Shown here in pieces: positions 1 through 34,579 of a DNA stretch of 34,579 nucleotides. Made by a program: the position numbers and the translations under genes. Position 1 is the stretch's first letter; each line of letters starts with the position of its first letter. Below the pieces are notes generated by a model, which saw nothing but the letters and a program-made list of their open reading frames with translations, had not been told where the DNA came from and did not search any database. This stretch comes from an uncultured Bacteroidales bacterium (GTDB lineage: Bacteria; Bacteroidota; Bacteroidia; Bacteroidales; Bacteroidaceae). The DNA lies in the NCBI GenBank assembly GCA_902760965.1, contig CACWIN010000019.1:1-34579 (forward strand), read 5' to 3'.

Positions 1-10
1 TGAAAAAGTG

Positions 11-18
11 TAATTTTG
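11..18 (+). promoter_or_regulatory. Predicted -7 promoter box for the rplM operon
   Basis: TAATTTTG is an exact match to the Bacteroidetes TAnnTTTG -7 element. The -33 element would lie before the window start and cannot be checked. A transcript start about 7 bases after the final G (near 25) would place the whole structured leader inside the mRNA. Confidence 0.6.
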
Positions 19-24
19 CGAGCC

Positions 25-197
25 GATTATTATCAACCCTTGCATAAAGGGTTAGTTATTAACGTGTTAAACCCCCGAGTACGGGTTCTGCGGTATAGCG
101 TAACCGCTGAAAACAAGCGTTTAGGGAGTTTCCGTGACGTCGGGATGACGGAAGGTTGCGTAAAAATGAATGTTTAATTAATGATTTAAAGTTTAGA
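25..197 (+). promoter_or_regulatory. Structured 5' leader of rplM (candidate ribosomal-protein autoregulatory leader)
   Basis: The stretch between the predicted transcript start and rplM contains four consecutive hairpins. AACCCTT at 35-41 pairs with AAGGGTT at 47-53. AACCC at 70-74 pairs with GGGTT at 83-87. GCGGT at 90-94 pairs with ACCGC at 103-107. TTCCGT at 130-135 pairs with ACGGAA at 148-153. No T-run follows any of them, so they are not terminators. Leaders upstream of ribosomal protein genes, including L13 in Bacteroidia, have been proposed from comparative RNA searches (my recollection, not checked). Feedback binding by L13 or S9 is inference. Confidence 0.55.
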
Positions 198-659
198 ATG
201 GATACTTTAAGTTACAAGACTGTTTCGGCCAATAAGGCTACCGTTAATAAGGAATGGGTCGTGGTTGATGCCAAGGACCAGGTCCTGGGCCGCTTCGCCG
301 TGAAGGTTGCCAAGCTGCTGCGCGGTAAGTATAAGACTAATTTCACTCCGCACGTTGATTGCGGCGACAATGTCATCGTTCTCAATGCTGATAAGGTTGT
401 CCTGACCGGCAAGAAATGGACTGACAGGGTTTATCTGCGTTACACCGGTTATCCCGGCGGCCAGCGCGAGACCACACCTGCACAGTTGATGGCAAAGCCC
501 AACGGCGCAGAGAGACTTATGAGGAAAGTTGTTAAGGGAATGCTGCCCAAGACCAAGCTTGGTGACAAGCTGCTGGACAACCTCTATGTTTATGCTGGTA
601 CAGAGCACAAGCACGAGGCTCAGACCCCCAAGGCAATAGATATCAATTCACTTAGCTAA
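198..659 (+). CDS. rplM: Large-subunit ribosomal protein L13 (uL13)
   Basis: This is ribosomal protein L13, a 23S rRNA-binding protein of the 50S subunit that acts early in assembly. The start is the ATG at 198, giving 153 residues beginning MDTLSYKTVS; an in-frame TTG at 156 would add 14 residues lying in the leader and is unlikely. Family landmarks are WVVVDAKDQVLGRFA near the N-terminus, NFTPHVDCGDNVIVLNADKV, and the YRHTGYPGG-like RYTGYPGGQ segment followed by the MLPKTKLGDKLLDNLYVYAG block. It is followed after 11 bases by rpsI, the conserved L13-S9 pairing. There is no Shine-Dalgarno sequence; the bases before the start are A/T-rich, which is normal in this phylum. Confidence 0.97.
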   Translation: MDTLSYKTVSANKATVNKEWVVVDAKDQVLGRFAVKVAKLLRGKYKTNFTPHVDCGDNVIVLNADKVVLTGKKWTDRVYLRYTGYPGGQRETTPAQLMAKPNGAERLMRKVVKGMLPKTKLGDKLLDNLYVYAGTEHKHEAQTPKAIDINSLS

Positions 660-670
660 TTTTAAAGAGA

Positions 671-1057
671 ATGGAAGTAATCAATGCAATAGGCCGTAGA
701 AAACGCGCCGTGGCACGTGTCTTTGTTTCAGAAGGAACCGGTAAGATTACCATCAACAAGAGAGACTTGGCAGTATATTTCCCGTCATCACTGCTTCAGT
801 ACGTAGTTCTCCAGCCTCTTAAGAAACTTGAGGTGGCCGAGAAATATGATATCAAGGTAAATCTGGACGGCGGTGGTTACAATGGCCAGGCTAATGCCCT
901 GCGTCTTGCAATTGCACGCGCTCTTGTTAAGATCAATCCTGATGACAAGAAGGCCCTTCGTTCCGAAGGCTTCCTGACCCGCGATTCCCGCTCTGTTGAG
1001 CGTAAAAAGCCAGGTCAGCCCAAGGCACGCCGCAGATTCCAGTTCAGTAAGCGTTAA
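671..1057 (+). CDS. rpsI: Small-subunit ribosomal protein S9 (uS9)
   Basis: This is ribosomal protein S9 of the 30S head, whose C-terminal tail reaches the P-site tRNA. The 128 residues have the standard family length. They include the N-terminal GRRKRAVARVFVSEGTGKI block and the basic C-terminus KPGQPKARRRFQFSKR ending in the invariant SKR. It sits 11 bases after rplM with no promoter or terminator between, so the two are co-transcribed. A 107-base gap with a long stem separates it from rpsB. Confidence 0.97.
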   Translation: MEVINAIGRRKRAVARVFVSEGTGKITINKRDLAVYFPSSLLQYVVLQPLKKLEVAEKYDIKVNLDGGGYNGQANALRLAIARALVKINPDDKKALRSEGFLTRDSRSVERKKPGQPKARRRFQFSKR

Positions 1058-1164
1058 TACGCCGAATCTGTGTTTAGTATCTAAACTGTCGGGATCTGCC
1101 GCATGATTGACAGCTACCCGACGGTTGATTTAAAAAGAATGTAAACAAACAACTAAAACAATTT
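1058..1164 (+). promoter_or_regulatory. Intergenic stem-loop upstream of rpsB (candidate S2 leader)
   Basis: Bases 1084-1093 (AACTGTCGGG) pair with 1117-1126 (CCCGACGGTT) in a 10-bp stem with one G-U pair and a 23-base loop. After the stem the sequence is A-rich rather than T-rich, so it does not look like an intrinsic terminator. I see no TAnnTTTG box in this gap. The stem therefore probably forms inside a read-through transcript from rplM. A role in S2 feedback or mRNA processing is inference. Confidence 0.5.
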
Positions 1165-2082
1165 ATGTCAAGAACAAATTTTGAACAGCTTCTCGAAGCT
1201 GGTTGCCATTTTGGCCACCTGCGCCGTAAATGGAATCCCGCTATGGCTCCTTATATATTTATGGAGCGCAATGGCATTCATATCATCGACCTGAACCAGA
1301 CTGTAGCCGCTATTGACCAGGCTGCCGAGGTTCTTAAGCGTATGGCCCGTGACGGTAAGAAAATCCTTTTTGTTGGTACCAAGAAACAGCTCAAGGAGCT
1401 TGTTGCCCAGAAGGTATCATCAGTAGGTATGCCTTACGTTATTGAGCGCTGGCCCGGTGGTATGCTCACCAACTTCCCCACAATCCGCAAGGCTGTAAAG
1501 AAGATGGCAACTATCGACAAGCTGACAAACGATGGTACATATTCAAACCTTTCAAAGCGTGAGATCCTTCAGATTACTCGTCAGCGCGCCAAGCTGGAAA
1601 AGAACCTTGGTTCTATTGCTGACCTGTCACGTCTGCCGGCCGCTCTGTTCGTAATTGACGTACTCAAGGAGAACATTGCCGTTCGTGAGGCTAACCGTCT
1701 GGGTATCCCCGTATTCGCTATCGTTGATACCAACAGTGATCCTTCAAATATTGACTACGTTATTCCTGCAAATGATGACGCTACCAAGTCAGTTGACGCT
1801 ATCCTGACCGCTTGCTGCGATGCTATCGCCGAGGGTCTTGCAGAGCGTAAGGCTGAGAAGGGTGATGAGGCTGCTGCCGATGATGAAGAGAAGGCCGAAA
1901 AGCCCCGCAAGGAGCGTATCCGCAAGGTAGCCAAGAAGGAAGAGTCACTTGAAGAGGCTCCTGCTGCCGAGGAAGCTCCTGTAGCTGAGGCTGCTGAGGC
2001 TCCTGCCGAGGAGGCACCCGCAAAACCCAAGCGTACACGCAAGGCTGCTGCTCCCAAGGCAGAGGGCGAAGCTGAGGCTTGA
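1165..2082 (+). CDS. rpsB: Small-subunit ribosomal protein S2 (uS2) with long charged C-terminal tail
   Basis: This is ribosomal protein S2 of the 30S subunit. The core (about residues 1-225) has the expected blocks: FEQLLEAGCHFGHLRRKWNP, GIHIIDLNQTV, ILFVGTKKQ, ERWPGGMLTNF and the AIVDTNSDP motif. At 305 residues it is longer than a typical core. About 80 C-terminal residues are low-complexity Ala, Glu, Lys and Pro (for example EEAPAAEEAPVAEAAEAPAE), ending in a basic patch PKRTRKAAAPK. Such tails occur in several Bacteroidetes S2 proteins; their function is unclear. The gene is followed by tsf after 30 bases, the conserved rpsB-tsf pair. Confidence 0.96.
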   Translation: MSRTNFEQLLEAGCHFGHLRRKWNPAMAPYIFMERNGIHIIDLNQTVAAIDQAAEVLKRMARDGKKILFVGTKKQLKELVAQKVSSVGMPYVIERWPGGMLTNFPTIRKAVKKMATIDKLTNDGTYSNLSKREILQITRQRAKLEKNLGSIADLSRLPAALFVIDVLKENIAVREANRLGIPVFAIVDTNSDPSNIDYVIPANDDATKSVDAILTACCDAIAEGLAERKAEKGDEAAADDEEKAEKPRKERIRKVAKKEESLEEAPAAEEAPVAEAAEAPAEEAPAKPKRTRKAAAPKAEGEAEA

Positions 2083-2112
2083 TTTTCATTAACCGCAAAA
2101 ACATTAAAGAAA

Positions 2113-2916
2113 ATGGCTGTAACACTTGATGATATTAAAGCCCTGCGCACCAAGACCGGTGCCGGTATGTCAGATTGCAAGAAGGCTCTCACCGAGGCTG
2201 AAGGCGATTTTGAGAAGGCTATTGAGATAATCCGCAAGAAGGGTCTGGCAGTTGCTGCAAAGCGTTCTGACCGTGAAGCTTCGGAGGGTTGCGTACTGGT
2301 TAAGGTTGACGGTAACTTTGGTGCTATCATAGCTCTTAAGTGCGAGACCGACTTTGTTGCCAACAACAAGGATTTCATTGCTCTTACCCAGAGCATTCTG
2401 GATGCTGCTGTTGCCGCTAAGGCCAAGTCACTTGATGAGGTTAAGGCTCTGCCTTTTGACGGCAAGACTGTTGCCGATATCGTTCTGGAACGTACCGGTA
2501 TTGTAGGTGAGAAGCTTGAGCTTGATGGTTACAACTACATTGAGGCTCCTGAGATCGCATCTTACAACCACCAGGGTAAGAACTTCCTCTGCTGCCTGGT
2601 TGCCTTCAATAAGGAGGTATCAGATAAGGAGTATGTTCATGAGATCGCTCTGCAGGTTGCCGCTCAGAATCCTATCGCAGTTAAGCCCGAGGAGGTTCCC
2701 GCCGACATCGTAGCTCGTGAAAAGGAGATCGCTGCTGACAAGGCACGTGAGGAGGGCAAGCCCGAGAATATGATTGAGCGCATTGCTGAGGGTCGTATGA
2801 AGAAGTTCTACGATGAGAGCTGCCTCCTGAACCAGAAGTACATCGTTGACGAGAAGAAGACCGTTGCCGAGTACCTGAAGGCTGCATTCCGTCGTTTCAC
2901 TCTTAAATCTGAGTAA
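2113..2916 (+). CDS. tsf: Translation elongation factor Ts
   Basis: This is EF-Ts, the guanine-nucleotide exchange factor that recycles EF-Tu-GDP in the cytosol. The N-terminal UBA-like domain is clear (DIKALRTKTGAGMSDCKKAL), followed by the core motif ALKCETDFVANNKDF (consensus CETDFVA) that contacts EF-Tu. The C-terminal portion contains HEIALQVAAQNP. At 267 residues it is near the shorter end for the family. It is the last gene of the ribosomal operon, and a strong intrinsic terminator begins 31 bases after its stop. Confidence 0.96.
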   Translation: MAVTLDDIKALRTKTGAGMSDCKKALTEAEGDFEKAIEIIRKKGLAVAAKRSDREASEGCVLVKVDGNFGAIIALKCETDFVANNKDFIALTQSILDAAVAAKAKSLDEVKALPFDGKTVADIVLERTGIVGEKLELDGYNYIEAPEIASYNHQGKNFLCCLVAFNKEVSDKEYVHEIALQVAAQNPIAVKPEEVPADIVAREKEIAADKAREEGKPENMIERIAEGRMKKFYDESCLLNQKYIVDEKKTVAEYLKAAFRRFTLKSE

Positions 2917-2947
2917 TCCCGGATTTTTCAAAATTCTCCATAAATGG

Positions 2948-2979
2948 AAAAGAGGCTCTGTTTTAGGGTCTCTTTTTTT
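2948..2979 (+). terminator. Intrinsic terminator after tsf
   Basis: Bases 2948-2959 pair with 2965-2976 (AAAAGAGGCTCT against AGGGTCTCTTTT) with two G-U pairs and the loop GTTTT at 2960-2964. The 3' arm runs into seven consecutive T residues at 2973-2979. It closes the rplM-rpsI-rpsB-tsf unit. Confidence 0.85.
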
Positions 2980-3008
2980 GTTTAATACAAATTGAAGACC
3001 TACTTTTG
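2977..3008 (+). promoter_or_regulatory. Sigma-ABfr-type promoter for the O-antigen ligase-like gene
   Basis: TTTG at 2977-2980 and TACTTTTG at 3001-3008 are separated by 20 bases, matching the Bacteroidetes -33/-7 consensus. The -33 box uses the last T residues of the preceding terminator. The predicted start near 3015 gives a 5' leader of about 35 bases. Confidence 0.7.
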
Positions 3009-3049
3009 CCTGTCCATGAATTTTATTACAAACTCTAATAACGTGAACA

Positions 3050-4660
3050 ATGAAAAATCTAAAATCCCTTTGTCCCTCAATTGAGGATATCCTGGTTTTA
3101 ATCCTTTTTGTTTCAATGCTGCTCTCAAACCGTATGAACGGCGATGAGGTATCGGCTCATCTTTTTGATAATGTATATGTGATTGTAGCGGGGTATTATC
3201 TGTCAAGACTGCTGATTACTGTAAATCAAAGATTTTTTCATGATGCTATTATCATATCCGTTCAGCTGTGGACGGTTTTTGAGGCCTTGAAAGGTATACT
3301 GCAGATTGTAGGTGTGGTGTCATCAAACAACACGCTTTTTGCCTGTACCGGTTCATTTGACAATCCGGGACCTTATGGGGGATTTCTGGCAGTAGGTTTT
3401 TTGGTTTCGGTCTTTTGCTTGCTCAAAAAGGGTAAGGCGTTGTCATGGGTATCGGTCATTTTGTGTTGCGTTGTGTTGCCTTCAACTCAGAGCAGGGCTG
3501 CGCTTGTGGCTATTTTTGCAAGTGGTGTGGCATATCTGGCATTGAACACTAAGGCCCGTTCTTTTGCAGTCAAGTATTGGAAACCGGTAGCCCTTTTGGT
3601 AATTGTGGCATGTGTAGCGGTCTTTGCGTTCAAGCGACAATCTGCCAGTGGCCGATTGTTTATTAACAGGATGAATGTCAGGACCATGGTTGACAATGGA
3701 ATGCATGGCGTAGGTATGGGTCATTTTTCGAGTGCATACGGAAACTCACAGATGGCATATTTTGCGGAAAGGATAGAGTTCATGGATGGTAAAGTGGTGT
3801 ATGATGAGTCCGATGCAGAAAGACAGGTGGCCGATGCCCCTAATGCGCCGTTCAATGATTATCTGCTGGTTGGAATAGAGTTTGGCCTGTGGCCTATGCT
3901 GCTGTTTGTGCTGTTGTGCGGAGTCTCGGTCCGGCATTTGCGGATGGCCGGGTCCCCTTTGCTTTACGGGCTGGTCGCCATGATGGTCTTTATGTTGTTT
4001 TCGTATCCATTGTCTGAGTGGCAGTTCCTTACGGTAATGATTATTTGTATGGCATATGGCGCAAGTGTATCCGGTAAGGAAAGAGTTGGTTTGATAAGGG
4101 TTGGGCTGCCTTGTGTACTGAGTTTGTTGTTTGTGTGTATGAGTGTCCCTAAATTGGGACCATTAAGGGAATGCAGGAAAGATGAAAAGGCGTGGGAGAA
4201 CCTTAGGTACCTTTATGAAGCTAAGAATTATGACAATTATGAGTATTGTTGTTCACAGCTCTATGATACGCAGCAATACAACTGTGCTTTTATGTACGAG
4301 TATGCTTACTCGCTTTTTATGAACCGTAAATATGAGGAGAGCAGGGATGTTGCCCAAAAAGGACTCAAATTGAGCTGCAATCCCTTGCTCTATATCCTTA
4401 TGGGTGACCTTGACAAGGCTCAGTACAGGATAATATCTGCCCGACAGGAGTATGAGAATGCTTTCATGATTCAGCCAGACAGACTATATCCGCTAAGCAA
4501 AATTGCCGTACTCTATCATGACATTGGAGATACGGTTAGATTCATGAATATGGTCAATTGCATAAGGGAGTTCAAACCCAGGGTTGAATCGGCATTGACC
4601 CGGCAGATAAGGTTTGAGATTGACCAGATGGTTTGGAATAGCGGAACGGATCCGGAGTAG
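3050..4660 (+). CDS. O-antigen ligase/polymerase-family membrane protein with C-terminal TPR-like domain
   Basis: This polytopic inner-membrane protein resembles the Wzy/WaaL superfamily, which polymerises O-polysaccharide or transfers glycans to lipid A or proteins. Residues about 10-365 contain roughly ten hydrophobic helices. Family-type motifs are GSFDNPGPYGGFLA (101-114), the TQSRAALVA segment (146-154) with the conserved Arg, and the periplasmic-loop end APNAPFNDYLLVGIEFG (263-279), which resembles the H/N-rich motif before the next helix. Residues about 365-536 are soluble and helical, with TPR-like repeats (AFMYEYAYSLFMNRKYEESR). It has its own promoter and is not next to other polysaccharide genes, so substrate and direction of transfer cannot be assigned. 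A protein-glycosylation ligase is a reasonable alternative. Confidence 0.75.
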   Translation: MKNLKSLCPSIEDILVLILFVSMLLSNRMNGDEVSAHLFDNVYVIVAGYYLSRLLITVNQRFFHDAIIISVQLWTVFEALKGILQIVGVVSSNNTLFACTGSFDNPGPYGGFLAVGFLVSVFCLLKKGKALSWVSVILCCVVLPSTQSRAALVAIFASGVAYLALNTKARSFAVKYWKPVALLVIVACVAVFAFKRQSASGRLFINRMNVRTMVDNGMHGVGMGHFSSAYGNSQMAYFAERIEFMDGKVVYDESDAERQVADAPNAPFNDYLLVGIEFGLWPMLLFVLLCGVSVRHLRMAGSPLLYGLVAMMVFMLFSYPLSEWQFLTVMIICMAYGASVSGKERVGLIRVGLPCVLSLLFVCMSVPKLGPLRECRKDEKAWENLRYLYEAKNYDNYEYCCSQLYDTQQYNCAFMYEYAYSLFMNRKYEESRDVAQKGLKLSCNPLLYILMGDLDKAQYRIISARQEYENAFMIQPDRLYPLSKIAVLYHDIGDTVRFMNMVNCIREFKPRVESALTRQIRFEIDQMVWNSGTDPE

Positions 4661-4662
4661 TG

Positions 4663-5007
4663 TTATTTGGTTTGTGAGTATCCCAAAGCAATCAGTTTGG
4701 CTTTGAGTTTTTCACGAAAGTCTCCCTGTATGATAATCTCTCCGTCCTTGGCCGAACCTCCGCAGCCGCAGAATGTCTTTAATGTCCGTGCCAGGCTGTC
4801 CATATCGGCCTGGGGACCCTGAAAACCGCTTATCACGGTTACAGTTTTGCCGCCGCGGCCGTTCTTTTCCATTCTAAGACGCAGTTTTTGCTGTTGAGGG
4901 GGCAGTAGTTCCTGCTCCGGCTCTTCATCGGTACTGTAGTTGAAATCGGGGTTGGTGGAGTACATCACTCCAAGTCTGTCTTTCCAATCGTTGCTGTTCT
5001 TTCCCAT
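4663..5007 (-). CDS. yciH: SUI1/YciH-family translation factor (eIF1-like)
   Basis: This is a small eIF1/SUI1-domain protein, the bacterial relative of eukaryotic initiation factor 1, thought to influence start-site fidelity or ribosome recycling. The start at 5007 gives 114 residues beginning MGKNSNDWKDRLGVMYSTNP. An upstream in-frame start would add 23 residues crossing the predicted promoter and is not credible. The C-terminal half carries the SUI1 signature GGKTVTVISGFQG followed by LKTFCGCGGSAKDGEIIIQG and the final GDFREKL segment. It converges on the O-antigen ligase-like gene with a 2-base gap and diverges from the FAH gene. Confidence 0.9.
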   Translation of the reverse strand: MGKNSNDWKDRLGVMYSTNPDFNYSTDEEPEQELLPPQQQKLRLRMEKNGRGGKTVTVISGFQGPQADMDSLARTLKTFCGCGGSAKDGEIIIQGDFREKLKAKLIALGYSQTK

Positions 5008-5028
5008 AATAACTGCTGTTTGTATGTC

Positions 5029-5036
5029 CAAAGATA
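5029..5036 (-). promoter_or_regulatory. Predicted -7 box for the YciH gene (minus strand)
   Basis: Read on the minus strand this is TATCTTTG, an exact TAnnTTTG match. The predicted transcript start near 5022 leaves a leader of about 15 bases. No convincing -33 TTTG is found at the usual distance. Confidence 0.5.
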
Positions 5037-5037
5037 C

Positions 5038-5045
5038 TAACTTTG
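5038..5045 (+). promoter_or_regulatory. Predicted -7 box for the FAH-family gene
   Basis: TAACTTTG matches TAnnTTTG exactly. The predicted transcript start near 5052 gives a leader of about 14 bases. A TTTG at 5019-5022 is only 15 bases upstream, shorter than usual, so the -33 assignment is uncertain. The box lies one base from the oppositely oriented box for the YciH gene. Confidence 0.5.
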
Positions 5046-5065
5046 TACTGATTAAATAGCCGTTT

Positions 5066-5683
5066 ATGAAAATCATCTGCGTAGGAATGAACTACTCCAG
5101 GCACAATAAAGAACTGGGGGAAACGTTATTAAAACCGGAGAGTCCGGTCATTTTCATGAAACCGGACTCCTCAATCCTGAGGAACCGCCGTCCGTTTTTC
5201 CTGCCTGACCATTTGGGTCGTGTGGATTACGAGACGGAGCTTGTGGTGAGGATAAACCGCTTGGGCAAGAGCATCCCTGCAAGGTTTGCTGACCGATACT
5301 GGGATGCCGCAACGCTGGGCATAGACTTTACGGCACGTGACATGCAGAATGATTTCCGTAAAAAAGGTCTGCCGTGGGAGTTGTGCAAAGGTTTTGACCA
5401 GTCGGCGGTTGTGGGTGACTGGATTCCAAAGGAAAAGATGGGTGATTTGCAGAATGTACATTTTCGCCTGGATATAGACGGAAATACCGTCCAGGAGGGA
5501 CATACCGCCGATATGATATTTACTGTGGCGCAGATAATAGAGTATGTGAGCGGCTTTTGCACTCTTAAGACCGGCGACCTTATCTTTACCGGCACGCCTG
5601 TAGGAGTAGGTCCGGTCAGCGTTGGCCAGCATCTGCAAGGATACCTTGAGGGAACAAACGTATTGGATTTTCACGTAAGATAG
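5066..5683 (+). CDS. Fumarylacetoacetate hydrolase (FAH)-family protein, FAHD1/acylpyruvase-like
   Basis: This is a single-domain FAH-fold enzyme of 205 residues, the size of the acylpyruvase/oxaloacetate decarboxylase-like FAHD1 group. These metal-dependent enzymes cleave or decarboxylate 2-oxo acids. The likely divalent-metal ligands are E56 and E58 in DYETELVV and D87 in GIDFTARD; the 31-residue spacing from the first Glu to the Asp matches my memory of human FAHD1. Other family blocks are ICVGMNYSRH, the KPDSS loop and the C-terminal GDLIFTGTPVGVGPV. It is followed seven bases later by porU, so the two may be co-transcribed. The exact substrate cannot be read from the sequence. Confidence 0.88.
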   Translation: MKIICVGMNYSRHNKELGETLLKPESPVIFMKPDSSILRNRRPFFLPDHLGRVDYETELVVRINRLGKSIPARFADRYWDAATLGIDFTARDMQNDFRKKGLPWELCKGFDQSAVVGDWIPKEKMGDLQNVHFRLDIDGNTVQEGHTADMIFTVAQIIEYVSGFCTLKTGDLIFTGTPVGVGPVSVGQHLQGYLEGTNVLDFHVR

Positions 5684-5690
5684 GCTTACA

Positions 5691-8600
5691 TTGAGGTTTT
5701 TAAGGTCAATTGTATTCTTGCTTGTTTCTTTGCTGCTGTCAGTTGGCATGATGGCGCAAAGAAGCGGTTTCATGGACTCCGGATGGCAGACCGTGACGGT
5801 TGACTCTTTGCCGCCGCTATGTACGTTCAGCATTCCGTTGGATGGAGACTGGCAGGATTCGGCCTATTCGGTCAATATTGAATATCCCGAACTTATAAAG
5901 ATAAATGAGAGTGACCTGAAACGTTGGAAAATGGAGGAGTTTAAGATTCCCTCCTGGCCAAAGGTTGACACGTTTGTAGGCGTATCACACAAAAAGGCCA
6001 CACTGGATGTCTCTTTTGTGCCGCTTATTAACCGTGACGGCCAATTGTATGTAATAGATTCGTATAAGTTTGTGGTCAATTCCGATGCGTTTGTTTCACA
6101 AACCCTACCCAGACTGGGTATTACCGAACCGCGTTATACCTACAGTTCGGTCCTGTCAAGTGGAAGATGGGTTAAGATAAGAGTATCACAATCAGGTGTT
6201 TACAAGCTTACAAACAGCGCGTTGCGTTCAATGGGATTCAATGATCCCGCAAAAGTAAGGCTTTACGGTTACGGTGGTGCGGTTCTTCCTGAGACTGACT
6301 TGCAGAACCTTGCCGATGACCTTCCTGAGCAGCCGTTATGGCGTACTGACGGATATGCACTGTTTTATGCCCAGGGACCGGTTAGCTGGAAACGTTACGG
6401 CAAGGGGTTTACACACCAGGTAAATACATATTCGGATTGGGGCTATTATTTCCTTACCGATGCAACCCATGGCACTCCTGCCGGGTTTGATGAGTCTGCT
6501 TGCGATTCTTTGATAGGCCGCCTGATTGATACGTACCCGGATTACTACGTGTATGATCCCGATGAATTCAGCTGGTATAATTCCGGAAGGCGCATGTTTG
6601 AGGCATATGATTATGCCAACGGCAACAACCGTGTCTATAAGTTCAGTCTGAGCGGGATTTATCCGGACAGTGTTCAGGTTACTGTTGCATATTCCGCATC
6701 GGGCTCCAACCAGAGCAGGCTTAATGTATTTGTAAACGATGCCCAGACCGGTACTATGACCATTGGAGGAACAAGCGGCAATAATGTGGCTACGGTCAAA
6801 GAGCAGACATTCTTGAGCCGCGGACAGTTTGGGGACGAAAATACCATACGTCTGGTGCATGACTTGCAATCCGGCACATCGGGCCATTTGGATTTTATAA
6901 GACTGAACTTTAAGCGTAAACTTGCCCTTACGGGCTCCGGAACTGTTTTCCGTACTGACAGGAATGTAAACGCATCAAGTTTCAGCATATCAGGTACAAA
7001 TGCCGATGTCATTGTTTGGAAATGCTCATCCGAAGGCAAATGGAGTATAGTACCTTCGTCGTTCCTGAATGGTACAACCACCACACTGTCGGCTTCGTTC
7101 AATGCCGATGACATGCTGGTGGCTGTCAATCCCAACGGATCTTTCCCCGAACCGCAAGTGGTGGGAGAGGTGAGGAACCAGAATCTGCACGGTCTTGACT
7201 CCATTGATATGGTGATAGTTGTGCCGGCATCGGACAAGCTTACTGCCCAGGCGGAACGTTTGGCGCAGGTTCATAGTACTTTTGACAGCCTTAAGGTTGC
7301 TGTTGTTCGTGCCGATGTCATATACAACGAGTTTTCATCGGGCACCCCTGATGCAACTGCAATCCGCAGGTTCATGAAAATGCTTTATGACCGTGGTCAG
7401 GAGGGCTTGGCTCCAAGTTATCTGTTGCTGATGGGAGGCGGTGTATGGGACAACCGTATGCATTCCGGTGAATGGAAAGGCTGCACCCCCGATGATTATC
7501 TGCTTTGCTATGAGTCATATAACTCTCTGAGCCATACGGAATCATACGTAATGGAGGACTATTATGGCCTGCTGGATGATTCCGAGGGTAAGAATCTGCT
7601 GTCCGAGAAGGTCGATGTGGGCGTGGGCCGTATTCCGGTTACATCGGCGGCACAGGCAAAGGGTAAAGTTGACCAGCTGGTGGATTATATTACAGGAAAA
7701 TACAGGGGTTCGTGGACCAACAGGATACTGGTTCTTGGCGATGACGGTGACAACAACATACATATGAGGGATGCCGATGAGGTAGCCGGCATTTATGAAA
7801 GCGTCAATCCGGCTGTCAATGTCCGCAAGGTGTTCTGGGATGCCTACAACATGGAGGTATCGGCATCATATAACGGTTATCCCGCTGTCCGCAAGTATCT
7901 GTTGGAGCAGTTCAAGGAGGGTGCGCTCATTGTGAACTATTCGGGTCATGGCAGTACCGAGGTGCTGTCGCATGAACTGGTGCTGAATAAGGCGGATATG
8001 AGCGAACTGCGTTCAAACCATCTTCCGTTCTGGATAACAGCCTCCTGTGACATAGCTCCGTTTGACTCGCCTTTAAGCAGCCTGGGAATGAACCTGTTCA
8101 ACAACAGCCAGGGAGGTGCAATAGGCATGCTTTCCACTACCCGTACCGTTTTTGCGAGCCTTAATATCACAATTAACCGGGCCTTTTCAAAATACGTACT
8201 GGCATATTCGCCGCAAGGGGTACCTTATTCGGTAGGCGATGCCCTGCGTTTGGCAAAGAATGACCTGGTTACAACCGGCGGCAATACGGACATGTCGGCC
8301 AACAAACTGCATTTTGTCCTGCTGGGTGATCCTGCCTTACGCTTGGCTTTGCCAAGAATGACTGCGGTGGTCGATTCCCTTACCGATATGTCGGGCGCTA
8401 AGACAACCGCGGCTCAGGCCGGTGCCGTAATCCAGGCTCACGGACATATTGAGTTTGCAGGTAAAAAGGTTGACGGGTTTAACGGCAGTCTTTCCGGTAC
8501 TGTGTTTGACAGTGAAAGGATGATAACGTGCAATGACAATCTTAAGACTGCCGATGAACCGTTCCAGTTCATGTACCGTGACCGTATACTATACAGCGGT

Positions 8601-9431
8601 ACCGATTCCGTAAAGAACGGTGAGTTCAGCTTTACGTTCCCTGTTCCGCTTGACATAAACTATTCGGGCGATGACGGCAAGATAATACTGTATGCCCAGT
8701 CAAGCGAATATACTGCAAACGGTTCGTTCAGTGCTTTCACGGTTGGCGGTACTTATCCCAATCTGGAGAATGATTTTAAAGGCCCCGATATCAAGCTGTA
8801 TCTTAACACGCCGTCGTTCCAGTATGGCGGAAACGTAAACAAGACTCCAACGCTTGTTGTGGAACTGTCTGACAGTTCCGGTTTGAATACATCGGGCAAC
8901 GGATTGGGACACGATATCCTGCTGGTTATTGACAATAATCCCAACTGGACCTGGACGCTTAACAGCAACTTTGTACAGACCAATGGTGACTATACCAGGG
9001 GTATGCTCACATTCAACATACCGGAACTGCCGGAGGGTAAGCATACGCTTATGCTCAGAGCGTGGGATATGATGAACAATTCATCGACGGTATATCTTGG
9101 CTTTAAGGTGGTCAATGACCTGGAGCCCAAGTTCAAGATTGATGTTACAAAGAGTCCGGCCAGGGAGAGTACGGAGTTTGTCATAACGCACGACCGTCCC
9201 GGTCAGCAGGCAAACGTGACTGTTCAGGTATCGGACATGACAGGAACACTGCAGTGGACGGCATCGGTACAGGATTCGGGCCAGAGTGGGGTGACGGTCA
9301 TTCAGTGGAACCTGCACGGCAATTCCGGACACCGTATGCAACCCGGTCTGTATCTGGTAAAAGCTATGGTGGGAACCCCTGACGGTGCCGGTTCTACAGC
9401 ATCGTGCAAGCTGGTAATAGTGGGAAAATAA
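5691..9431 (+). CDS. porU: T9SS sortase PorU (gingipain-type C25 peptidase)
   Basis: PorU is the cell-surface sortase of the type IX secretion system. It removes the C-terminal sorting domain of cargo proteins and joins them to anionic lipopolysaccharide. The 1246-residue product starts at TTG 5691, supported because this start, and not a later ATG, gives a full signal peptide (MRFLRSIVFLLVSLLLS..., cut after AQ). The C25 caspase-like domain holds the catalytic His in NYSGHGSTE (H753) and Cys in WITASCDIAPF (C786). A C-terminal beta-domain (MQPGLYLVKA) resembles a T9SS sorting domain, as in known PorU proteins. It lies seven bases after the FAH gene and 32 bases before porV; porU-porV adjacency is common in Bacteroidetes. 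Confidence 0.93.
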   Translation: MRFLRSIVFLLVSLLLSVGMMAQRSGFMDSGWQTVTVDSLPPLCTFSIPLDGDWQDSAYSVNIEYPELIKINESDLKRWKMEEFKIPSWPKVDTFVGVSHKKATLDVSFVPLINRDGQLYVIDSYKFVVNSDAFVSQTLPRLGITEPRYTYSSVLSSGRWVKIRVSQSGVYKLTNSALRSMGFNDPAKVRLYGYGGAVLPETDLQNLADDLPEQPLWRTDGYALFYAQGPVSWKRYGKGFTHQVNTYSDWGYYFLTDATHGTPAGFDESACDSLIGRLIDTYPDYYVYDPDEFSWYNSGRRMFEAYDYANGNNRVYKFSLSGIYPDSVQVTVAYSASGSNQSRLNVFVNDAQTGTMTIGGTSGNNVATVKEQTFLSRGQFGDENTIRLVHDLQSGTSGHLDFIRLNFKRKLALTGSGTVFRTDRNVNASSFSISGTNADVIVWKCSSEGKWSIVPSSFLNGTTTTLSASFNADDMLVAVNPNGSFPEPQVVGEVRNQNLHGLDSIDMVIVVPASDKLTAQAERLAQVHSTFDSLKVAVVRADVIYNEFSSGTPDATAIRRFMKMLYDRGQEGLAPSYLLLMGGGVWDNRMHSGEWKGCTPDDYLLCYESYNSLSHTESYVMEDYYGLLDDSEGKNLLSEKVDVGVGRIPVTSAAQAKGKVDQLVDYITGKYRGSWTNRILVLGDDGDNNIHMRDADEVAGIYESVNPAVNVRKVFWDAYNMEVSASYNGYPAVRKYLLEQFKEGALIVNYSGHGSTEVLSHELVLNKADMSELRSNHLPFWITASCDIAPFDSPLSSLGMNLFNNSQGGAIGMLSTTRTVFASLNITINRAFSKYVLAYSPQGVPYSVGDALRLAKNDLVTTGGNTDMSANKLHFVLLGDPALRLALPRMTAVVDSLTDMSGAKTTAAQAGAVIQAHGHIEFAGKKVDGFNGSLSGTVFDSERMITCNDNLKTADEPFQFMYRDRILYSGTDSVKNGEFSFTFPVPLDINYSGDDGKIILYAQSSEYTANGSFSAFTVGGTYPNLENDFKGPDIKLYLNTPSFQYGGNVNKTPTLVVELSDSSGLNTSGNGLGHDILLVIDNNPNWTWTLNSNFVQTNGDYTRGMLTFNIPELPEGKHTLMLRAWDMMNNSSTVYLGFKVVNDLEPKFKIDVTKSPARESTEFVITHDRPGQQANVTVQVSDMTGTLQWTASVQDSGQSGVTVIQWNLHGNSGHRMQPGLYLVKAMVGTPDGAGSTASCKLVIVGK

Positions 9432-9463
9432 TACAATAAATACCTTGATTCGCAGTTAATAAT

Positions 9464-10699
9464 ATGATGAAACGCTTTATTACATACATACTTCTGGCTG
9501 CCGGACTGATTGTTCCGGTTCAGTCAGTCTTTGCACAAAGCGATGAAAAGAAACTGTTCAATCCCGTATATACGGGCGTTACATCGCTTTCCATTGCTCC
9601 CGATTCAAGAGCGGGTGCACTTGGTGACGTGGGATGTGCCACTGACCCTTATCTGGACAACAACAGCCAGTATTGGAATCCTTCAAAATATCCGTTCACT
9701 AACAGTCAGGCCGGAGTTTCGCTGTGCTATACACCGTGGCTGCGCAAGCTGGTAAGTGATATTGACCTGGCAAACCTGACCGGCTTTTACAAGTTGGATG
9801 ATTACTCTGCATTGAGCGCTTCGCTTACCTATTTTTCGCTTGGCGACGTATATGTGATTGACGGATCGGGCGTTGGAACCAGCAATATCATTATCCATCC
9901 CTATGAGATGGCTGTCGATTTTGACTATTCGCGCAAGTTGTCCGAGAACTTTTCGGCCGCAGTAGGTATGCGTTTCATCTACTCGGACCTGCAGTACAAT
10001 TATGAGGACGATGTATTCCCGGGTAAGGCTTTTTCGGCCGATATATCCATGTATTACAACAATTACATCGGGGTTGGCAGGCGTGACTGTCTGCTGGGTC
10101 TGGGTTTGAACGCATCGAACATAGGTAGCAAGATATCGTATGACGGCGGTCAGACCAATGAGTTCATACCAACCAACCTGCGTTTGGGCGTTTCGCTTAC
10201 CGTGCCTATTGACGAGTATAACTCATTCTCAATAAGTGCCGATGCCAACAAGCTTATGGTTCCCACAAAACCCACTTACAAGCAGTTTATGAACGAGGTT
10301 CATCCCGGCGAGGATGATACTGACCTGACCAATATATCGGAATATAACCAGTGGCTGGCATCGACAGGCTACAATGAAATGTCGCCTATTGCGGGCATTT
10401 TCAAGTCATTCAGTGATGCTCCCGGTGGTTTTGAGGAGGAGCTTAGGGAGATTTACTGGGGTGTAGGTGCTGAGTACAATTACAATGACCAGTTCTTCCT
10501 TCGCGGAGGTTATCATTACGAGAACGAGTATAAGGGTAACCGCAAGTACTTTACCATAGGCGCCGGATTCAGGATGAACGTGTTCTCGCTTGATGCGGCT
10601 TATCTGGTATCGACCGCACAGAGCAATCCTCTGGACCAGACTTTGCGTTTTACCCTGTCGTTTGATATGGACGGCATTAAACAGATTTTTGGCCGATGA
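9464..10699 (+). CDS. porV: T9SS outer-membrane shuttle protein PorV (LptO)
   Basis: PorV is a FadL-like outer-membrane beta-barrel that takes cargo from the translocon and delivers it to PorU at the cell surface. The 411-residue protein starts MMKRFITYILLAAGLIVPVQSVFAQ, a clear signal peptide. The mature N-terminus has the PorV signature VTSLSIAPDSRAGALGDVGCATD and then NSQYWNPSKYPF. The remainder alternates amphipathic beta-strands (YSRKLSENFSAAVGMRFIYS, FFLRGGYHYENEYKGNRKYF). The last strand ends TLRFTLSFDMDGIKQIFGR. Its stop overlaps the ispF start by four bases (ATGA), which implies translational coupling. Confidence 0.94.
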   Translation: MMKRFITYILLAAGLIVPVQSVFAQSDEKKLFNPVYTGVTSLSIAPDSRAGALGDVGCATDPYLDNNSQYWNPSKYPFTNSQAGVSLCYTPWLRKLVSDIDLANLTGFYKLDDYSALSASLTYFSLGDVYVIDGSGVGTSNIIIHPYEMAVDFDYSRKLSENFSAAVGMRFIYSDLQYNYEDDVFPGKAFSADISMYYNNYIGVGRRDCLLGLGLNASNIGSKISYDGGQTNEFIPTNLRLGVSLTVPIDEYNSFSISADANKLMVPTKPTYKQFMNEVHPGEDDTDLTNISEYNQWLASTGYNEMSPIAGIFKSFSDAPGGFEEELREIYWGVGAEYNYNDQFFLRGGYHYENEYKGNRKYFTIGAGFRMNVFSLDAAYLVSTAQSNPLDQTLRFTLSFDMDGIKQIFGR

Positions 10700-11220
10700 C
10701 AAACATTCGCGTAGGATACGGATTTGACGTTCACCGTCTGGTGGAGGGACGTGATTTGTGGATAGGAGGGATAAAGATAGAGCATACCCTTGGCCTGCTT
10801 GGACACTCCGATGCCGATGTGCTTATCCATGCCATTTGCGATGCTCTGCTGGGTGCCGCAACGTTGCGTGACATAGGTTATAACTTTCCTGATACGGATA
10901 TGCAGTACAAGGACATTGACAGCAAGATACTGCTTAAACGTACCGTTGACCTGCTTGCTTCAAAAGGATGGCAGGTGGTGAATGTCGATGCAACTGTCTG
11001 TGCCGAGCGTCCCAAACTCAATCCGCACATCCCCGAAATGCAGCGCGTAATGGCTCAGGTCATGGGCATCGGTCCCGACCAGCTTTCAATCAAAGCAACT
11101 ACTACCGAGAAGCTTGGCTTTACCGGCCGCGAAGAAGGCATCTCTGCTCACGCCGTCGCTCTAATCGAGGGGCACAAAGAGGGGCACAAAGGGGACGGTT
11201 CTTTTTGTGCCCCTGTTTAA
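10696..11220 (+). CDS. ispF: 2-C-methyl-D-erythritol 2,4-cyclodiphosphate synthase with repeat-encoded tail
   Basis: IspF converts CDP-methylerythritol 2-phosphate to methylerythritol cyclodiphosphate in the MEP isoprenoid pathway. The metal ligands are seen in GYGFDVHRL (Asp and His) and the conserved GHSDADVLIHA block follows. The C-terminal substrate loop ATTTEKLGFTGREEGISAHAV is complete. The enzyme fold should end near AVALI at about residue 157. The last 16-17 residues (EGHKEGHKGDGSFCAPV) are encoded by a tandem 12-base duplication and the left arm of an inverted repeat, and are not part of the family. dxr, an earlier step of the same pathway, lies at 18038. Confidence 0.95.
   Translation: MTNIRVGYGFDVHRLVEGRDLWIGGIKIEHTLGLLGHSDADVLIHAICDALLGAATLRDIGYNFPDTDMQYKDIDSKILLKRTVDLLASKGWQVVNVDATVCAERPKLNPHIPEMQRVMAQVMGIGPDQLSIKATTTEKLGFTGREEGISAHAVALIEGHKEGHKGDGSFCAPV
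11167..11190 (+). repeat. Tandem 12-base duplication at the 3' end of ispF
   Basis: GAGGGGCACAAA occurs twice back to back (11167-11178 and 11179-11190) and encodes EGHK-EGHK. The second copy is the outer end of the inverted-repeat arm. The nadD side has only one copy, so the duplication is specific to the ispF end. Confidence 0.85.
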
Positions 11221-11286
11221 AGGTATCCTTAACGAGCTTTTTGTCACTTAGGGGCACAAAAAGAACCGTCCCCTTTGTGCCCCTCT
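11178..11286. repeat. Perfect inverted-repeat element (REPIN-like) between ispF and nadD
   Basis: Arms 11178-11214 and 11250-11286 are exact reverse complements (37 bases each) around a 35-base spacer. Each arm is itself a hairpin: GGGGCACAAA at 11181-11190 pairs with TTTGTGCCCC at 11204-11213 around the loop GGGGACGGTTCTT. Two oppositely oriented short palindromes are the layout of REP doublets (REPINs), which are mobilised in trans by RAYT (IS200-like) transposases. No transposase is present in this window. I recall similar GGGGACGGTTCTTTTTGTG repeats from other genomes but cannot verify that here. The element could also act as a bidirectional terminator for the two convergent genes. Confidence 0.85.
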
Positions 11287-11831
11287 AGAACTGATGGGGG
11301 GACAAGTTCGTCAATGGGTTCCCCGTTTTTGATCATTTGGCGGATTTGGGTGGATGAGATATCCATCAGGGGACAGTCAAGCAGAGTCACACCATTTGGC
11401 AGAGTACCAATCTCAAATCCTTTGCGGGGATAGACAATTATACTGTAATTTCCGAGTATGTAATCCGATTCACGCCAGTTGTGGAACTTGACCCAATTGT
11501 CGGCGCCGATGGTAAGAATGAATTCACGTTCAGGGAAATCGGCACTTATGTGACGTAATGTGTTGGCTGTGTAAGAGGGCTTGGGCAGACTGAACTCATA
11601 GTCCGATGCAAACACGTGCTCCATATCTTTGACTGCCGCAGCAACCATATCGTAGCGCAGACGGTCATCAGGCAGTTCCTGATCCTTTTTCCACGGATTG
11701 CAGGGGGTTATGAGCATCCAAACCTCATCGGCCAGTCCTTGTTCCAGCACGCTTTTGACAATAGCCAGATGACCATTGTGCAGAGGATTGAAAGTACCTC
11801 CAAACAGTGCTGTCCTGATACGCTCAGACAT
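11244..11831 (-). CDS. nadD: Nicotinate-nucleotide adenylyltransferase with repeat-encoded tail
   Basis: NadD adenylates nicotinate mononucleotide to deamido-NAD in NAD biosynthesis. The start is the ATG at 11831 (MSERIRTALFGGTFNPLHNG), giving 195 residues; an upstream extension to 11879 would overlap gmk by 56 bases and precedes the family start. Motifs are GGTFNPLHNGH (nucleotide binding) and the SSTQIRQMI signature (ISSTxIR). The family normally ends with a short helix after the LVPPSV segment. Here the protein continues LEGHKGDGSFCAPK, encoded by the right arm of the inverted repeat, so the native end seems to be replaced. Its start overlaps the gmk stop by eight bases. Confidence 0.93.
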   Translation of the reverse strand: MSERIRTALFGGTFNPLHNGHLAIVKSVLEQGLADEVWMLITPCNPWKKDQELPDDRLRYDMVAAAVKDMEHVFASDYEFSLPKPSYTANTLRHISADFPEREFILTIGADNWVKFHNWRESDYILGNYSIIVYPRKGFEIGTLPNGVTLLDCPLMDISSTQIRQMIKNGEPIDELVPPSVLEGHKGDGSFCAPK

Positions 11832-12393
11832 TAAGGAATGACTTGATTGTAGATAAAGCTTTTTGCTGTGCCTCCTCAAGGTTGTCGTTCACAATCACGA
11901 CATCAAAACGGGGGCTGAAGGTTAGTTCGTAGCTGGCCTTGGCCACACGCTTGGCAATCATCTCAGGGCTGTCGGTGCCGCGTAGCTTGAGACGGCGCTC
12001 CAGCTCCTGGACCGATGGCGGCTGAATGAAAATTGACAGAGCCTGCTCTCCATAGTATTCCTTTATGTTGCAGCCACCGGCCACATCAACATCAAACACC
12101 ACGTTCATGCCCTCATCAAGACGTTTCTCAACCTGCTCTTTAAGAGTTCCGTAAAAACAGCCGGAATAGACCTCCTCATATTCCAGGAAATCACCTTTTG
12201 CAATGCGGGCGCGGAACTCATCGGTTGTAAGGAAAAAATACTCCACACCGTTCTGCTCGGTACCACGTGGCGCACGGCTGGTGGCCGATATGGAGAACAC
12301 CATCTTGAGCTCGGGGTGGGTGAGCAGCCAGTTAACTATGGTTGACTTGCCTGAACCTGACGGGGCTGAGAATATAAGACATTTTCCGCGCAT
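11824..12393 (-). CDS. gmk: Guanylate kinase
   Basis: Guanylate kinase phosphorylates GMP to GDP using ATP. The P-loop is SAPSGSGKST (residues 9-18), followed by the GMP-binding segments SISATSRAPRGTEQNG and VEYFFLTTDEF, and the FDVDVAGG strand. The start chosen is the ATG at 12393 (189 residues, MRGKCLIFSAPSG); an in-frame TTG two codons upstream is less likely. It is the middle gene of the yicC-gmk-nadD unit, nine bases after yicC and overlapping nadD by eight. The yicC-gmk neighbourhood is conserved across bacteria. Confidence 0.95.
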   Translation of the reverse strand: MRGKCLIFSAPSGSGKSTIVNWLLTHPELKMVFSISATSRAPRGTEQNGVEYFFLTTDEFRARIAKGDFLEYEEVYSGCFYGTLKEQVEKRLDEGMNVVFDVDVAGGCNIKEYYGEQALSIFIQPPSVQELERRLKLRGTDSPEMIAKRVAKASYELTFSPRFDVVIVNDNLEEAQQKALSTIKSFLNV

Positions 12394-12402
12394 ACGCAAA
12401 GA

Positions 12403-13278
12403 CTACATTACGTTAAGAACCTGTTCCTTAATCTGCTCCAGCTCGTCTTTCATGCGGACCACAATGTTCTGCATCTCGGCCTGGTTGCTCTTGCTGCCCA
12501 GGGTGTTGATCTCGCGGCCCATTTCCTGAGCAATGAAACCCAGTTTCTTGCCCTGGCCGTGACCCTCCTCAAGAGTCTTTATAAAGTACTCCAAGTGGTT
12601 GCTCAGACGCTGTTTCTCCTCGCTTATGTCAAGCTTTTCAATGTAGAAAATCATCTCCTGCTCAAACCTGTTCTCGTCATAATTTGAGCCAACGGTATTC
12701 TGCATGGAGGTGCGGATGCGTTCCTTGATCTTGGCCACGCGGTCCTGCTCGTATGGCTCCACGGACTTAAGCAGAGCCGATATGTTGGAAATTTTTTCGC
12801 GGAATTTCTTTTCCAGAGGCACCCCTTCGGCCTTGCGGTACTCAACCAGTGCGGCAATTGCCTTGTCAACTGCAACCGATACGGCCTGCCACTCATCATC
12901 GGTGGCCTCTTCCTGCTGGTTTGAACTTACAACCTCGGGCATTCGCAGGATGGCGGTTATGATATCATCGGGTACCTTATAGCTTGTTGAAGAAGCAATG
13001 GATTCAATCTGCTGCAGGTAACTGTTGAACACGGCCTGGTTGATTGTCTGTGCGCCCGATGTATTGGCGGCGTCAATGTAAAGCGAAAAATCAACCTTTC
13101 CGCGTTCCAGAGCAGCGGTTATGCGTGAACGGATATCAAGTTCCTTGTCCCTGTATGCGGGGATAATCTTGGTTGAGATGTCCATTGCCTTGCTGTTCAA
13201 GGATTTTATCTCAACTATCACCTTCCTGTTTCCGGTTTCGGCAGTTGCCTTGCCGTAACCTGTCATTGATTGAATCAT
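12403..13278 (-). CDS. yicC: YicC-family endoribonuclease
   Basis: This is a YicC/YloC family protein, which recent work describes as an RNA endonuclease (the E. coli member acts in small-RNA turnover). The 291-residue length is standard. The N-terminal signature MIQSMTGYGKAT and the VEIKSLNSKAMDISTKIIP block are clear. The C-terminal DUF1732 region is seen in LSNHLEYFIKTLEEGHGQGKKLGFIAQEMGRE and the terminal NTLGSKSNQ segment. It is the first gene of the minus-strand operon with gmk and nadD, and a -7 box lies 23 bases upstream. Confidence 0.93.
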   Translation of the reverse strand: MIQSMTGYGKATAETGNRKVIVEIKSLNSKAMDISTKIIPAYRDKELDIRSRITAALERGKVDFSLYIDAANTSGAQTINQAVFNSYLQQIESIASSTSYKVPDDIITAILRMPEVVSSNQQEEATDDEWQAVSVAVDKAIAALVEYRKAEGVPLEKKFREKISNISALLKSVEPYEQDRVAKIKERIRTSMQNTVGSNYDENRFEQEMIFYIEKLDISEEKQRLSNHLEYFIKTLEEGHGQGKKLGFIAQEMGREINTLGSKSNQAEMQNIVVRMKDELEQIKEQVLNVM

Positions 13279-13300
13279 GCCTGAAAAATTTTTTGTTCTG

Positions 13301-13308
13301 CAAAATTA
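13301..13308 (-). promoter_or_regulatory. Predicted -7 box for the yicC-gmk-nadD operon (minus strand)
   Basis: Read on the minus strand this is TAATTTTG, an exact TAnnTTTG match. The predicted transcript start near 13294 gives a leader of about 16 bases. A minus-strand TTTG at 13334-13337 is 25 bases away, longer than usual. Confidence 0.5.
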
Positions 13309-13310
13309 GT

Positions 13311-13318
13311 TATATTTG
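13311..13318 (+). promoter_or_regulatory. Predicted -7 box for rubrerythrin
   Basis: TATATTTG matches TAnnTTTG exactly. The predicted transcript start near 13325 gives a 33-base leader. The nearest upstream TTTG (13292-13295) is 15 bases away, short for a -33 box. The box is two bases from the oppositely oriented yicC box. Confidence 0.55.
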
Positions 13319-13357
13319 CAGACAGACCATTAACAAACCAATTAATAAAGAAGGATT

Positions 13358-13912
13358 ATGAAAAAGAAATTCATCTGCACCGTATGCGGATACGTACATG
13401 AAGGAGACGAGGCGCCCGAGCGCTGCCCACAGTGTAAAGCACCCAGAGAGAAATTCAAGGAGGTTGTAGAGAACGGTGAATCCCTGCAGTTTGCCTGCGA
13501 GCATATTCTTGGTGACGGTCAGGTTGGATCGGCCGAGATGGTGAATGACCTGCGTATGCAGTTTAACGGCGAATGTAGTGAGGTGGGCATGTATCTTGCC
13601 ATGAGCCGCCAGGCTGACCGCGAGGGGTACCCCGAGGTGGCCGAGGCTTTCAAGCGCTACGCCTTTGAGGAGGCCGAGCATGCCGCAAAGTTTGCCGAGT
13701 TGCTGGGCGAGGTTGTATGGGACACCAAGACCAACTTGGAGAAGCGTATGAAAGCCGAGCACGGAGCATGCGAGGGTAAGCTGGCAATTGCCAAGACCGC
13801 CAAGGCCCAGAATTGGGATGCAATCCATGACACGGTTCATGAGATGGCCAAGGACGAGGCACGTCACGGCAAGGGATTCGAGGCCCTTTACAAGCGCTAT
13901 TTTGGCAAGTAA
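13358..13912 (+). CDS. Reverse-type rubrerythrin (N-terminal rubredoxin domain, C-terminal ferritin-like diiron domain)
   Basis: This is a non-heme iron peroxidase that protects anaerobes from hydrogen peroxide. The rubredoxin-like FeS4 site is at the N-terminus (C7, C10, C23, C26 in CTVCG and CPQCKAP), which is the reverse of classical rubrerythrin order. The four-helix diiron domain follows, with ligand-bearing helices seen in [29 protein letters not shown] and [13 protein letters not shown]. The length of 184 residues fits. It is monocistronic: its own -7 box lies 39 bases upstream and a strong terminator follows. The electron donor cannot be inferred from the neighbours. Confidence 0.93.
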
Positions 13913-13939
13913 GCGCTAAAGTTTAAGTTAAAACGGAAT

Positions 13940-13983
13940 AAAGGCCGTATCAGGGCAACATTTAGGCCCCGATACGGCCTTTT
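13940..13983 (+). terminator. Intrinsic terminator after rubrerythrin
   Basis: AAAGGCCGTATC at 13940-13951 pairs perfectly with GATACGGCCTTT at 13971-13982 (12 bp). Inner GGG/CCC pairing can extend the stem, and the 3' arm ends in four T residues. Confidence 0.85.
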
Positions 13984-14001
13984 CCTTTAGGAAAAATACC
14001 T

Positions 14002-14009
14002 TATCTTTG
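14002..14009 (+). promoter_or_regulatory. Predicted -7 box for tsaB and downstream genes
   Basis: TATCTTTG matches TAnnTTTG exactly. The predicted transcript start near 14016 leaves only about nine bases before the tsaB ATG. No -33 TTTG lies at the usual distance, which falls in the rubrerythrin terminator. Confidence 0.5.
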
Positions 14010-14024
14010 CAAGTTAATAAGGAT

Positions 14025-14714
14025 ATGAGCGTAATATTGCACATAGAGTCAGCTACCGATGGATGTTCGGTGGCGGTAAGTGATGAGGGTCAGCTGGTAT
14101 TTGACAAGGCTGACCATGAGGGTCATAACAATGCAGTCTCACTGGGCGTACTGGTTGATGAGGCCCTGTCGTTGGTTGACAGCCGCGGTCTTAAACTTGA
14201 TGCCGTGTCGGTGAGCGAAGGTCCCGGATCATATACCGGCCTGCGTATAGGCGTGTCAATGGCCAAAGGCGTTTGCTACGGCCGTGGTCTCAAACTTATA
14301 TCGGTCTCAACCCTTAAACTGCTGTGCGTGCAACCGCTGCTCTCTCTGGAACTGCCCGATGACGCTCTGCTTTGCCCCATGATTGACGCCCGCCGTATGG
14401 AGGTTTACAGCGCTGTTTATGACCGTGCCTTGAACGAGGTTCGTAAGATTCAGGCCGATATTGTAACCCCCGATACATACCTGGAGTATCTGGAAAAGCA
14501 TCCGGTCTGGTTTATGGGCAACGGTGCCGCCAAGTGCCGCGAGACAATAAACCATCCCAACGCGCATTTCCTGGAGGACATAAATCCAGAGGCCCGTTGG
14601 ATGTTCCCGCTTGCAGAGCAGTCGTTCAACAGGGAGGAGTTCCGTGACGTGGCCTACTTTGAGCCCTATTATCTTAAGGATTTTATAGCTGTTAAACCTA
14701 AAAAACTGGTTTGA
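14025..14714 (+). CDS. tsaB: tRNA threonylcarbamoyladenosine biosynthesis protein TsaB
   Basis: TsaB is the inactive ASKHA-fold partner that assembles with TsaD and TsaE to make t6A at position 37 of ANN-decoding tRNAs. The start is the ATG at 14025 (229 residues, MSVILHIESATDGCSVAV). An upstream in-frame TTG at 14007 lies inside the -7 box and is rejected. Landmarks are VSVSEGPGSYTGLRIG and the following GVSMAKGVCYG helix. The stop shares one base with the next start (TGATG), so the DUF4290 gene is probably translationally coupled. Confidence 0.92.
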   Translation: MSVILHIESATDGCSVAVSDEGQLVFDKADHEGHNNAVSLGVLVDEALSLVDSRGLKLDAVSVSEGPGSYTGLRIGVSMAKGVCYGRGLKLISVSTLKLLCVQPLLSLELPDDALLCPMIDARRMEVYSAVYDRALNEVRKIQADIVTPDTYLEYLEKHPVWFMGNGAAKCRETINHPNAHFLEDINPEARWMFPLAEQSFNREEFRDVAYFEPYYLKDFIAVKPKKLV

Positions 14715-15316
14715 TGAACTACAATACACAACGTGAAAAAATGCCTATGCCCGAGTACGGCCGTGCCGTTCAGGAGATGGTGGAGTATGCCGTAACCATC
14801 CCGGACCGCGCCGAACGTCAGCATTGTGCAAATACAATCATCAACATAATGGGAAGCATGTTTCCCACGCTCAGGGATGTACCTGACTTTCAGGGCAAAC
14901 TGTGGGATCATCTGGCTTTCATGTCGGACTACAAACTGGATATAGACTACCCGGTTGAGATAACCCGACTGGAAAAGACCCAGCAAAAGCCGGAGCACAT
15001 AGACTATCCGGCCGGTGATATACGCTACCGTCATTATGGACACATACTGCCTTCGTTGGTAAAGGTTGCCGTCGATATGCCCGAAGGTCCCGAACGCAGC
15101 CAGCTAGTACGTCTGCTTGCCGTCCAGATGAAAAAGGACCTTTTGACCTGGAACAAGGAGATGGTAAGTGACGAGCGCATTGCCGAAGACCTGGCATACT
15201 TTTCACACGGAAAGTTAAGCCTGCAGGAGGGTGACCTGAACGTTCAGTTTGCCCAGGCTCCGCCCCAGCAGCGCGGCCAGCAGCATGGAAAGAAAAAGAA
15301 CAAACGCCGATATTAA
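14714..15316 (+). CDS. DUF4290 family protein (Bacteroidetes-specific, function unknown)
   Basis: I recognise the DUF4290 family, which is confined to Bacteroidetes and has no assigned function. The 200-residue protein starts at the ATG overlapping the tsaB stop (MNYNTQREKMPMPEYGR). Family-like segments are the N-terminal YNTQREKMPMPEYGRAVQEM and HYGHILPSLVKVAVDMPEG. It is soluble and helical, with a basic, Gln-rich C-terminus (QQRGQQHGKKKNKRRY) that could contact nucleic acid; that last point is inference. murA begins six bases after its stop, so it may belong to a wall or tRNA housekeeping operon. Confidence 0.85.
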   Translation: MNYNTQREKMPMPEYGRAVQEMVEYAVTIPDRAERQHCANTIINIMGSMFPTLRDVPDFQGKLWDHLAFMSDYKLDIDYPVEITRLEKTQQKPEHIDYPAGDIRYRHYGHILPSLVKVAVDMPEGPERSQLVRLLAVQMKKDLLTWNKEMVSDERIAEDLAYFSHGKLSLQEGDLNVQFAQAPPQQRGQQHGKKKNKRRY

Positions 15317-15322
15317 GCCGCT

Positions 15323-16630
15323 ATGCCGTCATTTCTGATAGAGGGAGGTCACAGACTTAAAGGGACCATTTGTCCGCAGGGCGCCAAGAACGAGGTGCTC
15401 CAGATACTTTGTGCCGTACTGCTCACTCCCGATGAGATAACGGTACAGAACGTCCCTGAGATCCTTGACGTAAGGAACCTTATTGACATGCTTTCAAAGT
15501 TGGGTGTCAAGGTGACCGACAAGGGTAACGGATGTTGGTCATTCAAGGCCGACAACATAGACCGAAGCTATGCCGAGAGCATGGATTTTGTAACCCGCAG
15601 TGCCGGCCTCAGGGGTTCGGTAATGCTGTTGGGTCCGCTGCTTGCACGCCTTGGTCATGCAACCGTGAGCAAACCGGGAGGCGACAAGATAGGCCGCCGT
15701 CGTGTGGATACACATATCAAGGGCTTCCAGGCATTGGGTGCAAAATTCTCTCTCAATGAGGCGCGCGGCTATTATGAACTAAAGGCCGACTGCCTTAGGG
15801 GCAATTACATGCTGCTTGATGAGGCATCGGTCACAGGTACCGCAAACATCATTATGGCTGCGGTGCTTGCCCAGGGTGATACTGTAATTTACAATGCCGC
15901 ATGCGAGCCTTACGTACAGCAACTTTGCCGTATGCTGGTACGCATGGGAGCCCGCATTGAGGGAATAGGCAGCAACCGCCTTACCATTCACGGAGTAAAG
16001 GAGTTGCACGGAACCAGCCACAAGATCCTGCCCGATATGATCGAGGTGGGCAGTTTTATAGGCATGGCGGCCATGACCGGAAGCGAGATAACCATAAAGG
16101 ATGTCTCTTATCAGAACCTGGGTATCATACCGGAAAGCTTTGCCCGTCTTGGAATAAAGATGGAGCAGCGTTTTGACGATATTTTCATTCCCGCACAGGA
16201 ACACTATCAGATAGAATCATTCATTGACGGTTCCATTATGACACTGGCCGATGCCCCCTGGCCCGGACTTACTCCGGACCTGTTGAGCGTACTGCTGGTT
16301 ACCGCAACTCAGGCCAAGGGCAGCGTACTCATACATCAAAAGATGTTTGAGAGCCGTCTGTTCTTTGTGGACAATCTGATTGATATGGGTGCTCAGGTAA
16401 TACTGTGTGACCCACACCGTGTGGTTGTGATAGGCCATGACCGGAACTTTGCACTTCAGGCACGCCGCATGTCATCGCCCGATATCCGTGCAGGTATTGC
16501 ATTGCTGATTGCGGCCATGAGCGCCAACGGCACCAGCCGCATAGACAACATTGGTCAGATAGACCGTGGTTATCAGAATATTGACGGCCGCCTTAATGCG
16601 CTTGGAGCCAAGATTACCAGAATAGATTGA
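15323..16630 (+). CDS. murA: UDP-N-acetylglucosamine 1-carboxyvinyltransferase (MurA), Asp-type active site
   Basis: MurA transfers enolpyruvate from PEP to UDP-GlcNAc, the first committed step of peptidoglycan synthesis. The 435-residue length is standard. Motifs include GAKNEVLQILCAVLL near the N-terminus (the conserved KN pair), RSAGLRGSVMLLGPLLARLG, and IDGSIMTLADAPWPGLTPDL. The active-site loop reads PGGDKIGRRRVDTH: D121 occupies the position of the catalytic Cys of E. coli MurA (PGGCxIGxRPVD). Asp at this position is known in naturally fosfomycin-insensitive MurA enzymes. The gene is two bases from rimM and six bases from the upstream gene. Confidence 0.95.
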   Translation: MPSFLIEGGHRLKGTICPQGAKNEVLQILCAVLLTPDEITVQNVPEILDVRNLIDMLSKLGVKVTDKGNGCWSFKADNIDRSYAESMDFVTRSAGLRGSVMLLGPLLARLGHATVSKPGGDKIGRRRVDTHIKGFQALGAKFSLNEARGYYELKADCLRGNYMLLDEASVTGTANIIMAAVLAQGDTVIYNAACEPYVQQLCRMLVRMGARIEGIGSNRLTIHGVKELHGTSHKILPDMIEVGSFIGMAAMTGSEITIKDVSYQNLGIIPESFARLGIKMEQRFDDIFIPAQEHYQIESFIDGSIMTLADAPWPGLTPDLLSVLLVTATQAKGSVLIHQKMFESRLFFVDNLIDMGAQVILCDPHRVVVIGHDRNFALQARRMSSPDIRAGIALLIAAMSANGTSRIDNIGQIDRGYQNIDGRLNALGAKITRID

Positions 16631-16631
16631 T

Positions 16632-17150
16632 ATGATTGAACAGAGTCAGGTACAGAGAATAGGCACAATCGTCAAACCTCACGGAGTGGGTGGCGAGATG
16701 GTTGTGAGTGTACCTGCCATGCTCAATTGGACCGATGACCTGGATTGCCTGGTATGTTCTCTTGACGGCATTCTTGTTCCGTTCTGGCTTGAATCCGTAC
16801 GTGAAAAGAGCAGCACATCCATCCTGGTCAAGTTTCAGGGTTATGACTCGGTTGAATCCACCAGTCGTTTTATGGGAGTCACTGTCTATATGCCGCTAAA
16901 GTACGTGGCCTACGATTCCGATGAGACTCCATCCTGGAGCACGTTTCTTGACTGGAAAGTGGTAGATTCAAATGCAGGACTTCTGGGCTTAGTACATGCT
17001 GTCGATGACAGTACACCCAACATACTGTTCCTGGTACGTGACGGTGAACGCGAAAGAATCATCCCTGCCAATGCGGAGTGGATTGACAAGGTTGACCGCA
17101 AAAAAAGAACGTTGTATTACAACCTCCCCGAAGGGCTTGCTGAACTGTAA
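16632..17150 (+). CDS. rimM: 16S rRNA processing protein RimM
   Basis: RimM is a 30S maturation factor that binds S19 and helps assemble the head of the small subunit. The 172-residue protein has the N-terminal RimM barrel (RIGTIVKPHGVGGEMVV) and the C-terminal PRC-like barrel with NILFLVRDGERERIIPANAEWI. It starts one base after the murA stop. In many bacteria rimM sits with trmD and rplS; here it is placed between murA and an M23 peptidase gene. Confidence 0.93.
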   Translation: MIEQSQVQRIGTIVKPHGVGGEMVVSVPAMLNWTDDLDCLVCSLDGILVPFWLESVREKSSTSILVKFQGYDSVESTSRFMGVTVYMPLKYVAYDSDETPSWSTFLDWKVVDSNAGLLGLVHAVDDSTPNILFLVRDGERERIIPANAEWIDKVDRKKRTLYYNLPEGLAEL

Positions 17151-17156
17151 TCCAAT

Positions 17157-18041
17157 ATGAAGAGCATCCGAAAAAAACGTAAAGAGGTAGGCCGCAAGAG
17201 CCTGTTGCGCAGGTTTGTTTTCCTGTACAGACTCACTGTGGTCAACGAGGATGAGCAGCGCCGGGTGTTCATGATGAGGATATCGCATCTTATCCTAACG
17301 CTGACCGTCTTGGTGATTGCAGGATTGGGCGCATGGGGTGGCATATCTGTCTTCCGCCATCTGCCCAAGCAGGTAGGAGCAACACGTCAGGATTATCTTA
17401 TAAGGCAGACAATTGTAAACGAGGCACTCCGTATTGACTCGCTTGAGCATGTGTTTGAGTTGCAGAACCGCTATATAACCAACCTTCAGGACATAATAGC
17501 CGGTACAATATCGCTCGATACCGTTTATTCGGTCGATTCACTTACAAAAGTCCGCAGCGAGTTCCTTATGGAACGGACCGAGCGTGAAGACAATTTTATA
17601 AAGCAATATGAGGAGACCGAGCGTTATAACATAACGTCACAGTCCCAGACTGTAAACGAGGTTAGCGGCATAAGCATGTTCCGTCCAACTGCAGGCTTGG
17701 TATCAAGCAGCTATAACGCCCTTGAGCAGCATCTGGGCGTTGATATAGCCGCCAGCCCCAATCAAAGCGTTGTGGCAGTGCTTGACGGAACCGTTCTTTT
17801 GTCAACATATACTTCCGAGATGGGTTATACCATATGTATTGCCCATCCGGGAGAGCTTATATCAATTTACAAGCATTGTGAGTCACTGCTCAAAAAGTCC
17901 GGTGAACGCGTTAAACAGGGCGAGGTTGTTGCACTTGTGGGACGTGGAACGGACAACCTTCTGCAAGGCTCTCATCTGCATTTTGAGTTATGGTATCAGG
18001 GTCAACCCATTGACCCCGAAAAATATATTTTGTTCCAGTGA
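17157..18041 (+). CDS. M23-family (LytM-type) peptidoglycan endopeptidase, membrane anchored
   Basis: This is a predicted zinc endopeptidase that cuts peptidoglycan cross-links or regulates amidases in the periplasm. The N-terminus is basic, followed by one membrane helix (ISHLILTLTVLVIAGLGAW, near residues 42-60) and a coiled-coil region (about 80-165). The LytM domain (about 175-294) keeps the zinc ligands in HLGVDIA (His and Asp) and GSHLHFELW (His), so it appears catalytically competent. The final part WYQGQPIDPEKYILF is typical. The stop overlaps the GTG start of dxr. The family is clear; the precise cell-wall substrate is not. Confidence 0.88.
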   Translation: MKSIRKKRKEVGRKSLLRRFVFLYRLTVVNEDEQRRVFMMRISHLILTLTVLVIAGLGAWGGISVFRHLPKQVGATRQDYLIRQTIVNEALRIDSLEHVFELQNRYITNLQDIIAGTISLDTVYSVDSLTKVRSEFLMERTEREDNFIKQYEETERYNITSQSQTVNEVSGISMFRPTAGLVSSSYNALEQHLGVDIAASPNQSVVAVLDGTVLLSTYTSEMGYTICIAHPGELISIYKHCESLLKKSGERVKQGEVVALVGRGTDNLLQGSHLHFELWYQGQPIDPEKYILFQ

Positions 18042-19186
18042 AACAGATAGCTATTTTAGGTTCAACGGGTTCCATAGGAAGGCAGGCGCTTGATGTAATT
18101 GCCTCGCATTCCAATGAGTATCAGGTCTATGCATTGACTGCCAACAACAGTGTTGACCTGCTTATTGAACAGGCCCTAAGGTTCAAGCCCGAGGCCGTTG
18201 TGATAGCCAATGAGCAGCATTATGCAAAACTGCGTGATGCATTGTCAAGTCTGCCGATAAAGGTCTATGCCGGGGCCGATGCACTCAGCCAGGTGGTTCA
18301 GGCCGAACCTATTGATATAGTCCTGGCATCGATGGTAGGATTTGCAGGACTCTGCCCTACAATTGAGGCCATCAAGGCGGGAAAGATAATAGCTTTGGCC
18401 AACAAGGAGACCATGGTGGTGGCCGGCGAACTGGTAACATCGTTGGCTCTTGAATACAAGACTCCCATTTTACCGGTGGATTCGGAGCATTCGGCCATAT
18501 TCCAGTGTCTTAGCGGCGAGTCAATGAACCCGGTCGAAAAGATTCTTCTTACCGCTTCGGGCGGACCGTTCCGTACACTTGGAATGGACCAGCTCAAGAC
18601 AGTAACCAAGGCGCAGGCCTTGAGGCATCCCAATTGGGATATGGGCGCCAAGATAACAATTGATTCGGCATCAATGATGAACAAGGGATTCGAGGTAATT
18701 GAGGCCAAGTGGCTGTTTGGCGTTCCGTACAGCAAGATACAGGTAGTGGTACACCCGCAGTCGGTTATACATTCCATGGTACAGTTTGCCGACGGTGCGG
18801 TAAAGGCACAGCTTGGAGCCCCTGACATGCGCCTGCCCATACAGTATGCATTCTCTTATCCCCGTAGGTTGAATGCCGATTTCCCAAGGGTGGACTTTAC
18901 TACATTGGGTACACTTACATTCGAGGAACCCGATACCAAGCGTTTCCGCAATCTTGCATTGGCTTATAAGGCAATAGAGCGGGGCGGCAATATGCCGTGC
19001 ATACTGAATGCCGCCAACGAGGTGTGCGTGGCTGCGTTCCTGCATGACCGTATGGGATTCCTTGAAATGAGCGATGTAATTGCTGAGACAATGGAACGTG
19101 TGGAGTTCCGCTCCAAATCCACGCTTAACGAGTATATTGAGACCGATGCCGAGGCCCGCAGGGTAGCGGCTTCGCTGATTAGATGA
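18038..19186 (+). CDS. dxr: 1-deoxy-D-xylulose 5-phosphate reductoisomerase
   Basis: Dxr converts DXP to methylerythritol 4-phosphate with NADPH, the first committed step of the MEP pathway and the fosmidomycin target. The GTG start at 18038 overlaps the previous stop (GTGA) and places the NADPH-binding GSTGSIGRQALDVI directly at the N-terminus. Other landmarks are IIALANKETMVVAGELV, PVDSEHSAIFQCL (metal-binding Asp and catalytic loop), the flexible-loop segment TASGGPFR, and MMNKGFEVIEAKWLF. The 382-residue length is standard. rseP follows after 19 bases, a linkage seen in many bacteria. Confidence 0.96.
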   Translation: MKQIAILGSTGSIGRQALDVIASHSNEYQVYALTANNSVDLLIEQALRFKPEAVVIANEQHYAKLRDALSSLPIKVYAGADALSQVVQAEPIDIVLASMVGFAGLCPTIEAIKAGKIIALANKETMVVAGELVTSLALEYKTPILPVDSEHSAIFQCLSGESMNPVEKILLTASGGPFRTLGMDQLKTVTKAQALRHPNWDMGAKITIDSASMMNKGFEVIEAKWLFGVPYSKIQVVVHPQSVIHSMVQFADGAVKAQLGAPDMRLPIQYAFSYPRRLNADFPRVDFTTLGTLTFEEPDTKRFRNLALAYKAIERGGNMPCILNAANEVCVAAFLHDRMGFLEMSDVIAETMERVEFRSKSTLNEYIETDAEARRVAASLIR

Positions 19187-19205
19187 TTTAGAAACAAATA
19201 CCTAT

Positions 19206-20699
19206 ATGTCAACTTTTTGGATACGTTTTTTACAACTGGTTCTTTCACTTACAATTCTTGTAGTAATCCATGAATTCGGACACTTTTTGTTTTCCCGACT
19301 GTTTGGAGTAAGGGTTGATAAGTTCTATGCGTTCTTTAATCCCCGTTTCTCAATTGTCAGGATAAAGAGGGTTGACGGCAAGATAAGGGTCAAGTTCTTT
19401 AGCCGCAATGTTCCGGACAGTTATGAGGAGGAAAAACACTACAATTTTGAAGGAAAGGAGGAGATAACATACAAACCCATTGACCTGGATACGCTCCCTG
19501 AGGGTGACTGGCGCCGTTCGCCTGAGAATACCGAGTTCGGCGTGGGTTGGGTACCTTTTGGCGGCTACTGCAAGATAGCCGGTATGATTGATGAGTCTAT
19601 GGACCTGGCAGCCATGCAGCAGGAACCCAAGGAGTGGGAGTTCCGCACCAAAAAGTCATGGCAACGCCTGCTCATTATGGTTGGCGGCGTGCTGTTCAAC
19701 CTGTTGCTGGCATTCTTTATCTACTCTATGGTCCTGTTTAAATGGGGTGACAGCTATGTTCCCGCCCAGGGTCTTAAGTATGGCATGGAATTCAATGAGC
19801 ATGCCGAGTCAATAGGTTTCCGTGACGGTGATGTGATAACCGCAACTGACGGCATTCCTACCGTTGCTTTTGACGGTGACATGTACCGTGCCATTGCCAA
19901 GGCAAAGCAGGTCACTGTTTTACGTAACGGCAGGCAGGTTACTATTGACATGCCAGATGACCTGTCATTGTTTGATTTTGGCCGTGCTGTTCCTTTTGTG
20001 TCCATACTGAGCCCAATGACAGTTGACAGCGTAGTAACTGACGGAGACTGCAAGGGTGCAGCTCTAGCCGGCATCATATCCGGCGATACAATCCTTACCG
20101 TTAACGGACAGATGGCAAGTACATGGACATCGTTCCAGACCGTATTGGCCGATATGCGCAACCGTGCACAGGATTCGTATGTGGACCGTAACCTAAGTAT
20201 CGTGATTGGTCGTCCGGGCGCAGGCCGTGACACCCTGACCGTGACTGCTGATGCCGATTTCCGCATAGGAATTGTCCATTTGACCGATGAATACGTACCT
20301 GTTGAACTGGAATACGGATTCTTTAGTTCAATACCTGCAGGTATCCGGTACGGATGGAATACCCTTAAGGGTTATGTGGGTGATTTCCGTTATGTGTTTA
20401 CAAAAGAGGGGGCCAAGAGTCTGGGAGGATTCGGTACCATTGGCAGCATATTCCCGTCCAAATGGAACTGGCATGCATTCTGGCTTATGACAGCGTTCCT
20501 GTCAATCATTCTGGCATTCATGAACATCCTGCCTATTCCGGCACTTGACGGCGGTTACGTTCTGTTCCTTCTGGTCGAGGTTGTAACCGGTAAGAAACCT
20601 GGTGACAAGTTTCTTGAGGTTGCCAATACCATAGGAATGATAATCCTGTTCGGATTGCTCATATTTGCCAATCTTAATGACCTGATCAGACTGTTCTGA
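19206..20699 (+). CDS. rseP: RseP-type site-2 intramembrane metalloprotease
   Basis: This M50-family zinc protease cleaves membrane-embedded substrates such as anti-sigma factors or remnant signal peptides. The zinc motif HEFGH is at residues 22-26 in the first membrane helix, and the third ligand lies in NILPIPALDGGYV near the C-terminus. Between them are segments WVPFGGYCKIAGM and GVLFNLLLAFF, then two PDZ-like regions (about residues 195-360), as in RseP. The length of 497 residues is somewhat longer than E. coli RseP, with an inserted Glu/Lys-rich stretch near residues 70-110. The next gene begins one base after the stop. Confidence 0.94.
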   Translation: MSTFWIRFLQLVLSLTILVVIHEFGHFLFSRLFGVRVDKFYAFFNPRFSIVRIKRVDGKIRVKFFSRNVPDSYEEEKHYNFEGKEEITYKPIDLDTLPEGDWRRSPENTEFGVGWVPFGGYCKIAGMIDESMDLAAMQQEPKEWEFRTKKSWQRLLIMVGGVLFNLLLAFFIYSMVLFKWGDSYVPAQGLKYGMEFNEHAESIGFRDGDVITATDGIPTVAFDGDMYRAIAKAKQVTVLRNGRQVTIDMPDDLSLFDFGRAVPFVSILSPMTVDSVVTDGDCKGAALAGIISGDTILTVNGQMASTWTSFQTVLADMRNRAQDSYVDRNLSIVIGRPGAGRDTLTVTADADFRIGIVHLTDEYVPVELEYGFFSSIPAGIRYGWNTLKGYVGDFRYVFTKEGAKSLGGFGTIGSIFPSKWNWHAFWLMTAFLSIILAFMNILPIPALDGGYVLFLLVEVVTGKKPGDKFLEVANTIGMIILFGLLIFANLNDLIRLF

Positions 20700-20700
20700 C

Positions 20701-22065
20701 ATGAATAAACCGCGTGAGACATTCGGCAGCCGTATAGGCATGCTTCTGGCCATGGCCGGTTCGGCCATCGGTCTGGGTAATATATGGAGGTTCCCGTATA
20801 CCCTGGGCCAGAACGGTGGTGCAGCATTTTTGCTGTTATACGTAATAATGCTGGTAATCATATGTCTCCCGGTCATGATTTCAGAGTACCTGTTAGGGCG
20901 CCGCGGCGCTTCCAACCCATTCCGTACGTTTGACAATCTTGCCCCCGGCTCCAAGTGGCGCTGGATAGGTTCTGTGGCGGTTCTGGCATCGGCCTGCATA
21001 TTGTCATTCTACTGCGTGGTGGGCGGCTGGTCTTTCAAATACCTGTTTGAGGCCTGTACAGGCGGTCTTATGTCATATCAGGGCAGTTATGCTGACTTTT
21101 TTGGTGCGTTCATAAGCAACCCTTGGAAACCTTTGTTGTATACTCTGCTGTTTCTTGGATTGACCGGACTGATAATTGCATTCGGGGTACGCAAGGGAAT
21201 TGAGCGCATGTCAAAGATAATGATTACGTTACTGTTTGTAATCATTGTGCTTGTGGTTATACGGTCACTTTCGCTGCCAGGTGCCGGTCAGGGCGTGCGT
21301 TACATGTTTGTGCCCGATTTCAGCAAGGTTACGGCCAACACATGTGTAGCTGCTATGGGGCAGGCGTTCTTTTCGCTCAGCATTGGCTGCGGCTGCATAC
21401 TTACTTACGCCTCTTATGTGCATAAGGATGAGAATATAGCCGCTTCATCGGGCTGGATAGCCTTTTTTGACACATCGTTTGCCGTTATTGCGGGTTTGGC
21501 TATAATACCTGCCGTATATGCCATAGCTCAGATGAACGGGGTGGATCCCGATGTCAGCGCGGGTCCGGGACTGGTATTCATCACCTTGCCGGGCGTTTTC
21601 AAATCCATGCCACTGGGCGGTGTGGCCGCCTTGCTCTTTTTCCTGGCATTGATGCTGGCTGCCATAACATCGGCCATATCGCTTATGGAGGTGGTTGTGG
21701 CATATGTTATTGAGGAGCTAAAGCGTTCACGCCTGCATGCAGTACTTATTTGTTTCCTGTTATGCGGTGGAGTAGGAGTATTCTGTTCCCTGTCATTCGG
21801 ACCGCTTGACGGCTTTAAGCTGTTCGGCCTGAGTGTGTTTGACTTTTTTGATTACATAACCTCCAACATTATGCTGCCTGTAGGCGGTTTACTGCTGGCT
21901 GTCTTTGCAGGTTGGAGGCTTAAGCGTGCCAACTATCTGGACGAGCTTACCAATGGCGGTAAACTCAATATTCCCCGTTGGCTCTGCCTTACAATCTATT
22001 ATCTGGTAAAGTTTGTTGCCCCGCTGGCAATACTACTCATCTTTATCAACTGCATCCTGAGCTGA
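20701..22065 (+). CDS. Sodium-dependent neurotransmitter:sodium symporter (SNF/LeuT family) transporter
   Basis: This is a LeuT-fold sodium-coupled transporter, probably importing an amino acid. The family fingerprint in helix 1 is GSAIGLGNIWRFPYTLGQNGGAAF, with the unwound sodium/substrate-binding segment (shown here in two parts: GSAIGLGNIW and RFPYTLGQNGG). About eleven to twelve membrane helices fill the 454 residues. The helix 6 region FFSLSIGCGCILTYASY matches the family SxGxGxxxxYxSY pattern. The start is one base after the rseP stop. Its last 33 bases overlap the 3' end of the minus-strand lipoprotein gene. Substrate cannot be assigned. Confidence 0.92.
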   Translation: MNKPRETFGSRIGMLLAMAGSAIGLGNIWRFPYTLGQNGGAAFLLLYVIMLVIICLPVMISEYLLGRRGASNPFRTFDNLAPGSKWRWIGSVAVLASACILSFYCVVGGWSFKYLFEACTGGLMSYQGSYADFFGAFISNPWKPLLYTLLFLGLTGLIIAFGVRKGIERMSKIMITLLFVIIVLVVIRSLSLPGAGQGVRYMFVPDFSKVTANTCVAAMGQAFFSLSIGCGCILTYASYVHKDENIAASSGWIAFFDTSFAVIAGLAIIPAVYAIAQMNGVDPDVSAGPGLVFITLPGVFKSMPLGGVAALLFFLALMLAAITSAISLMEVVVAYVIEELKRSRLHAVLICFLLCGGVGVFCSLSFGPLDGFKLFGLSVFDFFDYITSNIMLPVGGLLLAVFAGWRLKRANYLDELTNGGKLNIPRWLCLTIYYLVKFVAPLAILLIFINCILS

Positions 22066-22899
22066 TTCCTCCTTAACCTTGGAACGGATGAACTCCAGGT
22101 GGCGTTGGGCCTCCTGGCGGGCGTTCTTGTGCTCATTGAGCGTTTGGAGTACAATTGACAGGTCATAAAGCTTGGCTATGGCATAGCGGTCATCCTTGTT
22201 GAGCTTAAGGTTGCGGTATACAGGGCGGCTGCTGTCTGGGCCGGTCTTGCGGTAAAGGGTGTATGTAATGTTCTCATCCTTGTTGGCGCTTATGAATGCC
22301 GATGCTCCGCCGTCGTTGCCGTTAATAAAGCTCAGCCACTCGTAGCAAACGTCCAGGTCCTTGAATTCATGACGGTCATTTGATTCGGGGGTATCAACAT
22401 ATAACTCGCCAACGCTCAGCTTGAGCCAGTCATGATGTATGTATGAACTGCCACGATAACAGGATATAAGTGTCATGCGGCCAAGCTCGTCAACCTGGGC
22501 GCGTATGTAGGTGCGGTCAGTGTTACGGGTGGGAGCCTGACTCTTTATTGTATACAGTCCTATATCCTGATATTGCTCGTCCTTTTGAAACGCATAGTCA
22601 GCCTTTATCCTTTCAAATGCGGCCTGAGCTACGGCAATCATGCTGTCCTGATACTCAATGGCACGCAACTGCTCGGCCTCCTCGACCTTCTGCATAAGTT
22701 TTATGCCCTGCTTACGGGTCTCAAATGCCTTAGGATATAGAATGCGTATACTGTCAATTTCCTGCTTGGCAAGATTGTAGTTGCCTATGCTGAACGCCTC
22801 CTTTGCGTTATCCAGATGGTGCCCGGCCTGCTGTTCTATACTCTCCTTGCACGATATGGCAAAAGCCATTACAACCAATAGGATCAGTGATTTTCTCAT
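22033..22899 (-). CDS. Predicted lipoprotein, function unknown
   Basis: I do not recognise a characterised family. The start at 22899 gives 288 residues beginning MRKSLILLVVMAFAISCKES, a lipoprotein signal with lipid-modified C17. Residues about 25-115 are helical and look like a short TPR or coiled-coil unit (AKEAFSIGNYNLAKQEIDSI; QLRAIEYQDSMIAVAQAAFE). The middle (about 125-215) is beta-rich (TYIRAQVDELGRMTLISCYR; LKLSVGELYVDTP). The C-terminus is charged. An in-frame start at 22932 would add 11 residues overlapping the promoter. The protein probably sits on the periplasmic face of a membrane. It is monocistronic and converges on the SNF transporter gene. Confidence 0.75.
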   Translation of the reverse strand: MRKSLILLVVMAFAISCKESIEQQAGHHLDNAKEAFSIGNYNLAKQEIDSIRILYPKAFETRKQGIKLMQKVEEAEQLRAIEYQDSMIAVAQAAFERIKADYAFQKDEQYQDIGLYTIKSQAPTRNTDRTYIRAQVDELGRMTLISCYRGSSYIHHDWLKLSVGELYVDTPESNDRHEFKDLDVCYEWLSFINGNDGGASAFISANKDENITYTLYRKTGPDSSRPVYRNLKLNKDDRYAIAKLYDLSIVLQTLNEHKNARQEAQRHLEFIRSKVKEESAQDAVDKDE

Positions 22900-22929
22900 A
22901 TCTTGTAACATGGTGTTTAATGTCATCGG

Positions 22930-22937
22930 CAAAAGTA
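22930..22937 (-). promoter_or_regulatory. Predicted -7 box for the lipoprotein gene (minus strand)
   Basis: Read on the minus strand this is TACTTTTG, an exact TAnnTTTG match. The predicted transcript start near 22923 gives a 24-base leader to the ATG at 22899, and supports that start over the ATG at 22932. Confidence 0.5.
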
Positions 22938-22958
22938 CTCCTTTTGCTTGAATTTAGT

Positions 22959-22966
22959 TACTTTTG
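22959..22966 (+). promoter_or_regulatory. Predicted -7 box for the CCA-adding enzyme gene (leaderless geometry)
   Basis: TACTTTTG matches TAnnTTTG exactly. If transcription starts seven bases after the last G, the first base is 22973, the A of the ATG start codon. The predicted mRNA would have essentially no 5' leader. No TTTG is found at a 20-base spacing upstream. Confidence 0.5.
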
Positions 22967-22972
22967 CATCAT

Positions 22973-24409
22973 ATGAAGTTATACAGCGACGAGGAATTGG
23001 CCAGGCTGCTTGACCGTAAGGAATTCAGGCTGCTTTCTCAGACTGCCGATAGTCTGGGACTGGAGTGCTACGTGGTGGGCGGATATGTCAGGGACCTGTT
23101 TTTGGAACGTCCCAGCAAGGATATTGATGTGGTTGTGGTGGGCAGTGGCCTGGATATGGCCAAGGCATATGGAAAGGCGCTCGGAAGGGGTGCCCATGTA
23201 AGCCTGTTCAAGAACTTTGGAACGGCTCAGGTCAAGAAAGGTGATCTTGAGGTTGAGTTTGTGGGAGCCCGCAAGGAGTCATACCATCGCGAGTCACGCA
23301 ATCCCATTGTTGAGGACGGCACCCTTGAGGACGACCAGAACCGCCGTGACTTTACCATAAACGCAATGGCCATATGTCTTAACGGTGACCGTTTTGGTGA
23401 ACTTGTTGATCCGTTTGGCGGTATTGACGACCTTCAGGACCGCATTATCCGCACTCCGCTTGATCCCGATATAACTTTCAGCGATGACCCGTTGCGCATG
23501 ATGCGTTGCATAAGGTTTGCCACGCAACTCAATTTTTACATTCAGGATGAGACCTTTGCATCACTGCAAAAGAACAGGGAGCGTATAGAGATAATATCCA
23601 AGGAGCGTATATCGGAGGAACTGAACAAGATACTGCTTGCTCCAATCCCGTCAAAAGGATTCATTGACCTGGACCGTTGCGGCCTGTTGGAACTGATATT
23701 TCCCGAATTGTCCGCCCTGCAGGGCGTGGAGACTGTAAACGGGCGTGGACACAAGGATGTGTTTTACCACACGCTTGAGGTTCTTGATAATGTGGCCCGT
23801 AACAGCAATGATTTGTGGCTGCGTTGGGCGGCGCTGCTCCATGATATAGGTAAACCACGTACCAAAAAGTGGGAGCCTGCCCATGGCTGGACGTTCTACA
23901 ATCACAATTATGTGGGCATGAAAATGATTCCCGCCATATTTGAGCGCATGAAAATGCCCAAGAACGAAAAGATGAAATATGTGCAGAAAATGGTTGAACT
24001 GCACATGCGTCCAATTGCCATTGTCGATGATGAGGTAACTGACTCTGCCGTACGCCGTCTGCTCTTTGATGCCGGCAACGATATTGATGACCTTATGACA
24101 CTCTGTGAGGCCGATATCACATCAAAGAACGAGCAAAAAAAACAGCGTCATCTGGAAAACTTCAAGCTGGTACGCCGCAAGATGATTGACCTGGAGGAAC
24201 GTGACCGCATACGCAATTTCCAGCCTCCGGTTGATGGCCTGGAGATTATGCGTACGTTCGGACTTGAACCTACGGCAATTGTAGGTGAACTTAAGGCTGC
24301 AATTAAGGATGCCATACTGGACGGAATTATTCCAAATGAACATGATGCGGCATTCAACTTTCTGGTTCAGGAGGCCAACAAACGCGGCTTAAAGCCAGTA
24401 AAGGATTAA
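22973..24409 (+). CDS. cca: CCA-adding tRNA nucleotidyltransferase / poly(A) polymerase family with HD domain
   Basis: This class II nucleotidyltransferase completes or repairs the 3' CCA end of tRNAs; a poly(A)-polymerase-like role cannot be excluded from sequence. The start is the ATG at 22973 (478 residues). The head domain has GGYVRD (36-41) and the catalytic pair D50/D52 in SKDIDVVVVG, then RRDFTINAMA and DPLRMMRCIRFA. An HD phosphohydrolase domain follows, with H290/D291 in WAALLHDIGKPR. The C-terminal region is helical. A GH3-like lipoprotein gene follows after 10 bases and is likely in the same transcript. Confidence 0.93.
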   Translation: MKLYSDEELARLLDRKEFRLLSQTADSLGLECYVVGGYVRDLFLERPSKDIDVVVVGSGLDMAKAYGKALGRGAHVSLFKNFGTAQVKKGDLEVEFVGARKESYHRESRNPIVEDGTLEDDQNRRDFTINAMAICLNGDRFGELVDPFGGIDDLQDRIIRTPLDPDITFSDDPLRMMRCIRFATQLNFYIQDETFASLQKNRERIEIISKERISEELNKILLAPIPSKGFIDLDRCGLLELIFPELSALQGVETVNGRGHKDVFYHTLEVLDNVARNSNDLWLRWAALLHDIGKPRTKKWEPAHGWTFYNHNYVGMKMIPAIFERMKMPKNEKMKYVQKMVELHMRPIAIVDDEVTDSAVRRLLFDAGNDIDDLMTLCEADITSKNEQKKQRHLENFKLVRRKMIDLEERDRIRNFQPPVDGLEIMRTFGLEPTAIVGELKAAIKDAILDGIIPNEHDAAFNFLVQEANKRGLKPVKD

Positions 24410-24419
24410 TAACCTGATT

Positions 24420-26294
24420 ATGCTTATGAAAAAGTCTTCCCTTACAGTTGTATGTATTGCTGTAGCTGCATTATTTGCAGTGTCCTGTAATCTTAAGGTT
24501 GAGTTCGGCAAATCGCCCGTAAGGAAAGTTGTTGCCGCCATGACTCTTCAGGAAAAAGTAAACCTTTTGGTTTGCGCAGATGCAGGACAGACATATTCCA
24601 TACCGCGTTTGGGTATTCCGTCAGTGGTGCTGGCCGATGGCTCCGGCAATCGTACATCATTCCCTGTATCAACCATGCTGGCCCAAAGCTGGAACCAGCA
24701 GCTTGTTGAGGAGGTGGGAGAGGCTATTGGCGATGAGGTTAAGCGTAACGGTGCCGACTGTCTGCTGCTTCCGGCACTTGACCTGCACAGCAATCCGGTA
24801 GTATCAGGTAAAACAGCATCGGCAATGGTACGTGGCGTGCAGTCCAACGGTGTTGGCGCAACCATAAAGCATAATGCTCTGAACGGTCATCACACAACCC
24901 ACGGGCAATATCTAAAGGGTTTTGAGATTGCCGTCCGTGAATCACAACCTTGGGCTGTAATGACACGGAACAGTGTGCTTAATGACAGTATATTACGCAA
25001 CGAATGGGGCTTTGAGGGAATGGTAATGACAGAGCTGGGTGACAGTTCTGATGCGGTTGCTGCCATCCAGGCCGGCAATGATCTGATTTTGCCGGGCAAC
25101 GCAAATCATATTAAATCCATAATTGAGTCAGTCCAAAACGGAAATCTTGATGAAAAGATAATAGACCGTAATGTTCAGAATGTCCTTGCTTTTATAGAAC
25201 GCTCACCCAAAATGCAGGGTTATGAGATACAGAATGACCCTGATCTGGAAGCTCATGCCAGGATTTCGCGCTCCATAGCAACCGAGGGTATGGTCCTGCT
25301 TAAGAACAACGGTGCTCTTCCGTTGGCCAGGAACTGCAAGATGATAGCTCTTTACGGCACCAGCTCATATAATCTCTATGTGGCGGGGATGGTTAACGGC
25401 AGCATAAACAACAATCATGCCGTAAGCCTTAACGAGGGTCTTAAGGCTGCCGGTTACAAACTGGAACCCTCCATTTTATCGGCATATAGCCGTTATGTTG
25501 ACTCTCCGCAGCCACTTGTACGCAAGCCTTACCAGTACCGTGCCGATGCAATATCAAGCGATATAGCAATAATAACCATTGGCCGCAGTTTTGAAAACGA
25601 GAATGATTTTATGCTTACGGATAGTGAGCAGGGTCTTATCAGTGATGTTTGTGATGCATTCCACTTCAAAGGAAAGAAAGTAATTGTTGTTTTGAATATA
25701 GGCGCACCCATTGAAACTGCCAGTTGGAAATCGCACCCCGATGCTATCTTACTTGCCGGAATTCCAGGACAGGAGGCAGGTTACGCCATTTCCGATATAC
25801 TTAAAGGTGCAGTTAATCCATCGGGCAAACTGGTGGATACCTACGTTATAGATTATGATTGTCAAAAGGAGCAGGTTTCATATCCGTTTGGGTTTGGATT
25901 GAGCTATACCAAATTTACATATAGTGAACCCCAGGCAAAGGTTGTTGACGGTGTAGTCAGTCTGTCTGTAAAGATAACCAATACCGGATTGGTTGCCGGC
26001 AAGGAAGCTGTGCAGGTATATATTGAGGCTCCACAAGGCAATATTAACAACCAGACAAAAGAACTTAAGACCTACGGCAAGACCGCGTTGTTACAACCCG
26101 GCGAGAGCCAGACTCTTGAGTTTGCTCTTCCCAATTATGAACTGGCCGGTTTTGACCTTTCAACACTAACCTGGCAGACAGTTCAGGGAGAGTACAAGGC
26201 CCATTTTGCCGCCTCGTCACAGGATCTTCGCTGTCAGGCTTTATTCAATATCCCTGTTTCAAGCAGCTATCCGGCTTACGGATCACTAAAATGA
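24420..26294 (+). CDS. Glycoside hydrolase family 3-like lipoprotein with degenerate catalytic domain
   Basis: The protein has GH3 architecture: lipoprotein signal (FAVSC, lipidated C23), an N-terminal barrel (about 38-260), a GH3 C-terminal sandwich (about 285-505, with MVLLKNNGALPLA and ILLAGIPGQEAGYAISDIL) and a fibronectin III-like end (about 520-610). At 624 residues it is shorter than usual. In the barrel, the segment equivalent to the canonical SDWG that holds the nucleophile Asp reads TELG, so E205 replaces it. The RNFEYxSEDP loop after the DLHSNP strand is missing, and the KH pair (ATIKHN) is followed by an unusual HHTTHGQY loop. Normal beta-glucosidase activity is doubtful; a binding or altered-activity role is inference. 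Confidence 0.82.
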   Translation: MLMKKSSLTVVCIAVAALFAVSCNLKVEFGKSPVRKVVAAMTLQEKVNLLVCADAGQTYSIPRLGIPSVVLADGSGNRTSFPVSTMLAQSWNQQLVEEVGEAIGDEVKRNGADCLLLPALDLHSNPVVSGKTASAMVRGVQSNGVGATIKHNALNGHHTTHGQYLKGFEIAVRESQPWAVMTRNSVLNDSILRNEWGFEGMVMTELGDSSDAVAAIQAGNDLILPGNANHIKSIIESVQNGNLDEKIIDRNVQNVLAFIERSPKMQGYEIQNDPDLEAHARISRSIATEGMVLLKNNGALPLARNCKMIALYGTSSYNLYVAGMVNGSINNNHAVSLNEGLKAAGYKLEPSILSAYSRYVDSPQPLVRKPYQYRADAISSDIAIITIGRSFENENDFMLTDSEQGLISDVCDAFHFKGKKVIVVLNIGAPIETASWKSHPDAILLAGIPGQEAGYAISDILKGAVNPSGKLVDTYVIDYDCQKEQVSYPFGFGLSYTKFTYSEPQAKVVDGVVSLSVKITNTGLVAGKEAVQVYIEAPQGNINNQTKELKTYGKTALLQPGESQTLEFALPNYELAGFDLSTLTWQTVQGEYKAHFAASSQDLRCQALFNIPVSSSYPAYGSLK

Positions 26295-26344
26295 GCTTAC
26301 ATTTAGGTAAGAGTTAAAACATTTGTTTTCAGTTAATTAATCGC

Positions 26345-26386
26345 TGTGGGACAAATTTGTCCCACAATTGTCCCATTTTTGTCCAA
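26345..26386 (+). promoter_or_regulatory. Operator-like element A: palindrome plus three 11-bp-phased heptads
   Basis: TTGTCCC occurs at 26357-26363 and 26368-26374, and TTGTCCA at 26379-26385, an exact 11-base period. The first heptad is also the right half of a perfect 22-base palindrome (26345-26366: TGTGGGACAAA and its complement). The third heptad ends about 48 bases before the predicted transcript start, a typical activator position. The same triple-heptad layout recurs at 29402-29430. Confidence 0.75.
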
Positions 26387-26395
26387 TGGGTTTTG

Positions 26396-26427
26396 TTTGT
26401 ATCTTTATTGTCTTATAGGTATATTTG
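26396..26427 (+). promoter_or_regulatory. Sigma-ABfr-type promoter for the regulator operon
   Basis: TTTG at 26396-26399 and TATATTTG at 26420-26427 are separated by 20 bases, a full -33/-7 match. The predicted transcript start near 26434 gives a 19-base leader. Confidence 0.72.
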
Positions 26428-26452
26428 AAAAACATATTTATTATTCAGGTAA

Positions 26453-28072
26453 ATGACAAAAAAGATTGCAGTATCCATTCTGTCCTTATTGACTCTCCTT
26501 GCATCGTGTAAGGATAGAGACACATACCGTTATTTACAGAATGTGGAACAGGTTATTGAAACCGATGTTCCTGCTGCCAATTCCATGCTCAGTTCCATTC
26601 AACTATCGGACAATAAACGGAACAGGGCATTATATGCAATCTTAAAGACACAGGTTGATTATAAAAGCAATATTGTTGCACAGGATGACAGCCTTATTCT
26701 TACTGCCGTTAACTATTATGCAAACCGCTATGGTGTTAAGAAAGACTATCATGCTGCAATGGCGTGGTATTCGCTTGGTTGCGTATATACGGATATGGGA
26801 AACGATGTTCAGGCCATAAACGCTTACCTTAAGGCAAAAGCGTTATTCCCGGATACCCTGGTACGCTATTACGCACTTGCTGAACAGAATCTTGGAGAAC
26901 ATTATCTTAACCAGATGATGTTTGATCTGTCACTGAACAACCTTAATGGATCCCTAAAAAACTCTTTCAGGCTTCATGACAATGTGCTTACGTCGAATGT
27001 AAGGTATCTTATTGCCCTGAATGCATTGTATCAGGCCAATTATAATGCGGCCGATTCCCTATTTACCGTTATCCTTAAGGACCCTCAAGCCTCAAGTTTA
27101 AGGAGTCGCCAATGTTATATGAACCTGGCCAAGATATATCTAAATGGCTATCAGGACTATGAGATGGCAATGTATTACATTAACCGTTATCTGTATGAGT
27201 TAAAGGATTCTTTTGAGATGGGTGTGGGTTACAGCGTAAAGGCTGACATATATTTTGATACCCAGGAATATGATTCGGCATACCTTTATTACAACAAATC
27301 ATTGGATTGTCAGTATGAAATATATACCCTTTGTGACAACAGTGGCAAACTTGCGGTCCTGTCTGTGATTAAAGGCAATCCCGATGATGCTCTTGAGTAC
27401 ATGCAAATTCATGATGACCTTATTGATTCTATATATGAAATGCGCAAGGATGTTGCCATTGAGGATGTGATACGCAATCATGTCATCATGTTAAATGACG
27501 CCCAAACCCGTTACAGGAACAAGCGACTCATAATAATCAATTTGTCAATTCTGGTTCTTATTGTAATGGCATATCTGTTATTCAAGGCAGATAGGCAAAA
27601 CCGTATTGCCCGTAAAGAGATAAAACGTCGTGACGAGGAGCGCAGCAACAGCATAGAGGTCATGAAAGCCCACATGCTGGATTCACCTTTGAATAATAAA
27701 AAGTTGTCCAGAGATTCCATTATTAAAATGTATAAGGAGAGACTGGAAAAGTGTAAAGAGCAGTTCTGTGCCACTCAGGCATACTCCAATATGTCATCAA
27801 AACATTTTAATAATAATTACTCTTTTAGTGTTGAGGAAAGGGATTCCATAATAGACCAGATATCGGAATCATTCATAGACACAATCCTGGATATGAATAT
27901 TGAGATAGAGAACCTTGCCAGGGAGGACATAATAATATGCCTTTTGTCCAGTATGGGTTTTAACATCAGGTTTATATCCACGTTCATCAATATCTCGGAA
28001 AGTGGAGTCAGGAAACGCAAGGTAAGGCTTGTTGAAAAGACCGATAAAGAATTCATTGAATTGTTCATCTAA
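26453..28072 (+). CDS. Membrane-spanning TPR sensor with C-terminal HTH-like domain (predicted one-component regulator)
   Basis: The 539-residue protein starts with a signal or lipobox sequence (MTKKIAVSILSLLTLLASC, possible lipidation at C19). Residues about 30-350 are TPR-like helical repeats (AMAWYSLGCVYTDMGNDVQA; KIYLNGYQDYEMAMYYINRY) predicted to be periplasmic. One membrane helix (RLIIINLSILVLIVMAYLLF, about 358-378) follows, then a charged linker/coiled coil. The cytosolic end (about 488-539) reads LAREDIIICLLSSMGF-NIRFISTFINIS-ESGVRKRKVRL, with the layout of a LuxR/DUF6377-like helix-turn-helix. This architecture is common and poorly characterised in Bacteroidales. Its promoter carries operator A, and a surface-protein gene starts 10 bases after its stop. 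DNA binding is inference. Confidence 0.72.
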   Translation: MTKKIAVSILSLLTLLASCKDRDTYRYLQNVEQVIETDVPAANSMLSSIQLSDNKRNRALYAILKTQVDYKSNIVAQDDSLILTAVNYYANRYGVKKDYHAAMAWYSLGCVYTDMGNDVQAINAYLKAKALFPDTLVRYYALAEQNLGEHYLNQMMFDLSLNNLNGSLKNSFRLHDNVLTSNVRYLIALNALYQANYNAADSLFTVILKDPQASSLRSRQCYMNLAKIYLNGYQDYEMAMYYINRYLYELKDSFEMGVGYSVKADIYFDTQEYDSAYLYYNKSLDCQYEIYTLCDNSGKLAVLSVIKGNPDDALEYMQIHDDLIDSIYEMRKDVAIEDVIRNHVIMLNDAQTRYRNKRLIIINLSILVLIVMAYLLFKADRQNRIARKEIKRRDEERSNSIEVMKAHMLDSPLNNKKLSRDSIIKMYKERLEKCKEQFCATQAYSNMSSKHFNNNYSFSVEERDSIIDQISESFIDTILDMNIEIENLAREDIIICLLSSMGFNIRFISTFINISESGVRKRKVRLVEKTDKEFIELFI

Positions 28073-28082
28073 TAATATTGTT

Positions 28083-29372
28083 ATGAAACGTATTACATTA
28101 ACATTGCTCATTGCTTTATTCGCTACGTTAGCATTGAATGCCAAAGTATACATCCGACTGGTAAAAAGTACATCGGGTGGTCATACCTCCAGTGCAAAGG
28201 CAGGAATAAGGACAAGCGTATATGCACCATTGGCTTATATTGAAGATGAAAGACTTTGTATACAGTTTCCCGTGAGCACTGTATCAAGTGTTGTCATCAC
28301 CAATGATTCGACCGATGTTGCCATTCTTAGTGAGACTTTCCAGGTTGAATCAACCGATGTAAGTATGAGCGTTGCTACACTAAAGCAAGATCATGCATAC
28401 AATTTATCGGTCAACGCATTCGGAACATGGTGGGTAGGATATTTTGATTATGTTGTGTCCTCGGCGGAGCAATCAATTCAAAAGGGTTTTATCGGCACAA
28501 TTGATGATCCTGACAAGGAGCGTAATTACGGACTATACTTTGTTGCGGGCAATGCCTCGCCGGGTTGGAACTATGGAGTAAGCGGAATAGTATCTGGTCA
28601 GAATTACGGTACCGGAATATACGGTTCATCGCTGCAAGATGAGGGATTCAACACCGGCGGGCGTTTTGCCGGGTTGTTTCACGGTGACATTAAGACTACC
28701 GATGCGGTATATGCATCGGCATATAATACTCTGGCCGATTCCAGACTGAACAAGGATATGGAGCAGCTTGAAAATGGCAGTCTGGATAACCTTATGCAAG
28801 TTAGTGTATTCAAATACGGTCTTAAGCAGTTTGATGTTGACAATGGAGACAATTCAACATCACTTGGTTATTACAATGATGATTCGGGCATTTTGGATAA
28901 GGAACATTACGGTCTGTCCGGGCAGGAGATACAACAGATATATCCAAATCTGGTAACCCAAAATCAGGATGGATATCTGTCAGTCAATTACGTAGAGATG
29001 GTTCCGTTGTTAATTCAGTCCATCAAGGAGCTCAAGACCGAACTGGATAATACAAATGCCCAGTTGGAGTTGCTTAAAACAGGCACAAAAGTTGCAATCA
29101 GAATGACGGATCAGGCTGTGTTGTTTCAAAATACGCCCAATCCTTTTAAGACCAACTGTATTGTAAAGTGTATTATACCCCAAAATGTAAAAGAGGCGTT
29201 ATTCTGTCTTTACGATTATAGCGGCCGTCAGATTGAATGCCTGGAAATACATGACAGAGACAATGTGGAGATTCCGGTTGACGGGTATGGTCTTGAACCT
29301 GGAATATATCTGTATTCATTAATTACCGACGGGGAGATTGTTGATACTAAACGTATGGTTCGCATAGAATAA
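28083..29372 (+). CDS. T9SS cargo with DUF3244-like N-terminus and degenerate S74 (endosialidase chaperone) domain
   Basis: The start at 28083 gives 429 residues with signal peptide MKRITLTLLIALFATLALNA. Residues about 21-125 resemble a DUF3244-type beta-sandwich. A Gly/Tyr-rich beta region (GWNYGV, YGTGIYGSSL, GRFAGLFHGDIK) matches the paralogue at 30425. Residues about 210-335 align with the S74 intramolecular chaperone, including EHYGLSGQEIQQIYPNL and the terminal coiled coil. The normal cleavage motif SDxRLKxxI reads ADSRLNKDM (A218 for Ser, N223 for Lys), so self-cleavage is unlikely. The last 80 residues are a type A T9SS sorting domain (FQNTPNPFKTN, then EPGIYLYSLITDGEIVDTKR). It is co-transcribed with the regulator. 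Confidence 0.8.
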   Translation: MKRITLTLLIALFATLALNAKVYIRLVKSTSGGHTSSAKAGIRTSVYAPLAYIEDERLCIQFPVSTVSSVVITNDSTDVAILSETFQVESTDVSMSVATLKQDHAYNLSVNAFGTWWVGYFDYVVSSAEQSIQKGFIGTIDDPDKERNYGLYFVAGNASPGWNYGVSGIVSGQNYGTGIYGSSLQDEGFNTGGRFAGLFHGDIKTTDAVYASAYNTLADSRLNKDMEQLENGSLDNLMQVSVFKYGLKQFDVDNGDNSTSLGYYNDDSGILDKEHYGLSGQEIQQIYPNLVTQNQDGYLSVNYVEMVPLLIQSIKELKTELDNTNAQLELLKTGTKVAIRMTDQAVLFQNTPNPFKTNCIVKCIIPQNVKEALFCLYDYSGRQIECLEIHDRDNVEIPVDGYGLEPGIYLYSLITDGEIVDTKRMVRIE

Positions 29373-29401
29373 ATACGTCAATTTGCGGTAATTGGAACAT
29401 T

Positions 29402-29430
29402 TTGTCCCAAAAATGTCCCAAAATTGTCCC
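29402..29430 (+). promoter_or_regulatory. Operator-like element B: three 11-bp-phased heptads
   Basis: TTGTCCC at 29402-29408, ATGTCCC at 29413-29419 and TTGTCCC at 29424-29430 repeat with an exact 11-base period, the same strand, number and phase as element A. An imperfect inverted half (TTGGAACA, 29392-29399) precedes it, echoing the palindrome of element A. The distance from the last heptad to the -7 box is within one base of element A. Confidence 0.75.
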
Positions 29431-29438
29431 AAAAAAAA

Positions 29439-29471
29439 TTTGGTTTGACCTGTAAACCTCAATGATATTTG
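29439..29471 (+). promoter_or_regulatory. Predicted promoter for the Big2-S74-S8 operon
   Basis: TTTG at 29439-29442 and GATATTTG at 29464-29471 are 21 bases apart. The -7 box has one mismatch to TAnnTTTG (G for the first T), which fits a promoter that depends on an activator. The predicted transcript start near 29478 gives a 28-base leader. Confidence 0.55.
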
Positions 29472-29505
29472 CAGCAAATTGTATAACCCAAAAAATTGTT
29501 TGATT

Positions 29506-30405
29506 ATGAAAAAGGCTATTACATTAACAGGTTCCACACTCGCAATGATGTGTGTATGTATTTTTGCAAATGCGCAAGAGGATACAACTCATGTTAACAT
29601 TATTACTCCAAATGAGCATAATAATGAATTATGGATTAATGATGACACTAAGGCCGACACAACACAAGTAGAGGATTTTACTATTGAGGAGCAGAATATA
29701 ACGCTCAGTGTTGGTGAAAGCCTACAGTTGCATGTAAATCCCTCCAGTGCCAATGTTAGATGGGTCCAAGGAGCATGGGATTTATCGGCCAATCCTGTTT
29801 TAGTTGTTGACCAGAACGGTTTGATTACAGCTTTAAAAGCAGGAGAATCATATGTGGCAGTTGAATCAACCGTTGATGGAAATGTCCGTAAACAGGCTCC
29901 GGTTACTGTCCTTAATCAAGGATCGGTTAAGACAGGAAACAAACAGCTTGAACCAACAAAAGAGTGCCAATGGGAGGAAGTAAAATTTACATTGACAAAC
30001 AACGGAAATTTTATTGCACAAGGTGTATTTTATGGTAGCGGCGCTAAAAGTAATCAGCTAAACTACTTGGTAACAGACCAATGTGTCTTTATGTGGTTTG
30101 ATATAGACTACGCCGATTCTACAAAGAATTTCTATCCCCAGCCATTTACTCTTGAGATTAGTGATTGTAACGCCCTTGCATACAACATTTATTTTAACAA
30201 CAGCACTCAAGTTGTTGAGAACAGCAGGAGTTTTGCAAACTACGCAATTAAAAGAGGCGCATCAACTGGCGGTACTACCCAAACGGACAATATCTTAATA
30301 AAAAATGATGACGGATTGATTTACGATCTTAATGGTCATATACTTATATCTGTTCCGGAAAAAGGTTCTTATATACAGAATGGCAAGATATACTATAATT
30401 ACTGA
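29506..30405 (+). CDS. Secreted Big2 (bacterial Ig-like) domain protein
   Basis: The ATG at 29506 gives 299 residues with signal peptide MKKAITLTGSTLAMMCVCIFANA; an in-frame TTG at 29479 is rejected. Residues about 55-135 match a Big2 Ig-like domain (ITLSVGESLQLHVNPSSANV and QNGLITALKAGESYVAVES). The following region (about 150-255) is beta-rich and not recognised. The C-terminus IYDLNGHILISVPEKGSYIQ-NGKIYY resembles the short terminal motif VYDLNGRxV...GIYIxNGKK found on many Bacteroidales surface proteins, a reduced relative of the T9SS sorting domain. It is the first gene after operator B and is followed by the S74 cargo gene. Confidence 0.75.
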   Translation: MKKAITLTGSTLAMMCVCIFANAQEDTTHVNIITPNEHNNELWINDDTKADTTQVEDFTIEEQNITLSVGESLQLHVNPSSANVRWVQGAWDLSANPVLVVDQNGLITALKAGESYVAVESTVDGNVRKQAPVTVLNQGSVKTGNKQLEPTKECQWEEVKFTLTNNGNFIAQGVFYGSGAKSNQLNYLVTDQCVFMWFDIDYADSTKNFYPQPFTLEISDCNALAYNIYFNNSTQVVENSRSFANYAIKRGASTGGTTQTDNILIKNDDGLIYDLNGHILISVPEKGSYIQNGKIYYNY

Positions 30406-30424
30406 TTAACTAATAATGATATTT

Positions 30425-31651
30425 ATGAAGAGGTCTTTTGTTTTATCGCTTATATGCTGTAGCTTTTTTAGTGCGGCATATTGTCAATTACGTGTTGAAA
30501 ACAATGGTAATGTTGGCGTAAAATATGCCGGAACTCCATCTGTTAATGGCTATTTTACTGTCAACAGTGCCGGTGACACAGAAACTTGTGCCACTATTTC
30601 TTCACAAGAGGAGACGCATGATGCTGTGTTAAAGGTAATCAAGACAGATGCTGTCACAACAGATCATAATTACATAATAGGTTTTTCGTCTTATACAAGA
30701 CAAAACAACAATTCATCCAGATTGGCTTATGGTGTTTACAGCAGAGCATTAAAAACTAATAATACAGACACCAATTCAGGTAGATCATATGGAGTATATT
30801 CTTATGCGGGCCATGCAACCCCAGGATGGAATTATGGTGTATTTGGGACGCTCTATGGTAATAACAACGGTGCAGGTGTATTTGGCTCATCCCTAGATTT
30901 TGATGATGGAATGAATACACAGGGAAAATTTGCAGGTTTTTTTCATGGTGATGTCAAATCCACCGATGCAATGTATGCTTCGACATACAATGTTCTGTCT
31001 GATTACAGATTAAAGGAAAATATCGTATCAATCGGTTCCGAAGGCCTGAATGATTTATTGAAACTGAATGTAGTAAAATATAATCTTAAACCCCGTTATG
31101 CCGATACTGGTGATACCTCTACTATTGGGAAAAGGTATTATACAAATGAATCAAAGTTACTTGAAAGGACTCACTACGGTTTGTTAGCTCAAGAACTACA
31201 AGGGGTTTATCCTGATTTAGTTTATGAAGGCGAAGACGGCTTTTTGTCGGTCAATTACATTGAACTGATACCTATTCTTATCAAATCCGTACAGGAGTTG
31301 AAAGCCAAAGTGGATGCGCTGGAAGGAAAACCCAACAATTCTCCTGTAAGAACAGGCGGCACTACTCAAGTTACCAGCCAATCGGCTATTCAGGCTGCAC
31401 TCTACCAGAACAGCCCCAATCCTTTCACTGAGAATACGACCATAAGGTGTATTATTCCAAGAAGTATATCAAAAGCTGTACTGTATATCTATGATATGAA
31501 CGGTCGCCAGATAGACAGTATGTCAATTGCTGAACGTGGTGATGTGTCTCTTACAGTAGAAGGAAGCAGTCTTGATGCAGGAATATATATGTATTCTCTC
31601 ATAACCGATGGAGAGGTTGTGGATACCAAACGTTTGATACTTACAAAATGA
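30425..31651 (+). CDS. T9SS cargo with intact S74 endosialidase-type chaperone domain
   Basis: Starting at 30425 gives 408 residues with signal peptide MKRSFVLSLICCSFFSAAYC; an ATG at 30416 adds three residues and is possible. The N-terminal part is a beta-rich passenger resembling phage tail-fibre heads (LRVENNGNVGVKYAG; YGVYSYAGHATPGWNYGVFG). The S74 domain begins at S192 in LSDYRLKENIVSIG, the intact self-cleavage motif, and continues HYGLLAQELQGVYPDLV and VNYIELIPILIKSVQELKAK. A type A T9SS sorting domain ends the protein (LYQNSPNPFTENT, then DAGIYMYSLITDGEVVDTKR). It overlaps the S8 protease start by four bases. S74 domains trimerise fibres and cut themselves off; a T9SS signal on the cut-off side is odd. 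Confidence 0.82.
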   Translation: MKRSFVLSLICCSFFSAAYCQLRVENNGNVGVKYAGTPSVNGYFTVNSAGDTETCATISSQEETHDAVLKVIKTDAVTTDHNYIIGFSSYTRQNNNSSRLAYGVYSRALKTNNTDTNSGRSYGVYSYAGHATPGWNYGVFGTLYGNNNGAGVFGSSLDFDDGMNTQGKFAGFFHGDVKSTDAMYASTYNVLSDYRLKENIVSIGSEGLNDLLKLNVVKYNLKPRYADTGDTSTIGKRYYTNESKLLERTHYGLLAQELQGVYPDLVYEGEDGFLSVNYIELIPILIKSVQELKAKVDALEGKPNNSPVRTGGTTQVTSQSAIQAALYQNSPNPFTENTTIRCIIPRSISKAVLYIYDMNGRQIDSMSIAERGDVSLTVEGSSLDAGIYMYSLITDGEVVDTKRLILTK

Positions 31652-33384
31652 GTATGAAAAGACGTGTATTGATTATTATTGTGGCATTGGCGGTAATGTC
31701 ATTGCCGTTTTTCGGTTATTCGCAAGAAATACCGGAAGGATCGTTCGTTCCAACAGACTACTATTATTATCAGGATGAAAAAATTCCTTTGGCTCTTAAT
31801 GAGAATAAAATCTCTATTTGTATCCCCAAAGATAGCGTTAATATAAGTACGAGGATTCTTGAAAACATAAGTGTTCTGGATAAGATAAAGGATGACAAAT
31901 TTGACATATTTGTTATACCCAAATCTGATCTGGATATTTTAGAATCTAAGGATTTTTGGGGTAATGCATCTAAGTCTGTAATAATTACACCTGGTTATTA
32001 TATCTCTAACGGAATGGAAGTTTTTTCCAGTCCATATATTATGCTACAACTTTTTAAGGGAGAAGATTTAGACATACTAAATAAATACTCTAAACGATAT
32101 GGGTTTGAAATAATTGGGAATGATTCAATAATGCCGCTTTGGTATGTTCTGTCTATTACACCAGAATCTGAATTTAATACGTTGGAATGTGCAAATAAGT
32201 TATGGGAAAGTGGAAAGTTCGCATCCTCAGAACCAGATTTGTGTTCAAAAATATCTTTATGTTCAAATGATCCTTTGTTTAGTCAGCAATGGGGGTTGTA
32301 TAATAGTAATTATACCGGAATTGACATATCTGTAGATTCTGCATGGAGTATTTCCACTGGAAAAGATATAAAAATTGCCATATTTGATGATGGGATAGAT
32401 GTGAATCATGTAGATTTAGCATCAAATGTCGGTAGTTTGAGTTTTGATACTGAAACAAATTATTCACCTAGTGGACTATATGGAGACCATGGTACTCATT
32501 GTGCTGGAATAGCGGCCGCCATAAAAGATAATAACCTCCATATAGCGGGAGTTGCCCCCGAAGCTACTATTGTTCCGATAAGTAACAGTATGACTTTCCA
32601 ATCTTTGAATCCATGTAAATTAGCCAACGGTTTTATTTGGGCCTATCAGAATGGAGTTGATATCATTTCAAATTCATGGATTATTTATACACCATATAGC
32701 GTTCTAACCAATGCTATACGAGATGCCCTAATATATGGTCGCCAGGGGAAAGGATGTGTTGTTGTTTTTTCGTCAGGGAATGATACAGATTATAATATTC
32801 CATATCCCGCTAATTGTAATGATTCTATTCTTGTTGTAGGTGCCATTAAAAAGAACGGAACAAGATGGGCTGATTCAAATTATGGCAATAAACTTGATGT
32901 AGTTGCACCTGGAGTTAACATTATTTCTACTATTCCTAATAATACAACGGGCTATAATACCGGTACATCTATGGCTTGTCCTCATGTTGCAGGTGTAGCT
33001 GCATTGATACTGGAACTAAATCCTGGGTTGACAGTTAATCAAGTGAATAGTATCATAAACAGTAATGCCAAAAAGTTATCTGGGGTTAATTTTAATATTA
33101 CTAAACCAGATGGATTGTGGAATAATGAATATGGATATGGTCTGGTTGATGCGTATAGTTCTGTGATGAACACTCCGAGAACTGTCTATATTCAAAACGA
33201 AACTATAAATGGAACAAGGAATATTACAGCAGATAGTATTTATGTTGGAAAAGATGTTACTAATTTAATTGGACAAGGAGATGTGATACTTGGCCCTGGT
33301 AATATTACATTGAAAGCTGATTATATAGAGATAAAGAATTCTACCACAGTACCTTTAGGCACTACTCTTAAGGTGGAAAACTGA
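31648..33384 (+). CDS. Secreted subtilisin-family (S8) serine protease
   Basis: The 578-residue precursor has a signal peptide (MSMKRRVLIIIVALAVMSLPFFGYSQ) and a prodomain (about 38-200) ending in the ANKLWESGKFASSEPDL motif typical of Bacteroidetes S8 proteases. The S8 domain (about 215-505) keeps the triad D247 (IAIFDDGID), H281 (GDHGTHCAGI) and S441 (GTSMACPHVAG), with oxyanion N378 (FSSGND). The last 60 residues are a beta-helical tail (GNITLKADYIEIKNSTTVPLG) that commonly precedes a sorting domain, but the gene stops without one. It is the third gene of the operon under operator B, overlapping the S74 cargo stop (ATGA). It may process the co-encoded surface proteins; that is inference. 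Confidence 0.88.
   Translation: MSMKRRVLIIIVALAVMSLPFFGYSQEIPEGSFVPTDYYYYQDEKIPLALNENKISICIPKDSVNISTRILENISVLDKIKDDKFDIFVIPKSDLDILESKDFWGNASKSVIITPGYYISNGMEVFSSPYIMLQLFKGEDLDILNKYSKRYGFEIIGNDSIMPLWYVLSITPESEFNTLECANKLWESGKFASSEPDLCSKISLCSNDPLFSQQWGLYNSNYTGIDISVDSAWSISTGKDIKIAIFDDGIDVNHVDLASNVGSLSFDTETNYSPSGLYGDHGTHCAGIAAAIKDNNLHIAGVAPEATIVPISNSMTFQSLNPCKLANGFIWAYQNGVDIISNSWIIYTPYSVLTNAIRDALIYGRQGKGCVVVFSSGNDTDYNIPYPANCNDSILVVGAIKKNGTRWADSNYGNKLDVVAPGVNIISTIPNNTTGYNTGTSMACPHVAGVAALILELNPGLTVNQVNSIINSNAKKLSGVNFNITKPDGLWNNEYGYGLVDAYSSVMNTPRTVYIQNETINGTRNITADSIYVGKDVTNLIGQGDVILGPGNITLKADYIEIKNSTTVPLGTTLKVEN
31759..32241 (+). repeat. Prodomain repeat copy 1 (inside the S8 protease)
   Basis: This unit runs from the YYYYQ motif to SSEPDL and is the protease prodomain. 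Two further copies lie at 33535-33998 and 34032-34513 in the truncated relative downstream. Confidence 0.75.
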
Positions 33385-33534
33385 TTATACATGTAAATCA
33401 TAGGATGTCAAATAATTAAACAGAATAAAATGAATAAACGTGTATTACTAGTTCTATTAGCTTTGGCATTAATGCCATTGACAGTTTTCGGTTTTTCTTT
33501 GGATGAACCGGAAAATATGAATGAGCAGACAGGT

Positions 33535-33998
33535 TATTATTATCAAGGAAAGAAGAATACAAAAACTGCATCTGCATCCCTAAAGATAGCGTAGGCATTA
33601 AAGACAGGATTCTTGCAAACATAAGCATTCTTGACATTATAAATGACAATGCTTTTTTCCTTTACATTGTTCATGTCTCAGATTATCAGAAACTGACCTC
33701 AATGGATTTCTGGGAAAAGGATTCAAAATCTATAATAACAACTCAATGTTATTTTTTTGATAGGGGAATCGAAGTCTTTACCGATCCATATATTATTGTT
33801 GGGCTAAAGAAAGAAGAAGATCGGAGTATACTGGAATCTTATTCAGAACAGTATGGATTTAAGATTATAGGTAATGGACCACAAATGCCATTATATTATA
33901 TTCTGGCTATCACCCCGGAATGTAAGATGAACACATTGGAATGCGCCAACAAATTATATGAAACCGGACAGTTTGCGTCATCGGAGCCAGATCTTTGT
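33535..33998 (+). repeat. Prodomain repeat copy 2
   Basis: This copy runs from YYYQ to SSEPDL and includes the frameshifting deletion. Bases 33921-33991 match 34440-34510 at 69 of 71 positions by my alignment, so copies 2 and 3 diverged recently or exchange sequence. Confidence 0.8.
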
Positions 33999-34031
33999 AC
34001 GTACATCAGAAAAACTAATTCCCAAACGGCA

Positions 34032-34513
34032 TATTATTATTACCAAGGTGAAAAAATAAACCTGACTCTTAATGAGAACAAGACCTGTTTGTTTGTTCCA
34101 AAAGATAGTGTTGGAATTAGCCAAAGAGTCTTAGCAACTCTTGAACCGTTGGACGTGATAAATGACGATGAATATGTCATTTATGTTATTAATGACGAAG
34201 ATTATCAGGAATTGTCCATAACGGATCCTTGGGATGACGATTCAAGATCTGTAATTACAACTCAATGTTATTTTACCGAAAAAGGGACCGAAGTATATTC
34301 CAGTCCATACATCATTTTGGGTCTAAAGAAAGAACAAGACTCAAGCATACTGGAATCATATTCGGAACAATATGGGTTTAAGATAGTAAGAAATGAGCCT
34401 TTGATGCCATTATACTATATTCTGTCCATTACCCCCAAATGTAAGATGAACACATTGGAATGCGCCAACAAATTATATGAAACCGGATTGTTTGCGTCAT
34501 CGGAGCCAGACTT
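34032..34513 (+). repeat. Prodomain repeat copy 3
   Basis: This copy runs from YYYYQ to SSEPDL in the same frame as the main part of copy 2. It is closer to copy 2 than to the prodomain of the intact protease. Confidence 0.8.
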
Positions 34514-34579
34514 AATGAGTGTAATAAATAAAAGCAATGGCGGTACCCCCACTTTAGTGGATGAAACTGCAATACAACC

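Follow-up and report, generated by a model that had tools for sequence, protein, structure and literature searches.

Phased heptad arrays precede a putative TPR membrane regulator and an adjacent surface-protein operon in a rumen Bacteroidales bacterium

SusR is a TPR-bearing membrane regulator with a C-terminal helix-turn-helix. PMC12632263 describes it as the regulator of the sus genes; our literature search returned no described operator for regulators of the SusR, BT3442 or DUF6377 type, and no paper for DUF6377. Operators of the SARP and SARP-LAL regulators of Streptomyces (PimR, ActII-ORF4 type), according to PMC5930380, consist of two to three direct heptamers with 4-bp spacers, that is, in 11-bp steps, and the monomers are thought to bind one DNA face cooperatively and to activate. 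Control of the T9SS has been described for PorXY-SigP, in which PorA, a protein of the cargo type, passes on a surface signal (PMC7712824). In the literature listed for TPR-LuxR and T9SS regulators we found no TTGTCCC array operator, and passages of PMC4755523 and PMC12239597 have no bearing on it.

Here, we analysed a 34,579-nt stretch of DNA (the window) from a rumen bacterium, whose draft genome comprises 2.32 Mb in 93 contigs and is 81% complete. The original prediction of two same-strand triple arrays with 11-bp phasing was confirmed. Array 1 (26357-26385, plus strand), a predicted operator 5' of a regulator gene, has its heptads at 26357, 26368 and 26379 (TTGTCCC, TTGTCCC, TTGTCCA), and array 2 (29402-29430, plus strand), a predicted operator 5' of a surface-protein operon, at 29402, 29413 and 29424 (TTGTCCC, ATGTCCC, TTGTCCC); four of the six heptads are exact TTGTCCC. 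Scanning the triple pattern with up to three mismatches found these two sites in the window, and 100 dinucleotide shuffles yielded none, bearing out the claim that no further array is present; the draft genome held the same two matches only, and a reversed control pattern gave one. Array 1 starts within a perfect 20-bp palindrome read from the sequence, GTGGGACAAATTTGTCCCAC (26346-26365, strandless), in which an inverted half-site, GGGACAA, precedes the first heptad; palindrome and half-site had not been part of the original prediction. All seven orthologous regulator promoters carry such an inverted half-site, GGGACAA or GGGAAAG, ahead of the array.

Counted from the terminal heptad's G to the final G of the -7 box, the predicted distances of 46 and 45 bases were both reproduced, the former to TATATTTG (26419-26426, plus strand) and the latter to GATATTTG (29464-29471, plus strand), which has one mismatch to TAnnTTTG. 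Among 35 arrays picked by hand, a set that leaves out the in-gene arrays L150, L151, L152, L154 and L155, the G000:C1 pair, L223 and L229, the -7 box is 44-46 bp away in 29 cases, and six have none at that distance. Exact TAnnTTTG boxes 10-124 bp behind these arrays number 31, with 23 of them at 44-46 bp; L099 and L101 each have an exact box 28 bp from the last heptad. As scripted ORFs start at ATG only, the distance to the start is uncertain in some cases (L075 at 7438, L097 at 3509, L101 at 4255).

Array 1 does precede a predicted membrane regulator, as had been claimed: a lipoprotein-type protein of 539 amino acids (26453-28072, plus strand) with a TPR region, one transmembrane segment at about residues 359-377 and a helical C-terminus with a putative helix-turn-helix, a layout of the SusR type. 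Its recognition segment is SESGVRKRKVRL; the C-terminus is helical in a structure model (pLDDT 71.5) and contains an invariant VRKRK. Pfam finds only TPR in this protein and no helix-turn-helix family, and GerE gave no match, either to the regulator or, at E up to 5, to its C-terminal set of seven members; a distant relative, L236, reaches 19.5 bits against GerE, where the cut-off is 23.5. Superposition of the C-terminal model on RcsB (5vxn_D) and DegU (7x1k_B) gave 1.2 Å over 42 and 45 columns, respectively, both weak matches (E 1.5 and 2.2), and no match in this fold search reached E 0.001. Similarly, a profile match of the helix-turn-helix to EvgA was weak (E 0.038). Pfam, NCBIfam and PDB profile searches were tried as a means of naming the helix-turn-helix, and none named it. 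A low-confidence full-length model gave TPR and other helical-repeat matches among the best 50 listed. The NCBIfam families SusR_regulator and BT3442_fam did not match the regulator at E up to 10. Among its relatives, L089 and L100 (each 1.3e-6) and L236 (4e-15) reached BT3442_fam and one (0.0022) SusR_regulator, all far under the cut-offs, and L236 matched DUF6377 at 2.4e-7. Pfam shows no N-terminal OmpR-type domain, the SARP trait, in the regulator; its DNA-binding-like segment is C-terminal.

Downstream, a DUF3244 and S74 protein (28083-29372, plus strand) belongs by position to the regulator's operon and ends in a T9SS-like tail (22.6 bits, just below the cut-off of 23). Array 2 is followed by genes for a protein that looks secreted and has a Big_2 Ig-like domain (29506-30405), an S74 protein (endosialidase chaperone) that carries a T9SS sorting domain (30416-31651) and a subtilase (S8) family protein (31648-33384), by position the operon's last clear gene, all on the plus strand and in agreement with the predicted surface-protein operon. 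Outside the window, most target proteins match no family, so that the label 'surface' there rests on signal-like N-termini judged by eye.

Array placement across the genus genomes was non-random. Of the 37 genus genomes, seven carry the exact triple, and of the 113 other genomes searched, none does; close orthologues of the regulator (68-76%) were found in exactly these seven genomes. Far from being absent at the orthologous loci, the triple heads the transcription unit of all seven orthologues, that is, in six out of six genomes besides that of the window, and its heptads are 98% conserved across these promoters versus about 67% for the flanks. Upstream of 40 more distant paralogues, the triple-repeat search found at best one degenerate case (L102). 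Reading the upstream sequences by eye after that search revealed double arrays in a second regulator branch; in five of its loci, such arrays lie both 5' of the regulator gene and close to the gene that follows. In total, 29 of 33 hand-picked genus arrays, a count that further omits G168 and the G030 orphan, adjoin a TPR regulator gene or fragment. Arrays away from any regulator are L112, L146 and L149, and L144 is cut by a contig edge. At L149 (G026:C8), the gap left by an absent regulator falls precisely between two arrays, as though recombination had deleted the gene. Outside the genus, we found 31 TTGTCCC doubles, 22 of which were read at 21 loci; only L163 resembles the regulator-array system. 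Such doubles also lie 5' of apparent integrase genes in other genera, and TGTCCC pairs at free spacing are common, partly palindromic repeats among the matches listed. At the level of sequence, the layout, its conservation, its spacing and its co-occurrence with this regulator type are established.

The occurrence of arrays tracks the recognition segment. Exact arrays flank 14 of 18 RKRK-type regulators, a count that ignores kinship and includes seven orthologues known in advance to carry arrays, and none of 24 others; with the orthologues set aside, 7 of 11 RKRK-type regulators retain them. This comparison covers 42 of 50 regulator-like ORFs, those with a match reaching the helix-turn-helix, and its RKRK class takes in one HKRK protein, L084. 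Two of the four RKRK-type regulators lacking a flanking array lie in array-headed operons.

Relatives in a second genus (g30) carry 11-bp repeats of TGTCACG, TGCAATA, TGTAAGT or GGAACG at the same distance from the -7 box, and these heptads are often common to regulator and neighbouring genes. Across 79 regulator upstream regions, 27 box-anchored repeats have spacing 11 (one of them, L077, looks like chance), compared with 0-3 for every other spacing from 7 to 20 and 0-3 in each of 20 shuffles. The remaining 52 regions show no anchored array, including those of the RKRK-segment g30 regulators L269 and L276. For this genus, 33 of 55 matches were fetched, mostly by long open frame, and three are not TPR proteins. 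More than one heptad type is present in L304 and L312; the heptad comparison is illustrative and not a test, because it covers just 7 of 13 loci and omits L304's second heptad as well as L312. The pairing of arrays at the promoters of a regulator and its neighbour recurs in the second branch and, with other heptads, in g30. A view confined to TTGTCCC is too narrow: TTGTCCC looks like one case of a wider operator layout.

Judging from these sequences, the regulator is probably a SusR-like one-component activator acting on its own promoter and on adjacent surface-protein promoters, with the heptad set by its recognition helix. It would consist of a periplasmic TPR sensor, tethered by a lipid anchor together with a single transmembrane helix, and a LuxR/NarL-like helix-turn-helix in the cytoplasm. 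Multiple copies would line up head to tail on one DNA face, one per TTG(N4) heptad, and the proximal copy, 44-46 bp from the -7 box, would aid the start of RNA polymerase and thereby activate the operon of the regulator itself as well as that of the neighbouring surface proteins. The recognition segment would fix the heptad, RKRK going with TGTCCC and other segments with other heptads in the same layout. We infer the topology, direct binding, cooperativity, activation over repression and a TPR-sensed signal.

Alternatively, another DNA-binding protein encoded elsewhere might read the TTGTCCC arrays, the TPR regulators being mere targets. Binding by the regulator is itself predicted, and both the arrays without an adjoining regulator and the doubles before apparent integrase genes would fit a separate factor; we nevertheless consider this unlikely, given how regularly arrays adjoin TPR regulators and follow the recognition segment, and given that one general factor would not explain a g30 heptad changing from locus to locus. 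Less likely still is repression by an array-bound regulator, or a signal-dependent switch of that regulator between activator and repressor. The prevailing box distance places the array 5' of the core promoter, where activators usually sit, although autorepression is common in general and the boxes at 28 bp in L099 and L101 would bring the array nearer the polymerase site. Finally, the empty shuffles, heptads kept within divergent flanks, the fixed distance to the -7 box and the isolated peak at spacing 11 make it highly improbable that the arrays are chance, recombination or mobile-element repeats devoid of a regulatory role, a reading for which the regulator loss at L149 and the free-spacing TGTCCC pairs could be cited.

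How these gut bacteria interact with food, hosts and competitors depends on their surface and secreted proteins, yet, to our knowledge, few local regulators of such proteins have been described. The operator is readable from sequence and predicts which genes a regulator controls. Extending the proposal, Bacteroidaceae may have a large family of TPR membrane regulators, each linked through a private heptad, within one common frame (steps of 11 bp, -7 box at 44-46 bp), to a surface or secreted cargo of its own, with the heptad set by few recognition-helix residues (R-K-R-K, R-S-R-K, R-T-R-K and others, plus neighbours) and the TPR region possibly sensing the cargo; we regard this picture as evenly balanced between true and false. 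Private heptads in a common frame would imply several insulated sensor circuits per genome. The recognition segments and heptads that occur together in nature offer material for testing a DNA-recognition code and would, if the picture is true, constitute a readable protein-DNA code. The operator system could also supply parts for insulated promoters in Bacteroidota.

Compared with described systems, the candidate activator resembles the SusR, BT3442 and DUF6377 TPR proteins of Bacteroides in combining TPR, membrane and C-terminal helix-turn-helix beside the genes it would control; unlike SusR, its predicted targets are surface proteins, not starch genes. Its putative helix-turn-helix bears a weak resemblance, by fold and by profile, to RcsB, DegU and EvgA, response regulators of the LuxR/NarL type; the protein has no detected receiver domain, joins this segment to a predicted TPR membrane sensor and is not recognised by Pfam GerE. 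Its arrays have the direct heptamers in 11-bp steps before a promoter that mark SARP operators, whereas SARPs are soluble proteins whose OmpR-type domain is N-terminal and the window regulator appears membrane-bound with a C-terminal helix-turn-helix of another type; by analogy, the system would work like a SARP and not be a member. As in PorXY-SigP, regulation seems tied to the T9SS. There, a two-component system and an ECF sigma factor act on the secretion machinery, whereas in the window a one-component regulator would act next to genes for surface proteins, some of which are T9SS cargo.

The original prediction placed two triple TTGTCCC-type arrays on one strand of the window, beginning at positions 26357 and 29402 and each advancing in 11-bp steps, and this placement was borne out. 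Four of the six heptads read exactly TTGTCCC, with A as the last base of the 26379 heptad and as the first base of the 29413 heptad. A scan with the triple pattern (≤3 mismatches) returned these two matches in the window and none in 100 shuffles, in line with the claim that the window holds no other such array; the proposed genome-wide scan found no third triple array elsewhere in the draft assembly, which spans 2.32 Mb in 93 contigs at 81% completeness. The distances between the arrays and the -7 box (consensus TAnnTTTG, as quoted in PMC7366714) were likewise reproduced at 46 and 45 bp, with one mismatch in the box of the second array. Behind 35 arrays, 31 exact boxes lay within 10-124 bp, 23 of them at 44-46 bp. 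Allowing one mismatch raised these counts to 92 and 31, and a box at 44-46 bp then followed 29/35 arrays. The 33 genus promoters form 16 flank groups under a lenient rule.

The gene behind the first array (26453-28072) encodes a putative regulator of 539 residues with an invariant lipobox cysteine, TPR repeats, a single hydrophobic segment at around residues 359-377 and a helical C-terminus, in which SESGVRKRK is invariant across seven orthologues; we take SusR to be its nearest kind. It is followed by a gene for a DUF3244 and S74 protein, whose T9SS-like tail scored just under the cut-off. Behind the second array lie genes for a Big_2 Ig-like protein, an S74 protein with a T9SS sorting domain and a subtilase. 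Behind the subtilase gene, 33430-34579 contains two similar tandem stretches, the first with an early stop codon; this resembles a disrupted or repeated gene at the end of the contig. The GH3 gene (24420-26294) encodes 624 amino acids here, compared with 771-772 in five of six relatives.

The exact triple was present in 7 of 150 genomes, corresponding to 7/37 of the window's genus and 0/113 others. A protein search of the 37 genus genomes revealed full-length orthologues (68-76%) in exactly the other six triple-carrying genomes, and the remaining long regulator matches, among the matches listed, were at most ~40% identical. These six are MAGs assigned to Bacteroidaceae or Bacteroidales, with water buffalo, reindeer and yak as named sources. 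In all seven orthologue genomes the array stands at the start of the transcription unit that includes the regulator, with a 105-residue ORF intervening in G025. Four of the other six (G005, G007, G009, G025) carry a further array nearby, before another gene; the contigs of G026 and G029 stop shortly behind the regulator. On a separate contig, G007 has an extra array before genes for a T9SS-tail protein and an RHS/SpvB-type protein of 2192 residues. Across the seven orthologous promoters, the heptads were 98% conserved versus ~67% for their flanks.

Array and recognition segment tended to occur together. Among 42 regulators with a match reaching the helix-turn-helix (HTH), 18 had an RKRK-type segment; an exact array lay nearby (≤600 bp upstream or ≤300 bp downstream) in 14/18 of these versus 0/24 others (p = 5.8 × 10^-8, ignoring kinship and including the seven orthologues, known beforehand as array carriers). 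Setting the orthologues aside left 7/11 versus 0/24. On a quick tree with several long branches, the RKRK state required two changes and the array state five, and a VKQR-type branch within the array-bearing part lacked both.

Double arrays were seen upstream of more distant paralogues. When the genus was scanned for TTGTCCC-N5-TGTCC, 41 matches appeared in 17/37 genomes, compared with 14 in the reversed control. Five loci (G005:C19, G009:C42, G019:C23, G020:C26, G022:C37) have doubles both before the regulator and behind it, towards the next gene, for which the ORF scan at G022:C37 places the start only 600 bp further. In G018 and at G022:C88 the regulator sits inside an array-headed operon, the G018 order being BspA-type LRR gene, regulator, S74/T9SS gene. 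A regulator gene or fragment adjoins 29 of 33 hand-picked genus arrays, counting L147 and L148, whose fragment shows no HTH; the exceptions are L112, L146, L149 and L144, itself truncated where its contig stops. The orphan array in G030, a genome without any regulator match, lacks the box at the expected place. When L149 (G026:C8) is compared with L089 (G020:C26), the regulator gene is absent exactly between two arrays and the two alignments overlap by 23 bp at the array, as if the gene had been lost through recombination between operators, although an assembly fault may also explain the gap. A 93% identical regulator is present on another contig (L095). Near another TPR paralogue, L223 (G009:C53:149313-149360) contains four unevenly spaced TGTCCC copies, with no -7 box at the usual distance.

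Outside the window's genus and genus g30, the single case is G168 (genus g8), in which one exact TTGTCCC double lies 82 bp before a gene for a 1007-residue T9SS-sorting-domain protein, with a one-mismatch box at 45 bp. The protein scoring best against the regulator profile in this genome is divergent; it matches DUF6377 and, weakly, GerE, and bears the segment VRKIRQR. Four loci of other genera (L165, L170, L189, L192) have TTGTCCC doubles 75-110 bp before genes resembling, by eye, tyrosine integrases, some with inverted GGGACAA copies. In genus g3, TTGTCCC-bearing 11-bp tandem repeats run throughout a predicted ORF (L164, L168) and are apparently unrelated. G018 and G031 contain many REP-like palindromic repeats with TGTCCC ends, among the matches listed.

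In g30, 55 matches were found with a profile built from RKRK-type C-termini, and no exact TTGTCCC double was found in 15 sampled genomes. The upstreams of 33 of these 55 were analysed: exact 7-mer repeats at spacing 11 occurred in 10, and no other spacing between 7 and 30 was seen in more than three. Across 79 upstreams (33 g30, 39 paralogues, 7 orthologues), box-anchored repeats were present at spacing 11 in 27 and at each other spacing from 7 to 20 in 0-3; each of 20 shuffled sets also gave 0-3. An anchored array was absent from 52/79 upstreams, including those of the RKRK-segment g30 regulators L269 and L276. Similar recognition segments go with similar heptads: LRKRKSR with TGTCACG, LRSRKTR with TGCAATA, VQTRKSR with TGTAAGT, LRTRK(Y/F)R with GGAACG and VRKRRVR with TGTCC(T/C)G. 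Thirteen extended loci held 30 anchored repeats, 24 of them ≤220 bases from an ORF start. At regulators and neighbours alike, L302, L303 and L304 have three, two and three TGTCACG-type arrays, and L305, L306 and L307 three, four and two TGCAATA-type arrays. Several points count against this pattern: both groups look like orthologous sets, L304 also carries TGGGACG, L312 carries two different heptads, and 52/79 upstreams, as stated above, lack an anchored array. Of five g30 targets scanned for families, one is a BspA-type LRR protein and four match none. Phased TGTAACG arrays precede genes for proteins with an HTH-like N-terminus at L308-L310; the one scanned, L308, contains a DUF4153 region and lacks a TPR, and the operator layout may therefore extend beyond TPR regulators.

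The original prediction thus described a real feature, and its reading was largely right, if too narrow: the arrays seem to exemplify a broader operator system that is often specific to the locus. The helical-turn spacing, the two or three copies and the constant -7 box distance fit a model in which subunits of the putative regulator would line up head-to-tail along one face, the proximal one positioned near RNA polymerase. No description of such an operator system was found in the open-licence papers searched. Among described layouts, SARP operators come closest (PMC5930380).
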